Shown here piece by piece: positions 1-64,000 of a DNA stretch of 64,000 nt (the first letter of the stretch is position 1; every line of letters begins with the position of its first letter). Below the pieces are notes generated by a model. The model was not told where the DNA came from, did no database searches, and saw nothing but the letters and a program-made list of their open reading frames with translations. The DNA comes from Mycobacterium barrassiae (GTDB taxonomy: Bacteria > Actinomycetota > Actinomycetes > Mycobacteriales > Mycobacteriaceae), in the NCBI RefSeq assembly GCF_025822765.1, contig NZ_JACKUK010000027.1, forward strand, positions 311,626-375,625. The letters are read 5' to 3'. Both the position numbers and the translations under genes were made by a program.

Positions 1-2
1 AT

Positions 3-506
3 CAGGGGTTCTTCCTGTTCGCGGTGCTGCTGTCGGCGCTGTCGGTCATTCCGCTGGGCAGCGGTATCGTCACGATTCCGTTCGGTGTCGGAATGATCCT
101 GTTCGGCAACGTATTCGGCGGCGTGTTCGTGATTCTCTTCCACGTGATCGTGGTGACCAACATCGACAACTTCCTGCGACCGATCCTCGTTCCCCGGGCA
201 GCCCGCCTGGACTCCGCGCTGATGCTTCTCGCTGTGTTCGCGGGCATCGCGATGTTCGGCGCATGGGGCATCATCATCGGTCCCGTCCTGATGATCATCA
301 TCGTGACGACGATCAGCGTGTACCTCGCCGTCTACAAGGGCGTACCGTTGATCGACCCCGACGAGCAGGATGCGAAACCCAAGCGGCGCAACCCGTTCTG
401 GCGGTTGGGCCGTCGGGTCAAACAGAGGCGTGACGAAACCGCCGAAGAAGAACCCGAGATCGAGAATGTCCCTGCGGGGCCCGCGACTACTTCAGGCGCT
501 GAGTGA
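3..506 (+). CDS. AI-2E family transporter, C-terminal part (cut by window edge)
   Basis: This is the last part of a polytopic membrane protein of the AI-2E/PerM family; the reading frame is open to the window edge, so the N-terminus lies upstream. Visible hydrophobic helices are separated by the family's typical stretch containing DNFLRPILV, followed by a charged cytoplasmic tail rich in Lys/Arg and Glu. The family includes putative permeases, and the actual substrate in mycobacteria is unknown. It ends in TGA at 504-506 and overlaps the convergent dienelactone hydrolase gene by 20 bp. By gene order it corresponds to Rv1101c of M. tuberculosis (recalled synteny). Confidence 0.85.
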   Translation, partial: QGFFLFAVLLSALSVIPLGSGIVTIPFGVGMILFGNVFGGVFVILFHVIVVTNIDNFLRPILVPRAARLDSALMLLAVFAGIAMFGAWGIIIGPVLMIIIVTTISVYLAVYKGVPLIDPDEQDAKPKRRNPFWRLGRRVKQRRDETAEEEPEIENVPAGPATTSGAE

Positions 507-1284
507 GGAACTCGACGACGCGCTTGAGTGCGGTGTCGGTGGGATAGCCCTCCTGATGGCGGAGCTCCAGCGTCAGCACGGAGTGCGCCATCCTTCCGAA
601 ACCGTGCTCGTTGCCCTTCTTCGAGTTGATCTCGATGACCTCGAACGCATCGCCGAGCCGATCCTTGAGCGTCTTGAACCGTGCGCCCGGCACCAGGGGG
701 TCCTCGCTGAATCGCAGTCCCAGAGCACACAATCCCTCGTTGGCCGCGCGCCGTTCCACGATTTTCAGCTCCGCCTCGGACAGACCCGGATCCCGCCGCT
801 GTTGGGGAGTCAACGGCAACGGCAGTGACGGCTGGCTGAGGATCGGCGCGAGCACGCTGTCGTCGACCGCAGCCGCCAACGCGAAACCGCCGGTGAAGCA
901 CTGGCCGATCACGCCGACACCCTTGCCCGGTGTCGAGGCGTTGAGGTCGCGCGCCAGTGCGCGCAGGTAATGCGCAACCGGCCGGTCGGCGTTTGTCGCG
1001 AAAGCCGCGAATTCCTTTGCCACGCAAGCGCGCATGATCGCCACGCCCGCTCCGGGCCGGGCTGCGGGTGCCCCTGGTGTACCGAACAGCGACGGCGCCG
1101 CCACCGTGAACCCGTTGTCCACCAGATGATTTCCCAGTGCCAGCACGCCCGGATGCAAGCCAGGCAATTCGGGAATGAGCACCACACCCGGACCCTCACC
1201 CTTGCGATACACGTCGTGGGTGTAGCCCGAAGCGGAGAACGGTGCGCAGCTCCAGCCGGTCAGATCAGCTTCCGGAGCGGTCAT
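487..1284 (-). CDS. Dienelactone hydrolase family protein
   Basis: A 265-residue alpha/beta hydrolase of the dienelactone hydrolase family. The nucleophile is a cysteine in the motif GQCFTGG (about residues 127-133), as in carboxymethylenebutenolidase, and a late GNEHGFGR segment should supply the catalytic histidine. Members hydrolyse lactones or esters; this protein's substrate cannot be told from sequence. No signal peptide is visible, so it is probably cytoplasmic. It lies 22 bp downstream of the DUF4245 gene on the same strand and is probably co-transcribed. Its 3' end overlaps the converging AI-2E transporter gene by 20 bp. Confidence 0.88.
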
Positions 1285-1306
1285 CTCTTCTCCTGTGCGG
1301 CGGGTC

Positions 1307-1954
1307 CTATGCGGCGGGCAAGGGCGAGGCGCTCTGCGTCGCCGCAGCCAGCGTACGGAACTCGTCGGTGGATGCGGCGCCGGTTATCGCAATCTGCGCA
1401 GGACCCTTCGGTCCGGTCAACCGGGTGGTCCACAGGGGCTCGCCAGGGCGCCCGTCGCGGTCGCCGCCGTCGTACACCACCCAGGTGACGCCGTCGACAT
1501 CCTCGACGCCCGTGGGATACAGGCTGTCCTCGATCGAGCCGACGAGTTTGTCCTCGTCGGCGTTGCTCTGCGTCAGGCTGACGTACATCCCGCTGGGCGC
1601 CAGATATCCGACGGTCGAGCTGACCGCACGGAGATGCTCCCCCGACGTCGGATCGGTGCGGCCGCCGTCGATGCCGTTCCGGCTGCCGGAGTTCGGCTGC
1701 CATCCCTCGGGCAGCTGGGGCACCCGGATCGGGATCTTGAGGGCGTCGGCGTCGGCCTGCAGCGCCCGAGGTGCGTCATAGGGGGGAACCGGTCCTTCCA
1801 CGGGCCCGCCGGCCTGGAACGAGCACATGCCCAGCACCCCGGCCAGCACGATGCAGGCAAAGATCAGCGGCGCCATGGACCAGAACATGTCCCGGCCGTC
1901 CTGGAGCAGCCGCGACTTAGCTGGCTTCGGAGCCGGCTGCGGCTGGGTGGTCAT
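1307..1954 (-). CDS. DUF4245 domain-containing membrane-anchored protein
   Basis: A 215-residue actinobacterial DUF4245 protein with a short proline-rich cytoplasmic N-terminus, one transmembrane helix at about residues 27-45, and an extracytoplasmic domain. Function is unknown. By position it matches Rv1100 next to glpX. The start at 1954 is chosen because the protein begins MTTQPQ just before the helix and because a -10-like GATACT lies 7 nt upstream, suggesting a leaderless transcript. The same frame is open much further upstream, but only as antisense of glpX. It is divergent from glpX with 54 bp between the start codons. Confidence 0.85.
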
Positions 1955-1961
1955 GGTCGCC

Positions 1962-1967
1962 AGTATC
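1962..1967 (-). promoter_or_regulatory. Candidate leaderless -10 element for DUF4245 gene
   Basis: GATACT on the minus strand is followed by 7 nt and then the ATG at 1954, the usual spacing for mycobacterial leaderless transcripts. The first base departs from the TANNNT consensus. Confidence 0.45.
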
Positions 1968-1996
1968 CCAGGTCCCAACGGCCGGTCGGCGGATGG

Positions 1997-2002
1997 GACA
2001 AT
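1997..2002 (+). promoter_or_regulatory. Candidate leaderless -10 element for glpX
   Basis: GACAAT is followed by 6 nt and the ATG at 2009. The same hexamer precedes the embR-like and 48824 genes at the same kind of spacing, which supports it as a genuine -10 variant. Confidence 0.5.
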
Positions 2003-2008
2003 CTGCGC

Positions 2009-3037
2009 ATGACTCCCGCGCGTGGTGAAGCACCCGACCGTAACCTCGCCCTCGAACTCGTGCGAGTGACCGAAGCCGGAGCGATGGCCGCAGGCCGCTG
2101 GGTAGGCCGCGGCGACAAGGAAGGCGGCGACGGCGCGGCCGTCGACGCCATGCGTGAGCTGGTCAATTCCGTGTCGATGCGCGGCGTCGTGGTGATCGGT
2201 GAGGGCGAGAAGGACAACGCCCCGATGCTCTACAACGGCGAAGAGGTCGGCAACGGCGACGGACCGGAATGCGACTTCGCCGTCGACCCGATCGACGGCA
2301 CCACGCTGATGAGCAAGGGCCTGTCCAACGCGATCTCGGTGCTCGCGGTGTCCGAGCGCGGCACCATGTACGACCCGTCCGCGGTGTTCTACATGAACAA
2401 GATCGCCGTGGGTCCCGACGCCGTCGACGCCATTGACATCACCGCCCCGATCGGTGAGAACATCCGCAAGGTCGCCAAGGCCAAGAACGTCTCGGTGTCC
2501 GACCTCACCGTCTGCATCCTCGACCGCCCCCGGCACAAGCAGCTGATCGATGATGTCCGCGCCGCCGGCGCCCGCTGCCGACTGATCTCCGACGGCGACG
2601 TCGCGGGCGCGATCTCGGCGTGCCGCCCGAACACCAGCACCGATCTGCTCGTCGGCATCGGCGGCACCCCGGAGGGCATCATCGCCGCGGCGGCCATCCG
2701 TTGCATGGGGGGCGCCATCCAGGGCCAACTGGCGCCCAAGGACGACGAGGAACGCCAGAAGGCGATCGACCGTGGTCTGGACCTCGACCAGGTGCTGTAC
2801 ACCGAGGACCTGGTTTCCGGTGACAACGTCTTCTTCTGCGCCACCGGCGTCACAGACGGTGACCTGCTCAAGGGCGTCCACTACTACGGCGGCGGCTGCA
2901 CCACGCAGTCCATCGTCATGCGCAGCAAGTCCGGCACCGTACGAATGATCGAGGCGTACCACCGGCTCTCCAAACTCAACGAATACTCCGCGATCGATTT
3001 CACCGGCGACAGCAGCGCGGTCTACCCGTTGCCGTAA
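2009..3037 (+). CDS. glpX: Fructose-1,6-bisphosphatase class II (GlpX)
   Basis: A 342-residue class II fructose-1,6-bisphosphatase, the gluconeogenic step converting fructose 1,6-bisphosphate to fructose 6-phosphate in the cytosol. Metal and phosphate-binding motifs of the lithium-sensitive phosphatase fold are visible: GEGEKD (64-69) and DPIDGTT (93-99), plus GIGGTPEG in the second half. The frame is open far upstream, but the conserved protein starts at MTPARG. The ATG has a -10-like GACAAT 6 nt before it and no Shine-Dalgarno, so a leaderless mRNA is likely. fumC follows 30 bp downstream. In M. tuberculosis GlpX (Rv1099c) is the main FBPase (known). Confidence 0.97.
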
Positions 3038-3067
3038 CCGGATCACTCACCAAGGAACAGGGAGCAA

Positions 3068-4477
3068 ATGTCCGACGACGCCGTCGAGTACCGCATCGAG
3101 CACGACACCATGGGCGAGGTCCGGGTGCCGATCAACGCGCTCTGGCGAGCCCAGACCCAACGCGCGGTGGAGAACTTCCCGATCTCAGGCCGCGGCCTCG
3201 AGCGCACCCAGATCCGGGCGCTGGGCCTGCTGAAAGGCGCCTGCGCACAGGTGAACAAGGACCTCGGCCTGCTCGCACCGGAGAAGGCCGACGCCATCAT
3301 CGCCGCCGCCGGCGAGATCGCCGATGGCCTGCATGACGATCAGTTCCCCATCGACGTGTTCCAAACCGGTTCCGGCACAAGCTCGAACATGAACACCAAC
3401 GAGGTGATCGCCAGCATCGCCGACCGCAACGGCGTGAAGGTGCACCCGAACGACGACGTGAACATGTCGCAGTCGTCCAACGACACGTTCCCCACCGCTA
3501 CGCACATCGCGGCCACCGAAGCCGCGGTGCGCCACCTCATTCCGGCGCTCGAGGTGCTGCACGCGTCGCTGGACGCGAAGGCGCGCCAGTGGCGCACGGT
3601 CGTCAAGTCCGGCCGCACTCATCTGATGGACGCCGTCCCGGTGACACTGGGCCAGGAGTTCAGCGGCTATGCCCGCCAGGTGGAAGCCTCCATAGAACGG
3701 GTGAAGGCCACCCTGCCCCGGTTGGGTGAGTTGGCGATCGGCGGCACGGCGGTCGGCACCGGCCTCAATGCGCCGGACGATTTCGACGCACGAGTGGTCG
3801 CGGTGCTGACCGAGCTCACCGGGCTAGGCGAATTGCGGGTCTGCGCAAACCACTTCGAGGCGCAGGCCGCCCGTGACGGGCTGGTCGAAGCGTCGGGCGC
3901 GCTGCGCACCACCGCGGTATCGCTGACCAAGATCGCCAACGACATCCGCTGGATGGGCTCGGGCCCGCTGACCGGTCTCGGCGAGATCCAACTCCCCGAC
4001 CTGCAGCCGGGCAGCTCGATCATGCCGGGCAAGGTCAATCCGGTTATCCCGGAAGCGATTACCCAGGTCGCCGCGCAGGTGATCGGGAATGACGCCGCGA
4101 TCGCGTGGGGCGGCGGCAACGGCGCTTTCGAGCTCAACGTCTACATCCCGATGATGGCCCGCAACCTGCTCGAGTCGTTCAAGATCCTCACCAACTCGGC
4201 GAAGCTGTTCGCCGAGCGGTGCATCGACGGCCTCATCGCCAACGAGGAGCGCCTGCGCGAGCTGGCCGAGTCGTCGCCGTCGATCGTGACGCCGCTGAAC
4301 TCCGCCATCGGCTACGAGGAGGCCGCCGCGGTCGCCAAGCAGGCGCTCAAGGAGAAGAAGACCATCCGCCAGACGGTGATCGACCGTGGGCTCATCGGCG
4401 ACAAACTGTCGCTCGAGGAACTCGACAAGCGCCTCGATGTGCTGGCGATGGCCAAGGTCAAGGACGGCGACAGCTAA
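3068..4477 (+). CDS. fumC: Class II fumarate hydratase
   Basis: A 469-residue iron-independent fumarase that interconverts fumarate and malate in the TCA cycle. It carries GRTHLMDA (182-189) with a catalytic-site histidine, and the superfamily signature [11 protein letters not shown] (315-325) on the mobile active-site loop. Length is normal for the family. A GGGAG Shine-Dalgarno lies just upstream of the ATG, consistent with translation from a transcript shared with glpX 30 bp upstream. Orthologue of Rv1098c by sequence and order. Confidence 0.97.
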
Positions 4478-4567
4478 CCGCTGCACGCGTAGAACCGGCA
4501 CGTATCGGGTATAGGGCCACCTGCCACCGCTGCGACGACTGGCGCGAGTTCGGCCAGAGGCCGCGCG

Positions 4568-7342
4568 GTGCAGGGGTTCATCTACGTGGCGGGGACTGGA
4601 GTGGCTGGTTTACAGGGCCGCCCGACGGAGCAGCGCGCGGTCGCGTCGTTTCTGACCGCGACAGCCGTCGGGCCATCCGCGCTGCTGATCGAGGGTGAAC
4701 CGGGAATAGGCAAGACCACGCTGTGGTCGAGCGCCGTCGACCAGGCAACCGTGCGCCAATTCGGGGTCCTGTCCACCCGCGCCGCGGCCGCCGAATCGGT
4801 GCTGGCGTACACAGCGCTGGCGGACATGCTCGTCGATGTCGATCCGGACACGTGGGCCGATCTGCCGGCCCCACAATTACGCGCAGTGGACCAGGTACTG
4901 TTGCGCGCCGACACCGGCGATGCGACCGACCAGCGCGCCGTCGCCGCGGCGTTCCTTTCAGTGATCGAGCGACTCACCGAATCCGGACCCGTGGTATTGG
5001 CCATCGACGATCTGCAATGGCTCGATCCCTCCAGCGTCCACGTACTGGCCTTCGTCGCGCGCCGGCTCACCGGATCTGTCGGAATTCTCGGCAGCGTGCG
5101 CACCGAACTGCACGACAGCGCCGGCACAGCGTGGCTCCAGCTGCCGCGACCGGAAGGCCTCAACCGTATCCGGCTGAGCCCGTTGAGTATTGGTGAACTA
5201 CATACCGCGGTCACATCCCGGCTACAGCGGCATTTCTCGCGCCCGGAGATGGGCCGCATCTACGAAATCTCCGGTGGTAACCCGTTTTACGCCATCGAGT
5301 TGGCCCGAGAACTGAATGAGCAATCCACGACAAAGCTCCCCCGCACATTGAGTGAGATTGTCCGGAGCCGGCTCACAGGCCTCGTCCCCGACGTCCATGA
5401 GGCGTTGCTCGCGGCGTCATGTATGGCGGCTCCGACAGTCGATCTGGTGTCGAGGGCGACAGTCGGCGGCGACGATCAGCTGGTTGATCTTCTCGAAATC
5501 GCGGAGAGCAAAGGCATTATCGCGATCGACGGCAACCGGATCCACTTTGCACACCCGCTGCTGGCCAGGGGGGTCTATACCGAGGCCGCACCCGCGCGGC
5601 GGCGTTCGATGCACCGCAGGCTCGCCGCGATCGTCGACGAGCCCGAAGTGCGCGCGCGGCATCTGGCCCTGGCCGCCACCAGCGGTGATGACCTGACGCT
5701 GCGCGCACTCGACCGGGCGGCCGAATCGGCGCGTGCGCGCGGTGCCCCCGTGGCGGCTGCCGAACTGATGGACCTGGCGATCGGCCTGGGCGGTGACGCA
5801 CCCGATCGCCGGCTGCGCTCGGCGCTGCACCACTTCGACGCCGGCGATCACGAACGGGCCGCTGCGGTGCTTCAGGAGACCGTCGATCGGCTGCCACCGG
5901 GCGATCTGCGGGCAGAAGCCTTGTGCCGCTTGGCGGTTGTCCGTCTATACACCGAGGGCTTCGTCGAGGCAACCGATGTGCTGCACCAGGCCCTCGATGA
6001 TGCGCACGAGAACAGCCCGCTGCGGGTTCAGATGCTGATCACGCTGGCGTACTCGCTCATGCACGCGAACAGGATTCGAGAAGGCAGGGATACCGCCACC
6101 CTAGCGGTGGGCGTCGCCGAGCGGCTCGGCCAGCCACACCTGCTGAGCATGGCCCTCGGGATGCGGGTGATGTTGGGCTTCATGGCGGGTGAAGGGCTGG
6201 ACGGTGAGAGTCTCGGTCGCGCAGTGGAACTGGAGGATGAGCAGGCCTTCACACCGCTGGTGTTCCGCCCGAGTGTGCAGCGCGCCCTGCTGCTGGAGTG
6301 GACCGGCGACTTGGAGGAGGCGCGCGAGGCCCTAGAACGGATCCGATTGCGCTGCATGGAGAAGGGCGAGGAAGGCGAGTATGTCTTCATCGCTCAGCAC
6401 GTCGTGCTGAGCTCGATGTGGGCGGGCGATTTCGTCAACGCCAATCTCGTCGCCGAGGATGCCGCAGACCGAGCTCGACAACTCGCAGGCAGCACCCCGT
6501 CATTCCTCGCCAACAGCATGCGCGCACCGTTGGCCGTCTTCGCCGGCCAGGAGGCCGAAGCACGACGCGTGATCGACTCGGCTCTCGAGATCGTCGGTCG
6601 CACAGGGACTTTCCGACTCGGTGATCGCCTGTTGGCCACTTTGGCGTTCCTGGAACTGTCACTCGGCCATTACGCGGACGCCGTGGAAGCGGTGGCGCCG
6701 ATGCTGTCGGCCTTCGACCCCGAGTCGACGCCCACCGAACTGCCCGGTGCCATGTTCCTGCCGGATGCCGTCGAGGCCCTCGTCCAGTTGGGCAGGCCGG
6801 CCGAGGCCGAGCCCCTTGTCGAGGCGCTGGAGCGTAACGGCCGCACGTTTGATCGCGCCTGGATGACGGCGACCGGCGCGCGGTGCCGCGCCATGCTGTT
6901 GGCGGCGCGCGGTGACCTCGACGGCGCGCACGCGGCGGCCCAACGGGCGCTGGCCGAACACGACCGTGTGTCGATGCCGTTCGAGCGGGCGAGGACGCTA
7001 CTGCTGGTCGGCCAGCTGGAACGCCGACTGCGGAAAAAGGACTCCGCGACCGCGAACCTGCAGGCCGCGCTTGACGTTTTCGAAACGCACAACATTCCGC
7101 TGTGGGCCGACCGGGCCCGCGCTGAACTGGCACGCGCCAAGGTCGGCCCGCACGCGTCGGGCCGACTGACCCCCTCCGAACAGCGCGTCGCCGAACTCGC
7201 CGCGTCGGGCATGAAGAACCGCGACGTCGCCAACGCGTTGTTCATCAGCCCAAAGACCGTCGAGGCGAACCTGGCCCGGATCTACCGCAAGTTGGGCATC
7301 GAGTCGCGCGCCGAGCTCGGCCGTCACATCGGCCGCGTCTAG
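4568..7342 (+). CDS. Large ATP-binding LuxR-family transcriptional regulator (LAL type)
   Basis: A 924-residue LAL-type regulator. An N-terminal AAA/NTPase domain has Walker A GEPGIGKTT (about 43-51) and Walker B VLAIDDLQWLD (about 143-153). A long helical TPR-like middle follows, and the C-terminus (about 868-920) is a LuxR/GerE helix-turn-helix containing PSEQRVAELAASG and SPKTVEANL. Such proteins are signal-responsive activators; ligand and targets are unknown. The GTG at 4568 is a guess: GTGs at 4586 and 4601 are in frame and the conserved start may be VAGLQGRPTEQ. It sits alone between fumC and a small membrane gene, so no obvious target is adjacent. Confidence 0.9.
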   Translation: MQGFIYVAGTGVAGLQGRPTEQRAVASFLTATAVGPSALLIEGEPGIGKTTLWSSAVDQATVRQFGVLSTRAAAAESVLAYTALADMLVDVDPDTWADLPAPQLRAVDQVLLRADTGDATDQRAVAAAFLSVIERLTESGPVVLAIDDLQWLDPSSVHVLAFVARRLTGSVGILGSVRTELHDSAGTAWLQLPRPEGLNRIRLSPLSIGELHTAVTSRLQRHFSRPEMGRIYEISGGNPFYAIELARELNEQSTTKLPRTLSEIVRSRLTGLVPDVHEALLAASCMAAPTVDLVSRATVGGDDQLVDLLEIAESKGIIAIDGNRIHFAHPLLARGVYTEAAPARRRSMHRRLAAIVDEPEVRARHLALAATSGDDLTLRALDRAAESARARGAPVAAAELMDLAIGLGGDAPDRRLRSALHHFDAGDHERAAAVLQETVDRLPPGDLRAEALCRLAVVRLYTEGFVEATDVLHQALDDAHENSPLRVQMLITLAYSLMHANRIREGRDTATLAVGVAERLGQPHLLSMALGMRVMLGFMAGEGLDGESLGRAVELEDEQAFTPLVFRPSVQRALLLEWTGDLEEAREALERIRLRCMEKGEEGEYVFIAQHVVLSSMWAGDFVNANLVAEDAADRARQLAGSTPSFLANSMRAPLAVFAGQEAEARRVIDSALEIVGRTGTFRLGDRLLATLAFLELSLGHYADAVEAVAPMLSAFDPESTPTELPGAMFLPDAVEALVQLGRPAEAEPLVEALERNGRTFDRAWMTATGARCRAMLLAARGDLDGAHAAAQRALAEHDRVSMPFERARTLLLVGQLERRLRKKDSATANLQAALDVFETHNIPLWADRARAELARAKVGPHASGRLTPSEQRVAELAASGMKNRDVANALFISPKTVEANLARIYRKLGIESRAELGRHIGRV

Positions 7343-7431
7343 TTCGGCAAGGCATAGGGAAACTCCCTATTCCCCACCGGACCGCGACGAATTAGCGTCA
7401 GACGCCGGAACTGAATACTCCAGGAGGATAG

Positions 7432-7656
7432 GTGCGCGTCGACCAGGCTCCCTCGACCCCGTCGCCAGTGGTGTCCCCGGGCACCCCGCTGGTCACCACG
7501 GCGACCTGCCAACCCGCGTTGCGCACCGGATTCGCGATGCTGGCCCTGGTGTCGCTGATCGACCTGCCCAGAGCCGAGCGGGCCGACCGGGTGCTGGCGT
7601 TGAGCGGTGCGGCCGCGGCGGGCTGGTTCCTCGTGCGGAGCCGCCACAAAGAGTGA
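7432..7656 (+). CDS. Small hypothetical membrane protein
   Basis: A 74-residue ORF starting with GTG, preceded by a strong AGGAGG Shine-Dalgarno at 7422-7427. It contains one or two weakly hydrophobic segments (about 30-42 and 54-67) and ends with a basic RSRHKE tail. I do not recognise the family. Reality is supported by the ribosome-binding site and by its stop coinciding with the start of an intergenic palindrome. Function unknown. Confidence 0.55.
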   Translation: MRVDQAPSTPSPVVSPGTPLVTTATCQPALRTGFAMLALVSLIDLPRAERADRVLALSGAAAAGWFLVRSRHKE

Positions 7657-7705
7657 TTTCGGCGTGTTGAGTCTCGCTGAGCGATACCCAGCACGCCGAA
7701 GTCGC
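7653..7705. repeat. 53-bp dispersed palindrome, copy 1
   Basis: Arms 7653-7672 and 7686-7705 (20 bp each) pair with a few mismatches or G-U pairs around a 13-nt spacer that is itself palindromic. Same layout as copies at 17813 and 46978. It lies between the converging small membrane gene and phoH2 and overlaps the former's stop codon, so it may also act as a two-way transcription end. Confidence 0.85.
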
Positions 7706-7712
7706 CACTCAC

Positions 7713-9026
7713 TCAGGGGAGCGCGCCGGGGCTGATCTCCTCCAGCATCTCGGTGACCAGTGCCGCGATCGGCGAACGCTCGCTGCGCAGCAGCGTGATG
7801 TGCGCGAACAACGGATGCCCCTTGAGCTTCTCGATGACCGCGGCCACGCCGTCGTGACGGCCCACCCGCAGGTTGTCGCGCTGGGCGACGTCATGGGTGA
7901 GCACCACCCGCGAACCCGCGCCCAAGCGCGACAGCACGGTCAGCAGGACGTTGCGTTCCAGCGACTGCGCCTCGTCGACGATGACGAACGAGTCGTGCAG
8001 CGAGCGACCGCGAATGTGGGTCAGCGGCAGCACTTCCAGCATGCCGCGGGACAGCACCTCTTCGAGCACCGCGGGGCTGGCCAGCCCCTCGAGCGTGTCG
8101 AAAACGGCCTGCGCCCAGGGACCCATCTTCTCGCTCTCGCTGCCGGGCAGGTATCCGAGATCCTGCCCGCCGACCGCGTACAGCGGCCGGAACACCACGA
8201 CCTTGCGGTGGGTGCGGCGCTCGAGCACAGCCTCCAGTCCGGCGCACAGCGCAAGCGCCGACTTTCCGGTGCCCGCCTTACCGCCCAGCGAGACGATGCC
8301 AACCGATTCGTCGAGCAACAGGTCCAGTGCGACGCGCTGCTCGGCGGAGCGGCCGCGCAGCCCGAACACCTCACGGTCACCACGGACCAGTTGCACCCGC
8401 TTCTCGGAATTGACCCTGCCCAGCGCATGCGAGCTACCGCCCAGCAGCCGGATTCCGGTGTGGCACGGGAGGTTTCGGGCCACCTCCAGATCGATCTCAC
8501 CCTCGGCGAACAGAGCATCGATCTCTTCGGCCGACACCTCGACCTCGTCCATGCCGGTCCAACCGGACGTGACGACGTCCTGAGCGTGGTACTCGTCGGC
8601 GGTCAACCCGACGGCGCCCGCCTTCACCCGAAGCGGAATGTCCTTGCTCACCAACGTCACCAGCTTGCCCTCCGCGGCGAGGTTGGCCGCACAGGTGAGG
8701 ATGCGCGAATCGTTGCTCTCGGTTCGGAACCCTGCGGGCAGCACCATCGGGTCGCTGTGGTTCAGTTCGACATGCAACGTACCGCCCTGTGTACCAACGG
8801 GAATCGGCTGATCGAGCCGTCCGTGTTCGAGGCGGAGATCGTCGAACATCCGCAGTGCCTGCCGGGCGAACCAGCCAAGCTCGTGGTGATGCCGCTTGGC
8901 TTCCAGTTCGCTGATGACCACGAGCGGGACCACGACTTCGTGCTCGGCAAACCGCGTACATGCCCACGGATCGGACAGCAGCACGGAAGTGTCGAGAACG
9001 TAGGTCCGCAAGGGCGAATCAGTCAC
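7713..9026 (-). CDS. phoH2: PhoH2: PIN-domain RNase fused to PhoH ATPase/RNA helicase
   Basis: A 437-residue protein with an N-terminal PIN ribonuclease domain ([11 protein letters not shown], about 9-19, with the first acidic residue) fused to a PhoH ATPase domain (P-loop [11 protein letters not shown], about 245-256). Mycobacterial PhoH2 is known as an ATP-dependent RNA unwinding and cleaving enzyme (Rv1095 in M. tuberculosis). I place the start at the GTG at 9026: it is preceded by GAGGAG at good spacing and overlaps the stop of a 44-codon ORF by 4 nt (GTGA). An in-frame ATG at 9056 would lie inside that small ORF and lacks support. Confidence 0.93.
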
Positions 9027-9157
9027 GTAGCGCTCCTCGAGCCCGCGCGGCCCCACGCGAACCGTTCGGCGGACGCAGCGGCTTTCGGACCGGGGCCGGT
9101 CCTCTCGTGATCGAAACGATCGGTACCGCCCGGACAGCAGAGCATGTCGCTAGCCAT
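9023..9157 (-). CDS. phoAT: Candidate PhoAT antitoxin, small ORF overlapping phoH2
   Basis: A 44-codon ORF read directly from the minus strand, starting [11 protein letters not shown] and ending AGSRSAT, whose TGA overlaps the phoH2 GTG (4-nt GTGA overlap, typical translational coupling). A short gene phoAT in this position, overlapping the start of phoH2, has been described in mycobacteria as an antitoxin-like partner. I assign it by position and overlap; I cannot align it to the published peptide. A -10-like TAGCGT lies 8 nt before the ATG, so the transcript may be leaderless. Confidence 0.6.
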
Positions 9158-9165
9158 CGCAAATG

Positions 9166-9171
9166 ACGCTA
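9166..9171 (-). promoter_or_regulatory. Candidate -10 element for phoAT-phoH2
   Basis: TAGCGT on the minus strand, 8 nt before the ATG at 9157. It matches the TANNNT consensus; the spacing is one base longer than at other leaderless genes here. Confidence 0.4.
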
Positions 9172-9217
9172 CTCCCGCGTCGGCATATGCGCCGCGCAGG
9201 CGCGCCGTGGCAAACGG

Positions 9218-10045
9218 TTAGCGCTGTGTGAACTGAGCGAGTTCGGGCTCGTCGGCCAGACCCCATGCGGTGATCCGGTCGGAGATCACCTGTTTCAGCT
9301 GATCGGGCCCGAAGATGCCCGCTTGCGCGATATTGGCGACCTTGTCGGCGTAGGCGTCGATGTCGGCACCGATGACCTCGAGTTCGCTGGCGCGACGCGC
9401 GATGGCGGTGACCGTCTCCTCGCGGTGGGTTTCGAGCAGGTGCGACACGAGGTTGTGGAAGAACTCCTCGTGGCGCTCCTCGTCCTTGGCGATACGGCCG
9501 ACGAGCGACTTGAGCACCGGTTCGGTGATCTGCGCTTCGAGGTTGCGGCAGTACACGGCGTGCGAGCGTTCGTAGAACGCCATGAACGCCAGCCGCTCGA
9601 TCTGGCTGTAGGTGTCGGCGCGATAGCCCTTCATCACGTGCTCGACGCGCACATCCTCGTTGGCGGTCGGATCGATCTCACGGGTGACGACCAGGTAGTT
9701 GCGCAGCACGATCGCGTGCAGATGCTCCTCGGCGGTCCAGCGGCCGAGCCAGCGGCCCCACTTGTCCTCGAGGATGAAGCTGAAGACGAACTCGCGGTGG
9801 TAGCCGGCGAGGTTGTCCTTGTTGATCAGCAGGATTTCCAACGCATCGGTGACCGTCTTCGGCAGCGTCACCTGGGATGGATCCCAGTCCCGTCCGCCGA
9901 GGAAGGCGAAGTTCTCACCCTGCTCAAACGGCACGTAGTCGTGGGCGTACCAGAGTTCTTCCGAGTCGATGTGACGACGCAGCTCCTGCTGCACGACCGG
10001 CTCGAGTTCGAGGATCAGCGCATTAGCGACAGGTTTCTGTGCCAT
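9218..10045 (-). CDS. desA2: DesA2-type acyl-ACP desaturase family protein
   Basis: A 275-residue diiron acyl-ACP desaturase-like protein, the same length as DesA2 of M. tuberculosis (Rv1094). Diiron ligand motifs are visible in EEHLHA and DEERHEE. Plant-type soluble desaturases introduce double bonds into acyl-ACP; DesA2 is linked to mycolic-acid biosynthesis in mycobacteria (known), though its catalytic competence has been debated. The start is set at MAQKPVA because the upstream residues are not family-like and because a -10-like TACTGT lies 6 nt before that ATG. It lies between glyA and phoAT-phoH2, as in M. tuberculosis. Confidence 0.93.
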   Translation of the reverse strand: MAQKPVANALILELEPVVQQELRRHIDSEELWYAHDYVPFEQGENFAFLGGRDWDPSQVTLPKTVTDALEILLINKDNLAGYHREFVFSFILEDKWGRWLGRWTAEEHLHAIVLRNYLVVTREIDPTANEDVRVEHVMKGYRADTYSQIERLAFMAFYERSHAVYCRNLEAQITEPVLKSLVGRIAKDEERHEEFFHNLVSHLLETHREETVTAIARRASELEVIGADIDAYADKVANIAQAGIFGPDQLKQVISDRITAWGLADEPELAQFTQR

Positions 10046-10051
10046 GCAGTT

Positions 10052-10057
10052 ACAGTA
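10052..10057 (-). promoter_or_regulatory. Candidate leaderless -10 element for desA2
   Basis: TACTGT on the minus strand, 6 nt before the ATG at 10045. Full TANNNT match and no Shine-Dalgarno in between. Confidence 0.55.
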
Positions 10058-10102
10058 ACCCAATTCTGTGGGAATCGTAAAATTCCCAGCACGTGGCGTG
10101 TC

Positions 10103-11566
10103 TTACAGCGTGAGGCCCGGATACAGGGGGTTCGCCGCCAGCAGTTCCGCGGCCGCGGAGTGCACCCGATCGGCCGTCCCGTCGGCCAGCTTGTACTTCG
10201 CCTTCGAGGTGCCCTCTGGCTGGGTGTTCGACAGCACGTCGACGATCAGCTCGGCGACCCGATCGAAGTCGTCGGCTCCGAACCCACGGGTGGTAAGCGC
10301 GGGGGTGCCCAGCCGGATGCCGCTGGTGTACCAGGCGCCGTTGGGGTCGGCGGGCACCGAGTTGCGGTTGGTCACGATGCCCGCGTCGAGCAGCGCCGAC
10401 TCCGCCTGCCGCCCGGTCAGCCCGAACGAGGTGACGTCCAGCAGCACGAGGTGGTTGTCGGTGCCGCCGGTGACCAGCGCCGCGTCCCGTTTGAGGAAGC
10501 CGTCGGCGAGAGCCTGCGCGTTGTCGGCCACCCGCTGGGCGTAGGCCTGGAACGACGGTTGACGGGCTTCGGCGAGCGCGACGGCCTTGGCGGCCATCAC
10601 GTGCGAGAGCGGCCCGCCGAGCACCATCGGGCACCCCTTGTCGACCGCGTCGGCGTATTCAGGGGTGGCCAGCACCAGGCCACCGCGGGGTCCGCGCAAC
10701 GACTTGTGCGTCGTCGTCGTGGTGACGTGGGCGTGCGGCACCGGGTCCTCGTCGCCCGTGAACACCTTGCCCGCGACCAGTCCGGCGAAGTGCGCCATAT
10801 CGACCATCAGCGTGGCGCCGACCTCGTCGGCGATCTCCCGCATCGTGGCGAAGTTGACCCGGCGCGGGTACGCCGAGTATCCGGCGACGATGACCAGCGG
10901 TTTGAACTCCCGGGCGGCGGCCGCGACGGCGCCGTAGTCCAGGAACCCGGTCGACGGGTCGGTGCCGTACTGGCGCTGGTGGAACATCTTGCCCGAGATG
11001 TTGGGCCGGAAACCGTGGGTGAGATGGCCGCCGGCATCCAGCGACATGCCCAACAGCCGTTGGTTGCCCAGCGTCGCGCGCAGCTTCTCCCAGTCGGCCT
11101 CCGACAGGTCGTTGACGTGTTTGGCGCCCATCTCCGCCAGGCCCGGCGCCTCCACGCGGGTGGCCAGAATCGCCCAGTAGGCAACGAGGTTGGCGTCGAT
11201 ACCCGAGTGCGGTTGCACGTAGGCATGCGGCGAACCGAACAGCTGCTCGGCGTGTTCGGCGGCGACGCTCTCGACGGTGTCGACGTTCTGGCAGCCGGCG
11301 TAGAACCGGTGGCCGATGGTGCCCTCGGCGTACTTGTCGGACAGCCAGGTGCCCATGGTGAGCAGCACGGCCGGCGAGGCGTAGTTCTCACTGGCGATCA
11401 GCTTGAGCGAATCCCGTTGGTCGGCAAGCTCTTTGCGGGTGGCAGCCGCGATGCGGGGTTCGACGGATTCGATGACCTGCAGGGCCGCCTGATAGGCAGC
11501 GCTTGCGGTGTCCGCGTACTCGGCGCCTGGCGCCGCTGCTGAGGTGGCCGTGGGTTCTGCAGTCAT
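10103..11566 (-). CDS. glyA: Serine hydroxymethyltransferase, long form
   Basis: A 487-residue PLP enzyme converting serine and tetrahydrofolate to glycine and methylene-THF. The PLP lysine sits in [15 protein letters not shown] (K288), and YVQPHSG (117-122) and AGGHLTHG (178-185) are standard SHMT motifs. It differs from the 426-residue M. tuberculosis GlyA1 by an N-terminal extension and an insertion at about 136-170 ([19 protein letters not shown]), features of the long actinobacterial SHMT. It nevertheless lies at the glyA1 locus beside desA2. The ATG at 11566 is preceded by TAGGCT at 7 nt, indicating a leaderless transcript; the frame remains open upstream but without homology. Confidence 0.96.
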
Positions 11567-11573
11567 GCAGCTC

Positions 11574-11579
11574 AGCCTA
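11574..11579 (-). promoter_or_regulatory. Candidate leaderless -10 element for glyA
   Basis: TAGGCT on the minus strand, 7 nt before the ATG at 11566. Confidence 0.55.
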
Positions 11580-11592
11580 GTCGGGCGGAAAT

Positions 11593-12807
11593 TCAGGCGG
11601 CTCGCAGTGTCGACGGGATCAGCGGCTCGTCGAGCAGCCTGCCGAACCGCTCCCCCAGCGACACGCCCGCCGGCCGGTCCTCCAGCCAGCCCCGCAGCAG
11701 CCGGTAACCCTCGACGTACGTGCTGGTGTAGGCCCGCCACAGCGGCGACGACAGAAATCGCAGCATCTGCCGGGCCCGTTGGTCGTCGACCAGCAGCCAG
11801 CGCTTGAGGAACTCGACGACGTCGTCGACGTCGCGGTGCTCGTCGTGCAGCATCAGCGCGGCGTCCTGGCGCACGTCGGCGAGGGCGGCCGCGGCCTCGG
11901 AGACGGCCTGCGCGCGGTCACCGTCGAATGCCAGGCCCAGGTCGGCATAGATCTCGCCGGCCCAGGCGCCCCAGTCGGGCCCGATCGCCGCGTAGAGCGC
12001 CAGGTCGGCCAGGCCCTCGGCCATCAGGCATTGCGGGGTGTTGACCAGGAAGATCGTCTGCTCCGCCTGCCCTTTCCCCTCGACGAGGCCGGCCTCTTTC
12101 CGGCAGTGCTCGGTGTGGTGGCCGGGATAGGACTCGTGTGCCACCAGTCGCGGCAGGTTGGACATCTGCTGCTTGAGGTCGGCGTTGACGGCCACCGTCG
12201 AGGTGTAGTTGCCGAGGTAGTAGTTGAACCCCGACCACGGCTTGTCGGTCACCACCTCGTAGTTGATGGTCTCGGTGTCCGGCAGCGGATATTCGGCGCG
12301 CACGCGGTCGCGAAGAGCGCTGGAGAACGCGTGGATGCACTCCTCGAGGCGGTCGGGCGGGACCTCCTCGCCTGCGCGATAGTCGACCATTCGGGCGGCC
12401 AGCGGGCCGGTGCCGCCCAGCGCTTCGTCGAGCTTGGCGTGCGCCTGCCGGTACTGCTCGGGGTCGCCCTTGGCGATGCGCACGTCGAAGTACGCCTCGA
12501 CCTCGTCGACGAACCCGACGTCCTGACCCGCGAATTTGCGTCCGGCGCAGGCGAGCGCGCGCAGGTGTGCCCGGATGAACTCGGCGCGGCCGTGTTCCAG
12601 CTCGGTGCCGGCGTCGAGGTCGGCGAGCAGCCGCTCGGCCTGACGGACCAGCTCGGTGGGCTCGGGAGCCGGTTCGTTGGCGACGATGCGGCGCAGTTCG
12701 GGGTCCCCGGTGAAGGAGTCGACGTAGCCCTCCTCGACCCGGTCGAAGCGCAGTCCGAGCATCAGGTATTCACGGATCAGGGGGTTATTCGATAAGCCCG
12801 AGTTCAT
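11593..12807 (-). CDS. DUF885 family protein, putative metallopeptidase-like
   Basis: A 404-residue DUF885 protein. The stretch [12 protein letters not shown] (about residues 222-233) is the family's conserved histidine/glutamate motif, resembling a zinc-metallohydrolase site. Substrate and role are unknown. No signal peptide is visible, so it is probably cytosolic. The ATG at 12807 has a -10-like TAGCGT exactly 7 nt upstream, pointing to leaderless expression. It diverges from coaA with only 30 bp between start codons, so the two promoters must overlap. Its 3' end precedes glyA by 26 bp. Confidence 0.88.
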
Positions 12808-12814
12808 GTCCTCA

Positions 12815-12820
12815 ACGCTA
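12815..12820 (-). promoter_or_regulatory. Candidate leaderless -10 element for DUF885 gene
   Basis: TAGCGT on the minus strand, 7 nt before the ATG at 12807, inside the 30-bp divergent gap with coaA. Confidence 0.55.
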
Positions 12821-12837
12821 ACTGGAAGACTGGGCGT

Positions 12838-13776
12838 ATGCCGCGGCTGAGCGAGCCGAGCCCCTACGTGGAGTTCGACCGGAGTGAGTGGCGTTCGTTG
12901 CGCATGTCGACTCCGCTGAAATTGACCGAGGACGAGCTGCAACGGCTCCGTGGGCTGGGTGAGAAGCTCGACCTGCTGGAGGTCGAAGAGGTCTACCTGC
13001 CGCTGGCCCGGCTCATCCACCTACAGGTCGCCGCCCGTCAGGCGTTGTTCGCGACGACTGCCGAGTTCCTCGGCGAGCCGCAGCAGAATCCGGACCGCCC
13101 GGTGCCGTTCATCATCGGCGTGGCCGGCAGCGTCGCCGTGGGCAAGTCGACCACCGCGCGTGTGCTGCAGGCGTTGTTGGCGCGCTGGGAACATCACCCC
13201 CGCGTGGACCTGGTCACCACCGACGGCTTCCTCTACCCCAACGCGGAGTTGTCCCGACGAAACCTGATGCACCGCAAGGGTTTCCCGGAGAGCTACGATC
13301 GCCGCGCGCTGATGCGGTTCGTCACCGCGGTGAAGTCCGGCTCCGACGCGGCCTGCGCGCCGGTGTACTCACACCTGCTCTACGACATCGTTCCCGGGGA
13401 GAAGCAGATCATCCGGCATCCGGACATCCTCATCCTCGAGGGTCTCAACGTGCTGCAAACCGGTCCCGCCCTGATGGTTTCGGACCTCTTCGACTTCTCG
13501 GTCTACGTCGACGCCCGCATCGAGGACATCGAGCAGTGGTACGTCTCGCGCTTCCTGTCGATGCGCGAGGGCGCGTTCGCCGACCCGGCCTCGCACTTCC
13601 ACCACTACTCAACGCTGACCGATGAGCAGGCGGTGATGGCCGCCCGCGACATCTGGCATTCGATCAACCGGCCCAACCTGATCGAGAACATCCTGCCGAC
13701 GCGGCCGCGCGCGACGCTGGTGCTGCGCAAGGACGCCGATCACTCGATCAACCGGCTGCGTCTGCGCAAGCTCTAG
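12838..13776 (+). CDS. coaA: Type I pantothenate kinase
   Basis: A 312-residue type I (prokaryotic) pantothenate kinase, the first committed step of coenzyme A synthesis, phosphorylating pantothenate with ATP. The P-loop [12 protein letters not shown] lies at about 94-105, followed by [13 protein letters not shown] and the family motif [12 protein letters not shown]. Length matches Rv1092c. Near its start the promoter must overlap that of the divergent DUF885 gene. It ends just before a strong two-way hairpin at 13781-13840. Confidence 0.97.
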
Positions 13777-13780
13777 CTGC

Positions 13781-13840
13781 GCGAGCAGTCGCGAAAACCC
13801 CCAAAATTCTGTCATTTTGGGGGTTTTCACGTCTGCTCGC
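13781..13840. terminator. Bidirectional hairpin terminator after coaA
   Basis: Arms 13781-13807 and 13814-13840 pair at about 25 of 27 positions, around a 6-nt loop. The inner part is A4C5A4 against T4G5T4, so both converging genes could end in a U-rich stem tail. The outer GCGAGCAG arms are shared with the hairpin at 54168. Confidence 0.8.
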
Positions 13841-13850
13841 GGGAAAAGGG

Positions 13851-14261
13851 TTACCGGTTGATTCGCCGCACACCCTGGTACTGCAGTTCGGCCATCACGA
13901 GCGTGTAGACGCCGGTGGCAAGGGTCGCCACCACGCCGAAGGTGGTCAGCGGGAACACATCCGCGAGCACGAACACCACGGACGCGACGGTGTAGAACAC
14001 GTTGCCCGCGGCGATGACGATGCCGGCCGTTTTCACCGACGGCCGCGCGGCGACGATGAACACACCGACGGCGAATGCGATAAACATGGCGCCCATCGCG
14101 TATTCGAAGCCGATCGTGGTGCCCGACTTATCGGCCAGCCAGCCGGCCAGCGGAATACCGACGAGGCCCATCAGTCCGCTGCATGTCGCGTCGGCGCGCA
14201 GCGCGAACCGCAGGAACGAGTCCTTGGCGGCCCCGAGTTTGGGAGTGCTCAAAGCGGTCAT
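13851..14261 (-). CDS. Small four-helix membrane protein, paralogue of the next gene
   Basis: A 136-residue protein with about four hydrophobic helices and no recognised domain. It shares the N-terminal signature FLRFALRADAT and the end pattern YQGVRRINR with the neighbouring gene at 14351-14779, so the pair looks like a tandem duplication. Start at 14261 (MTALSTP) is supported by an AAAGGA Shine-Dalgarno just upstream. It converges on coaA across the 13781 terminator. Function unknown; an integral membrane role is inferred from hydrophobicity only. Confidence 0.75.
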   Translation of the reverse strand: MTALSTPKLGAAKDSFLRFALRADATCSGLMGLVGIPLAGWLADKSGTTIGFEYAMGAMFIAFAVGVFIVAARPSVKTAGIVIAAGNVFYTVASVVFVLADVFPLTTFGVVATLATGVYTLVMAELQYQGVRRINR

Positions 14262-14293
14262 CAACTTTCCTTTCTGGTGGGGTGGTGGACCGT

Positions 14294-14335
14294 TCCGGAG
14301 CCGACGACGCAACCTCTTACGGCGGCGGCTCCGGA
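14294..14335. terminator. Intergenic hairpin between tandem membrane paralogues
   Basis: TCCGGAGCCG (14294-14303) pairs perfectly with CGGCTCCGGA (14326-14335), with partial extension inward. It could terminate or attenuate transcription between the two paralogues. Confidence 0.5.
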
Positions 14336-14350
14336 CCAGTCATGTGGGGG

Positions 14351-14779
14351 TCACGCCAGGCGGCGCACCCCGAGGTACTGGACGTAGGCGAAGCCCAACG
14401 TGGCGACGGTGAACGCGACGGTCGCGACGACGCCGAGCTCGGTCAGCGGCAGCCAGCCCGCGGTGAGCACGACGGCGACGAGGATCGCGAACGCGACGTT
14501 GCCTGCCAGCACGCCGACGCCGACGCGTCGAACTCGTGGGACACCGGCGAGCAGGTACAGACCTGCGCCGTACACGACGAGCGCCGCACCCGCGATCCAT
14601 TCGGCGGTCGCGGTCAGGCCCGTCAGCTCCGACAGCGGATCGGAGGCCATGGCAGTCAGCAGACCGAGACCGGCGCACAGGGTCGCGTCGGCTCGCAGCG
14701 CGAAACGGAGGAGCGAATCTTCGGTGGCCGTGCCGGCGGCTCCGCGTCGCCGGTCGGGCCGGGTGGTGATGGCGGTCAT
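14351..14779 (-). CDS. Small four-helix membrane protein, upstream paralogue
   Basis: A 142-residue membrane protein with an Arg-rich N-terminus, then LLRFALRADATLCAG and about four hydrophobic helices, ending YLGVRRLA. It is clearly homologous to the downstream 13851-14261 gene (shared FALRADAT motif and VRR terminus). I do not recognise a named family with confidence. The pair is on one strand, separated by an 89-bp gap with a hairpin. Function unknown. Confidence 0.72.
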   Translation of the reverse strand: MTAITTRPDRRRGAAGTATEDSLLRFALRADATLCAGLGLLTAMASDPLSELTGLTATAEWIAGAALVVYGAGLYLLAGVPRVRRVGVGVLAGNVAFAILVAVVLTAGWLPLTELGVVATVAFTVATLGFAYVQYLGVRRLA

Positions 14780-14862
14780 GACATCGACACTGCGCAGATG
14801 CCACTGCCAGATCGACGCCAGACGCTGCCAGCTACTGCCAACCGCAGGTCAGGGGCATGAAA

Positions 14863-16215
14863 CTAATCTTGCGCGGACACCAGTTGGCCGCGCAGATCGG
14901 CGGCGATGAGGCGGGCCGCGGCGTTCTGCCAGTTGTGCAACGACCGTTGCGGCACCTCGGTGACGAACCACTGCCAAGCCTGCCGCGCGACGGGGTCGAG
15001 CCCGGCCGCCGTCGCGTTCTGGGCATAGGCGCGGACGCCGACCACATAGGGGAAGTAGAGCGAGTTGTAGTAGCGCCATTCCTCGGTCGTGCCGAACTCG
15101 CCGCCGTCACGCGGCTTGAGTCGGGCGATGCGATCGGCGAGCAGGGCCTTGAGTTCGTTGGCGCGCTCCAGCGGCTGGTCGGGCGCGCCGCGTGCCGCGA
15201 GGCGTTCGTCGATGGCGGGCAGTGCGGTCAGCGGGCTGGCGACGAGCTTGGACAGATCGCCGTAGTGGCCCAGTGCGCGACGCGTGAGCCGGACGAAGGT
15301 GTCCTCGTCGACGCCGTCGAGCGGGTTGGTCGATCGCAGCGGCAACGCGGCGCCTGTGCGTCGTAACGCGGCACGGTCGGCACGCAGTCCGGGCGAGCGG
15401 GAGAACGCCAGCCGGTCCAGCAGGCCGGCGAGCGGATCGGCCAGCACGTTGACCGAGATCGCGATGGCCAGGCTGCTGAACAACAGCACCGTCAGCGCGG
15501 TCTGCGGGCCGGTGACCGCCAGGCCGATCAGCGCCTGCCCGCCGAACAAGACGACCACGACACCCGTCGCGACGAAGGACCGCAGCATGTCCGCGCGCAG
15601 GGCCTGCCCCTCGTCGAAGGCGTCCCACATCGCCACCGCGACGCCGAGGAGCACGACGTCGAATCCCGTCGACGCCAGGGCCAGCCAGCTCGGCACCAGC
15701 CCGAGCGGGATGACGATGATCGCGTTGCCCAGCGCGAAGAACAACGTCGCCACGATGAGGTAGCCCACGACGGGTCGCGGCTGCCAGGGCCCGAAGACCG
15801 CGCGCAGCATCGCGCCGAGCGAGGACAGCGAAATGACGGCGAACATCACCCAGTGGCCCATCCGCACGGGTCCGTCGACGTCGCCCGCCATCGCCGCGCC
15901 GATGAACGCACCCACCGCGACAGCGCCCACGGCCACCACTTCGGCGGCCCTGCTTCGCCAGGTGTCACGGGGGCGAGACAGCTCGAGCAGCACCGCGAAC
16001 CATGCGATGCCCGGCACGGTGACCAGATACACCTCGATGCTGCTCAGCAGGGTCGAACCACTCAGCGTGCGGATGGCGTCGAGTGCGACCACCGTCGCGA
16101 AGCTCGTCAGGCCGATCGCGGCGAGCACCAGGACGGGTTTGCGCGGGTCACGGGCCAGGAGGTACAGGCCCAACCACCAGCTGAGCGAGAAGACGAGCGC
16201 TGACAGCGCAGCCAT
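14863..16215 (-). CDS. Polytopic membrane protein with soluble C-terminal domain
   Basis: A 450-residue protein: about eight hydrophobic helices in residues 1-265, then a roughly 180-residue soluble region rich in Leu, Arg and Trp (with TEEWRYYNSLYFPYVVG and WQWFVTEVPQRSLHNWQ). The layout resembles seven-helix sensor N-termini, but I see no kinase, cyclase or GGDEF domain, so the output is not identifiable. It lies 15 bp downstream of the Z-prenyl diphosphate synthase gene and is probably co-transcribed with it. Function unknown. Confidence 0.8.
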   Translation of the reverse strand: MAALSALVFSLSWWLGLYLLARDPRKPVLVLAAIGLTSFATVVALDAIRTLSGSTLLSSIEVYLVTVPGIAWFAVLLELSRPRDTWRSRAAEVVAVGAVAVGAFIGAAMAGDVDGPVRMGHWVMFAVISLSSLGAMLRAVFGPWQPRPVVGYLIVATLFFALGNAIIVIPLGLVPSWLALASTGFDVVLLGVAVAMWDAFDEGQALRADMLRSFVATGVVVVLFGGQALIGLAVTGPQTALTVLLFSSLAIAISVNVLADPLAGLLDRLAFSRSPGLRADRAALRRTGAALPLRSTNPLDGVDEDTFVRLTRRALGHYGDLSKLVASPLTALPAIDERLAARGAPDQPLERANELKALLADRIARLKPRDGGEFGTTEEWRYYNSLYFPYVVGVRAYAQNATAAGLDPVARQAWQWFVTEVPQRSLHNWQNAAARLIAADLRGQLVSAQD

Positions 16216-16230
16216 GGCTCAAGTGTTGCA

Positions 16231-17022
16231 CTAGATGCCGTAGCGGCGGTGACGCGCGGTGTAGTCGCGCAAGGCCCGCAGGAAGTCCACGCGCCGGAAC
16301 TCCGGCCAGTACGCCTCCGTGAACCACATCTCCGAGTAGGCGCTCTGCCACAGCAGAAACCCCGACAACCGCTGCTCCCCCGATGTGCGGATCACCAGGT
16401 CGGGGTCTGGCTGGCCCGAGGTGTAGAGGTTCTCGGAGATGGCTTCCTCGGTGACGGCCTCGATGAGCTGCTCGCCCGTCACACCGTTGGCGAGCTCCTT
16501 GGCGAGCAGGGCGCGCACCGCGTCGACGATCTCCTGGCGACCGCCGTAGCCCACGGCGACGTTGACGTGGAATGCGCTGCCGTTGCCGGAGGTCGACTCG
16601 ACGGCGTCGCGCAGGCGTCGGGCAGGCTCCTCGCCGATCAGCTCGAGATCGCCGACGGTGCGCACGCTCCACTTGTTGGCTGGGGCGCAGATCTCCTCGA
16701 CGACGTCGGTGATGATCTCGATGAGCGACGACAGCTCGTCGGGGTCGCGCTGCAGGTTCTCGGTGGAAAGCAGGTACACCGTGGCCATTTCGACGCCGGC
16801 CTCCTGACACCAGCGCAGCATCTCGGCGATCTTGCGGGCGCCCGCCCGATACCCGTAGCTGACGTCGTCGTGACCAGCATCACGGGCCCACCGTCGATTT
16901 CCGTCGCAGAGGACCGCGATGTGGCGGGGTAGCTCGGACTTTGACGACGCCAACCCCTGGCGCAACCGCATCTCGTAGAGGCGGTACATCGGTTCCTTGA
17001 GTCGCGAAGGAATGATGTCCAC
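16231..17022 (-). CDS. Short-chain Z-isoprenyl diphosphate synthase (Rv1086-like)
   Basis: A 263-residue cis-prenyltransferase (UppS family). The conserved [15 protein letters not shown] block (about 33-47) contains the catalytic aspartate, and [22 protein letters not shown] and SEMWFTE are family signatures. It is strikingly close to M. tuberculosis Rv1086, which makes Z,E-farnesyl diphosphate as the precursor for decaprenyl phosphate, the carrier for arabinogalactan and peptidoglycan assembly (known). The GTG at 17022 has a -10-like TAGTCT 6 nt upstream, so it is likely leaderless. It is divergent from trhA, also as in M. tuberculosis. Confidence 0.95.
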
Positions 17023-17028
17023 CGAATC

Positions 17029-17034
17029 AGACTA
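17029..17034 (-). promoter_or_regulatory. Candidate leaderless -10 element for the prenyl synthase
   Basis: TAGTCT on the minus strand, 6 nt before the GTG at 17022. Confidence 0.5.
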
Positions 17035-17075
17035 CTGTGGCCTTGAAAACTCCAATGGCATTAGTCGAGGTGATC

Positions 17076-17810
17076 GTGGCTCAGGTCGATGCCGACGAGG
17101 CTCAGCAACCACCGGTGCGCGTCTACGCAGAGGATTTCGCCGAAGCGGTCGTAGACGGCGTCACCAATTTCATCGGAAAGCCGCGGTTACGCGGCTGGAT
17201 TCACGTCTATTCGGCGATCGTCGCCTTCATCGCGGGTGCGGCGTTGGTGTCGGTGTCCTGGTCGGTGGTGTCCACCCGCGCGGGCATCGCGACCCTGGTC
17301 TACACGCTGACGATCGTCGCGATGTTCGCCGTCAGCGGCGCGTACCACCGCATCAACTGGCGCTCGGCGACCGCCCGCAAATGGATGAAGCGCCTCGATC
17401 ACTCGATGATCTTCATCTTCATCGCGGGCAGCTACACACCGTTCGCCGTGCTGGCCCTGCCGAGCACCGACGGGATGGTTCTGCTCAGCATCGTCTGGGC
17501 AGGCGCGCTCGCCGGCGTGCTGCTCAAGATGTTCTGGCCGTCGGCGCCGCGCTGGGTCGGGGTGCCGCTGTACCTGCTGTTGGGCTGGGTGGCGGCGTGG
17601 TTCGTCGGGCCGATCATGCACGGCGCGGGCGTCGCGGCACTGGTGCTGCTGATCGTCGGCGGCGCGCTCTACAGCATCGGCGGCGTGCTCTACGGCCTCA
17701 AGTGGCCCAACCCGTGGCCGACGACGTTCGGCCATCACGAGTTCTTCCACGCGTGCACGGCGGTCGCCGCGATCTGTCACTACATCGCGATGTGGTTCGC
17801 CGTCTTCTAA
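17076..17810 (+). CDS. trhA: Hemolysin III / TrhA family membrane protein
   Basis: A seven-helix PAQR-type (hemolysin III, YqfA/TrhA) membrane protein, about 244 residues. Metal-site residues typical of the family are visible: SGAYHRINW early, [16 protein letters not shown] in the middle, and [17 protein letters not shown] near the end. TrhA homologues influence membrane energetics and lipid homeostasis; exact function is unclear. I choose the GTG at 17076 because GAGGTG lies just upstream; an ATG at 17055 and a GTG at 17037 are in frame alternatives. Orthologue of Rv1085c by position. Confidence 0.9.
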
Positions 17811-17812
17811 TG

Positions 17813-17865
17813 GCGATTTCGGCGTGTTCAGTCACGCTGAGCGGTACCCAGCACGCCGAAATCGC
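17813..17865. repeat. 53-bp dispersed palindrome, copy 2
   Basis: Arms 17813-17832 and 17846-17865, 13-nt spacer, same orientation as copy 1. It sits exactly between the converging trhA and NTF2-like genes and touches the latter's stop codon. Confidence 0.85.
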
Positions 17866-18236
17866 TAGAGCTGAGTGATGTTCTCCGGCGTCCAGTAGGC
17901 CTTCATGGTCGCGATCTTGCCGTCCTCGTTGAACGTCATGACGCTGATGATGTCGATGCGCATCTTGTTCTCGCCGAGATCGATGGTCAGCGCCCAGTAG
18001 AACGCGACCTCGTTACCGAGGGCGCGCAGCGTGACCACGTCGGCCGAGGCGCCGTTGGTCGGCAGGCTGTCGTAGAAGCCCCGGATCGCCTGGCGCCCGA
18101 TGTGGACCTCTCCCCCGACGGGATCCTCGACGGTGCCGTCGTCGGCGTACAACTCGGCGATGTCGTCGGCCCGGCCCTGCGAGGCCAGCTCCAGGTAGCG
18201 GTTGACGGTCTTGGCGTTGTCTTCGGGCGTGGCCAT
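17865..18236 (-). CDS. SnoaL-like / NTF2-fold protein (steroid delta-isomerase family)
   Basis: A 123-residue NTF2-fold protein resembling ketosteroid isomerase/SnoaL members, starting MATPEDNAKTVNRYLEL and carrying DGTVEDPVGG and the FYDSLP motif. Such domains can isomerise steroids or simply bind small ligands; catalytic identity is not established here. The start at 18236 is preceded by TAGCCT at 7 nt, so the mRNA is probably leaderless. Its stop codon (17865-17867) overlaps the end of the 53-bp palindrome. It converges with trhA and is 10 bp beyond the end of the DUF255 gene. Confidence 0.85.
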   Translation of the reverse strand: MATPEDNAKTVNRYLELASQGRADDIAELYADDGTVEDPVGGEVHIGRQAIRGFYDSLPTNGASADVVTLRALGNEVAFYWALTIDLGENKMRIDIISVMTFNEDGKIATMKAYWTPENITQL

Positions 18237-18246
18237 GCGCCGAAGG

Positions 18247-20242
<1,996 letters not shown>

Positions 20243-20259
<17 letters not shown>

Positions 20260-20473
20260 TCTTGTTCTCGTCGTCGTCGGCCTTGCCGTCGGGCTCGTCG
20301 AACGATTTCGGAAGCTTTCGTAGGTGCCGGTTCATCGACCAGACCAGCAGAAAGGTGCCGACCAACAGCAGCACGATGATCAGCAGGCCGAACGGGCTGG
20401 CCTTGCCGAATTCCGGGCCGGTCTCACGGTCCTGTGCCAACAGGTCGACGACTGTCAGTGCGAGGTCGGTCAT
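20243..20473 (-). CDS. Small single-pass membrane protein (Rv1083-like)
   Basis: A 76-residue protein with one clear transmembrane helix (about residues 27-47, [19 protein letters not shown]) and an acidic C-terminal tail. Its ATG overlaps the mca stop by 4 nt and its 3' end overlaps the DUF255 gene by 17 bp, so translation is coupled within the operon. The conserved position between mca and Rv1084 suggests a functional link, which is unproven. Confidence 0.85.
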
Positions 20474-21387
20474 TCGTCCACCTCGATCCCTGCGAATAGG
20501 TCGGTCTCGGGTAGGAACACCGGTACACGGGAGCGCGCCAATTCGAATTCCTCTGTCGGCCAAAGCCGTTGCTGCCATTCGATGGGTGCCCGGAAGAAGT
20601 CACCGTTGGGGTCGATCTGGGTGGCGTGGGCGCGCAGCGCGTCGTCCCGCTGGGCGAAATACTTCGAGCATTCGACGCGGGTGGTCACTCGCTTCTCGAA
20701 GATGTCATGGTCGGCTTCCCAGTGTTTGAGCCACTTCTCGAACGGACCAACCTCGCCGATTTTGGCGAACTCGTCCTGGAGCAGCTGCATGCGCTTACGC
20801 AGGAAGCCGTGGTTGTAGTAGAGCTTCAGCACGTTCCACGGTTCGCCCGCATCGGGGAAGAGTCGGTAGTCACCGGCCGCCTCGTACGCCGCGACCGACA
20901 CCTGGTGGCATCGGATGTGGTCGGGATGCGGGTAGCCGCCGTTCTCGTCGTAGGTGGTCATCACGTGGGGCCGGAACTTGCGGATGACACGCACCAGCTC
21001 CTCGACGGGCTCCTCGATGGGCACCACGGCGAAGCAACCGTCGGGCAGCGGCGGGGGCGGATCGCCCTCAGGCAGGCCGGAGTCGACGAAGCCGAGCCAG
21101 TGGTGCTCGACGCCGAGGATCTCGGCGGCCTTCGCCATCTCGTCGCGGCGGATCTCGGTCATCCGGCCGTGTACGTCGGGCAGGTCCATGGCCGGGTTGA
21201 GGATGTCGCCGCGCTCACCCCCGGTGAGGGTGACCACCATGACGCGCACGCCCTCGTCCGCGTAGCGTGCCGTGGTCGCCGCACCCTTGCTGGACTCGTC
21301 GTCCGGGTGGGCGTGCACCGCCATCAGCCGCAGTTCACTCAACCTCTTCTGCCTCATCTGTGTCTCGACCATGCCTTGAGTCGACAT
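20470..21387 (-). CDS. mca: Mycothiol S-conjugate amidase
   Basis: A zinc amidase (LmbE/PIG-L fold) that cleaves mycothiol S-conjugates, releasing a mercapturic acid for export and GlcN-Ins for recycling. This is the detoxification arm of mycothiol metabolism and is restricted to actinobacteria. Zinc-binding motifs AHPDDE (about 26-31) and HPDH (about 155-158) are visible. The conserved protein begins near [15 protein letters not shown]; upstream ATGs at 21357, 21372 and 21387 are alternatives and I report the longest. It overlaps the next gene by 4 nt. Orthologue of Rv1082. Confidence 0.95.
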
Positions 21388-21467
21388 TCTCGAGAGATTT
21401 CAACCGTTACGAGTAGCCCTATAGTTCCAGTCCGGTAGATCCTTTCGAACGACGGGCATGAAAGTAG

Positions 21468-21887
21468 ATGATCGAGCGTCCCACCGCCCGCTACGGGCGC
21501 CAGCGGCTGACGCGCCGCCAGCGCCGCCTGATCGCCGGCGCGCTGACCGTGCTGGTCCTGGTGGCGGGGGTGACGGTCGCGATCGTCGCCTTCGGGCGAT
21601 TCGGTAGTCCGGTCGAGGGCGAACTGAGCAGCTACCGCCTCCTCGACGACGAGACCGTCGAGGTGACGGTCAGCGTCACCAGGGAGAACCCGGCTGAGCC
21701 GGTGGTCTGCATCGTACGGGCCCGCTCGATCGACGGCGGCGAAACCGGTCGTCGCGAAGTGCTGGTGTCGCCGTCCACCCAGAGCACCGTGCAGGTGACG
21801 ACGGTGGTGAAATCCAACCGGCCGCCGGTGGTGGGCGATGTGTACGGATGCGGTACCGACGTGCCCCCCTATCTCGTCGCTCCCTAG
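21468..21887 (+). CDS. DUF4307 single-pass membrane protein
   Basis: A 139-residue actinobacterial DUF4307 protein: a basic cytoplasmic N-terminus (RQRLTRRQRR), one transmembrane helix (about 21-43), and an extracytoplasmic beta-rich domain with two cysteines. Function unknown. It is divergent from mca and precedes greA, the same order as Rv1081c-Rv1080c in M. tuberculosis. Confidence 0.88.
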   Translation: MIERPTARYGRQRLTRRQRRLIAGALTVLVLVAGVTVAIVAFGRFGSPVEGELSSYRLLDDETVEVTVSVTRENPAEPVVCIVRARSIDGGETGRREVLVSPSTQSTVQVTTVVKSNRPPVVGDVYGCGTDVPPYLVAP

Positions 21888-21976
21888 GAGCTCAGCACCC
21901 CTTTAAAGCGCATCGCGAGCCAAATACAACAAACGCCGAACTGCGAATATGTGAAAAACGGTTGTCCTGCCGGTGC

Positions 21977-21982
21977 TAGACT
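21977..21982 (+). promoter_or_regulatory. Candidate -10 element of greA with long leader
   Basis: TAGACT matches TANNNT. Transcription from here would give a 5' leader of about 150 nt carrying the hairpin at 21989-22015. No convincing -35 is seen. Confidence 0.45.
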
Positions 21983-21988
21983 CGTCGG

Positions 21989-22015
21989 ATACACGGTTCC
22001 GCTGGGACCGTGTAT
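21989..22015 (+). promoter_or_regulatory. Stable hairpin in the greA 5' leader
   Basis: ATACACGGTTCC (21989-22000) pairs with GGGACCGTGTAT (22004-22015) around a 3-nt loop, 12 pairs including one G-U. It would be the first structure formed in the nascent greA mRNA. No U-tract follows, so it looks more like a stabiliser or pause site than a terminator. Confidence 0.55.
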
Positions 22016-22139
22016 TGCTGCATTTAGTGCGCTGGTTAGGCGTTGACGATCGCGGCAATACACGAAGGGCTCCCGGCGCCGAAACATGAGACTTCTTACG
22101 CGAAAAAGCGCGAGAGCAACGACGAAGGAGCGCGACATC

Positions 22140-22634
22140 ATGACCGACACGCAGGTCACGTGGCTGACTGAGGAAGCACACGACCGGCTGAAGGCAGAGC
22201 TCGACCAGCTGATCGCCAACCGACCCGTCATCGCCGCCGAGATCAACGATCGCCGCGAAGAGGGCGACCTGCGCGAGAACGGCGGCTACCACGCCGCCCG
22301 TGAACAGCAGGGTCAAGAGGAAGCCCGCATCCGTCAGCTGCAGGAGCTGCTGAACAACGCCAAGGTCGGCGAGGCGCCCAAGCAATCCGGCGTGGCGCTG
22401 CCCGGCTCGGTGGTGAAGGTGCAGTACGGCGACGACAAGAACGACACCGAGACCTTCCTGATCGCCACCCGCCAGGAGGGCATCACCGACGGCAAGCTCG
22501 AGGTGTACTCGCCGAAGTCGCCGCTGGGCGAAGCGCTGATCGACGCGAAGGTCGGCGAAGTCCGGACCTACACCATTCCCAACGGCAACACCGTCAAGGT
22601 GACGCTCCTCAGCGCTGAGCCGTACCACTCCTGA
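22140..22634 (+). CDS. greA: Transcript cleavage factor GreA
   Basis: A 164-residue GreA. It has the N-terminal antiparallel coiled coil (about 1-77) with the acidic tip region [15 protein letters not shown], and a C-terminal FKBP-like domain ([15 protein letters not shown]). GreA enters the RNA polymerase secondary channel and stimulates cleavage of backtracked RNA. The ATG at 22140 gives the standard length and is preceded by AAGGAG; the frame is open 54 nt further but without homology. It has a 252-bp upstream region with a hairpin leader. Confidence 0.97.
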
Positions 22635-22659
22635 GGCGGGGCCCTCGGGGCCTTCGCAC

Positions 22660-22665
22660 TACAGT
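22660..22665 (+). promoter_or_regulatory. Candidate leaderless -10 element for the GPP34 gene
   Basis: TACAGT is followed by 7 nt and the ATG at 22673. Confidence 0.55.
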
Positions 22666-22672
22666 CCGCACT

Positions 22673-23335
22673 ATGGCGAAGATCGCCGAGGACCTTCTTC
22701 TGCTGCTGCTCGACAATGCGTCGGCCCAGCCGGCGTTGGAACGTCAGCGGCGCGAGCGGGTGTTGGCGGCCGCGGTGCTGCTCGACCTGGCCCACGCGTG
22801 CCGAATCCGCCCCGCGATGGCCGAGGACGCGGTCGAACCCGGTCGGCTGATCGCCCTTGCGGTGCCCGGCGCGGTGGATCCTGTTGCCCAGCCGGCGTTT
22901 GCGTTACTCGAGCGGCGGCCGCTGCGCCCGGCGGTCGCCCTCAAGAAGCTGGCCAAGCACACCGAGGATGACGTCACGCACCATCTCGAGCGGATCGGCG
23001 AAATCCGGCGTATTCGGTTGCAGTCCACACGATTCACGCATCCGTACGCGTGGCCGCTGACGAACCGCGACCGGGTCGGGCAATCCCGCTCGGCACTGCT
23101 GGCCGCGCTGTTCGACCGGCGGCCGCCGACACCGTCCACCGCGGCGATCATCACGCTGCTGCACGCCGTCGACGGGTTGGGCGCGCTGTTGTCCCTCAAC
23201 GACCGGGGCTGGCGGTCGGTACACGCCCGGGCAGGCGAAATCGCCAGCGGCAGTTGGGTTGACGAGTATTCGACGGCGCTGCCTGAAGTGAATCTGGCGG
23301 TCACCGCGTCAGCGCTGCGGCAGGCGTTACGCTAG
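22673..23335 (+). CDS. GOLPH3/VPS74 (GPP34) family protein
   Basis: A 220-residue GPP34 protein, recognisable by IAEDLLLLLLDNASAQP at the N-terminus, the all-helical composition and HLERIGEIRRI near the middle. In eukaryotes the family binds phosphatidylinositol 4-phosphate at the Golgi and retains glycosyltransferases; in actinobacteria its role is unknown. It sits between greA and metB, with its own leaderless-type promoter (TACAGT, 7 nt). It converges with metB and the two coding regions overlap by 9 bp. Confidence 0.85.
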   Translation: MAKIAEDLLLLLLDNASAQPALERQRRERVLAAAVLLDLAHACRIRPAMAEDAVEPGRLIALAVPGAVDPVAQPAFALLERRPLRPAVALKKLAKHTEDDVTHHLERIGEIRRIRLQSTRFTHPYAWPLTNRDRVGQSRSALLAALFDRRPPTPSTAAIITLLHAVDGLGALLSLNDRGWRSVHARAGEIASGSWVDEYSTALPEVNLAVTASALRQALR

Positions 23336-24493
23336 CGCCTGCTCCAGGTCGGCGAGCAGGTCCGCCGAATCCTCGATACCCACCGAAAGGCGGACGAGGT
23401 CGTCGGGAACCTCCAGCTGGGAACCAGCCGTCGACGCATGCGTCATCGCGCCCGGGTGCTCGATCAGCGACTCCACCCCGCCCAGCGACTCGGCGAGGAT
23501 GAAGATCTCGGTCCTCGCGCACAACTTGCGGGCCGCGTCGACACCGCCGCGCATCCGCACCGAGACCATGCCGCCGAACCCGCTCATCTGCTTGGCGGCG
23601 ACGGCGTGGCCGGGGTGATTCGGCAGTCCCGGATACAACACGGTCTCGATCGCCGGGTGATTGGCGAGGAATTCGGCGACCAGGGTGGCGTTTTCGGAAT
23701 GCTGGCGCATCCGCAGAACCAGGGTCTTGAGCCCGCGCATCGTGAGGTACGCGTCGAACGGTCCCGGGACCCCACCTGCACCGTTCTGCAGGAAGGCGAA
23801 CGCGGTATCGAGTTCTTCGTCGCTGGTCAGCAGTGCACCGCCGACGACGTCGGAATGGCCCCCGATGTACTTGGTCGTCGAGTGCAGCACGATGTCCGCG
23901 CCGAGTGTCAGGGGCCGTTGCAGTGCAGGCGAGGCAAACGTGTTGTCCACCAACACCTTTGCTCTTGGCCCCTCGGGCGCCGCCGCGATCTCGGCGATTC
24001 CGGCGATGTCGGCGATGGACAGCAGCGGGTTGGTCGGCGTCTCCACCCAGATCAACCGGGTCTGCGGCGTGACCGCGGCCCGGACCGCGTCGAGGTCGGC
24101 CAGCGACACCGCGGTGTAGTTGATGCCCCACAGCGTGAACACCTTGTCGATGAGACGAAACGTCCCCCCGTAGGCGTCGTCGGGGATCACGACGTGATCG
24201 CCGGGCCGCAGCACGGCGCGCAGCGCACAGTCGGTGGCGGCCATGCCCGAGGAGAACGCCCGCCCGTACGCAGCAGCCTCGACGGCGGCCAGCGACGCCT
24301 CCAACGCGGCGCGGGTCGGATTGCCGGTGCGGGCGTACTCGAATCCACCGCGCAGCCCGCCGACACCGTCCTGGGCGAAGGTCGAACTGGCGTAGATGGG
24401 TGCGTTAACGGCGCCGGTCGCCGGATCGGGGCGAAAACCTGCGTGAATGGCCTTGGTGGCGAGCCCTTGCCACTGGTGCTGATCAGTCATCAC
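23327..24493 (-). CDS. metB: Cystathionine gamma-synthase
   Basis: A 388-residue PLP enzyme of the Cys/Met metabolism family. The PLP lysine lies in HSTTKYIGGHSD, and YARTGNPTR and SSGMAATDCAL are family motifs. It joins cysteine to an O-acylhomoserine to make cystathionine (methionine branch), and related enzymes can run the gamma-lyase reaction, so specificity is inferred from orthology to Rv1079. With cbs nearby it covers both trans-sulfuration directions. The start may be GTG 24493 or ATG 24490; a TACCCT -10-like element lies 5-8 nt upstream. Confidence 0.94.
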   Translation of the reverse strand: MMTDQHQWQGLATKAIHAGFRPDPATGAVNAPIYASSTFAQDGVGGLRGGFEYARTGNPTRAALEASLAAVEAAAYGRAFSSGMAATDCALRAVLRPGDHVVIPDDAYGGTFRLIDKVFTLWGINYTAVSLADLDAVRAAVTPQTRLIWVETPTNPLLSIADIAGIAEIAAAPEGPRAKVLVDNTFASPALQRPLTLGADIVLHSTTKYIGGHSDVVGGALLTSDEELDTAFAFLQNGAGGVPGPFDAYLTMRGLKTLVLRMRQHSENATLVAEFLANHPAIETVLYPGLPNHPGHAVAAKQMSGFGGMVSVRMRGGVDAARKLCARTEIFILAESLGGVESLIEHPGAMTHASTAGSQLEVPDDLVRLSVGIEDSADLLADLEQALA

Positions 24494-24539
24494 CGATCAG
24501 GGTAGCGACGGGCGCGTAGGGCTACCGAACTGCACCGAC

Positions 24540-25073
24540 CTACAGCGGCACGCAGACGGTCTTCATCAGCTTGTCGGCGATGGTCTGACGCTTGGCGTCC
24601 CACAGTGGGAACAGGAACCCGATGTAGCAGATGATGGCGTCCACGCCGTGCGCGATCTGGCGGAGGAACGACTTCGCAACTCCGATCGGCTGCTGCGTCT
24701 GCTCGTCGACGACCTTGAACTTCATCACCTGCTTGCCGATGCTCGAGCCTGTCTTACCTTGTCGCACCACGAAATTCCACAGGGAGAACAGCACGGCGAT
24801 GAGTATGCACACCGAGAAGATGATCCACGCCGTCGTGGACGGCCCGTTGTTCCCGGTTGCGCACACGTCGTACACGCAGACCGTCTCCACCTTCTGGAAC
24901 GTGGCCAGGACGATGCCGCCGATCGCAGCGAGAAGGTAGACCGGGATGCTGTCGATCACGTATGCGACCACCCGGGTGAACCACGGCGTGTAGTTGCTCG
25001 CATCCGCGGTGTGCCCTGGCGTAGGACCCTGGGCGAAGTCGCCCGAAGGCGGCGGTACCTGCTGACTGGTCAC
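24540..25073 (-). CDS. RDD family membrane protein
   Basis: A 177-residue RDD-domain protein with a short Pro-rich N-terminus, then the RDD-type signature around FTRVVAYVIDSIPVYLLAA, and further helices at about 80-105 and 145-165. RDD proteins are small polytopic membrane proteins, some acting in ion transport; the role here is unknown. A pair of cysteines in VCVYDVCATG faces the loop after the first helix. It resembles the Pra/Rv1078 proline-rich antigen region by synteny between metB and cbs. Start is GTG. Confidence 0.85.
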   Translation of the reverse strand: MTSQQVPPPSGDFAQGPTPGHTADASNYTPWFTRVVAYVIDSIPVYLLAAIGGIVLATFQKVETVCVYDVCATGNNGPSTTAWIIFSVCILIAVLFSLWNFVVRQGKTGSSIGKQVMKFKVVDEQTQQPIGVAKSFLRQIAHGVDAIICYIGFLFPLWDAKRQTIADKLMKTVCVPL

Positions 25074-25147
25074 GTTTGCCCCTACTGTCGATACATCGCG
25101 ACTGCTCGCAGCTTACGGCGGTGATCGCGACGACGCGACAACTTGCT

Positions 25148-25184
25148 GGGACCCGGCCCGCGCGAACTCGCGCAGGCCGGGCCC
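25148..25184 (-). terminator. Hairpin terminator of the proline-rich membrane protein gene
   Basis: A long GC-rich stem (arms 25148-25164 and 25169-25184, loop about 4 nt) immediately after the stop at 25193 on the minus strand. Confidence 0.7.
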
Positions 25185-25192
25185 TTCAGCGA

Positions 25193-26137
25193 CTACTGCG
25201 TCTGCGCCACCGGCGCGATGTGGCCGTTGGTGAGGTACCGGTACGCGTAGACCAGGAACAGCGCGGACACCGGGATGGCGACGAGCAGGCCGACCAGGCA
25301 GACCAGCGCACCGACGACCGCGATAACTCCGGCCACCAGCCAGATGAGAAGCACCTGGACGAAGTTGTTCTTGGTGATGTCGATGCTGTGCTTGATCGCA
25401 TCGACCGGCGACTCGTTGCGATCGACGATGATCACCGTGGTGAAGATCGTGAAGATGCCGATGACGAGACCGATGATCGCGCAGAACGACCCGATAGCGG
25501 ATGCGACGCCGATGATCAGCGTCGCGATGATCACGCTGACTGTGTTGCGCGGCTTGAAGAACGACCCGATGGTCACCGGTTGACCGTTGGCGATATCCAA
25601 AAGACCACTGAGATAAGCGGATTGGATCGCCGCCGCCACCACCATCAGGACGAGGTAGCCGAGGAACAGGACGAGGAAGCTCATGAAGCCGAAGCTCGCC
25701 TCGTAGCTGACGCTGTAACCGTAGGACTCGTAGGTGGTTTCCGGTGCGAGCGCGAACGCCAGTCCGTAGGTGGCGCCGGCGATGACGCCGACGATGAGTC
25801 CGTACACCAGCGCAGGAACGATGAGTGCCGCGGCGTTCTGGGTGAACTTGTTCCAAGCCCAGGAGAACGCCTCGCTGACGTTAAACGATTGCGCGGCAGG
25901 GTAACCCGGCCCTGCGGGCGGATATCCACCGGCCGGCGGGTAACCCCCTTGCTGCGGCGGCGGGTAGCCGCCAGGGGGCGGATAGCTCCCACCTGGCGGA
26001 GGCGGCGGTGGGGGCGGCGGATAGTTGCCACCCGGCGGAGGCGGTGGCGGCGGTGGTGGGTAGTTCCCACCGGGCGGGGGCGGGGGCGGGTAGTTGCCAC
26101 CCGGCGGAGGCGGGGGTGGAGGCGGTTGATCACTCAT
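25193..26137 (-). CDS. Proline-rich polytopic membrane protein
   Basis: A 314-residue protein. Residues 1-95 are low-complexity tracts of Pro interrupted by GGNYPPP units, then come about six hydrophobic helices with the typical glycerophosphodiesterase-membrane-domain-like pattern (FSWAWNKFTQNAAALIVPALVYG). The Pro/Gly/Tyr head is reminiscent of cytoplasmic tails in mycobacterial antigens such as Pra. Function unknown. The proline tract is encoded by tandem near-repeats at 25980-26135, likely variable in length among strains. An AAAGGA Shine-Dalgarno precedes the ATG. Confidence 0.85.
   Translation of the reverse strand: MSDQPPPPPPPPGGNYPPPPPPGGNYPPPPPPPPPGGNYPPPPPPPPPGGSYPPPGGYPPPQQGGYPPAGGYPPAGPGYPAAQSFNVSEAFSWAWNKFTQNAAALIVPALVYGLIVGVIAGATYGLAFALAPETTYESYGYSVSYEASFGFMSFLVLFLGYLVLMVVAAAIQSAYLSGLLDIANGQPVTIGSFFKPRNTVSVIIATLIIGVASAIGSFCAIIGLVIGIFTIFTTVIIVDRNESPVDAIKHSIDITKNNFVQVLLIWLVAGVIAVVGALVCLVGLLVAIPVSALFLVYAYRYLTNGHIAPVAQTQ
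25980..26125. repeat. Tandem near-repeats encoding Pro/Gly-rich tract
   Basis: Repeated units of roughly 27-36 bp encoding GGNYPPP plus a variable run of Pro codons. Slippage could change tract length. Confidence 0.6.
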
Positions 26138-26313
26138 GGTGTGTCATTCCTTTCGAGACTGTTCGATGACTTTGGGTTGCACCATCGGCGCAAGGTGACG
26201 ACGAACCAAATCCCTTGTGCCACGGGTCAAATGGCGGCGGGTTGCCGACGGTGTATCAAGTCACCCCCTGCGGTTGTCCACCTGACTTGAACGTCGTGAT
26301 CGACATGAACGCA

Positions 26314-26348
26314 GCGGAACCGAGGGCGTTCGCGCCACTCGGTTCCGC
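26314..26348 (-). terminator. Hairpin terminator of the dispanin-like gene
   Basis: GCGGAACCGAG (26314-26324) pairs perfectly with CTCGGTTCCGC (26338-26348), with an additional inner stem. It lies 25 bp past the stop of the minus-strand gene ending at 26374. Confidence 0.7.
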
Positions 26349-26373
26349 GTCAGTCGCATTCGTCTGTAAAGCG

Positions 26374-26724
26374 CTAGGAGTAAGTGGATGTCGCGCTGAA
26401 GCCGACGATCAGATTGAAGATGACGACGATGACGAAGACGATGACGCCCGCGATCGCGCCCCAGATCGCCCACTTCTTGGCATCATCGGCCGCCTGCTGC
26501 GCTTCCGCGGCACGCCCCTGGGCCCATAGACCGGAGACCTGGGTGGATTTCACGATCGACACGATGCCAAGCGGCAGACAGCACAACACCGTCACCAGGA
26601 TGCCCCAGACCAGGTTGTTGTTCGGTGGACCCGCGGCTCCGCCAGGAGGTGGCGGTGGCGTGCCGCCACTCGGCGGTGGCGGAGGAGGGTAATTCCCAGG
26701 GGGCGGTGGCGGTTGATCGGTCAT
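26374..26724 (-). CDS. CD225/dispanin family membrane protein with Pro-rich head
   Basis: A 116-residue protein: a Pro-rich N-terminus (about 1-35) similar in style to the adjacent 25193 gene, then the CD225/dispanin core NNLVWGILVTVLCCLPLGIVSIVKS with its hydrophobic hairpin and amphipathic region, and a second helix. The fold is shared with eukaryotic interferon-induced transmembrane proteins; bacterial function is unknown. A GGAAGG Shine-Dalgarno precedes the ATG. Confidence 0.87.
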   Translation of the reverse strand: MTDQPPPPPGNYPPPPPPSGGTPPPPPGGAAGPPNNNLVWGILVTVLCCLPLGIVSIVKSTQVSGLWAQGRAAEAQQAADDAKKWAIWGAIAGVIVFVIVVIFNLIVGFSATSTYS

Positions 26725-26900
26725 GTGCGCCTTCCAGTCAACGTCTTAGCTGGTAACGAGCGTGCTTACGATACCTGAGAAGTGGCTTCGTGCAGCGGTT
26801 TATGTGCGGAAGTTGATCACGTGGCGAAATGGCGAAATGCGCTGGTAACTGTCACATCGGCGGCTGGCTCGCCAAATTGTTTGCCAGGCCCCGTAAGTCG

Positions 26901-28295
26901 TTACCGACGGTTGTTTCCGTCCGAAAGGAATCCGAGTAGGTCGTGGCGGGTGAGGACGCCAACCGGCTTGCCCTCTTCGACGACCATCACGGCATCGCAT
27001 TCGCGCAGTGCCTTCGCCGCGGTGCTGACGAGTTCTCCCGCCCCGATCAACGGCAGCGGCGGACTCATGTGCTGCGACACCGCGTCGGCCAGCTTTGCCC
27101 TGCCCTCGAAGACGGCGGACAGCAGTTCGCGCTCCGAGACGCTGCCTGCGACTTCGCCCGCCATCACCGGCGGCTCGGCGCCCACCACCGGCATCTGGGA
27201 GACGCCGTACTCCCGCAGGATGCCGATCGCGTCGCGCACGGTTTCCGACGGGTGGGTGTGTACCAGGTCCGGCAACGCGCCGGACTTACCTCGTAGCACC
27301 TCGCCGACGGTGTTCTCCTCCACCGAACCGTCGAGCCGGGTCCGCAGGAATCCATACGAGGACATCCACGCGTCGTTGAAAACCTTTGACAGATAACCTC
27401 TTCCGCCATCGGGAAGCAGGACGACCACCAGTGCGTCGGGGCCGGCTTTCTCCGCGACCCTGATCGCCGCGACGACGGCCATACCGCACGATCCGCCGAC
27501 CAACAGCGCTTCTTCGCGCGCGAGCCGACGCGTCATCTCGAACGAATCGGCGTCGGACACGGCGATGATCTCGTCCGGGACGCCGGGATCGTAGGCGGAC
27601 GGCCAGAAGTCCTCCCCCACACCTTCCACCAGGTACGGCCGCCCAGTGCCGCCCGAGTAGACCGATCCCTCAGGGTCGACGCCGACGATCCTGACCTTTC
27701 CGCCGGACACCTCCTTGAGGTAGCGCCCAGCGCCGGTGATGGTTCCGCCGGTGCCGACTCCGGCGACGAAATGCGTGACCTTGCCGTCGGTGTCCGCCCA
27801 CACCTCGGGACCGGTCGTCTCGTAGTGGCTCTCGGGACCCATCGGGTTCGAGTACTGGTCGGGCTTCCATGCGCCGTCGATCTCCTCGACCAGTCGGTTG
27901 GAGACGCTGTAGTAGCTGTCCGGGTGATCCGGTGGTACCGCCGTCGGGCACACGACGACGTCGGCGCCGTACGCGCGCAACACGTTCTGCTTGTCCTCGC
28001 TGACCTTGTCAGGGCAGACGAAGATGCACTTGTAGCCCCGCTGCTGCGCCACCAGCGCCAGCCCCACCCCGGTATTTCCCGACGTCGGCTCGACGATGGT
28101 GCCACCGGGTTTGAGCTCGCCACTCTGCTCGGCGGCGTCGATCATCTTGATGGCGATGCGGTCTTTGGAGCTGCCGCCGGGATTGAGGTACTCGATCTTG
28201 GCGGCGACGGTGCCTGCGCCTTCGGGGACGACGGAGTTCAGCTGTACCAGAGGGGTATTGCCGATGAGCTCACTGACGTGCCTGGCGATGCGCAT
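26901..28295 (-). CDS. cbs: Cystathionine beta-synthase
   Basis: A 464-residue PLP enzyme condensing serine and homocysteine to cystathionine (reverse trans-sulfuration). The PLP lysine is in NPGGSSKDRIA (about residue 44), the phosphate-binding loop is EPTSGNTG, and two C-terminal CBS domains span about 330-460. Eukaryotic CBS domains respond to S-adenosylmethionine; here regulation is inferred only. Orthologue of Rv1077. lipU lies 43 bp upstream on the same strand. Together with metB and the cysteine dioxygenase further along, the window is rich in sulfur-amino-acid genes. Confidence 0.96.
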   Translation of the reverse strand: MRIARHVSELIGNTPLVQLNSVVPEGAGTVAAKIEYLNPGGSSKDRIAIKMIDAAEQSGELKPGGTIVEPTSGNTGVGLALVAQQRGYKCIFVCPDKVSEDKQNVLRAYGADVVVCPTAVPPDHPDSYYSVSNRLVEEIDGAWKPDQYSNPMGPESHYETTGPEVWADTDGKVTHFVAGVGTGGTITGAGRYLKEVSGGKVRIVGVDPEGSVYSGGTGRPYLVEGVGEDFWPSAYDPGVPDEIIAVSDADSFEMTRRLAREEALLVGGSCGMAVVAAIRVAEKAGPDALVVVLLPDGGRGYLSKVFNDAWMSSYGFLRTRLDGSVEENTVGEVLRGKSGALPDLVHTHPSETVRDAIGILREYGVSQMPVVGAEPPVMAGEVAGSVSERELLSAVFEGRAKLADAVSQHMSPPLPLIGAGELVSTAAKALRECDAVMVVEEGKPVGVLTRHDLLGFLSDGNNRR

Positions 28296-28338
28296 GACTC
28301 CATCGTGTCAGGCGCCGAACCGGCATACCAGGTGAGGG

Positions 28339-29400
28339 TTACCAGGTGGCTTCGCGGATGTAGTCGCCGATCTGGCGCAGCGACCGCGTCGCCTCGGACA
28401 CCATCGGAGCCGCGAGTTGGAAGACGTGCATCTGGCCCGGCCAGACGTGGACCTCGACGGGAACACCTGCGGCGGCAAGCCGTCGAGCCGCCTTGCGCGC
28501 GTCGCTGACCAGCACTTCGGAGCCGGACACATGGATCAATGTGCGCGGCAGGCCGGGTTCGATGTGGTCGAGCGGTTCGTACACGTCTTCGGGTTTTCCG
28601 TCGACCATGTGCCGGCCGGCCGCCTCGCGGACCAGGTCTACCAGCGCATAGAACGCACGCGGGGGGAACATCGCGTCGCTGTGGATGTTCGGGTGGTTGG
28701 CTCGGGTCTCGTTGTCGATCTCGAACAGCGGCGACATCGTCACCATCGCGGCCGGGATTTCGCCTTCCAGGCCCTCGCGCTGAAGCTTCTCGGCGAGCGC
28801 CAACGCCAGGTATCCACCGGCGGAATCGCCCGCCAGCACGATCTGGTTGGGTTCGTAGCCCTTCAGGCGCAGCCACTTGTAGGCGTCGTAGCAGTCTTCG
28901 AGCGCCTGGCCGACGGAATGCTTGGGGATCATCCGGTAGTTGGCGACCAGGACCGGACAGTCGGCGTATCCGGACAGCGCCGTCACGAGACGGCCGTGGG
29001 AGTTCACACCGCACGTGAGGAAGGCACCGCCGTGCAAGTAGAGGATCACCCCGCGCTTACCGTCGGCGGGCAGCACGCCGGGGGCGCGAACCAACTGCGC
29101 GGTGCATCTTGGCAAAGAAATCGTGGCTCGGACCGTGCCGACCGGAGGACGCATGACTCGCGAAACCATGTCGACCAAACCCCAGGGCCACGGCAGGCGC
29201 GGAGCATAGCTGCCGATAGCTAGAGTCGGTCGAATAGTTAGCAGGGCCGCCAGAGAAGTGAGCCGTCCTGCCAGGCTTGGGCCGTCCTCGACCACCTCGA
29301 CAGGAGCGCCATCGCTGACCGGAAACTTGCGCGGTTTATGTCCTTTAGCAGGCATTACGCCAAAGTCAGGTGCCTTGGCTACCTTGCGGGGTGCCGTCAT
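28339..29400 (-). CDS. lipU: HSL-type carboxylesterase/lipase LipU
   Basis: A 353-residue hormone-sensitive-lipase family esterase. The oxyanion motif LHGGAF lies at about 122-127 and the nucleophile elbow GDSAGG at about 190-195; the expected Asp and His lie near SGSEVLVSDA and GQMHVF. Orthologue of Rv1076. I choose ATG 29400 because AGGAAG lies 8 nt upstream; a GTG at 29409 is in frame. It precedes cbs on the same strand. Confidence 0.92.
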   Translation of the reverse strand: MTAPRKVAKAPDFGVMPAKGHKPRKFPVSDGAPVEVVEDGPSLAGRLTSLAALLTIRPTLAIGSYAPRLPWPWGLVDMVSRVMRPPVGTVRATISLPRCTAQLVRAPGVLPADGKRGVILYLHGGAFLTCGVNSHGRLVTALSGYADCPVLVANYRMIPKHSVGQALEDCYDAYKWLRLKGYEPNQIVLAGDSAGGYLALALAEKLQREGLEGEIPAAMVTMSPLFEIDNETRANHPNIHSDAMFPPRAFYALVDLVREAAGRHMVDGKPEDVYEPLDHIEPGLPRTLIHVSGSEVLVSDARKAARRLAAAGVPVEVHVWPGQMHVFQLAAPMVSEATRSLRQIGDYIREATW

Positions 29401-29583
29401 CGCCACCACTTCCTACGCCTTTGTAGAGCCCGGGCTCGCCGTTTGCTTCAGCGCTACCGATACCTTAGCTTGACAGGCTCTAGTGCTTTCAACAATCAAC
29501 GATTCGATTTCGATACCGGACTTGATACCGCAATGTGATCCGTTGACACATGTCGCCACACTGATATCCCAGAAAATCCCTTC

Positions 29584-29589
29584 TAAACT
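29584..29589 (+). promoter_or_regulatory. Candidate leaderless -10 element for SGNH hydrolase gene
   Basis: TAAACT is followed by 6 nt and the GTG at 29596. Confidence 0.55.
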
Positions 29590-29595
29590 AATCGC

Positions 29596-30564
29596 GTGGG
29601 CATTCGTGCACCGCGTCGGACGACGAAAATCGCCCTGGCGGCCGCGGCCACGCTCGCATCGTCGGGCTCCGCGTACGTCGGGGCCCGCAACCTGTTGACC
29701 GGGCAGGCCGACAAAGCCCGCCGCGTCATCCCGAAGGCTTGGGACGTTCCCCCGCGCGCTGACGGCGTCTATCACCCCGGCGGCGGCCCCGTGGAGCGGT
29801 GGCACCGCGACGTACCGTTCGGCCTGCATTTGATGGTTTTCGGCGACTCCACCGCCACCGGTTACGGCTGCCAGAGCGCCGACGAAGTGCCCGGTGTCCT
29901 CCTCGCCCGCGGACTCGCCGAAGTGTCAGGGGAGCAAATCAGACTGAGCACAAAGGCGATCGTGGGGGCGACGTCGAAAGGTCTTTCCGGGCAGATCGAC
30001 GCCATGTTCGTCGCCGGTCCCCCGCCGGATGCAGCGGTCATCATGATCGGGGCGAACGACATCACCCGTCCCAACGGCATTGGGCCGTCGGCGCGGAGGC
30101 TGGGCAGGGCCGTCGAGCGGTTGCGGGCCAGCGGCACAGTCGTCGTGGTCGGGACATGTCCGGATTTCGGCGTGATCACAGCGATCCCCCAGCCGCTGCG
30201 CATGGTCGCGCGCAGTCGTGGGTTGCGACTGGCACGGGCGCAGACGTCGGCCGTACGCGCCGCGGGTGGGGTTCCTGTTCCGTTCGCTGATCTCCTCGCG
30301 CCCGAGTTCCGCAAGGCTCCACACGAACTCTTCAGCGACGACATGTTCCATCCGTCGGCGGCCGGTTACGCATTGGCGGCCAAGCAGTTACTGCCCGCGC
30401 TGTGTAATGCGTTGGGCGAGTACATCGATGGGGCCCAGCCCGAAGATGCGCTGGAGCCGCGACATGCCGAGGGCGGCTCCTTGCTGACTCGCGTCGGCAA
30501 CGTCAGCAGGCTGTGGCGCCGCTCGACCGGGGTCCCCGCACCCGTGGTCGTGCAGGCGAGCTAG
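29596..30564 (+). CDS. SGNH/GDSL hydrolase, exported or membrane-anchored (Rv1075c-like)
   Basis: A 322-residue SGNH hydrolase. An N-terminal basic-hydrophobic segment looks like a signal or anchor helix (about 10-27). The catalytic serine is in GDSTATG (about 83-89), block III is GANDITR (about 152-158), and the Asp/His pair is in DDMFHPS (about 253-259). It should hydrolyse esters, and the M. tuberculosis Rv1075c has been described as an esterase. Start is a GTG with a leaderless-type TAAACT 6 nt upstream. fadA3 follows 32 bp downstream. Confidence 0.9.
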   Translation: MGIRAPRRTTKIALAAAATLASSGSAYVGARNLLTGQADKARRVIPKAWDVPPRADGVYHPGGGPVERWHRDVPFGLHLMVFGDSTATGYGCQSADEVPGVLLARGLAEVSGEQIRLSTKAIVGATSKGLSGQIDAMFVAGPPPDAAVIMIGANDITRPNGIGPSARRLGRAVERLRASGTVVVVGTCPDFGVITAIPQPLRMVARSRGLRLARAQTSAVRAAGGVPVPFADLLAPEFRKAPHELFSDDMFHPSAAGYALAAKQLLPALCNALGEYIDGAQPEDALEPRHAEGGSLLTRVGNVSRLWRRSTGVPAPVVVQAS

Positions 30565-30596
30565 GTTGCTTCTAGCCGTCAAATCAAGGAGTTCTC

Positions 30597-31814
30597 ATGG
30601 CTGAAGCCGTTATCGTCGCCACTGCACGCTCGCCGATCGGCCGCGCCGTCAAGGGATCGCTCGCCACGATGCGCCCCGATGACTTGGCAGCGCAGATGGT
30701 TCGGGCGGTATTGGACAAGGTCCCGTCGCTGGATCCCAAGGACATCGACGACCTCATGATGGGCTGCGCGCAGCCCGCAGGTGAGGCTGGCTACAACATC
30801 GCGCGGGCCGTGGCCGTCGAACTCGGCTACGACTTCCTGCCCGGCACCACGGTCAACCGCTACTGCTCGTCGTCGCTGCAGACCACCCGGATGGCGTTCC
30901 ACGCGATCAAGGCCGGGGAAGGCGACGTGTTCATCTCTGCCGGTGTCGAGACGGTGTCGCGATTCGGCATCGGCGCCGCCGACGGCGCACCGAATTCGAA
31001 GAATCCGGTCTTCGACGAGGCCCAGGCGCGAACGGCCAAGCAGGCCGAGGGCGCCGACGAGTGGCACGATCCGCGCGAGGACGGCCTGCTGCCCGACGTG
31101 TACATCGCGATGGGTCAGACCGCCGAGAACGTCGCCAACTACACCGGCATCAGCCGCGAGGATCAGGACCACTGGGGCGTGCGGTCGCAGAATCGCGCCG
31201 AAGACGCCATCAAGAGCGGCTTCTTCGAGCGGGAGATCGTCCCCGTGAAGCTGCCCGATGGCACCACCGTGACGACTGACGACGGCCCGCGCGCGGGCAC
31301 CACGTACGAGGCCGTGTCTCAGCTGAAGCCCGTCTTCCGGCCCAACGGCACGATCACCGCGGGCAACGCGTGTCCGCTGAACGACGGTGCGGCCGCGGTC
31401 GTCATCATGAGCGATACCAAGGCCAAGGAGTTGGGTCTGACGCCGTTGGCGCGCATCGTGTCGACGGGCGTGAGCGGATTGTCGCCGGAGATCATGGGTC
31501 TGGGTCCGATCGAGGCGATCCGCAAGGCATTGGCCAAGGCGGGCAAGACGATTTCCGACATCGACCTGGTCGAGATCAATGAGGCGTTCGCGGTGCAGGT
31601 GCTCGGGTCCGCGCGGGAACTCGGCATCGACGAAGACAAGCTCAACGTGTCGGGTGGTGCGATCGCGCTGGGGCATCCGTTCGGTATGACGGGCGCGCGC
31701 ATTACGGCGACGCTGCTGAATAACCTTGCGACATATGACAAGACGTTCGGCATCGAGTCGATGTGCGTCGGCGGTGGGCAGGGTATGGCGATGGTAGTGG
31801 AGCGCCTCTCCTAG
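30597..31814 (+). CDS. fadA3: Acetyl-CoA C-acyltransferase (thiolase)
   Basis: A 405-residue thiolase. The nucleophilic cysteine is in NRYCSSSLQTT (about residue 91), and the second half has GHPFGMTGAR and MCVGGGQG, which carry the catalytic His and Cys. It cleaves 3-ketoacyl-CoA to acetyl-CoA in beta-oxidation or runs in reverse. Orthologue of Rv1074c (fadA3). An AAGGAG Shine-Dalgarno precedes the ATG. With echA8/echA9 nearby it belongs to a fatty- or branched-acid degradation neighbourhood. Confidence 0.95.
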   Translation: MAEAVIVATARSPIGRAVKGSLATMRPDDLAAQMVRAVLDKVPSLDPKDIDDLMMGCAQPAGEAGYNIARAVAVELGYDFLPGTTVNRYCSSSLQTTRMAFHAIKAGEGDVFISAGVETVSRFGIGAADGAPNSKNPVFDEAQARTAKQAEGADEWHDPREDGLLPDVYIAMGQTAENVANYTGISREDQDHWGVRSQNRAEDAIKSGFFEREIVPVKLPDGTTVTTDDGPRAGTTYEAVSQLKPVFRPNGTITAGNACPLNDGAAAVVIMSDTKAKELGLTPLARIVSTGVSGLSPEIMGLGPIEAIRKALAKAGKTISDIDLVEINEAFAVQVLGSARELGIDEDKLNVSGGAIALGHPFGMTGARITATLLNNLATYDKTFGIESMCVGGGQGMAMVVERLS

Positions 31815-31823
31815 TTCTTCCGC

Positions 31824-31879
31824 CGAGACTGCTGACAGATCGCGATTTCACGAAATTTCGCGATCTGACAACAGTCTCG
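31824..31879. repeat. Palindrome flanking the pseudogene, left copy
   Basis: Arms 31824-31849 and 31852-31879 with core CAGATCGCGATTT and outer CGAGACTG/CAGTCTCG. Closely related to the palindrome at 32744-32799. It lies at the converging ends of fadA3 and the frameshifted gene. Confidence 0.75.
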
Positions 31880-32716
31880 ATCGCCACACGCGGTCAAGAC
31901 GCCGCAGCACATCGACGGCACGGTTCGCTTTGACAACTCTGAGCCGCGTCCAGCCGAGTTCGGCGATATCTTCTGATCGCTGAATGTCCTTGGCATAGAT
32001 TTCGGCGTCGTTGCGGTGCTGCTCTCCGTCGTATTCAAGAGCCAGCTGGCGGTCTTCCCACCCCATATCGAGGTAGTAAGTCCGACGGCCCTCGAGGCTG
32101 AGCAGTCGAATCTGCGTGCGAGGTCGCGGGTAGCCCGCGCGAATCACCAACAGCCGCAGCCAGGTTTCCTTCGGCGACTCGGCCCCGTTGTCCATGAGAT
32201 CGAGTGCTTCCTCGAGCTGACGCAGGTTGCGAGCACCGCGGTGTTTTCGCGCAACTGCAAGCACATCTAGGGCCGATATGCCGGTCGCGTTGGCCAGTGC
32301 ATCCAGACGCGCGACAGCCTCGCCGAGTCGACCGCGACGTCCGATGTCGAATGCCGTGCGCTCGGGGGTGGTGACGGGAGTCCGTTGTAGACACCGAATT
32401 CGTCGGCATGAAGCCTCGTGTCGTATGTCCGCAGACCGCGAGGCCGACGAGCGTTGTGCCACACCAGCTCGATGGGGTTTGTCTCGTCGACCCAGTTCGC
32501 GCCGTGTAGGGCCGACGCCGTCAACCCGGCGATTACGCCCTCTCGATGTGACCACAGCCATCCCGCGACTGCACGCTGACGCAACGTCAGCGCGACATCC
32601 GTCGGCACGTAAACATCTGGGAATTCTGCACGGAACCGCGACCGCAGTTGATGCTTCTTGACGAGACCGTTGGCGATGGCTTCGCTGCCCACGAACGGCC
32701 ACTTGAGAGTCGTCAT
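31848..32716 (-). pseudogene. Frameshifted DUF559/AbiEi-like endonuclease-domain gene
   Basis: Two frames together give a complete mycobacterial-type protein. The N-terminal half (from MTTLKWPFVGSEAIANG at 32716 to EFGVYNG) resembles AbiEi-antitoxin-like winged-helix proteins. The C-terminal half (TPVTTPERTAFDIGRRG to the end) is a DUF559/Vsr-like nuclease fold with LALEYDGEQH. The join at about 32376-32384 needs one extra base, so a 1-nt deletion breaks the gene unless it is a sequencing error or programmed shift. It is flanked by two related palindromes. Function of this family is unknown. Confidence 0.8.
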
Positions 32717-32743
32717 GTTGCGACTCTCGCGCTTTCGCGACTT

Positions 32744-32799
32744 CGAAACTGCTCGCAGATCGCCAGTTGTGGATAAATCGCGATCTGTGAACAGTTTCG
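32744..32799. repeat. Palindrome flanking the pseudogene, right copy
   Basis: Arms 32744-32768 and 32775-32799, consensus CGARACTGYTSRCAGATCGC with the copy at 31824. It sits just upstream of the pseudogene's start codon. Confidence 0.75.
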
Positions 32800-32826
32800 G
32801 CGAAAGTTCAGAGTCAACGAAAAGCA

Positions 32827-32858
32827 AAAGGCCCGGCACATTCGTGCCGGGCCTTTTC
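32827..32858 (-). terminator. Intrinsic terminator of the Bax-inhibitor-1-like gene
   Basis: AAAAGGCCCGGCAC (32827-32840) pairs perfectly with GTGCCGGGCCTTTT (32845-32858) around a 4-nt loop. It lies 10 bp beyond the stop on the minus strand and ends in a short T-run, so it is a good Rho-independent terminator. Confidence 0.85.
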
Positions 32859-32868
32859 GCAAAAGCTG

Positions 32869-33714
32869 CTAGTCGCTGTTGAAGTACGACAGCAGCCGCA
32901 GGATCTCGAGGTACAGCCAGACCAGGGTCACGGTCAGGCCGAGCGCGATGCCCCATGCCGCCTTCTCCGGCGCGCCGGCACGGATCATCTGATCAGCGGC
33001 GTCGAAGTCGATCAGGAACATGAATGCCGCCAGACCGATGCAGACGAGCGAGAAGATGATCGCCAGCGGACCGCCGCTGCGGAGGCCGAAGCCCTCGCCG
33101 CCGCCGACACCGAAGATCGCGAGCACGAAGTTCAGCAAGGCGATAGCCACCACACCGAACAGCGCGGCGACCATCATGCGGGTGAACTTCGGCGTCACCC
33201 GGATGGCTCCGGTCTTGTAGACGACGAGCATGCCGACGAACACACCGACGGTGCCGAAGATCGCCTGCGCGATCATCCCCGGACCACCGGACGAGACGAG
33301 GTTGGCGAACAGGAACGACGCCGCGCCCAGGAAGAGGCCCTCCAACGCGGCATAGCTCAGCACGATCGCCGGGTTGTCCTGCTTGCGTCCGAACGTCGCG
33401 ATCAACACCATCGCCAGTCCGCCGAGCGCGCCGACGAGCACGAACGGCATCATCAGCGCGAGGTTCTGCGACACCAAGAAGTACGACAGGACACCGACCA
33501 CAGTCACCACGGCCAAGGTGAAGCCGGTCTTGGTGACGACGTCATCGATGGTCAGCGGCCGGGCGACGCCCGCCTGCCGCTGGTCGGGGTACTGGATATA
33601 TGGATCGGCCTGTACCGCCTGCGCGCCGTAGCCGGCGGCACCGGTACCGAATTGCGCGTAGCCGCCCTGGCCCTTGGGCAGGGAACGAAATACCGGGTTG
33701 CTGGACTCCCGCAC
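32869..33714 (-). CDS. Bax inhibitor-1/YccA family membrane protein
   Basis: A 281-residue protein with a Gly/Gln/Tyr-rich cytoplasmic N-terminus (about 1-55) and seven hydrophobic helices of the TMBIM/BI-1 family, the last ending in TLVWLYLEILRLLSYF. Family members form pH-sensitive calcium leak channels in some bacteria; here the function is inferred only. The start is the GTG at 33714 because AGAGGA lies 7 nt upstream; an in-frame ATG at 33759 is less likely. Orthologue of Rv1072. Confidence 0.88.
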   Translation of the reverse strand: MRESSNPVFRSLPKGQGGYAQFGTGAAGYGAQAVQADPYIQYPDQRQAGVARPLTIDDVVTKTGFTLAVVTVVGVLSYFLVSQNLALMMPFVLVGALGGLAMVLIATFGRKQDNPAIVLSYAALEGLFLGAASFLFANLVSSGGPGMIAQAIFGTVGVFVGMLVVYKTGAIRVTPKFTRMMVAALFGVVAIALLNFVLAIFGVGGGEGFGLRSGGPLAIIFSLVCIGLAAFMFLIDFDAADQMIRAGAPEKAAWGIALGLTVTLVWLYLEILRLLSYFNSD

Positions 33715-33858
33715 CGTCGGTTCCTCTCTGATGCTTTGGTTCGACTCGTTGACGAACATTCGATCAACGACTGGCGACGCTGATGGGTTCCCGAAGAGAA
33801 CCTCCCAGGGTCTTCACAGGAAACCCTACCCGGCGGAGCTCAAAGCGGGTTGACGATC

Positions 33859-33864
33859 TAGATT
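33859..33864 (+). promoter_or_regulatory. Candidate leaderless -10 element for echA9
   Basis: TAGATT is followed by 7 nt and the GTG at 33872. There is no Shine-Dalgarno. Confidence 0.6.
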
Positions 33865-33871
33865 GCATTCC

Positions 33872-34915
33872 GTGGACGAAAACGAGGATGTCCTAGTAAA
33901 CGCACAGCAAGGCGTCGGCCTGATCACCCTCAATCGGCCCAAGGCCATCAATTCGCTGACGCATCCGATGGTCAACGCGATAGCGCCCGTCCTGACCGAA
34001 TGGGCGGCCGACGACGGCATTCGTGCCGTCCTGGTCGACGGCGCCGGTGAACGTGGCCTCTGCGCAGGTGGCGACATTGTCGCGCTCTATCACAGCTGCC
34101 TTGGCCCCAACCAGGGCCAAGAGGCGCGACAGTTCTGGTACGACGAGTACCGGCTCAACGCCCAGATCGGCCGCTTCGACAAGCCCTACGTGGTCCTGAT
34201 GGACGGCATTGTGATGGGCGGGGGCGTCGGCATCGGCGTGCACGGCAACGTCCGCATCGTCACCGATACGACGAAGATGGCGATGCCCGAGGTCGGCATC
34301 GGCTTCATCCCCGACGTCGGCGGCACCCTGTACCTGTCGCGTACGCCGGGTCTGCTCGGCCTGCACGCCGCGCTGACGGGCGCACCGTTCGGCGCAGGCG
34401 ACGCGATCGCGATGGGCTTCGCCGACCACTACGTGCCTCATGACGCCCTCGAGAGCTTCAGGCGCACCGTCATCGCCGACGGTGTCGACGCCGCCGTGGC
34501 AGCGCATGCCACCGAACCGCCGCCGAGTCAGCTACTGGCCCAGCGAGGCTGGATCGACAACTGCTACGCGAAAGAATCAGTCGCCGACATCCTCGCGGCG
34601 CTGCGCGACGAAGGCGAGGGCCCCGCCACCGCCGCCGCCGACCTGATCGCCACCCGGTCGCCGATCGCACTGTCCGTCACGCTGGAGGCGGTCAGACGAG
34701 CTGCGAAGCTCGCGACTCTGGAAGACGTTCTGCGCCAGGAGTATCGGACGTCGTCCGGGGCGGCGCGCAGCCACGACTTCGTCGAGGGCATCCGTGCCCA
34801 GGTCGTCGACAAGGACCGTAACCCGAAATGGTCGCCCGACTCGCTGGCGGCCGTCACCACCGCCGACGTCGAGGCCTACTTCGCGCCGGCCGACCGCGAA
34901 TTGGAGTTCTCATGA
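33872..34915 (+). CDS. echA9: Enoyl-CoA hydratase/isomerase family, 3-hydroxyisobutyryl-CoA hydrolase type
   Basis: A 347-residue crotonase-fold protein of the HIBYL-CoA hydrolase group, longer than a hydratase. Motifs [12 protein letters not shown] and [11 protein letters not shown] form the oxyanion site, and [15 protein letters not shown] carries the Glu/Asp typical of the hydrolase, so valine catabolism is a plausible role. I set the start at the GTG at 33872, which has TAGATT 7 nt upstream (leaderless); a TTG at 33863 is in frame. It overlaps echA8 by 4 nt. Orthologue of Rv1071c. Confidence 0.93.
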
Positions 34916-35691
34916 CGAGCTACGAAACCATCCTCGTCACGCGCGACGACCGCGTCGGCACCATCACGCTGAACCGGCCGAAGGCGCTCAACGCGCTCAA
35001 CAGCCAGGTGATGAACGAAGTCGTCGCGGCCGCAGCCGAATTCGACAACGACCCCGGCATCGGCGCGATCATCATCACCGGCAGCGGCGAGAAGGCGTTC
35101 GCGGCAGGCGCGGACATCAAAGAGATGGCTCAGCTGTCGTTCGCCGACGTCTTCTCCTCCGACTTCTTCGCGGCCTGGGGGAAGTTCGCCGCCACCCGCA
35201 CGCCGACGATCGCCGCGGTCAACGGGTACGCGCTCGGTGGGGGCTGCGAGCTGGCCATGATGTGCGATCTGCTCATCGCCGCCGACACCGCGAAGTTCGG
35301 TCAGCCCGAGATCAAGCTCGGCGTGCTCCCCGGTATGGGCGGCTCGCAACGGCTGACCCGCGCCATCGGCAAGGCCAAGGCGATGGACCTGATCCTCACC
35401 GGACGCAACATGGACGCCGAGGAAGCGGAGCGCGCCGGCCTGGTTTCGCGTGTGGTGCCGGCGGACGCGCTCATGGACGAGGCGAACAAGGTCGCCAAGA
35501 CCATCGCCGGGATGTCGCTCTCCGCGGCACGGATGGCCAAGGAGGCGGTCAACCGGGCGTTCGAATCGACGCTGGCCGAAGGACTCCTCTACGAGCGCAG
35601 GCTCTTCCACTCCGCGTTCGCGACCGAGGACCAGACCGAGGGCATGAACGCGTTCACCGAGAAGCGCACACCGAACTTCCGCCACCGTTAA
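34912..35691 (+). CDS. echA8: Enoyl-CoA hydratase
   Basis: A 259-residue crotonase-family enoyl-CoA hydratase acting in beta-oxidation. Both catalytic glutamates are visible, in [13 protein letters not shown] (about 104-116) and [16 protein letters not shown] (about 128-143). ATGA overlap with the echA9 stop shows translational coupling. Orthologue of Rv1070c. Confidence 0.96.
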
Positions 35692-35700
35692 TCTGCGTGG

Positions 35701-37398
35701 GTGACAGACACCGCTGAGGCCGTCGAGGACGCCCCGCCGCAGGAGGAAACGCCACCCAAGCGGCCGTGGTGGGTGCGTCACTACACGTTCACCGGTACGG
35801 CACTGGGTCTGGTTTTCATCTGGCTGTCCCTGACGCCGTCGCTGCTGCCGCGCGGGCCGCTGTTCCAAGGCGTCGTCAGCGGTTCCGCGGGCGCGATCGG
35901 ATACGGCCTCGGCGTGTTCGTGGTGTGGCTGTGGCGCTACATGCGATCGAAGGACGCCAGTCCGCCGGCGCCGCGCTGGGCCTGGATGGCCCTCCTGGTC
36001 GTCGGTGCCATCGGCATGCTCCTGATGATCTTCTACTTCCACCGCTGGCAGGACGAGGTCCGCGACCTCAACGGCGTAGCGCGCCTGGAGTTCTGGGACT
36101 ACCCGTGGTGTGCGTTCCTGTCGATCGTGGTGCTGTTCATCTTCGTCGAAATCGGCCAGCTCATCGGCAGGCTCGTGCGCTTTCTGGTGCGGCAGCTCAA
36201 TCGCGTTGCACCACCCCGCATCTCGGCGGTGATCGTCGTCGTCCTGCTGCTCGCCCTGACCATCGCGCTGCTCAACGGTGTGGTGGTGCGCTTCGGCATG
36301 AGCGCGTTGAACAAGACGTTCGCGGCGGCCAACGACGAAACCGATCCCGAATTCGGGCCGCCGACATCGCCGTTGCGCTCCGGCGGGCCCGGCTCGGCGG
36401 TCACGTGGGATTCGCTGGGCCATCAGGGACGGGTGTTCGTCTCGGCGGGGCCCACGGTCGAGGAGCTCACCGAATTCAACGGCAAACCCGCCATGGAACC
36501 GATCCGGACCTATGCCGGACTGCACTCCGCCGACGGCATCAAGGCGACCGCCGCGCTAGCGGCCGAGGAGCTGCAACGTAAGGGCGGCCTCGACCGCGAG
36601 GTGGTCGCCGTCGCCACCACCACCGGCACGGGCTGGATCAACGAGGCCGAGGCCTCGGCGCTGGAGTACATGTACAACGGCGACACCGCGATCGTGTCCA
36701 TGCAGTACTCGTTCCTTCCGAGTTGGCTGTCCTTCCTCGTCGACAAGGAGAACGCACGCCAGGCGGGGCAGGCGCTGTTCGAGGCCGTTGACGGGCTGAT
36801 CCGCGAGATGCCCGAGGCGGATAGGCCCCGGCTGGTGGTGTTCGGCGAGAGCCTGGGCTCGTTCGGCGGCGAGGCGCCCTTCCTGGCGCTGAACAACCTC
36901 ATCGCCCGCACCGACGGCGCGCTGTTCTCCGGCCCGACGTTCAACAACACGATCTGGACCCAACTGACCCGCAACCGCGATGCGGGCTCGCCGGAATGGC
37001 TGCCCATTTTCGACAAGGGCGACAACGTCCGCTTCGCCGCGAGGTCGGAGAACCTCGACAGGCCCGACGATCCGTGGGGTCATCCGCGGGTGGTGTACCT
37101 GCAGCATGCGTCGGACCCGATTGCCTGGTGGAACCCGGATCTGCTGTTCGCCGAACCGGATTGGCTCAAGGAGCCACGCGGCTACGACGTGTCAGGACGC
37201 ATGCAGTGGATCCCGATCGTCACCTTCCTGCAGGTCTCCGCGGACATGGCGGTTGCGGTTGATGTGCCCGACGGCCACGGCCACGTGTACGTCAAGGACG
37301 TCGCCAACGCCTGGGCGGACATTCTGCAGCCCCCGGGCTGGACACCGGAGAAGACCGAGAAGCTGCGCCCGCTACTGAGCAACGACGAAAACGCCTAG
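35701..37398 (+). CDS. Membrane-bound alpha/beta hydrolase-like protein (Rv1069c family)
   Basis: A 565-residue protein: about four or five transmembrane helices in residues 30-200, then a large alpha/beta-hydrolase-like domain with nucleophile elbow GESLGSFGG (about 382-390) and a histidine near the end (PDGHGHVYV). This is the Abhydrolase_9 (DUF2305-like naming varies) family of actinobacteria, of unknown substrate. Start is the GTG at 35701, 9 bp after echA8, so it may be co-transcribed. Orthologue of Rv1069c by position and sequence pattern. Confidence 0.88.
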   Translation: MTDTAEAVEDAPPQEETPPKRPWWVRHYTFTGTALGLVFIWLSLTPSLLPRGPLFQGVVSGSAGAIGYGLGVFVVWLWRYMRSKDASPPAPRWAWMALLVVGAIGMLLMIFYFHRWQDEVRDLNGVARLEFWDYPWCAFLSIVVLFIFVEIGQLIGRLVRFLVRQLNRVAPPRISAVIVVVLLLALTIALLNGVVVRFGMSALNKTFAAANDETDPEFGPPTSPLRSGGPGSAVTWDSLGHQGRVFVSAGPTVEELTEFNGKPAMEPIRTYAGLHSADGIKATAALAAEELQRKGGLDREVVAVATTTGTGWINEAEASALEYMYNGDTAIVSMQYSFLPSWLSFLVDKENARQAGQALFEAVDGLIREMPEADRPRLVVFGESLGSFGGEAPFLALNNLIARTDGALFSGPTFNNTIWTQLTRNRDAGSPEWLPIFDKGDNVRFAARSENLDRPDDPWGHPRVVYLQHASDPIAWWNPDLLFAEPDWLKEPRGYDVSGRMQWIPIVTFLQVSADMAVAVDVPDGHGHVYVKDVANAWADILQPPGWTPEKTEKLRPLLSNDENA

Positions 37399-37793
37399 AC
37401 CAGAACGCCTTCGGCCTTCAACGCGTGGTAGCCGCCGATGACGTCGGTGGCACGGTGCAGCCCGAGGTCGAGCAGGGACGCGGCGGCCAGGCTGGAGGTG
37501 TAGCCCTCCGAGCACAGCACCACCCATTCGACGTCGTCGTCCACGGCCTGCGGGAGCCGGGCATCGCTGGTCGGGTCGCAGCGCCATTCGAGCACGTTGC
37601 GTTCGATCACCAGGGCCGCCGGAACCTCCCCTTCACGTTCGCGCTGGGCCTGCGGCCGGATGTCCACCAGGATCGCGCCACGGGCCAACGCCGCAGGCAC
37701 TTCCTGTGCAGTTAGTCTGGTCAGCCGGGCACGGGCGTCGGCCAGGATGCGATCGATGCGGCTCACCACCGAAACTGTAGCCATCGACGTCAT
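37395..37793 (-). CDS. Rhodanese-domain sulfurtransferase
   Basis: A 132-residue single-domain rhodanese. The active-site cysteine (C94) sits in the loop LCSEGYTSS, with LVDIRPQ and DVIGGYHAL as supporting motifs. It transfers sulfane sulfur between thiols. The ATG at 37793 overlaps the stop of cysteine dioxygenase by 4 nt (ATGA), which I prefer; an ATG at 37784 has a better-spaced Shine-Dalgarno (GGAGGG). It is the second gene of a cysteine-catabolism operon led by the polycysteine peptide at 38354. Confidence 0.93.
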   Translation of the reverse strand: MTSMATVSVVSRIDRILADARARLTRLTAQEVPAALARGAILVDIRPQAQREREGEVPAALVIERNVLEWRCDPTSDARLPQAVDDDVEWVVLCSEGYTSSLAAASLLDLGLHRATDVIGGYHALKAEGVLV

Positions 37794-38308
37794 CCCTCCG
37801 GCTCGTCGGTGAGTTCGGTGCGATTGCGGCGCAGTGTGTTCCGAGGTGTCACCTCGTAATAGGACATCGCGGTCAACGGCGGCGAGTATGCGTGCACGCT
37901 CAAAGTCGGGGTGATCGGTGCCGAAGTGTCCCGGTCGGGCGCCCACACCACGTCGTGCACCCAGCCGAGCGGGAACGCCGCCTGGTCCCCCGCCTTGAGG
38001 TGCCGGCGCCTGAGCTCCCGGCCGTCCCAACGGGTTTCCTCCAGCGCACCGGACACCACGGTCAGTGCGCCCAGCGAACCACCGTGGTCGTGCAGCTCGG
38101 TCGAGCGGTCCGGAACCCAGCTGATGAGCCAGACGTCGAGGTCGTCGTCGCCGTGCAGCCGGGTGTACCAGCGGTCGGTTGTCGGGAGACCACCCGGCGG
38201 CAGCACGCCGTCGTAGCGGCCGGAGAACACGTCATCGGCGTAACGGTCGGTGGCATGCAGTAGGTCGGGTTGGCGCAGTCGGGTCGGCAACGAGATGGCG
38301 GAAACCAT
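37790..38308 (-). CDS. Cysteine dioxygenase
   Basis: A 172-residue cupin of the cysteine dioxygenase type I family. The iron-binding histidines are in LHDHGGS (H73, H75) and WVHDVVW (H118). It oxidises cysteine to cysteine sulfinate, thus removing excess cysteine. An ATG with GGAG Shine-Dalgarno gives the start. It is followed directly by the overlapping rhodanese gene, and preceded 45 nt upstream by a polycysteine sORF, consistent with cysteine-sensing control. Confidence 0.92.
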   Translation of the reverse strand: MVSAISLPTRLRQPDLLHATDRYADDVFSGRYDGVLPPGGLPTTDRWYTRLHGDDDLDVWLISWVPDRSTELHDHGGSLGALTVVSGALEETRWDGRELRRRHLKAGDQAAFPLGWVHDVVWAPDRDTSAPITPTLSVHAYSPPLTAMSYYEVTPRNTLRRNRTELTDEPEG

Positions 38309-38353
38309 GCGAACTCCAGGGAATGACGGACGGAACGGACAGGGACAGGCGCG

Positions 38354-38401
38354 TCAGGCGCAACAGTCCATGCGGCAGATGCACAGGTATCCGGTCGTCA
38401 C
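38354..38401 (-). CDS. Polycysteine leader peptide, candidate cysteine attenuator
   Basis: A 15-residue leaderless ORF read on the minus strand: GTG start at 38401, stop TGA at 38354-38356, product VTTGYLCICRMDCCA with four cysteines. A -10-like CAGACT lies exactly 7 nt before the GTG. Polycysteine leaderless sORFs are described in mycobacteria as cysteine-responsive attenuators of downstream sulfur genes (recalled from literature). Here it precedes cysteine dioxygenase and rhodanese, so ribosome stalling at Cys codons under cysteine shortage could change their expression. No terminator-like alternative stem was identified by eye. Confidence 0.75.
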   Translation of the reverse strand: MTTGYLCICRMDCCA

Positions 38402-38408
38402 GGCCGCA

Positions 38409-38414
38409 AGTCTG
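38409..38414 (-). promoter_or_regulatory. Candidate leaderless -10 for the polycysteine peptide and cysteine dioxygenase operon
   Basis: CAGACT on the minus strand, 7 nt before the GTG at 38401, so the first transcribed base would be the G of the start codon. Confidence 0.55.
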
Positions 38415-38565
38415 GCATGAAGACGGGTGGCCGATCTGCAACGACGCCGTGGCCCGTACCGGACCGGACGGAAGCCGCTGTTCAGGGAGTGGCTTTTGAG
38501 GCCGGCATCTAAATTCACGGTGAGTCGAAGTCGACGGCACGATCGTCCGTCCGCGAGCCATTGCA

Positions 38566-38571
38566 TAGATT
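38566..38571 (+). promoter_or_regulatory. Candidate leaderless -10 element for lpqV
   Basis: TAGATT is followed by 7 nt and the ATG at 38579, identical to the echA9 arrangement. Confidence 0.6.
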
Positions 38572-38578
38572 GGCTGGC

Positions 38579-39037
38579 ATGAGCAGGCATTCTCGGCGCG
38601 CCGTCGGGGCGGCGGCGCTCGTGATCGTCGCCATGGCCGTGGGCACCGGGTGCTCATCAGGAACCGACACCTCGTCAGGACCCGACGCCGGGCCCACCAC
38701 GCCGGCACCGGCCGAGACGACCACGACGACGTCGGAGACCCCTACCGCGGCCCCCGGCGAGGTCGCCGTATCCCCGGACGGCGTCACGACGGCCGTCGGA
38801 GCTCCAGCCGACTCCACCGAGGACGAGTACTTCAAGGCGTGTAAGGCTGCGCGCGACTGGATGCAACAGCAGGGCGGCGACGCCAAGGCGCAGCTCGAGC
38901 CGTATTTGAAAAACGTGCAGGCCTCCGACGCACCGGGCCCGGGCACGTTCGACACCCCGTGGTCCCAGCTGCCTCCGCCGCGCCAGGCGGCGGTGATCGT
39001 GGCGGCGCAAGCCGCCGCCGACGCGCTCTGCGGTTAG
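38579..39037 (+). CDS. lpqV: Lipoprotein LpqV
   Basis: A 152-residue secreted lipoprotein: basic N-terminus, hydrophobic core, lipobox AVGTGC with the lipidated cysteine at about residue 25, then a Ser/Thr/Pro-rich linker and a small C-terminal domain with two further cysteines (EYFKACKAARDWM and ADALCG). Orthologue of M. tuberculosis LpqV (Rv1064c) by order and size. Function unknown. The ATG at 38579 has a leaderless-type promoter; an upstream in-frame ATG (38561) is unlikely. Confidence 0.88.
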   Translation: MSRHSRRAVGAAALVIVAMAVGTGCSSGTDTSSGPDAGPTTPAPAETTTTTSETPTAAPGEVAVSPDGVTTAVGAPADSTEDEYFKACKAARDWMQQQGGDAKAQLEPYLKNVQASDAPGPGTFDTPWSQLPPPRQAAVIVAAQAAADALCG

Positions 39038-39040
39038 GCG

Positions 39041-39046
39041 CAGAAT
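39041..39046 (+). promoter_or_regulatory. Candidate -10 element for the first patatin
   Basis: CAGAAT lies 6 nt before the ATG at 39053, only 4 bp after the lpqV stop. It may give a second, leaderless start within the lpqV transcript. Confidence 0.35.
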
Positions 39047-39052
39047 GGCCTT

Positions 39053-40000
39053 ATGGCTGGCAAGCGAGTCGCCCTTGCCCTCGGCAGTGGAGGGGCTCGC
39101 GGGTACGCCCACATCGGGGTCATCCATGAACTGCAGGACCGCGGCTACGAGATCGTCGGCATCGCGGGATCGTCGATGGGTGCGCTCGTCGGCGGCCTCC
39201 AGGCCGCGGGAAAGCTCGACGATTTCGCGGAGTGGGCCAGGGCGCTGACCCAACGCGCGATACTTCGCCTCCTCGATCCGAAGATCACCGCCGCCGGGGT
39301 GCTGCGCGCCGAGAAGATCCTCGACGCGGTCCGCGACATCCTCGGCGAAGTGAAGATCGAGGAGTTGCCGATCCCCTACACGGCGGTCAGCACCGACCTG
39401 CTCTCGGGGAAGTCGGTATGGCTGCAGCGCGGGCCCGTGGATGCCGCGATCCGGGCGTCGATCGCGATCCCGGGTGTGATCGTGCCGCACGTGCTCGACG
39501 GGCGACTGCTTGCCGACGGTGGCATCCTCGACCCGCTGCCGATGGCGCCGATAGCCGCCGCCAACGCCGATCTCACGATCGCGGTGAGTCTGGCCGGCAG
39601 CGAGGCGGGCGGCGAGGAGCCCGAGGATTCCGAACCCGGGCCCACCGCGGAATGGCTGGGGCGGATGTGGCGCAGCACCACCGCGCTGTTCGACGCGGGC
39701 CAGTCCGACGAGAGCGAGGACAAGCTCATCGCCGCGTCGAAGGAGGCTCCCAAGGGGATGCCGGTGCCGAAGCTCGGCAGCTTCGAGGTGATGAACCGGA
39801 CGATCGACATCGCGCAGGCCGCGCTGGCCCGTCACACCCTGGCGGCGTATCCCCCCGACGTGTTGATCGAGGTGCCAAGGACCGCATGCCGCAGTCTCGA
39901 ATTCCACCGCGCAAGCGAGGTCATCGATATCGGTCGCGAACTCGCCGCGACGGTGCTCGACGGGCTGGAGAAGCCCGAGACCGCCTCTGTGAAAACGTGA
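39053..40000 (+). CDS. Patatin-like phospholipase (Rv1063c-like)
   Basis: A 315-residue patatin/RssA-type hydrolase. Oxyanion motif GSGGARGYAH (11-20), nucleophile elbow GSSMG (39-43, Ser41), and catalytic aspartate in LADGGILDPLP (about 153). Patatins are Ser-Asp dyad lipid acyl hydrolases. It lies 15 bp downstream of lpqV on the same strand and converges, one base apart, with another patatin at 40002. Substrate unknown. Confidence 0.93.
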   Translation: MAGKRVALALGSGGARGYAHIGVIHELQDRGYEIVGIAGSSMGALVGGLQAAGKLDDFAEWARALTQRAILRLLDPKITAAGVLRAEKILDAVRDILGEVKIEELPIPYTAVSTDLLSGKSVWLQRGPVDAAIRASIAIPGVIVPHVLDGRLLADGGILDPLPMAPIAAANADLTIAVSLAGSEAGGEEPEDSEPGPTAEWLGRMWRSTTALFDAGQSDESEDKLIAASKEAPKGMPVPKLGSFEVMNRTIDIAQAALARHTLAAYPPDVLIEVPRTACRSLEFHRASEVIDIGRELAATVLDGLEKPETASVKT

Positions 40001-40001
40001 T

Positions 40002-40859
40002 TCAGCGACCGAGGAAATCGGCGACCTCTGCCGCCACCCGCCTGCCCTGCTGACGGCCCGCCACGGCGGACGGCACCCGGCATGCGGGATCCAGCGGGTT
40101 GGGACCGAAGGCCGCCAGCGCCTCGTCGTCGGCGAACACCGCATACGTCGCACCGGAGAACGCCTCGACCTCGGCGGCAGTTCCGTCGCCGAACGGTGAC
40201 GGCGACGACTTGCCCTGCGGCACAAGGACAACGGCTTCGTCACAATCGGCTGCCAGGGCCATGTTGACGGTGCTGCCGACGCCGCCGTCCATGTAGCGCC
40301 GGTCTCCGATCGTCACGGGCGGCCAGGCACCGGGAACGGCGCAGCTGGCGGCCACCGCGTCGACCAGACTGACTCCCGACGACGCGTCGAAGGCGACGAG
40401 TTCACCTGTCGCGGTGTCGATCGCCGAGATGCGCACGTCCCGCTCCGGCCACTCGTGGCTGGGCAGGCGGTTGGCGATCACGTCGCGACGCACGGCCTCG
40501 CTGACGGTCTCCGCCGACAGCGCGATCGCACCGATCTTCTGCAGCTTCTCGGCGGTCGTCACACCGGGCTGCAGCATGGCGGCGACGAACAATTCGGTGA
40601 TCTCGTCGACGCCGATCTTCGGGTTCAGCTCGGTCGACGTCGGCGCGGTCTGTCGCTGGAACAACTCGTCGAGACTGAGTCCACTGACCAGCTGCGCGGC
40701 GACCGTCGACCCTGCCGACGTCCCCACCAGGACGTCGGTGTTCAAGAGTGCCTCCACCGTCGCGGGTGATTCGTCGGCGACGCCGCGCAGAATGCCCGTC
40801 TCCCACGCGATGCCCGCCAGTCCCCCGCCGGCGAGCACCAGCGCACGTTTCGTCGTCAC
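40002..40859 (-). CDS. Patatin-like phospholipase (Rv1062-like)
   Basis: A 285-residue patatin-family protein, the size of Rv1062. It has an N-terminal LAGGGLAGIAWE oxyanion region (9-20), GTSAGS nucleophile elbow (46-51, Ser48), and DGGVGSTVN for the aspartate. The start is the GTG at 40859; a weak -10-like CACACT lies 7 nt upstream. The frame is open upstream but without homology. It is in tail-to-tail arrangement with the other patatin gene. Confidence 0.92.
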   Translation of the reverse strand: MTTKRALVLAGGGLAGIAWETGILRGVADESPATVEALLNTDVLVGTSAGSTVAAQLVSGLSLDELFQRQTAPTSTELNPKIGVDEITELFVAAMLQPGVTTAEKLQKIGAIALSAETVSEAVRRDVIANRLPSHEWPERDVRISAIDTATGELVAFDASSGVSLVDAVAASCAVPGAWPPVTIGDRRYMDGGVGSTVNMALAADCDEAVVLVPQGKSSPSPFGDGTAAEVEAFSGATYAVFADDEALAAFGPNPLDPACRVPSAVAGRQQGRRVAAEVADFLGR

Positions 40860-40916
40860 AGCTGCGAGTGTGCCAAATGCGGCGGTGCCGACGATTCCGC
40901 GGGCCTGCGCAACCGT

Positions 40917-40922
40917 TAGTGT
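40917..40922 (+). promoter_or_regulatory. Candidate leaderless -10 element for the HAD phosphatase gene
   Basis: TAGTGT is followed by 6 nt and the ATG at 40929. Confidence 0.5.
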
Positions 40923-40928
40923 CGAGCC

Positions 40929-41663
40929 ATGATGCCCGGCACGGGATTCATCGCCGCCGTCGGAGCCGCAGCGTTGATCGTCGCGGGCTGTCCGGCCGCC
41001 CTGGCCCAGCCACCCGCGCCGCCGACCCCGATCATCCCGCCGCCCGTCCAGCCGGCCAACGTGGGCGACGTCAAGCGCGACGCCGTCGCGTATTACGACA
41101 GCGGCGCATACCTGACGAACCTGCAACAGGCCGCCGCGCCCGCGGCCGCGTGGATCAAGGAGCAGGCTCCGCACGTCGCCCGTCCTGCGGTGGTTTTCGA
41201 CATCGACGAAACCGCGTTGTCGAACTGGGAAGCCATCAAGGCCAACGACTTCGGCCGGTTCGGCGACGGGCCGTGTGACCAGCTGCCCGAGGGGCCATGC
41301 GGATGGCTGGCGTGGGATCTGAGCGGGCGCTCGACGCTGATCCCGCCGACGATGGATGTCTTCAACACCGCGAAAGAGCACGGTGCGACGATCTTCTTCA
41401 TCACCGGCCGTGACGAGTCTCAGCGTGCCGCCACCGAACGCAATCTGCTCGACACCGGTTACATCGGATATGAGCGGCTGATCATGGAACCGACTGGCGC
41501 CCACTATGTTTCCGCCGCTGACTTCAAGGCGCCGCAGCGGGCGGCGATCGAAGCGCAGGGCTACACGATCATCGCCAACGTCGGCGACCAGCCGTCCGAT
41601 CTCGCCGGTGGCTTCGCCCAACAGACCTACCTGCTACCGAATCCGTTCTACCGCATCCCCTAG
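40929..41663 (+). CDS. Secreted HAD-superfamily acid phosphatase
   Basis: A 244-residue secreted protein. A signal peptide (about 1-27) ending near AALAQP is followed by a Pro-rich linker and a HAD acid phosphatase domain with VFDIDETALS (D91, D93, the nucleophile and acid/base pair) and a second conserved motif FFITGRDE. It probably removes phosphate from an extracytoplasmic substrate. The leaderless-type promoter TAGTGT lies 6 nt before the ATG. It is followed immediately by the alcohol dehydrogenase gene (7 bp gap). Confidence 0.9.
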   Translation: MMPGTGFIAAVGAAALIVAGCPAALAQPPAPPTPIIPPPVQPANVGDVKRDAVAYYDSGAYLTNLQQAAAPAAAWIKEQAPHVARPAVVFDIDETALSNWEAIKANDFGRFGDGPCDQLPEGPCGWLAWDLSGRSTLIPPTMDVFNTAKEHGATIFFITGRDESQRAATERNLLDTGYIGYERLIMEPTGAHYVSAADFKAPQRAAIEAQGYTIIANVGDQPSDLAGGFAQQTYLLPNPFYRIP

Positions 41664-41670
41664 GAGTGAC

Positions 41671-42714
41671 ATGGTCGACACAATGCGGGCGCAGCGCTTC
41701 TACGCAGACTCGAAGACCATTGCGGTGGAAGACGTTCCGATACCGGAGCCCGGGCCCGGCGAAGTTTTGGTCAAGGTCGCGTTCTGCGGCATCTGTCACT
41801 CCGACCTCAGCCTGATCAACGGCACCTTCCCGGCAATGCTGCCCGTGGTGACACAGGGTCACGAGGCGTCGGGGACGATCGCCAAGCTCGGTCCCGACGT
41901 CACAGGCTGGAAGGAGGGCGACCGCGTGGTCGTCGCGGCGGGCCGCCCGTGCATGTCCTGCGCGAACTGCCGCCGCGGCGACGTGACGAACTGCCTGGCC
42001 ATCCAGTTGATGGCGTTCGCCTACGACGGCGGGTGGGCGGAATACACCGTCGCGCAGGCGTTCGGCCTGACCCCGGTCCCCGACAACGTCCCGCTGGAGC
42101 AGGCGGCGATCCTCGCCGACGCGGTGTCGACGCCGTTCGGTGCGGTGGTGCGCACCGGCAAGGTCGGCATCGGCGAATCGGTCGGCGTATGGGGCGTCGG
42201 CGGTGTCGGCACCCACATCGTGCAGCTCGCGCGGCTGGTCGGTGCCGTGCCGGTGATCGCCGTCGACATCAAACCCGAAGTGCTCGATCGCGCACTCACA
42301 CTCGGTGCCGACCACGCCTTCGATGCGCGTGACGACCGGCTTGCGGAGAAGATCGCTGACGTGACGGGAGGCCGCAAGCTCGATGTCGCGTTCGACGCGG
42401 TCGGTCTGAAGTCGACGTTCGAACAGGCCCTCGATAGCCTGACGGTCGGCGGCCGTTTGGTAGCAGTCGGAATGAGCGCCGAATCCCCCACCGTCGGACC
42501 CACCAGCATGTTCGGGCTGACGCAGAAGCACGTGCTGGGCCACCTCGGCTACCAGAACGTCGACATCGCAACCCTGGCCGCGTTGGTTTCCACTGGGCGC
42601 CTTGATATCTCGCGGTCAATCAGCGACATCGTCGCACTCGAAGACATCAGGGTCGGCATCGAACGGCTCGAGCGGCAGGAGGGCAACCCGATCCGCATCC
42701 TGGTCAAGCCGTGA
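41671..42714 (+). CDS. Zinc-dependent alcohol dehydrogenase
   Basis: A 347-residue medium-chain dehydrogenase. Catalytic zinc ligands C39, H64 and E65 (GICHSDLS, GHEASGT), structural zinc cysteines in CMSCANCRRGDVTNC (C94, C97, C100, C108), and a Rossmann motif GVGGVG for NAD(P). It should oxidise primary or secondary alcohols; substrate unknown. TAGGAGTG gives a Shine-Dalgarno overlapping the upstream stop, so it is probably co-transcribed with the HAD phosphatase. A cruciform-like terminator lies downstream. Confidence 0.94.
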   Translation: MVDTMRAQRFYADSKTIAVEDVPIPEPGPGEVLVKVAFCGICHSDLSLINGTFPAMLPVVTQGHEASGTIAKLGPDVTGWKEGDRVVVAAGRPCMSCANCRRGDVTNCLAIQLMAFAYDGGWAEYTVAQAFGLTPVPDNVPLEQAAILADAVSTPFGAVVRTGKVGIGESVGVWGVGGVGTHIVQLARLVGAVPVIAVDIKPEVLDRALTLGADHAFDARDDRLAEKIADVTGGRKLDVAFDAVGLKSTFEQALDSLTVGGRLVAVGMSAESPTVGPTSMFGLTQKHVLGHLGYQNVDIATLAALVSTGRLDISRSISDIVALEDIRVGIERLERQEGNPIRILVKP

Positions 42715-42777
42715 CCGGTGCCCTCACCGACCGCGGGACTAGTTGACTGCCGACGGGGCCGCCATGTCCTGTTTGCA

Positions 42778-42850
42778 GTCCTATGACCGAGATTGCGCTC
42801 ATGGCTGTTGATCAGCCAAACGACCCTGTGTTCAATCTCGGTCATAGGAC
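42778..42850. terminator. Cruciform-type intergenic palindrome
   Basis: Arms 42778-42795 and 42833-42850 are an 18-bp perfect inverted repeat (GTCCTATGACCGAGATTG). The 37-nt interior contains a second small stem GGCTG/CAGCC (42804-42818). It separates two converging genes and is likely a two-way transcription end. Confidence 0.75.
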
Positions 42851-42880
42851 GCAGTTGGCAAACCCACCCCTCCGCCAGGA

Positions 42881-43930
42881 CTAGCCCAGTCGAGGCGCAG
42901 CCTTACCGCTGATCAGCGGCAGGTCCAGATACGTCGCAATTCCGGGTGCTGCGGCGCAGACGGCGGGAACCGAGTTCACGCAGTGCGCCGCGGTGCCGAC
43001 GATGCCGTACTCCGGCCCCTCTCCACCGACGGCGGACTGGAAGCCTTTGACCGTGATCGAGATGTCGGGGTTGCCCTGGATCTCCATCTCGTAGCGTTGT
43101 CCTTCGGGGCCGAATGTCCATGCGGGATCCAGCTTTTCCTCGCCCATCAGCCAGTTGACGGTGACGCGCACGACGACCTCGTCGCCGACCAGCGCCTCCC
43201 AGTGGAACTTGCGGCCTGCGACCTGGCCCGGCTCGATCACGCCGATCGGCGATTCGATCGGAGCTGTGGCGACCGCGATCTCCTGTGACGAGCGCACTTT
43301 CGGATCGGCGTTGAAGCCGACCTTGTCGACGATCATCTTCACGGCCTGGATGAAGCCGCCGTCGAGCAGCTTCTGCATCGGCCCGCTGAGGGCCTTGTCG
43401 GGGACCTCGCCGAAGCCCATCACATGGCGCACGACGTCGGGCGCTTCATACGTGCGCAGGTCGGAGAACTCCTCGGCACGAACGAATGTCACGCCGGTCG
43501 AGAACGCCGAGAACAGCAGCGGAAACTTCTCGCTGATGCCGCCGGGCGCCATGCCGGTGCCGTGCAGCGTCACGTTGCCCTCGAGCGCGGCATCGCGAAG
43601 GCCGGCCGACTGTCGCTCGCTGGGATAGACCCACCCGACCGGGGTCACCACGTTCTTCCCGGACCGCAGCAGCGCAGCGACCTCGTCGGGGTTGGGCAGC
43701 AGAGGCGAATAGATGACCGCGTCGGCGTCGAGCGCGAGGACTTCGTCGACGTTGTTGGTCGCGGTGACGCCGATCGGCTCGCCTCCGATGAGCTCGCCGA
43801 CGTCCTTGCCCGACTTGTCCGCCGAGTGCACCCAGCAGCCGACGAGTTCGAGGTCGGGGTGCTCGAGCACACCCTTGATGGCGGCAACTCCGACACCACC
43901 CGTCGCCCACTGCACGACCTTCAGGGCCAT
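42881..43930 (-). CDS. NAD(P)-dependent dehydrogenase, dihydrodipicolinate-reductase-like (Rv1059-like), KstR-box gene
   Basis: A 349-residue protein with an N-terminal Rossmann fold (WATGGVGVAAIKG) and a C-terminal alpha/beta domain, resembling the dihydrodipicolinate reductase/NAD(P)H-dependent amine dehydrogenase group. Substrate is not known. A canonical KstR operator lies just upstream (43946-43959), which implies induction during cholesterol catabolism, and AGGAGG precedes the ATG. Orthologue of Rv1059 by sequence pattern. Confidence 0.88.
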   Translation of the reverse strand: MALKVVQWATGGVGVAAIKGVLEHPDLELVGCWVHSADKSGKDVGELIGGEPIGVTATNNVDEVLALDADAVIYSPLLPNPDEVAALLRSGKNVVTPVGWVYPSERQSAGLRDAALEGNVTLHGTGMAPGGISEKFPLLFSAFSTGVTFVRAEEFSDLRTYEAPDVVRHVMGFGEVPDKALSGPMQKLLDGGFIQAVKMIVDKVGFNADPKVRSSQEIAVATAPIESPIGVIEPGQVAGRKFHWEALVGDEVVVRVTVNWLMGEEKLDPAWTFGPEGQRYEMEIQGNPDISITVKGFQSAVGGEGPEYGIVGTAAHCVNSVPAVCAAAPGIATYLDLPLISGKAAPRLG

Positions 43931-43945
43931 ACCGCCTCCTAAAAC

Positions 43946-43959
43946 TAGAACACGTTCTA
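43946..43959. promoter_or_regulatory. KstR operator
   Basis: TAGAACACGTTCTA is a perfect 14-bp palindrome matching the mycobacterial KstR consensus TNNAACNNGTTNNA. KstR is the TetR-family repressor of cholesterol catabolism genes, released by 3-oxo-cholestenoyl-CoA type ligands (known). It lies about 15 bp upstream of the 43930 start codon. Confidence 0.85.
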
Positions 43960-43993
43960 TTCCGGTCTACACCACTTCTTGCCCCGTTCGGGT

Positions 43994-43999
43994 GACAAT
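43994..43999 (+). promoter_or_regulatory. Candidate leaderless -10 element for the embR-like gene
   Basis: GACAAT is followed by 7 nt and the ATG at 44007. The same hexamer precedes glpX and the 48824 gene. Confidence 0.5.
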
Positions 44000-44006
44000 T
44001 GGCGCG

Positions 44007-45146
44007 ATGGCTTCGATCAAGATCGAGTTCGGCGTGCTGGGGCCCCTGCAGATGACGGCCGACGGCGCGCCGATCACGCTGGGCACCCCCAAGCTGCGGG
44101 CCGTGCTGGCGATGCTCGTGATGAATCGAAATCGGCCGGTGTCCATCGACGCCCTGATCACTGCGGCATGGGAGGAGGGCCCGCCGCCGGAGGCCAGGGC
44201 CAGCCTGCATTCCTACATCTCGAACCTGCGCAAGCTGATCAGCGCAGCGGGTGCGGATCCGAAAACGATGTTGGTCAACGCCCCGCCCGGGTACCGGCTC
44301 AACCTGCCCGACACCGACTGCGACATCGGCCGGTTCGTGGCCGAGAAAGCCGCCGGGGTGCACGCCGCCGCGGCGGGTCGCTTCGAGGAGGCCAGCCGTC
44401 ACCTGACCGACGCGCTGGCCGAGTGGCGCGGCCCCGTCCTCGACGACCTGCGCACCTTCCAGTTCGTCAACGTGTTCGCCACCGCGCTCACCGAGGACAA
44501 GGTGGTTGCCCACACCGCCCGGGCTGAAGCCGAAATCGCTTGTGGGCGTGCGTATGCCGTGATCGGCGAGCTCGAGAGCCTGACGGTGGAGTACCCATAC
44601 CGCGAACCGTTGTGGGCACAACTGATCACCGCGTACTACGCGGCCGAACGCCAGTCCGAGGCGCTGGACGCCTACCAGCGGCTCAAGTCGACGCTGGCCG
44701 AAGATCTGGGCATCGACCCTGGGCCGACCGTGCGGGCGCTGCACGAGAAGATCCTTCGGCAGGAGTCGCTGGACGTGAAAGGCGCCGCGAAGACCACGGC
44801 GGTACACCAGATCGGCGACATCGACATGCGCACCTCGGTCAATTCGACGGCGGCGCTGGCGACGCTGCGTTCGGCGGCCGGGCACGCCTACCCGCTGACG
44901 GCGACGGCCACCAGGATCGGGCGGCTCGCCGACAACGACATCGTGCTCGACGACAGCAATGTCAGCCGTCATCACGCGGTGATCATCGACACCGGAACCA
45001 GCTTCGTGATCACCGATCTGCGCTCGGCCAACGGCATTGACGTGCGGGGAGAGCGGATTCGAGGCACCGCAACGCTCGCCGACGGCGACAAGATCCGCAT
45101 TTGCGATCACGAGTTCACGTTTGAGATCGAGCCGCGCTCGACGTAG
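44007..45146 (+). CDS. embR: EmbR-type transcriptional regulator (SARP/BTAD with FHA domain)
   Basis: A 379-residue regulator with an N-terminal winged-helix DNA-binding domain (about 1-95), a BTAD domain (about 100-245), and a C-terminal FHA phosphothreonine-binding domain (about 290-372, with IGRLADNDIVLDDSNVSRHH). The architecture is that of M. tuberculosis EmbR, whose FHA domain binds the kinase PknH and which activates embCAB (known). Adjacency to a PknH-like kinase on the same strand supports the assignment. Size is close to EmbR (388). I cannot exclude an EmbR2-type paralogue. Confidence 0.88.
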   Translation: MASIKIEFGVLGPLQMTADGAPITLGTPKLRAVLAMLVMNRNRPVSIDALITAAWEEGPPPEARASLHSYISNLRKLISAAGADPKTMLVNAPPGYRLNLPDTDCDIGRFVAEKAAGVHAAAAGRFEEASRHLTDALAEWRGPVLDDLRTFQFVNVFATALTEDKVVAHTARAEAEIACGRAYAVIGELESLTVEYPYREPLWAQLITAYYAAERQSEALDAYQRLKSTLAEDLGIDPGPTVRALHEKILRQESLDVKGAAKTTAVHQIGDIDMRTSVNSTAALATLRSAAGHAYPLTATATRIGRLADNDIVLDDSNVSRHHAVIIDTGTSFVITDLRSANGIDVRGERIRGTATLADGDKIRICDHEFTFEIEPRST

Positions 45147-45197
45147 TGCGGCATTAGGGTGTGTTTGCCCGGCAAGACACCCCTGAGGAGAGCCCCG

Positions 45198-46973
45198 GTG
45201 AGCGACCCCGAAAAGGAGTCACGCGTTGGTACGCAGATCGGCCCGTACCGACTGCGCCGGCTGCTGGGCAAGGGCGGCATGGGTGAGGTCTACGAGGCCG
45301 AGGACACGGTCAAGGACCGCATCGTCGCTCTGAAGTTGTTGCCGGAGTCGGCGTCCAACGATCCGGTGTTCCGCAAGCGGCTGCAGCGCGAGGCGCATTC
45401 GGCCGGACGGCTGCAGGAACCCCACGTCGTCCCGATTCACGACTACGGCGAGATCGACGGGCTGCTGTACGTCGACATGCGCATGATCGAAGGCCAAGAC
45501 CTTCGCAAGATGCTCAAGGCGTACGGGCCGTTGACGCCGGCGCGGGCCGTGGCGATCGTGCGGCAGATCGCCTCAGCGCTCGATGCCGCGCACGAAAGCG
45601 GCGTCATGCACCGCGACGTCAAGCCCGAGAACATCATCATCACCCGCGACGACTTCGCGTACCTGGTCGATTTCGGCATCGCCAACGCCGCCACCGACGA
45701 GAAGCTCACCGAACTCGGCACCGCGGTCGGCACCTACGCCTACATGGCTCCCGAGCGGTTCACCCGCGACGAGGTGACGTACCGCGCCGACATCTACGCG
45801 TTGGCGTGCGTGCTGCACGAATGCCTCACCGGTGGGCAGCCGTATCCCGGCGACAGCGTCAGCGTCATCATCACCGCCCACCTGATGCACCCCATCCCCA
45901 AGCCGAGCGTCGAACGGCCCGGGATTCCCGGCAGATTCGACGAGGTGATCGCCCGTGGCATGGCCAAGAAGCCGGAGGATCGCTACGCCAGCGCGGGCGA
46001 CCTGGCGGCGGCCGCCACCGCAGCGCTGACCCATCGGGAGCAGGATCAGGCGGCGACCATCTTGCAGCGCAGCGAGGCGGCGACGAAGCCTGTGCCACCC
46101 ACGCCGCTGCCGGGCCCGCCGCCTTATCCGATCTCCCACACACCGCCGCCGGGATCGCCGCCGACGCCGGGGTCCTACCCCGTCGCACAACCGCCCCCGC
46201 CGTCGGGCCCTCGACCCGTGGCGTTTCATACCGGTCCCCCGCCCAGCGGGCCGATCGGACCTCAGGTTCCGAGTGGGCCGCCCAGCGGGCCGATGTGGTC
46301 GGCGACGCCGGCACCCCCCGGTCCGCCGCAGCCGCCGTCGTCGGGTGGGTCAAAGGTCCCGTGGATTCCGCTGGCGGCCGTCGCCGCGGTGTTGGCGTTG
46401 GTGCTCGGGGGCCTCGGCATCTGGTGGATGGTCGGCGGGGACGACTCGTCGACGTCGGGCATGGGTACGTCGGAGACCAGCACGACGACGATGACCAGCG
46501 AACGGACCACCAGGCGGACGCCAAGGACGACAACCCCGACGCAGAACCCGGATTCGTTCGAATCGAAGCTCATGTCGGTGCTACCGCGCGGCTACGACGC
46601 CGGCGTGTGCGAGCCGGCGAGCCCACCGGCGACGGGCGCCCTCGCGACCGTCGACTGCGGTCCGGCGTCACCCGAGGGTGGTCCGGAGAACGCCCGGTAT
46701 TCGCTGTTCGCCGACCAGGGCGCCCTCGACCGGGCGTTCGACGATTCCGTCGCGGCGAACTCGGAGCTGGTGCAGTGCCCGAACAGCAACGCCGATTCGC
46801 CGACGACGTGGCACTACACCGAGACGCCGGACAAGGTCGAGGGCCGGATCGCCTGCGGCGTCTTCAACGGCCGTCAGGACGTGACGTGGACCTTCAACGA
46901 ACACCTGATGCTCGGCGATGCGCAGGGACCCGATCTCCCCGGCCTGCACGATTGGTGGCTGAAGTTCGCCTGA
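45198..46973 (+). CDS. pknH: Eukaryotic-type Ser/Thr protein kinase, PknH-like
   Basis: A 591-residue transmembrane kinase. Kinase domain about 17-280 with glycine loop GKGGMGEVY, lysine in VALKLLP, catalytic HRDVKPEN and DFG. Then a Pro-rich juxtamembrane stretch (about 290-390), one transmembrane helix (about 397-418) and a Thr-rich linker leading to an extracytoplasmic domain with four cysteines (VCEP, DCGP, QCPN, ACGV). The start is the GTG at 45198, with GAGGAG seven nt upstream. It follows embR, as PknH does in M. tuberculosis, so phosphorylation of EmbR is likely. The sensor domain is shorter than that of PknH. Confidence 0.9.
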   Translation: MSDPEKESRVGTQIGPYRLRRLLGKGGMGEVYEAEDTVKDRIVALKLLPESASNDPVFRKRLQREAHSAGRLQEPHVVPIHDYGEIDGLLYVDMRMIEGQDLRKMLKAYGPLTPARAVAIVRQIASALDAAHESGVMHRDVKPENIIITRDDFAYLVDFGIANAATDEKLTELGTAVGTYAYMAPERFTRDEVTYRADIYALACVLHECLTGGQPYPGDSVSVIITAHLMHPIPKPSVERPGIPGRFDEVIARGMAKKPEDRYASAGDLAAAATAALTHREQDQAATILQRSEAATKPVPPTPLPGPPPYPISHTPPPGSPPTPGSYPVAQPPPPSGPRPVAFHTGPPPSGPIGPQVPSGPPSGPMWSATPAPPGPPQPPSSGGSKVPWIPLAAVAAVLALVLGGLGIWWMVGGDDSSTSGMGTSETSTTTMTSERTTRRTPRTTTPTQNPDSFESKLMSVLPRGYDAGVCEPASPPATGALATVDCGPASPEGGPENARYSLFADQGALDRAFDDSVAANSELVQCPNSNADSPTTWHYTETPDKVEGRIACGVFNGRQDVTWTFNEHLMLGDAQGPDLPGLHDWWLKFA

Positions 46974-46977
46974 GGTA

Positions 46978-47030
46978 GCGATTTCGGCGTGCTGGGTCAC
47001 GCTCAGCGAGACTGAGCACGCCGAAATCGC
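46978..47030. repeat. 53-bp dispersed palindrome, copy 3 (inverted)
   Basis: Arms 46978-46997 and 47011-47030 (19 of 20 pairs or wobble) around a 13-nt spacer. Compared with copies 1 and 2 it is in reverse orientation. It lies just after the pknH stop, between two genes in the same direction. Confidence 0.85.
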
Positions 47031-47128
47031 CAATAAACCAAGAATCTGACAAGGATCCATCAAGGCCGCTATCCGACTCTGATGTCGACCCGGAAACCCA
47101 CCGGACGGAATCGACATCAGGAGTCCAC

Positions 47129-47470
47129 ATGTTCGCTCGCAACGGAGTCACCAAGTTCGCCGGCACCGCTATCGTCGCGGGTGCGCTCGGACTGGCCGCA
47201 TTCGCCGCCGCAGGCACCGCCAGCGCCATGAGCTCGGCTGACGACAACTTCCTCGCCGACCTCAGCGCCGAGAACATCAGCTACGACAGCCCGCAGAATG
47301 CGATCCACGCCGCCCACGACGTCTGCACCGCCTTCGACGGCGGCGCTGAGCCCGTCGACCTCGGCTTGGAGATCAAGGACGAGACGGACCTGACCACCGA
47401 TCAGGTCGCGACGTTCGTCGTCTCCGCGGTCCACAACTACTGCCCCGAGTACCGGACGCTCTTCGGATAA
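47129..47470 (+). CDS. DUF732 secreted protein
   Basis: A 113-residue protein with a signal peptide (about 1-33, ending ASAM) and a DUF732 domain with two cysteines (VCTAF and YCPEY). DUF732 proteins are small secreted mycobacterial proteins of unknown function. CAGGAG gives a Shine-Dalgarno. A GC-rich hairpin terminator follows the stop. Confidence 0.88.
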   Translation: MFARNGVTKFAGTAIVAGALGLAAFAAAGTASAMSSADDNFLADLSAENISYDSPQNAIHAAHDVCTAFDGGAEPVDLGLEIKDETDLTTDQVATFVVSAVHNYCPEYRTLFG

Positions 47471-47482
47471 CTCCCTCCCGCT

Positions 47483-47519
47483 ACGCGGGGGCCTCGCTGC
47501 GGCGGCGGGGCCCCCGCGT
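47483..47519 (+). terminator. GC-rich hairpin after DUF732 gene
   Basis: ACGCGGGGGCC (47483-47493) pairs perfectly with GGCCCCCGCGT (47509-47519), loop 15 nt. Confidence 0.65.
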
Positions 47520-47603
47520 CCTCATCCTGGCCGATAGGCGGGCTAGACAGTTTCCTCGCCATGTGTTTCTGTCATTTCGCAGACACAGCGAAGGGACTTG
47601 GGC

Positions 47604-48806
47604 ATGTCAACCGCAGGAAAAGGCCGCGTGTTCGTCGTCGGCGTCGGAATGACGAAATTCGAGAAGCCAGGCCGCCGCGAGGGTTGGGACTATCCCGACA
47701 TGGCCCGTGAGTCGGGCACCAAGGCGCTCGAGGATGCCGGCATCGACTTCTCCGAAGTCCAGCAGGGCTTCGTCGGCTACTGCTCGGGCGATTCGACGTC
47801 GGGCAACCGGGCCCTCTACGAACTGGGCATGACGGGGATCCCGATCGTCAACGTCAACAACAACTGCTCGACGGGTTCGACGGCGTTGTTCCTTGCCGCG
47901 CAGACGATTCGCGGTGGGCTGGCCGACTGCACGATCGCGCTCGGCTTCGAGAAGATGCAACCCGGTTCGCTGAAGGGCGGCGCCGAGGATCGCGAGTCGC
48001 CGCTGGGCCGCCACATCAAGGCGCTGGCCGAGATGGAGGAGTTCGCATTCCCGGTCGCGCCGTGGATGTTCGCCGCCGCCGGCCGTGAACACATGCGCCA
48101 ATACGGCAGCACCGCAGAGCATTTCGCGAAGATCGGCTACAAGAACCACAAGCACTCGGTCAACAATCCGTATGCGCAGTTCCAGGAGGAGTACACCCTC
48201 GACGACATCCTGGCGGCGAAGATGATCTCCGATCCGGTGACCAAGCTGCAGTGCTCGCCGACGTCCGACGGCTCGGGCGCGGCGATTCTGGCCAGCGAGG
48301 CGTTCGTCGACAAGCACGGATTGGCGGGCCAGGCCGTCGAGATCGTCGGCCAGGCGATGACCACCGATTTCGAGTCGACGTTCGACGGCAGCGCCAAGAA
48401 CATCATCGGCTACGACATGAATGTGCAAGCCGCGCGCAAGGTTTACGACCAGTCCGGGCTGGGACCGTCCGATTTCCAGGTGATCGAGCTGCACGACTGC
48501 TTCTCGGCCAACGAACTGCTGCTCTATGAGGCGCTGGGACTGTGCGGCGAGGGTGAGGCGCCCAAGCTCATCGACAACAACGACACCACCTATGGCGGTC
48601 GCTGGGTGGTCAATCCGTCGGGCGGGCTGATCTCCAAGGGCCACCCACTGGGTGCCACCGGCCTGGCGCAGTGCGCCGAGCTGACATGGCAGCTGCGCGG
48701 CACCGCCGACAAGCGGCAGGTGGACAACGTCAACGCCGCCCTACAGCACAACATCGGGCTGGGCGGTGCCGCAGTTGTGACCGCTTACCAGCGCGCCGAG
48801 CGCTGA
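47604..48806 (+). CDS. Ltp1-type thiolase / lipid-transfer protein
   Basis: A 400-residue thiolase-fold protein of the SCP-x/Ltp group. It has [11 protein letters not shown] around the nucleophile-position cysteine (about residue 87) and a C-terminal GHPLGATG motif. It is very close in pattern to M. tuberculosis Ltp1 (Rv2790c), which is not at this locus in that genome. Ltp proteins act on steroid side-chain beta-ketoacyl-CoA or aldol substrates. The ATG at 47604 is preferred over TTG 47598, with AAGGGA at proper spacing. Confidence 0.92.
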
Positions 48807-48811
48807 TGGGC

Positions 48812-48817
48812 GACAAT
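48812..48817 (+). promoter_or_regulatory. Candidate leaderless -10 element for 48824 gene
   Basis: GACAAT, 6 nt before the ATG at 48824, embedded just after the upstream stop codon. Confidence 0.5.
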
Positions 48818-48823
48818 TGGCCT

Positions 48824-49141
48824 ATGCGGACCACATGGATCGTCGCGGCCGGAGCTCTCGCTGCCGGCGCGCTGACGGCGTCGGCCGGCCTCGCGTCGGC
48901 TGACAACGGCAAATCTGCGCAGGACACGATCCAGGAGCTGCAAAAAGAGGGCTACACGGTGACGATCGACAAGATCGGCACCGCCCCGCTGTCGGACTGT
49001 GTGGTCACCAGCGTCAGGAACCCGCAACAGTTCACGCAGTTGGTACCGCTGCTCGGCGGCGGCACTGACAGCGGAGTGCTCTTCCCACAGGTGACGAGCC
49101 AGCCTGTCTCGGTGTCGCTGGACTGCTCACGTCGCAACTGA
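48824..49141 (+). CDS. Small secreted protein, paralogue of 49202-49498
   Basis: A 105-residue protein with a signal peptide (about 1-26, ending ASADN) and a mature domain with two cysteines: EGYTVTIDKIGTAPLSDCVV and LDCSRRN. The same pattern occurs in the converging gene 49202-49498, so they are paralogues in inverted orientation. Family unrecognised beyond small mycobacterial secreted proteins. The ATG at 48824 has GACAAT 6 nt upstream (leaderless); an ATG at 48806 overlapping the upstream stop is the alternative. Confidence 0.8.
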   Translation: MRTTWIVAAGALAAGALTASAGLASADNGKSAQDTIQELQKEGYTVTIDKIGTAPLSDCVVTSVRNPQQFTQLVPLLGGGTDSGVLFPQVTSQPVSVSLDCSRRN

Positions 49142-49154
49142 TTCAAAAGCATTT

Positions 49155-49193
49155 AAGAAGCCCGGCCGGATCGCTCCGGCCGGGCTTCTTTTT
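49155..49193. terminator. Strong intrinsic terminator between convergent paralogues
   Basis: AAGAAGCCCGGCCGGA (49155-49170) pairs perfectly over 16 bp with TCCGGCCGGGCTTCTT (49175-49190), loop of 4 nt, followed by a T-run. It serves the + strand gene, and as a near-symmetric stem could also end the converging transcript. Confidence 0.9.
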
Positions 49194-49201
49194 CAGGAGG
49201 G

Positions 49202-49498
49202 TCAGCGCCGCGAGCAATCGGCGGTGACCGTGATGTTGCGTTGCTTGACCACCTCGATCAGGTCATCGCCGCGACGCACCAATTCGGTTCGGTTCCTGAC
49301 GTTTCCGATATCGGTGACGACGCACTGGTTCAGCGGTGCGCTGCCGATGCGGTTGACCTTCACGTCGAAGCCCTGAGCTTCGAGCGTGGAGATGGTCAGC
49401 TGAGCGGACTCCTGGGCCGACGCAATGGCGGCCGGCAGCGTGATCAGTCCGCACGCCGCAGCGGCGAGTCCCGTCGGGGTCAAGAGCGTTGCGCGCAT
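49202..49498 (-). CDS. Small secreted protein, paralogue of 48824-49141
   Basis: A 98-residue secreted protein: signal peptide (about 1-28, ending ASAQE), then QGFDVKVNRIGSAPLNQCVV and ADCSRR, matching its convergent neighbour block by block (two cysteines, Ile-Gly-Ser/Thr-Ala-Pro-Leu, final CSRR). Function unknown. GAAGGGAG precedes the ATG at 49498. The two paralogues end against each other across the 49155 terminator. Confidence 0.82.
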   Translation of the reverse strand: MRATLLTPTGLAAAACGLITLPAAIASAQESAQLTISTLEAQGFDVKVNRIGSAPLNQCVVTDIGNVRNRTELVRRGDDLIEVVKQRNITVTADCSRR

Positions 49499-49632
49499 TG
49501 TCGCGCTCCCTTCGTCTTTCGTGTTGGCCCCGGTGGCCTTCACGCGGTACGACGAGACACCCCCCAACGGGGTTCAACGCAATTTCGAAAAACTTTTCCA
49601 GACGCCGGACTCCCCAGCTGCGCGTGGGCCCA

Positions 49633-49674
49633 GCGGGCAGATCGCGTTTTCGACGGAATCGGCGATCTGCCCGC
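49633..49674 (-). terminator. Hairpin after dctA
   Basis: GCGGGCAGATCGC (49633-49645) and GCGATCTGCCCGC (49662-49674), a 13-bp perfect inverted repeat just beyond the dctA stop. The CAGATCGC core is shared with the palindromes at 31824 and 32744. Confidence 0.65.
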
Positions 49675-49697
49675 AGCCTCGGGAAGGGTGGTGCGGG

Positions 49698-51065
49698 CTA
49701 GGCCGGGACGGGCTCCCGCTCCTCCCGCGTCGCGTGGTCGTCGTCGACCATCGTCAACTCGTCGAACGGATCGTCGCCACGCAGCACGGCGTTCACCCGG
49801 TCGCGGTCGATGGTCTTCGTCCAGGAACCGACGAGGATGGTCGCGACGGCGTTTCCGGAGAAATTGGTCACCGCACGGGCCTCGGACATGAACCGGTCGA
49901 TCCCGACGATCAGACCGACGCCGTCGAGCAGGTCGGGGCGGTGGCTCTGCAGGCCTGCGGCAAGCGTGGCCAAGCCGGCGCCGGTCACCCCGGCTGCGCC
50001 CTTGGAGGCGACGATCATGAACACCAACAGGCCGATCTGCTCCGGCACCGACAGCGGATCGCCCAGCGCACCGGCGATGAACAGCGACGCCATGGTCAGA
50101 TAGATCGCGGTGCCGTCCAGGTTGAACGAGTACCCGGTCGGCACGACCACGCCGACGGTGCTCCGCTCGACGCCGAGGTGCTCCATCTTGGCGATCAACC
50201 GCGGCAGCGCGGACTCCGACGACGAGGTCGACACGATCAGCAGGTATTCCCGCGCCAGGTAACGCACCAGCTTGAAGATCGAGACCCCGGAGACCACACG
50301 CAGGATCGTGCCCAGCACGCCGAAGACGAACACCAGGCAGGTGATGTAGAACCCGAGCATCAGGCCGAGCAGTTGCGTCACCGCGGTCCATCCGGTCTGC
50401 CCGACGACATTGGCGATCGCGCCGAAGGCTCCGATCGGGGCGAGCCACAGGATCATCACCAGGATCTTGAACACGAGCTTCTGCAGGTGCTCGATGCCGC
50501 GCAGAATCGGTTCGCCCGCGCTACCCATCGCCTGCAACGCAAAGCCAACCAACAATGCGACGAACAACGCCTGCAGGACGCTGCCCGCGGTCAACGACGC
50601 GAACAGCGTGTCCGGAATGATGCCTCGCACGAAATCCATGAGACCGCCTGCCTCATGGGCGGTTTCGGCGAGTTCGGCACCCTTGCCCGCAGCACTCTCG
50701 GTGAGCTTCATACCGGTGCCGGGGTGCAGGATGTTGCCGACCACCAGACCGATCGCGAGCGCGAAGGTCGACATGACGAGGAAGTACACGAACGCCAACC
50801 CGCCGACCTTGCCGACGGTCGCCGCCTTGCGTACCGATCCGATGCCCAACACGATGGTGCAGAAGATCACCGGCGCGATCATCATCTTGATCAGGTCGAC
50901 GAACATCGTGCCAAGGACGCCGACGCTCTTGCCGACGCCCGGCGCCAGGATGCCGACCGCGACGCCGGCGAATACCGCGACGATGACTGCGATGTAGAGC
51001 CAATGGGTCCGGTCCCGTTTGCGGGGTGGATCCGCGGCCGGTTGCGTGCGGGCGAGGACGGTCAT
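49698..51065 (-). CDS. dctA: Dicarboxylate/cation symporter (DctA family)
   Basis: A 455-residue secondary transporter of the DAACS family, importing C4-dicarboxylates (succinate, fumarate, malate) or acidic amino acids with cations. The Ser-rich loop TSSSESALPRL and the NLDGTAIYLT segment with the reentrant-loop substrate site are visible, with eight or so hydrophobic helices. GGAGGT precedes the ATG at 51065. It is divergent from an operon with a CitA/DcuS-like sensor kinase and regulator, suggesting control by dicarboxylates. Confidence 0.93.
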   Translation of the reverse strand: MTVLARTQPAADPPRKRDRTHWLYIAVIVAVFAGVAVGILAPGVGKSVGVLGTMFVDLIKMMIAPVIFCTIVLGIGSVRKAATVGKVGGLAFVYFLVMSTFALAIGLVVGNILHPGTGMKLTESAAGKGAELAETAHEAGGLMDFVRGIIPDTLFASLTAGSVLQALFVALLVGFALQAMGSAGEPILRGIEHLQKLVFKILVMILWLAPIGAFGAIANVVGQTGWTAVTQLLGLMLGFYITCLVFVFGVLGTILRVVSGVSIFKLVRYLAREYLLIVSTSSSESALPRLIAKMEHLGVERSTVGVVVPTGYSFNLDGTAIYLTMASLFIAGALGDPLSVPEQIGLLVFMIVASKGAAGVTGAGLATLAAGLQSHRPDLLDGVGLIVGIDRFMSEARAVTNFSGNAVATILVGSWTKTIDRDRVNAVLRGDDPFDELTMVDDDHATREEREPVPA

Positions 51066-51149
51066 CAGTACCTCCGAGTCGACGAATGAGCTGTAGGTAG
51101 CGTCGAGGATGACGTGAGCCAGGTCACGCTTTAGTTCATTTAGTTCGGT

Positions 51150-51938
51150 ATGTTCACGCACATGGCCGCCGACGCCGGGGTTGCGCACATCGCGACCGCC
51201 GATGGCCGTCGACTGGCGTATCTGCAGGTCGGCGACCCTGACGGCCCGCTCGTGATCCACAACCACGGCGGTCCGAGCAGTCGGCTCGAGGTGCGTCTGC
51301 TCGAAGGCTCGGCCACCAGGAACGGGATCAGGCTGATCGGCGTCGACCGGCCCGGCATGGGACAGTCGAGCCCCCAGAAGGCGCAATCTTATTCGGGCTG
51401 GGCCGACGACCTGGTCGCGATCGCCGACGCACTGGGCTTCCGCGAATTCGGTGTGACCGGCTGGTCGGAGGGCGGCCCGTGGGCGCTGGCCGCGGCCGCC
51501 TACATCGATCCCGACCGGCTGCGCCACGTCAGCAGCATCGCGCCGGGCAGCTACGGGGCGTTCGGCGACAACTCTGCGGCGCAATACCTTTCGAAGATCG
51601 ACGCCCTGGGAGGAACCCTCGCACTGATCCAGCGACCCGATATCGGAACCGCCTTCGGCGAAAGCGTGGCCGAGTGCTTCGCCCATGGCTCGGACGGACT
51701 CGTGCGCGACGCCGAACTCCTGTACCGGCATTGGGCTTTCGACGTCGCGAAGATCGAGCGACCGGTCCATCTGTGGCAGGGACTTGACGACAAGCTGGTA
51801 CCGGACCCCATCAACAAGGCCGTCGCCGATGCGATGCCCGGTGCGATCTGGCATCCCGTCGAGGAAGCCGGCCACTTCATCGCCGTCGGCGCGGGAGACG
51901 ACATCTTCGCCATTGCCGCAGAGGAATTGCGCGCTTGA
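51150..51938 (+). CDS. Alpha/beta fold hydrolase
   Basis: A 262-residue alpha/beta hydrolase with HNHGGPSSR around the oxyanion hole, a nucleophile in GWSEGGPW (about residue 112) and a histidine in EEAGHFIAV near the end. Substrate unknown. The histidine kinase begins in the last codons (TTGA overlap), so the two are translationally coupled. It is divergent from dctA with 84 bp between starts. Confidence 0.88.
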   Translation: MFTHMAADAGVAHIATADGRRLAYLQVGDPDGPLVIHNHGGPSSRLEVRLLEGSATRNGIRLIGVDRPGMGQSSPQKAQSYSGWADDLVAIADALGFREFGVTGWSEGGPWALAAAAYIDPDRLRHVSSIAPGSYGAFGDNSAAQYLSKIDALGGTLALIQRPDIGTAFGESVAECFAHGSDGLVRDAELLYRHWAFDVAKIERPVHLWQGLDDKLVPDPINKAVADAMPGAIWHPVEEAGHFIAVGAGDDIFAIAAEELRA

Positions 51939-53476
51939 CCCGCGTATGGCCCCGATCGCTGGCCGGTCAAGCGATCGCCCTGCAGATCATCGTCGTCGCG
52001 GTGGTCGTGCTGGCGGGCAGCGCGCTGGCCCTGTTCGACGCCCGTCGCGACGGCGATGAGGCGGCACGCCAGCAGGTCATCGGTATCGCCACCGCCCTGG
52101 CCGACTCGCCGTCGACCGCCCAGGCGATCGAATCCGGCAGGGCCACCCAGATTCTGCAGCCGGTCACCGAAGCCGTCCGCAGGCACGCCGACATCGCCTT
52201 CATCACGATCATGGCGCCCGACCGGACCAGGTTCACCCATACCGACCCGACGCAGATCGGCGGCAAGTACATCGGCACCATCGAGCCCGCACTGCGTGGC
52301 GAAACGTTCACCGAGGTCAACACGGGCACGCTGGGCCCGTCGATTCGCGCCGTCGCACCGGTACGCAACCAATCGGGCACGATCGTCGGTCTGGTGTCGG
52401 CGGGCATCCTGCAGACCAGCGTGGCCGACCGGTGGCGTTCACAGTGGCCGACTATCGCCGCGGTAAGCGCTGCGGCACTTGCTATTTCGCTGCTGGGTGT
52501 CTGGCTGATCCGACGGCGTCTGTTGCGGCAGACGCATGGACTGCGCCCCGACGAGCTACGCGTCATGTACGAGCATCACGACGCGATCCTGCATTCGGTG
52601 TCCGAGGGCCTGATCGTTTTGGACCGCAACGGTGTGGCTCTTGTCAACGACGAGGCGCGTCGGTTGCTTGCCCTGCCGCCGGGGCCGGTCGACCGCGAAG
52701 ACCTGCCCGGGTTCCTGCGCACCTACGACCCCGGTGCCCGCGACGAGGTGCACGTCACCGCCGACCGCGTGCTGGTGGTGAACCGGTCCCGTGTCGCCGA
52801 CACGCACCCCACGGAGGTCGTCACGATCCGCGACCGCACCGAATTACAGGGCGCGCTGGGCGAACTCGGATCGCTGAAGGTGCTCACCGACAGCCTGCGG
52901 GCCCAGGCGCACGAAGCCGCCAACAAGCTACACACCATCGTCACGATGGTCGAGATGGGCCGGCCGGACGATGCGGTGCGCTTCGCCACCGAGGAGCTCG
53001 CACTGTCCCAGCAGCTCGTCGACAGGCTGTCCAGTGCCGTCGGCGAACCCGCGCTCGTCGCACTTCTGCTCGGAAAGACCGCCCAGGCCGACGAGCGCGG
53101 CATCGAGCTGACCATCACCGAGGACACCCACCTGCCGTCGAACTCCGACGAGGTACCGCTGACCGGCCAGGAGATGGTCACGGTGGTCGGCAATCTCATC
53201 GACAATGCCATGGACGCATGCGACCGCGACGATCCGTGGGTCGAGGTCACCGTGCAGATGGTGGACGGCACACTCACATTGCGCGTCGCCGACAGCGGAC
53301 CGGGCATGGATGCCGACACCTTCGAAAAGGCCATGCAGCGTGGATATTCCACGAAAGGCAACTCGGATCATCACGGCCTCGGCCTAGCGTTGGTCAGCCA
53401 GGTCGTCAAGCGCCACAACGGCACGCTGAGCACCGACATCACCTACGGGTCGGTCGTGACGGTGACGGTCTCATGA
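51935..53476 (+). CDS. CitA/DcuS-type sensor histidine kinase
   Basis: A 513-residue sensor kinase. Transmembrane helices at about 14-35 and 178-198 enclose an extracytoplasmic PAS-like domain (PTQIGGKYIGTIEP, typical of DcuS/CitA carboxylate sensors). A cytoplasmic PAS domain (about 215-300) precedes the kinase core with a Spo0B-type dimerisation helix (LRAQAHEAANKLHTI) and an ATPase domain (NLIDNAMDAC, HHGLGLALV). The start is a TTG at 51935, overlapping the hydrolase stop, with GAGGAA eight nt upstream. It overlaps the regulator gene by 4 nt. It likely senses an extracellular dicarboxylate and controls dctA. Confidence 0.92.
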   Translation: MTRVWPRSLAGQAIALQIIVVAVVVLAGSALALFDARRDGDEAARQQVIGIATALADSPSTAQAIESGRATQILQPVTEAVRRHADIAFITIMAPDRTRFTHTDPTQIGGKYIGTIEPALRGETFTEVNTGTLGPSIRAVAPVRNQSGTIVGLVSAGILQTSVADRWRSQWPTIAAVSAAALAISLLGVWLIRRRLLRQTHGLRPDELRVMYEHHDAILHSVSEGLIVLDRNGVALVNDEARRLLALPPGPVDREDLPGFLRTYDPGARDEVHVTADRVLVVNRSRVADTHPTEVVTIRDRTELQGALGELGSLKVLTDSLRAQAHEAANKLHTIVTMVEMGRPDDAVRFATEELALSQQLVDRLSSAVGEPALVALLLGKTAQADERGIELTITEDTHLPSNSDEVPLTGQEMVTVVGNLIDNAMDACDRDDPWVEVTVQMVDGTLTLRVADSGPGMDADTFEKAMQRGYSTKGNSDHHGLGLALVSQVVKRHNGTLSTDITYGSVVTVTVS

Positions 53477-54159
53477 TCAACGTACTCATCGTCGAAGACG
53501 AGCCGTTGATCGCAGAGGCCCACCGGACGTATCTCGGTCGGCTGCAGGGCTTCTCGGTGGCCGGCATCGCCCACACCGCCGGCGACGCCATGCGCATCGC
53601 CGCGGAAGCCAGCGCCACCGACTCGCCGATCGACTTGGTGCTCTTGGACATCGGGCTGCCCGACGCCAGCGGAATCACCCTGGCGTCTGGGCTGTCCGGC
53701 TTGCGGCCGACCCCTGACATCATCGCGATCACCTCCGAGCGCGATCTCGAGATGGTGCGTGCGGCGGTCGGACACGGAGCACTGGCGTACCTGTTGAAGC
53801 CGTTCACGTTCGCGGCGTTCCGGGACCGGCTGGATCGCTACCGCCGCTACCGCGAAGCCCTGCCTGCCGGAACCGATGCCGCCAGCCAGGCCGAGGTCGA
53901 CCGTGCGCTTGCCGAACTGCGGGTGATCGACCGAACCACGGCGCCCAAAGGTGCTGCACCGGACACCAACGACGAAATCGCCCGAGCGGTAAGGGATTCC
54001 GTCGACGGCGTCACCGCGGATGCTGTCGCCAAGCAGGTGGGCGTGTCACGGGTGACGGCGTGGCGGTACCTCGAACGGCTCGCCGATGACGGGACGGTCA
54101 CCCGTCATACGGACTACGGCAAGGCCGGACGGCCCAAAATCCGCTATCAGTGGCGCTGA
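53473..54159 (+). CDS. CitB/DcuR-type response regulator
   Basis: A 228-residue response regulator. The receiver domain has VLIVEDEP at the start, the phosphoacceptor aspartate in LVLLDIGLPD (about residue 57) and the lysine in LLKPF. A C-terminal helix-turn-helix is about 170-228 (ADAVAKQVGVSRVTAWRYLERL). ATGA overlap with the kinase stop. It probably activates dctA in response to the paired kinase, an inference from gene order. Confidence 0.93.
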   Translation: MINVLIVEDEPLIAEAHRTYLGRLQGFSVAGIAHTAGDAMRIAAEASATDSPIDLVLLDIGLPDASGITLASGLSGLRPTPDIIAITSERDLEMVRAAVGHGALAYLLKPFTFAAFRDRLDRYRRYREALPAGTDAASQAEVDRALAELRVIDRTTAPKGAAPDTNDEIARAVRDSVDGVTADAVAKQVGVSRVTAWRYLERLADDGTVTRHTDYGKAGRPKIRYQWR

Positions 54160-54167
54160 CTTTGTCG

Positions 54168-54229
54168 CGCGAGCAGACACAAATGTCACGCGACACGCCG
54201 CAGAACAGACCCTTTTGCGTCTGCTCGCG
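54168..54229. terminator. Bidirectional hairpin, GCGAGCAG family
   Basis: Arms 54168-54183 and 54214-54229 (CGCGAGCAGACRCAAA) pair almost perfectly around a 30-nt interior holding a second palindrome (TGTCACGCGACA). The outer arm is shared with the 13781 hairpin. It lies between converging genes. Confidence 0.7.
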
Positions 54230-54247
54230 GGCCTAAGGGGCCCGGGC

Positions 54248-55300
54248 CTAGACGGTGACCGGCTCGCGCTCGTCGACCTGGGCCGCGTAGATCGGATCGG
54301 TCTCGACGAACTGCGAGTACAGAAGCGGCGTGGCCGACGCGACGGACAGCACCGTCAGCCCGCCCGCATAGTCGGCCACGTACAGCCGACCCGCCTCGGA
54401 ATCGACTGCGACACAAGAGGGCCGAGCGTCGACCTTGATCTTGTTGACGATCTTCATCGTCAGAGTGCAGAGCACAGTGACGTTGTCGTAGTCGACGATG
54501 TAGGCACGCGTCCTGTCGGCGCTGACCGCCATCTGGGTCGGAGTGCCGACACCGAGCTCGACGCTGCCGGTGATCACACCGGTCGAGAGGTCGACGGCCT
54601 CGACGGCGCCACCCCGCGCGCGGTCCGAAACCAGGACATAGGCGATGCCGTCGGCAATCGCGATGTCGCGGATCGGCGAGCCGAGTGCGACCGTGCGCAC
54701 GACCTTCGCACTGTCGGCGTCAACCACGACGAGCGCGCTGCCATCCATGTCGGTGGTGCCCACGTACAACCGCTTCCCGGCGGCATCCATCCGGACGGCG
54801 TCGATACCGATACCCGCGCCGGTCGCGATGTCGATGGTGCTCACGCGCTGGGCCGTCGTATCGATCACGACGACGTCCGCAGAGCCGTCGCCCGTCCGCG
54901 CCGCGAAAACGCGCTTCCCGTCCGGGCTGGCGGCCAGTGCCGTCACGCTGAAGGCGAGCGAGTAGGTCGCGACCACCGTCTGCGTGACGGTGTCGACCAC
55001 CGCGATCGCGTCGGAATTCGCCGACGTGGTGCTGACGTAGGCGCGACCGTCCGCGACAACGACGGCGAACGGCTCGCCCGGAACCGCCACAACGCCTGCC
55101 ACGGCGAGAGTGCCGGGATACAGCAGCGTCACGGTGTCGTCCCCGTGATTGGTGACCACGATCGTGCCGTCATCGGCGGTGGCGATGTCTCCGATCGGGC
55201 CGCGGCCCACCTCGGCGGCACCCATCCGGGCGACGTCGGCATACGCCTCGTCACTCACTCCTGCCACAGGAGCCTTCTTGGGCATCAAAAAGTTAGCCAT
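54248..55300 (-). CDS. Beta-propeller repeat protein (Rv1057-like)
   Basis: A 350-residue protein built from YVTN-type beta-propeller repeats (IAIADGIAYVLV, SADRTRAYIV, DAAGKRLYVG and similar), likely seven blades, with no clear signal peptide. It corresponds to M. tuberculosis Rv1057, whose expression responds to MprAB, TrcRS and SigE stress pathways (known). Function unknown. The start MANFLMPKK at 55300 has GGAGG upstream; the frame is open further to 55348. Confidence 0.88.
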   Translation of the reverse strand: MANFLMPKKAPVAGVSDEAYADVARMGAAEVGRGPIGDIATADDGTIVVTNHGDDTVTLLYPGTLAVAGVVAVPGEPFAVVVADGRAYVSTTSANSDAIAVVDTVTQTVVATYSLAFSVTALAASPDGKRVFAARTGDGSADVVVIDTTAQRVSTIDIATGAGIGIDAVRMDAAGKRLYVGTTDMDGSALVVVDADSAKVVRTVALGSPIRDIAIADGIAYVLVSDRARGGAVEAVDLSTGVITGSVELGVGTPTQMAVSADRTRAYIVDYDNVTVLCTLTMKIVNKIKVDARPSCVAVDSEAGRLYVADYAGGLTVLSVASATPLLYSQFVETDPIYAAQVDEREPVTV

Positions 55301-55775
55301 TTCACCGGTACCTCCGCCGGTTTGGCGTTCACCGGCTCTAGATTCCACGTCTGCATACGCCCTCGGGGGCGCAATCTGTACCGAGTGTAGCGACGAAAAT
55401 CAGTCCTCCGACGCGTCGCGAACATACGTCTATCACAACGCACGGAAACCTCTCAGACACCGCTTAGAAAACAATTCGTTACGCAGTCGTGACCTATGGC
55501 TGGCGACCGAATTCAACCCGTTGAACAGCCCTGACAGCTCTGTGGCAACCCCTCGTCGCGAGCTCCATTAGTTCGCCTCGGTAACGGTCTCTTAGGTTGA
55601 GGCGCGAAATTGAGCCGTAAATCACAGGAAGACACGCCAGCAAACTTCCCGGGATCGCTTCCACGACGAAATCCGCGCCGAGCGGTAGGCAGATATCCGA
55701 TTCGGTGATGGGCGACGTGCGGGTTCGCTGTTCGCTAGCTTGCCGGTCGCGAGTGACGCGACGATTCCGGCTGCG
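55301..55775. other. 475-bp intergenic region upstream of the beta-propeller gene
   Basis: No supported gene. Open frames here are short or antisense. Possible -10 TACACT on the minus strand at 55384-55389 (about 85 bp before the beta-propeller ATG). The region is less GC-rich than its surroundings (for example 55460-55500), as expected for a multi-regulated promoter. I cannot confidently place MprA or SigE sites. Confidence 0.4.
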
Positions 55776-56231
55776 TCACACGGACGCGAAGGCCTTGCTA
55801 CGCACGAGGGCGCAATCGCCGAAGCGCATCTGTACATGCGTGCCGTTCGGCGAAGGGGAAATGGTGGTGTCATCCGCGAGTGCCCGCATCAATGGGATAC
55901 CGCGGCCCCGGGTGTTCGGTTGGGCGGCGGAATCCACATGTCGCCAGGTCCCATGGTCGAACACATCGACGACCAGAGAGCGGTTGGCCTCGTCGAAATG
56001 GACGTTGAGCCCCATCGTCCCCCGCTTTCCGCGGTAGGCGAACTCGGCGGCGTTGGTCAATGCTTCGTTCACCGCAAGCAGGATGTCGTTGAGCTTGTCA
56101 ACGTCGAGCGTGACGTGCGATCGCAGCCACTGAGAGAGTTCGTGCCGTAACCGGGCCACGGAATGCGCATCCGCCGCATCGATACGGGCGAAGTCAGCAT
56201 CCACGTCGTCGGAGAAAGGCTGGTCGGTCAT
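55776..56231 (-). CDS. RsbW-like anti-sigma factor / ATP-binding protein
   Basis: A 151-residue GHKL-type ATPase of the RsbW/SpoIIAB family. It has NEALTNAAEFAYRG (N-box, about 54-67) and GRGIPLMRALADD (G-box-like, about 109-121). Such proteins bind and inhibit a sigma factor or phosphorylate a STAS antagonist. Its neighbour 33 bp upstream is a STAS antagonist, making a partner-switching pair. No sigma factor lies in the window, so the target is unknown. Confidence 0.9.
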   Translation of the reverse strand: MTDQPFSDDVDADFARIDAADAHSVARLRHELSQWLRSHVTLDVDKLNDILLAVNEALTNAAEFAYRGKRGTMGLNVHFDEANRSLVVDVFDHGTWRHVDSAAQPNTRGRGIPLMRALADDTTISPSPNGTHVQMRFGDCALVRSKAFASV

Positions 56232-56263
56232 GGTGCCCGTTGGATACCCCTAAGGGCCAAGGC

Positions 56264-56611
56264 TCATGCAGTGAGGTTCTCCACAGCCTCATCCAGTGAC
56301 GAGAACAGGTCGATCAGATCCGCGATCCCCGTGATCTTCAGCGGCCGACTGGTCGCCGATCCTTCGGCGACGACGGCGAACCGGGTCTCCGTCCCGCCCG
56401 TCTGGTTATGCGCCTCCATCAGCACCTGCATGCCGGCCGACCCCAGGAATTCGACGTCGGTGAGGTCGACGATCAACCCGGCGGGGTTCTGGCTCAACGC
56501 GGACTGAACGGCGTCCCTCAGCTGGGGCGCCGTGAGCATGTCGAGTTCTCCGGACGCGGAAACGACCGCGACACGATCGACCCACTTCTCACTACAAAGC
56601 TGCTCGTCCAA
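56264..56611 (-). CDS. STAS-domain anti-sigma factor antagonist
   Basis: A 115-residue STAS protein (RsbV/SpoIIAA type). The conserved DVEFLGSAGMQVL (about 53-65) contains the serine phosphorylated by the cognate kinase. It begins with TTG, preceded by AGGTGAGG. Followed by the anti-sigma gene on the same strand. Confidence 0.9.
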   Translation of the reverse strand: MDEQLCSEKWVDRVAVVSASGELDMLTAPQLRDAVQSALSQNPAGLIVDLTDVEFLGSAGMQVLMEAHNQTGGTETRFAVVAEGSATSRPLKITGIADLIDLFSSLDEAVENLTA

Positions 56612-56816
56612 GCCTCACCTCTTGTTAAGCGACCGGCTCGCGGTCATGGCTAATATCGCAAGGCTGCAGTCTGAACCCGCGCAACAGGCTAGCGAGTTCA
56701 TCACACCCTTGCATGGGGCGATACTGCTTGTCCTGATCAGGGCATCAGGATATAGGACGGGCCGCACAGGTACCGCATTCCCCTCCTGTAGCCGTGTTGA
56801 GCAGGCAACTTGCCGC

Positions 56817-57365
56817 CTAGGCATCAGAGGCTTCAGAGTCGTCAGAGCCGTCAGAGTCGTCGGACCGCGGCGCGCCTGCCACCCTACGCTCGCCGCCATT
56901 GCGGTCCTGCCAGAGCCGATACACATCGACGGCGTCCTCGCGCGGCTCGTAGCGCATCGGAAGGCGGCGCTGCTCCCACGACTTTGCGAACTCCTGGTAG
57001 AAGGTGTCGAGTTCGAAGTACTTGCGGTCGTCCACGTAATGCGGCTCGTATGCCTCACGGGTGGTCAGGAAGACGACCTCGTCCGGCGAGCAGTAGTACA
57101 GCGCACCGAGGCACATCGGGCACGGGTGCGCCAACACGTAGATGGTGGCCCCGACCAGGTGCTCGGTACCGACGCGCCGGCATGCCTCACGGATGGCCAG
57201 GATCTCGGCGTGGGCAGTCGGGTCGGTTGTCTGTGCGACGAGATTCGGGCTCTCGGCGAGGACTTCGCCGTCCCGCACGATGACCGTGGCGAAGGGGCGG
57301 CCGCCGGCCACGACATTGTTTCGGGCGAGCTCTATCGTGCGCTGCACAAAATCGGCCACGACCAC
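56817..57365 (-). CDS. Nucleoside/guanine deaminase-like protein
   Basis: A 182-residue cytidine/deoxycytidylate deaminase superfamily protein. Zinc site motifs TAHAEI (with catalytic Glu) and PCPMC, followed by GALYYCSPDEV. Sequence pattern is closest to guanine deaminase/tRNA-type nucleoside deaminases of bacteria; the substrate is not fixed. Residues 168-182 are an acidic Ser-Asp repeat (SDDSDGSDDSEASDA) encoded by a 9-bp-like repeat. The start is a GTG (57365, or 57359). Confidence 0.85.
   Translation of the reverse strand: MVVADFVQRTIELARNNVVAGGRPFATVIVRDGEVLAESPNLVAQTTDPTAHAEILAIREACRRVGTEHLVGATIYVLAHPCPMCLGALYYCSPDEVVFLTTREAYEPHYVDDRKYFELDTFYQEFAKSWEQRRLPMRYEPREDAVDVYRLWQDRNGGERRVAGAPRSDDSDGSDDSEASDA
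56823..56861. repeat. Short tandem repeat encoding Ser/Asp tail
   Basis: Imperfect repeats based on TCAGAGYCG/TCRGAGTCG encode the acidic tail of the deaminase. Copy number may vary between strains. Confidence 0.5.
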
Positions 57366-57380
57366 CGAATATAGCCAGTA

Positions 57381-58724
57381 TCAGCGCCGCAGATCAGGCG
57401 ACATGCGCTCGCGCAGCGAGTCGTAGATGGGCGGTGACCCGGTGAGATTGGCGACGAGCACCGCGGCGGCGGTCGCGGCGAGCATCGGGATGGCGGCCGA
57501 GGTGGTGGCCGTCATCTCGATGACGATGACGATGCCCGTGACGGGCGCCCGCACCGTCGCCCCGAAGAACGCCGCCATGCCGACGAGCGCCATCGGGATG
57601 GCCAGAGAGGTCGCGCCACCGGGCCACACGGCGTCGAAAGCCCCGACGAACAGCAGTCCCCAGAGCGCGCCGACCGCGAGTAGCGGTGCGAACAGGCCAC
57701 CCGGCACCGCCGCGGCATACGACAACGGGCCTGCGACGAAGCGCACCGCAAGAACTCCGAGGACGACCGGAAGAACGAAGTCCTGCCCGGCGAGGATCAT
57801 CTGCGTCAACGCGTCGCCGCCTCCGACCGCGTGCGGGTAGACGAACATCGCCAGGCCGATGACGGCGCCGATCATGGCCGCTTTCGCGATCGCAGGAATC
57901 CGCCGGATTCGCCCGACATGGTCGAGGAACCACAACAACAGCCGGTTGTACACCGCGCCCAGACATCCGGTGAGCAGACCGAAAACCACGAACAGTGGCA
58001 GCCAGTGGAGAGCGGGCGCCCCGATCACGTCGACGTGGAAGTCCGGATCGTTGCCGAGGAGTACGCGCATACAGCCGACGGCAGCGGCCGCCGCGAACAG
58101 AGTGGCCAGCACTGTCTGCAGGCGGAACGACCTCGTCACCTCTTCCAGGGAGAAGAGCGTGCCCCCGATCGGCGCATTGAATGCGACCGCAAGACCGGCC
58201 CCGCCCACGGCGGTCTGCATCATCCTGACGTCGGCCTCGCTGAGTTTGATCCGCTTCGCCGCTTCGGTGCCGATCGCTGCGCCCATGTGAACGGTCGGGC
58301 CCTCGCGACCGAGGACAAGCCCCGACCCGATCGACAGCACACCACCGATGAACTTCGCGGGCAGGACTGGGAGCAGCGGAGGATCGGCGTTGCCCCGGTA
58401 CACGGCCTCCACGTGCTGTATCCCGCTACCGGCAGCCAGCGGCACCCACCGCACGATCAGGGCTGCGAGCGTCGCCCCCAACGCCGCGACGGCGATGGGC
58501 ACCAGCCACCCCGGTCCCGGCAGCCCATGCGCCCAGTCGACGAGGTCGATGCGCAACCGATCGGCGGTCTCCAGGCACCAGCGGAAGGCGCCGCCGATGA
58601 AGCCGATCGCGACGCCCGCCACGACGGCGGTCACGCAGATGAGCGCCAGTCCGCGGGCGGATTCGCCGGGCGGGTCCGGTTCCGGGTCCGGTGCTGGGTC
58701 GTTCACGGCAGCGGAATCGGGCAT
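57381..58724 (-). CDS. ClC-family chloride channel/transporter
   Basis: A 447-residue ClC protein. Selectivity motifs GSGIQ, GREGPTVHMG (with the gating glutamate of GREGP) and a late GGLFAPLL segment. About ten or more helices. ClC proteins exchange chloride for protons or conduct chloride, or transport fluoride in some clades. I start it at MPDSAAVN (58724), as the frame is open far upstream without homology; no good ribosome-binding site is visible, so this is tentative. Confidence 0.92.
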   Translation of the reverse strand: MPDSAAVNDPAPDPEPDPPGESARGLALICVTAVVAGVAIGFIGGAFRWCLETADRLRIDLVDWAHGLPGPGWLVPIAVAALGATLAALIVRWVPLAAGSGIQHVEAVYRGNADPPLLPVLPAKFIGGVLSIGSGLVLGREGPTVHMGAAIGTEAAKRIKLSEADVRMMQTAVGGAGLAVAFNAPIGGTLFSLEEVTRSFRLQTVLATLFAAAAAVGCMRVLLGNDPDFHVDVIGAPALHWLPLFVVFGLLTGCLGAVYNRLLLWFLDHVGRIRRIPAIAKAAMIGAVIGLAMFVYPHAVGGGDALTQMILAGQDFVLPVVLGVLAVRFVAGPLSYAAAVPGGLFAPLLAVGALWGLLFVGAFDAVWPGGATSLAIPMALVGMAAFFGATVRAPVTGIVIVIEMTATTSAAIPMLAATAAAVLVANLTGSPPIYDSLRERMSPDLRR

Positions 58725-58910
58725 GGCGTTAGAAAGGGGGAAGGTGCGTGGCCGTCGGTGGTGCGAATGTGCACGACCGGCATCCTCCTTCGGGGGTGGA
58801 CCGCAGCGACAAGTGCTCAGTCTCGCAGATCGCGACGCGCCTCGTTGGCACGCCGCGGACCTTCGTTGCGCCCTATGGTGATGCTCAGACTCCGAACGAC
58901 GGGATGAGCG

Positions 58911-60146
58911 ATGGCGGCAAGAGCGTTCAGACGGTGCAGGCTTCTCGCGGTGGTGGCGGTACTCGTGTTGGTCGCCGGATGCGGACAGGATTCGACGTCG
59001 CAGAGCACGTCGACGAGCGCGCGAGCGGACAACGGGTTGGACGCCGGAGTCGTGCAGCGGCTCAACGATACGATCAACAAGACGATGGACGAAACGTCGA
59101 TCCCCGGTGCGATCGTGGGCATCTGGGGTCCCGACGGGGATTTCGTGCAGACGTTCGGCGTCGCCGACCAGGCCGGCGGGGAACCGATGAAGACGGACTT
59201 CTACCACCGGATCGGTAGTCAGACAAAGACATTCACCGTGACGGGCGTGCTGCAGCTGGCAGATCAGGGCAAGCTCGGGCTCGACGATCCCATCTCGAAA
59301 TTCGTCGACGGCGTCCCCGAGGGCGACACGATCACACTGAGGCAGCTCGCGCGCATGCAGAGCGGGCTGCCTAACTACTCCTCGACGAGCGCCTTCCAGC
59401 AGGCGTTCTTCGAGGACCCGTTCCAGAACTTCACGCCGCAACAGCTGCTCGACTACGCATTCGCCGAACCGATGGAGTTCCCGCCCGGCGAGGGCTTCCT
59501 GTACTGCAACACCAACACCGTTCTGCTCGGCCTGGTCGTGGAGAAGGTCAGCGGGCAATCGCTGCCGGATTACATCCGCGAGCACATCTCTCAGCCGTTG
59601 GATATGGGGCACACCAGCTTTCCGACGACCAACGCGTTCCCGAAGCCGCACGCGCAGGGTTACACCACGCAGGACGCCGACAATGCGGTGACGACGGCCA
59701 CCGACTGGAATCCGTCATGGGGGTGGGCCGCAGGCGCGATGATCTCCACCCTCGAGGACATGCACATCTGGGTGCCTGCACTGGCGACCGGAAAGCTTTT
59801 GACGCCGGAGATGCAGGCGCAGCGGCTGCAGACCGTCACTCCCCCAGGCACGCCGCCCGGCGACGGCTACGGGGTGGGAATCTTCAACCTCGGCGGCTGG
59901 ATCGGACACAACGGCAGCCTGCCCGGCTACCAGACCGTCGGTGTATACCTCCCGGAAAAGCAAACGACGCTAGTGATTTTCACCAACACCGACATCGAAT
60001 ATCAGGACCAGGAACCGAGCACTCTGCTGGCCAAGGCGATCACCGAGATCATCACTCCGGACAACGTCTACACAATGGGCGAGGCGGTTCAGCCGCCCGA
60101 TGTGACGCCACCGCCGTCCGCGCCGACGACCACCAAGCCGCGGTGA
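58911..60146 (+). CDS. Beta-lactamase-fold serine hydrolase lipoprotein
   Basis: A 411-residue secreted lipoprotein: lipobox LVAGC (lipid Cys at residue 24), then a beta-lactamase/D-alanyl-D-alanine carboxypeptidase-like domain. The SxxK motif is GSQTKTF, the YxN motif YCNTN, and a third motif GHNGSLPGY is present. It probably cleaves peptides or esters in the envelope; true beta-lactamase activity is not implied. C-terminal tail is Pro/Thr-rich. Confidence 0.9.
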   Translation: MAARAFRRCRLLAVVAVLVLVAGCGQDSTSQSTSTSARADNGLDAGVVQRLNDTINKTMDETSIPGAIVGIWGPDGDFVQTFGVADQAGGEPMKTDFYHRIGSQTKTFTVTGVLQLADQGKLGLDDPISKFVDGVPEGDTITLRQLARMQSGLPNYSSTSAFQQAFFEDPFQNFTPQQLLDYAFAEPMEFPPGEGFLYCNTNTVLLGLVVEKVSGQSLPDYIREHISQPLDMGHTSFPTTNAFPKPHAQGYTTQDADNAVTTATDWNPSWGWAAGAMISTLEDMHIWVPALATGKLLTPEMQAQRLQTVTPPGTPPGDGYGVGIFNLGGWIGHNGSLPGYQTVGVYLPEKQTTLVIFTNTDIEYQDQEPSTLLAKAITEIITPDNVYTMGEAVQPPDVTPPPSAPTTTKPR

Positions 60147-60204
60147 TCGTCGGCTGACTGGCGCTCCAAGAAATTTCCAAGAGCCGCGCGCGAATCTGCT
60201 GTCA

Positions 60205-60245
60205 GCAGGTGCGGGGACCTTACCCGACGAGGCCCCCGCACTTGC
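60205..60245 (+). terminator. Hairpin terminator after the beta-lactamase-fold gene
   Basis: GCAGGTGCGGGG (60205-60216) pairs with CCCCGCACTTGC (60234-60245), one mismatch. It lies between this gene and the converging 60250 gene. Confidence 0.7.
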
Positions 60246-60249
60246 TTCC

Positions 60250-61233
60250 TCACTCCTCGACCGACCCCACCGCTTCGGCCGCATCATCGGCGCCCGCGGG
60301 GCCGTCCGGTGTGCTGGCGACGAGCAGCCAGACGAGTGTCGCCAGCCCTGTGAAGATGCCCTGGACCGTCAGCAGGAACGCGATGTACTCGTGCCAGCGG
60401 GACAGCACGTCGCCGCATCCCTGGCCATCCCACGGAAGGGTGGAGAGCGTCGCGACCAACGCGGCCGCCAGCACCGTCACCGTGGCTGCGGTCGCTGCGC
60501 GCTGGCCGGCGTCGGTCAGCGTCCGGCGGAAGTAGTTGAACTCGACGCCGAGCGCCAGCAACAGGACGGGTATCACTTCCGCCACCAGCTGGAAGAACAC
60601 CGGGCTGATCGCACCCTGACAGAGTTGCGAGAGCACCGACATCTGTTCTGACTCCGAGAGATTCGCGATCTCGGCCTCGAGCGCCGGGCCCAGCGTCCGA
60701 ATCGTGTCGATGTCGAAGAGGTCGACGTAGGCAGTCGCCGCCAGGTAACAAAGCCAGGTTCCGATGACCAGCGGGACGATTGCCCGCACCCGGGACCAGT
60801 CGACGAGCAACCTCAGCCGTCGCTCGCTGTTGACCAGGGTGAGCGGGTCGGCATTCAGCGATGCGGCGATGGTGAAACCCATTGCGGCGGCGTAGACAGT
60901 CGCGGTCACCACGTCCACGCCGATCGAATCCAGGGAGATGAGTCGGAACCCGTCGATACCGATCAGGATGGCGACGCCCGTCCACCACCAACCCCAAAGC
61001 CGCGGCGCATCACCGTCCGCCCGCGTGATCGCACGCTTCATCAAGCCGACGAGGGTGAGCACGGCGGCGTCGACGACGATCACCGCGATCCGCCATGCCA
61101 TCTCTTGGCGGGAGCCGGTGGACGGAAACAGCTGTGACACGACCTGCTCGCTGTAGGAGAACGCGAACACCATGAGGAAGACGACGCCGAAGACCGCGCG
61201 ATCTGCCCGCGGAGGTGAGATTGCTTCAGACAC
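60250..61233 (-). CDS. Polytopic membrane protein, downstream paralogue
   Basis: A 327-residue protein with about eight hydrophobic helices and conserved landmarks FSYSEQ, LVIGTWLCYLAAT and VEFNYFRRTL. It is a paralogue of the gene 61226-62218 along its whole length. GTG start at 61233, overlapping the upstream stop by 8 bp. Function unknown; no Pfam match recognised. Confidence 0.82.
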   Translation of the reverse strand: MSEAISPPRADRAVFGVVFLMVFAFSYSEQVVSQLFPSTGSRQEMAWRIAVIVVDAAVLTLVGLMKRAITRADGDAPRLWGWWWTGVAILIGIDGFRLISLDSIGVDVVTATVYAAAMGFTIAASLNADPLTLVNSERRLRLLVDWSRVRAIVPLVIGTWLCYLAATAYVDLFDIDTIRTLGPALEAEIANLSESEQMSVLSQLCQGAISPVFFQLVAEVIPVLLLALGVEFNYFRRTLTDAGQRAATAATVTVLAAALVATLSTLPWDGQGCGDVLSRWHEYIAFLLTVQGIFTGLATLVWLLVASTPDGPAGADDAAEAVGSVEE

Positions 61234-62218
61234 TGTCGACTCCCGAGGTGTTGCGTCGGTCTGGGTCGCTCACCACAAGCACCCACACGAGCGTCGCCAG
61301 GCCCGTGGCGACGCCCTGCACGGCGATCACGAACGTCAGGTATTCATGCCAATAACCCAGCACTTCACCGCAACCGCTGCCGCCCCACGGCAGTGTGGAG
61401 ATCGCCAGCGCCAGCCCGGTCGACATGACGGTCACGGTGGCAGCAGCGGCAGCGCGTTGGACGGGCTCGGCCAGCGTGCGCCGGAAGTAGTTGAACTCCA
61501 CGCCAAGTGTGAGCAGCAGCAATGGGATCACCTTGACGACCTGCTGGAAGAACGCCGGGCTCACCGCCCCCTCGCACAGGGTCGCGTTGGCGCCGAGCTG
61601 TTCCTCCAATGGCATGGCCGCGACTTCGGCCGCAATCTCGGGATCGAGGATCCGCACGGTGTCGAGATCGAAGAAATCGTCGAAGGCGGTGGAGGCGAGA
61701 TAAAGGACGAAGGTTCCGATGACAAGCGGAACCACCGCGCGAACGCGCTCCCAATCGGCCGGCGCCGCGGCGCGCCACTCCTTGCCGAACAACACCAGCG
61801 GAGAGACGTTGAGCGACAACGCCATCAGGACTCCCATCAGGCAGGCCATCCCGACGGACATCGCGATGTCGAGCCACAGCGGGTGCTCGTCCGGAAGGAG
61901 AATCAGTAACACGTCGAGGACGACCACAGTGGCGAACGCGATCCACCATGGGCGCCACAGCCGTTGGACCCCACCGTCGGCTTGCGCAATCTCACGCTTG
62001 AGCAGACCGACCACGGCGAGCACGGCCGCGTCGAGTCCGACCAGCCCGACGATCCAACCGAGCACGTGGTCGTTGCCGGTCGCATCGAGCACCGCGAACA
62101 CGATGTCTTCGCTGTAGGAGAAGACGAAGAGCAGAAGGAAGACCACCGCCAGCACGGCGCGGTCGCGGTTATGTCGTGTCAAGAGCGTGCGGAAGACGGT
62201 GTCAGATTTGACCACCAC
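61226..62218 (-). CDS. Polytopic membrane protein, upstream paralogue
   Basis: A 330-residue protein sharing FSYSED, LVIGTFVLYLAST, VEFNYFRRTL and LSTLPWGGSGCGE-type motifs with its downstream paralogue. About eight helices. The start is the GTG at 62218, because GAGGAGGG lies just upstream; an in-frame ATG at 62263 is less likely. Translation of the downstream paralogue is coupled by overlap. Function unknown. Confidence 0.82.
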   Translation of the reverse strand: MVVKSDTVFRTLLTRHNRDRAVLAVVFLLLFVFSYSEDIVFAVLDATGNDHVLGWIVGLVGLDAAVLAVVGLLKREIAQADGGVQRLWRPWWIAFATVVVLDVLLILLPDEHPLWLDIAMSVGMACLMGVLMALSLNVSPLVLFGKEWRAAAPADWERVRAVVPLVIGTFVLYLASTAFDDFFDLDTVRILDPEIAAEVAAMPLEEQLGANATLCEGAVSPAFFQQVVKVIPLLLLTLGVEFNYFRRTLAEPVQRAAAAATVTVMSTGLALAISTLPWGGSGCGEVLGYWHEYLTFVIAVQGVATGLATLVWVLVVSDPDRRNTSGVDSV

Positions 62219-62335
62219 CGCGCCCTCCTCGTGCTCCGCTGGTACTAGGCACTCGCGCCTCATTTGGCACGATCAGGCTAGACCGCGGGGCGGCCGTGCG
62301 GGAGTCAACGCCGCGCGGTCGAGTCCGGACTGACG

Positions 62336-63352
62336 CTAATCCTCTTGATTCGTGGACGTACGAGCGGATTCCGCGCGCTCGCGCTTGATCTTCCGGACGT
62401 AGGCCAGATAGGCCTTCACCGCCGGGATGCCCATATTGGGGTTCACGATGTGCGCGAGGATGCTGATGTTGCGGCTGACGGCCATCATCGCGGTGAAGAG
62501 CGTCATGCGCGCTTTCCGGCTCAGCCCATGCTGATCCCCGTGCTGCCGGTAGTAGGTGGTCTCGTCGCCACTGAAGTTCTTGGCCGGGGCGGCCGTGTAG
62601 TAGAAGAGCGCGACGGATCGCCGCCAACGGCCGTCGGCGATCGGATCGGTGTAACCGTGTACCGACTGGTCATCGGTGCGGAAGATGACGGCCCTACCCC
62701 ACCCCGGCACGGCCGTGTCGACGGCGCGGCCCTCTTGGTCGTAGAACGACAGACAACCGCCGTCCTGCGCCGTCCAGCCCTCGTTCAAGTACACGATGAC
62801 GTTGATGCGTCGGTACAGATTCAAGAAGCGATAGAAGTGGAAGTCGGTGTGCGGCGTGAGGATTCCGCCCGGGCCACTGACGTGTATGCCACCGCCGTAC
62901 AGATAGGGATCCGGGAGCAACTGCTTGATGCCGGTGATCTGTTCGAGCACTCGCAGGAACGGCGGCTCGTTGAGCTCCCGGATGAGGCCTTTATACGGTT
63001 CCGGAATGCGGTCGATTTCAAAGCAGAACCGCTTGTTTCGGATGTAGCCGTCGTCCACTTCGTTCCACAAGGGCCATGAGCTATCCGGAAAGGCGTTGGC
63101 TGCCGAAGGGTCGAGGCGCAGGAGGTCGTCGACCACCAGGTGCGGAAAGGGTTGCGCCGCATGGAATTGGCGGCGTAACTCGGATGCGTTCCGCTCGAGT
63201 TCGGCGATGTTCAGAAGTGACTCTGCGTTCGCTTCCGCGCTTCCCGCAGGCGTCCAACGGTTTACAACAGCCTTACTTGCCCCCGCCCCGTTTGAGTCGG
63301 TCACTCGGCGGCTGCTGACCGACGCGTCGGCCGGTACGGCGGGGGTATTCAT
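62336..63352 (-). CDS. 2-oxoglutarate/Fe(II) oxygenase
   Basis: A 338-residue protein with the 2OG-Fe(II) dioxygenase jelly-roll. The iron facial triad is seen in HTDFHF (HxD) and VHGYTDP (distal His), with RRSVALFYYT carrying the 2-oxoglutarate-binding arginine. Substrate unknown; N-terminus (about 1-55) is a low-complexity Ala/Ser/Asn-rich extension. GAGGAG precedes the ATG. A 26-bp palindrome (63362-63387) lies just upstream, probably an operator. Confidence 0.88.
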   Translation of the reverse strand: MNTPAVPADASVSSRRVTDSNGAGASKAVVNRWTPAGSAEANAESLLNIAELERNASELRRQFHAAQPFPHLVVDDLLRLDPSAANAFPDSSWPLWNEVDDGYIRNKRFCFEIDRIPEPYKGLIRELNEPPFLRVLEQITGIKQLLPDPYLYGGGIHVSGPGGILTPHTDFHFYRFLNLYRRINVIVYLNEGWTAQDGGCLSFYDQEGRAVDTAVPGWGRAVIFRTDDQSVHGYTDPIADGRWRRSVALFYYTAAPAKNFSGDETTYYRQHGDQHGLSRKARMTLFTAMMAVSRNISILAHIVNPNMGIPAVKAYLAYVRKIKRERAESARTSTNQED

Positions 63353-63361
63353 AGCTCCTCT

Positions 63362-63387
63362 AACGGAAGTAAGTATTTACTTTCGTT
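63362..63387. promoter_or_regulatory. Operator-like palindrome upstream of the 2OG oxygenase gene
   Basis: AACGGAAGTAAGT followed by ATTTACTTTCGTT, a 26-bp inverted repeat with 11 of 13 matches per arm. It is AT-rich compared with its surroundings and lies 10 bp upstream of the ATG, so a TetR-type repressor binding site is plausible. The regulator is not in the window. Confidence 0.6.
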
Positions 63388-63546
63388 CTATTGGAGCACG
63401 CTCCCCGGCACGCCGTCAACCCGCAAACGCAGGCTGTAGTGACGCGACGACGCCTAAAACCTTGACCACCGCATGTCGGTCTCGATCGTGCGGCGCATCG
63501 AATTCGGCACACGGACCACGCCGTTCGGCGTGTTTGCGCGTATCTA

Positions 63547-63969
63547 CTACTCGACGACGAAAACCGGGATCTGCCGTTCCGTCTTCGTCTGGTACTCGGC
63601 GTACGGCGGGTACGCCTCCACCGCAAGCTTCCACCAGTGTTCGCGTTCCGCGCCGTGGATTTCCCGTGCGGTCATCGTGGCGACCTTGTCGCCGTCTTGG
63701 ACCGTCACCTCGGGGTTCGCCTTGACGTTGAAGTACCAGAATGGGTGCTCAGGAGCGCCGCCCTTTGACGCCACCATGGCGTATCGGCCGTTCTCCTCGA
63801 CCCGCATCAGCGGCACATAGCGCTTCGCACCGGTCTTGGCGCCGGTCGTGGTGAACAGGACGATCGGACGGTCGAGCACCTGGACACCGTCGGTCGTACC
63901 CTGTTCCAGGATGCGTTCGGTCTGCTCACGGACCCAGTCGGTAGGGCTCAGCTTTGGTTGCTCGGTCAC
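63547..63969 (-). CDS. Deazaflavin (F420)-dependent nitroreductase family protein
   Basis: A 140-residue Ddn/DUF385-family split-barrel protein, recognisable by PIVLFTTTGAKTGAKR and APEHPFWYFNVKANPEVTV. Family members bind F420 and reduce diverse substrates; the M. tuberculosis Ddn activates nitroimidazole prodrugs. Start is the GTG at 63969 with GAAGG upstream; a TTG at 63981 is in frame, and the frame continues to the window edge without an intervening stop. Confidence 0.9.
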   Translation of the reverse strand: MTEQPKLSPTDWVREQTERILEQGTTDGVQVLDRPIVLFTTTGAKTGAKRYVPLMRVEENGRYAMVASKGGAPEHPFWYFNVKANPEVTVQDGDKVATMTAREIHGAEREHWWKLAVEAYPPYAEYQTKTERQIPVFVVE

Positions 63970-64000
63970 GAAACCCTTCAACGCGCCGGCCGGACGCCTC

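Follow-up and report, generated by a model that had tools for sequence, protein, structure and literature searches.

A conserved Cys-Cys reading frame upstream of the cysteine dioxygenase and rhodanese genes of Mycobacterium barrassiae as a candidate ribosome-read cysteine sensor

The question raised by this locus is whether a very short reading frame in front of a cysteine dioxygenase gene acts as a cysteine sensor for the genes that follow it and, if so, at which cysteine level these genes would be switched on. Within the window, i.e. the whole stretch of 64,000 nucleotides that was analysed, a leaderless-type sORF, VTTGYLCICRMDCCA, lies on the minus strand at 38354..38401. It consists of 15 codons, starts with GTG and reads, from 38401 to 38354, GTG ACG ACC GGA TAC CTG TGC ATC TGC CGC ATG GAC TGT TGC GCC TGA, with Cys codons at positions 7, 9, 13 and 14 (referred to in the following as C7, C9, C13 and C14). 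A -10-like hexamer, CAGACT (38409..38414, minus strand), is located 7 nt upstream of the GTG, which would be position +1. The sORF stop codon, spanned by a small hairpin of the form GCGC-CUGAC-GCGC (38349..38361, minus strand), is separated by 45 nt from the ATG (38308) of cdo. This first gene of a presumed operon (37790..38308, minus strand) codes for a cysteine dioxygenase family protein of 172 aa, has CTGGAG as its Shine-Dalgarno sequence (38314..38319, minus strand), and its counterpart in M. tuberculosis is Rv1065. It is followed by the gene of a single-domain rhodanese with the loop CSEGYTSS (37395..37793, minus strand), and both genes share positions 37790-37793, an overlap of 4 bp. The cdo product matched PF05995 (E 4.4e-10) and solved cysteine dioxygenases (E 5e-13), and the rhodanese product matched PF00581 (E 1.6e-8). 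The 15-residue GTG frame, the hexamer 7 nt upstream, the 45 nt spacing and the gene overlap had already been listed by the first-pass annotation, and the sequence bears all of them out. On the other side of the leader, lpqV is oriented opposite to the sORF and cdo.

When the window was searched for frames that start with [AG]TG, comprise 8-25 codons and end in Cys-Cys plus at most 4 residues, two were found, and only the cdo leader had an A....T hexamer 6-8 nt upstream. To judge whether such a frame is a regular companion of cdo, we turned to its conservation. The cdo protein was present in 57 of the 60 genus genomes drawn, and 56 genus loci (30 plus 26 fetched) were examined, one genome (G008) being dropped because the upstream DNA was missing at a contig edge. 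All 56 carried an [AG]TG frame that closes with Cys-Cys and a short tail, and an A....T hexamer stood 6-8 nt in front of each, although the hexamer count reflects the selection rule, of which the hexamer was a part. In the best 80 of 455 named relatives, a Cys-Cys frame of the leaderless type was found upstream of cdo at 79 loci; the two sets overlap, as several genomes occur in both. The exception is M. tusciae, in which the frame is present and the second Cys of the pair is replaced by Arg. Typical leaders of the genus are VMERFGFCECCRP, VMERTVVAECCRA and VTTGRQECCRP, the relatives' sORFs have a length of about 10-17 codons with a two-Cys core, and in 55 of the 56 loci the distance from sORF stop to cdo start was 26-55 nt (median 44). 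The pattern GAGTGTTGTCGGNCNTRA occurred as one copy in each of 29 of the 60 genus genomes, all 29 adjoining cdo, while the reversed control pattern gave 0 matches.

These numbers bear on the simplest rival explanation, a chance ORF devoid of function. The frame is indeed short and below routine gene calling, yet its presence at 56 of 56 and 79 of 80 loci and the unique pattern matches with a clean reversed control exclude it, mainly via conservation, and we consider it hardly credible. Codon counts inside the sORF are no proof of conservation by themselves, because the picking rule demands Cys-Cys; it is the number of loci that proves it. With this reservation, Cys codons of the sORF were spelled TGT rather than TGC in 112 versus 26 cases in the 56 genus loci and in 161 versus 16 cases in the 80 named loci, compared to 24 versus 96 in 33 ORFs taken mechanically from the window. 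The conserved pair itself (38360..38365, minus strand) is TGT TGC in the window and TGT TGT in most relatives. Of the four cysteines pointed out in the first-pass annotation, all are present in the window, whereas the conserved core consists only of the terminal Cys-Cys: among nine leaders of the window's clade, C7 occurs in 1 (the window only), C9 in 7 and Cys-Cys in 7. Sequence comparison thus indicates that only the terminal pair is ancient and that the four cysteines are a recent elaboration. The check that had been suggested, conservation of the Cys codons in relatives, came out in favour of the frame for this terminal pair. ECCR-like copies elsewhere in the own genome were not enriched, with 3 pattern matches versus 7 for the reversed control.

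It is worth adding that lpqV also appears leaderless, as TAGATT is followed after seven bases by its ATG at 38579 (window 38566-38581, plus strand). The motif ATCTATGCAA was found at most 30 nt upstream of the sORF in 40 of the 56 genus loci, and there the presumed -10-like element of lpqV and that of the sORF would sit back to back. About 150 bp lie between these elements in the window, L246, L247 and L249.

Our proposal, which we hold with slightly better than even confidence, is that the sORF works in cis as a cysteine sensor read by the ribosome, and that the cdo-rhodanese operon under its control is ON at low cysteine. Comparison of sequences backs it through the conserved sORF, its Cys codons and its position, as well as through RNA pairing in related genera; we further infer a transcription start, translation of the frame, a cysteine response and a role of C7 and C9. 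In detail, transcription would start at the GTG and a ribosome would load on the leaderless 5' end. With plentiful Cys-tRNA the ribosome would pass the Cys codons and leave, and the freed sORF RNA would pair with the ribosome site of the next gene (in other genera) or with the adjoining linker (in Mycobacterium), a pairing that would hold down translation downstream. With scarce Cys-tRNA the ribosome would pause on the Cys codons and melt this pairing, and cdo and rhodanese would be translated.

Attenuators of a polycysteine, leaderless type in mycobacteria were reportedly described at six loci by Canestrari et al. in 2020. Their mechanism was taken from citing papers (PMC9094748, PMC13236596, PMC9031893). 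As far as these papers portray them, the cdo leaders share with these attenuators a leaderless-type GTG or ATG sORF with Cys codons close to its stop, a position ahead of sulfur-metabolism genes and, for cdo leaders in related genera, pairing with the RBS. They differ in their length of about 10-17 codons with a two-Cys core and no NCBIfam match, in having a cysteine-oxidising enzyme as first target, and, in the window copy, in a terminal Cys-Cys stall that falls below shuffles. Similarly, the leaders that Seliverstov et al. described in 2005 (PMC1262725) are brief ORFs whose Cys codons lie close to the stop, with a pyrimidine-rich linker and without a conserved terminator; they belong to cys and cbs operons, and neither cysteine dioxygenase nor rhodanese is mentioned in the article. 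The Cys-rich uORFs before cysA2, Rv0485 and nirA (Shell et al. 2015, PMC4633059) are likewise leaderless and conserved, and stand at three other loci, cdo not being among those named in the accessible text. The classical trp and ilvB1 attenuators also sense an amino acid through its codons in a leader peptide, but the cdo leader has no detectable intrinsic terminator, and with tna-like Rho-dependent leaders the C-rich linker is its sole likeness. Altogether, the class assignment of the first-pass annotation, a leaderless Cys-codon attenuator, agrees with the frame's start, the -10-like hexamer in front of it, the retention of its Cys codons and, in related genera, the covarying pairing. The NCBIfam search (E<=10) with five cdo-leader peptides including that of the window, each taken as the sORF with upstream in-frame residues, gave no family, the Rfam search of the cdo leader gave no family match, and a literature search, for which subscription papers were mostly out of reach, found no report tying polycysteine leaders to cdo.

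Important insight into the pairing came from other genera. A cdo match was found in 88 of 121 family genomes, 81 of them outside the genus, and 42 non-genus cdo loci from these 81 genomes were examined. At 29 of the 42, an ECCR-type leader was present and the gene start could be assigned, a -10-like hexamer such as TACACT lying upstream of the sORF. Among the 13 loci for which no such leader was assigned (L086, L088-L099), L096 shows an ECCRG frame, and L089, L091, L093 and L097 another Cys-Cys frame. L062 (contig edge) and L034 and L137 (gene start unassigned) were left out of the leader set. For consensus folding, 26 of 42 assembled other-genus leaders were aligned as set A1, the other 16 being left out by spacer or length. 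CTGGAG, the Shine-Dalgarno sequence of the window's cdo, is common in set A2.

In the RNAalifold structure of A1, the sORF stretch GCAUGAG is base-paired with CUCAUGC around the start codon of the following gene, and CGAGGC at the end of the sORF with bases after the stop codon. The middle helix, CCAGGA with the Shine-Dalgarno UCCUGG, is absent from the RNAalifold structure; we placed it manually on the basis of single folds, and its innermost three pairs are only 71.8% paired. As a whole, 92.1% of the cells of this structure are paired, compared to 36-46% when it is slid. The covariation score was 0.192 versus 0.138 in shuffles (0 of 500 reached it), and 19 cells were changed on both sides versus 4.2 in shuffles; the number of pair types did not exceed that of shuffles (350 of 500). 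Pairing of the opposing sORF base (U-G or C-G) is kept even in leaders whose next gene has a GUG start. Spacers of 66-69 nt were observed in L071, L075, L078, L079, L080 and L082, with an extra hairpin inside. This hairpin consists of repeats of the sORF end (GAGGC/GCCUC) and resembles alternative 1:2, 2:3 and 3:4 pairings. The outer pairing is retained in the folds of L071, L075 and L080, and in that of L082 when the coding sequence is included.

The direction of a possible response was then deduced from modelled ribosome positions. In 41 other-genus leaders the opening cost of the ribosome site went from 18.3 (free) to 8.9 kcal (stalled), raw figures that overstate the effect because masking a stretch alone lowers the opening cost. 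Measured against shuffled sORFs, the mean gain of a stall at Cys-Cys was 9.4 kcal versus 1.6, with 36 of 41 leaders above their own shuffles by more than 1 kcal and 3 of 41 below. The best-supported direction predicted by these other-genus models is therefore that low cysteine leads to a ribosome pause, an open ribosome site and expression. This is contrary to the expectation of the first-pass annotation, by which a catabolic operon would respond to high cysteine with high expression. Such a direction has the metabolic logic of cysteine dioxygenase on its side, and the ribosome site of the window's cdo is opened by a Cys-Cys stall to no greater extent than in shuffles (0.45 versus 1.42 kcal); it is opposed by the 36 of 41 other-genus leaders just mentioned, with the reverse in 3, and we regard it as unlikely.

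In the case of Mycobacterium itself the picture is weaker. RNAalifold found no shared structure in 55 genus leaders, and their sORF-RBS pairing stayed close to that of shuffles (mean z -0.38, 7 of 55 with p<=0.05). The same holds for the window leader (z +0.60), whose whole fold was no more stable than shuffles (z 0.41). The gain of a stall at Cys-Cys amounted to 3.1 kcal, and to 2.0 kcal in shuffles; 55 of 119 genus leaders lay more than 1 kcal above their own shuffles and 22 of 119 more than 1 kcal below, counts which, like the t values, overstate independence because leaders inside one genus are kin. In a set of 97 leaders, Shine-Dalgarno sequence and start codon together gained more than 0.1 in accessibility in only 37 cases and lost accessibility in 5. 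Under the shuffle control the stall result was kept in other genera, weakened in the genus and lost in the window. With no shared fold and a weak stall gain, the direction within the genus is argued mainly by analogy, and for the window operon ON at low cysteine would be the expected direction by that same analogy.

In these genus models a ribosome at the sORF start codon alone opens the site equally (9.0 kcal versus 9.65 when stalled). Together with the leaderless-type start and the narrow spacing to cdo, this would suit an sORF that has no part in cysteine sensing and serves only for ribosome loading or coupling, or for the production of a functional Cys peptide. However, the Cys codons and their spelling as TGT are preserved in a peptide that is otherwise highly variable, and we consider this explanation improbable.

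What the genus leaders do show is pairing with their own linker. After removal of duplicates (175 to 160 leaders), cognate and swapped partners were compared: in 119 genus leaders, cognate sORF-linker pairing beat swapped linkers by a mean of -3.4 kcal, compared to -0.07 kcal for cognate sORF-RBS pairing. The hairpin at the sORF stop codon is by itself modestly above shuffles (on average 29% of shuffles were at least as good), and its cognate pairing beat swapped by -1.1 kcal. In 55 genus leaders the linker, taken from the stop to 12 nt before cdo, has a C content of 51% and a G content of 18%. This composition, and pairing of the sORF with its own linker rather than with the RBS, would also be expected from Rho-dependent transcription attenuation, in which the C-rich linker loads Rho and the position of the sORF ribosome gates the loading, in either direction. 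Consistent with it, no intrinsic terminator (hairpin plus U-run) was found in 38200-38620, where shuffles led us to expect 0.2. Against it, the linker has only about 40 nt, which is short for a Rho site, and the covarying pairs of other genera extend to the next gene's start codon and thus point to translation. Seliverstov et al. 2005 (PMC1262725) proposed Rho for the mycobacterial cys-operon leaders. All in all, a Rho mechanism appears rather unlikely to us, somewhat less so than induction by high cysteine. A sigma-70 consensus promoter was not found near the leader, where few were expected in shuffles.

To describe the ribosome-read sensor closer to the window, its clade was collected. A 121-base query gave matches in 16 of 396 genus genomes, and 8 of these matches were nearly full-length; with M. 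tusciae this gave the nine leaders mentioned above, the second Cys of the pair being lost in M. tusciae (L147) and in G464 (L252). In these leaders a different long-range helix is seen, with the first 12 nt of the sORF, GUGACGACCGGA (38390..38401, minus strand), as 5' arm and UCCGUCCGUCAU (38323..38334, minus strand), just upstream of CTGGAG, as 3' arm. It is fully paired in 9 of 9, one pair being G-C in 7 of 9 and A-U in 2 of 9. Its covariation is weak, as it concerns one pair and probably one event; 11 of 500 shuffles reached the score, and slides by +2 and +3 scored higher in covariation with fewer pairs. A modelled stall at C7 freed a raw 2.9 kcal (window only) and one at C9 a raw 0.8-5.7 kcal (7 clade members); when the ribosome was placed on the first Cys of the terminal pair, the gain in the clade was -0.6 to 3.1 kcal. 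In the sister L002 a stall at Cys-Cys gave -1.8 or -0.6 kcal, depending on the mask edge. A start-codon ribosome, alone or behind a stalled one, opened the site in 9 of 9 clade leaders. Since the pairing strand of the clade would be the first 12 nt, C9, and C7 in the window, would be better placed than the terminal pair to melt the helix. Possibly, the sensing codons of this clade were rewired to follow the pairing strand, a hypothesis suggested by the models.

A remaining difficulty of the sensor model is metabolic, as switching on a cysteine-oxidising enzyme at low cysteine appears odd. This oddity would be resolved by a salvage role, by a thiol substrate other than cysteine, or by the rhodanese as the main target. 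With respect to the latter, the pattern GARTGYTGYCGNGGNTRA was found at 70 places in 68 of 121 family genomes and 18 of 31 genera (reversed control: 5), and 20 of the 70, mainly away from a cdo match, were fetched. Six were without the leader layout and judged chance (L133, L134, L135, L138, L139, L140), including the sole matches seen in 2 of the 18 genera (the window's own genus and g25). At the other 14 the sORF was upstream of a rhodanese-like gene with no intact cdo between. The constant partner of the leader is consequently a rhodanese-fold gene, with or without cdo, and cysteine oxidation is not its constant function, which argues further against a high-cysteine response. The stand-alone rhodanese-like loci with an ECCRG leader are L123-L132, L136, L137, L141 and L142. 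A Pfam rhodanese match was obtained for 9 of 10 scanned stand-alone genes, two of them below the family cut-off, and none for L124. The catalytic Cys was present in all 66 cdo-linked rhodaneses with a readable motif (of 98 loci) and, by eye, absent in 9 of 10 translated stand-alone proteins.

Taken further, and only tentatively, as we doubt that all of its parts hold together, these observations could describe a separate ECCR-type leader family that is ON in starvation, in which the coding sequence doubles as the strand hiding the ribosome site. It would serve sulfur salvage or persulfide supply, not cysteine disposal, and the window's clade would have moved the pairing strand onto the leaderless start codon and gained new sensing codons upstream, C9 and then C7. 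If the sensor reading is true, ribosome-directed cysteine control extends to a thiol-oxidising operon across Mycobacteriaceae, and the direction predicted from other genera would challenge the view of cysteine dioxygenase as a disposer of excess cysteine. The leader family also offers many natural variants of one attenuator, which differ in pairing strand, sensing codons and target gene (cdo or a rhodanese-like gene alone), so that direction and sensing position become testable.

In other families of the class, cdo leaders (L111-L122) differ from the ECCR type. An MRCCC leader was seen at five cdo loci (L112, L114, L115, L117, L118), a peptide of the RRHIDLKRTCTAICR type (RRHIDLKRT-type) before cdo at two (L119, L121) and an MQSCR leader at one (L120). 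The four cdo loci of family f17, inspected by eye, have a one-Cys frame in three cases (L111, L113, L122) and none in L116.

Finally, the own genome contains two leaders that match known families: VFARLEPMLTKRRAVDLCRVAGCCCCCCSC (L225, G000:C25) matches NCBIfam Ms5788A (NF042933) and precedes, with an intervening ORF, the gene of a two-domain rhodanese, and VTAGRIFPQRVSLVARRHVDFKRVCTCCCLPCA (L240, G000:C37) matches Ms4527A (NF042936) and precedes a frame of 574 codons that contains sulfite/nitrite reductase domains. Elsewhere in the window, positions 9660-9727 of the plus strand match the Rfam family of the mycobacterial sRNA ASdes (E 4e-7).
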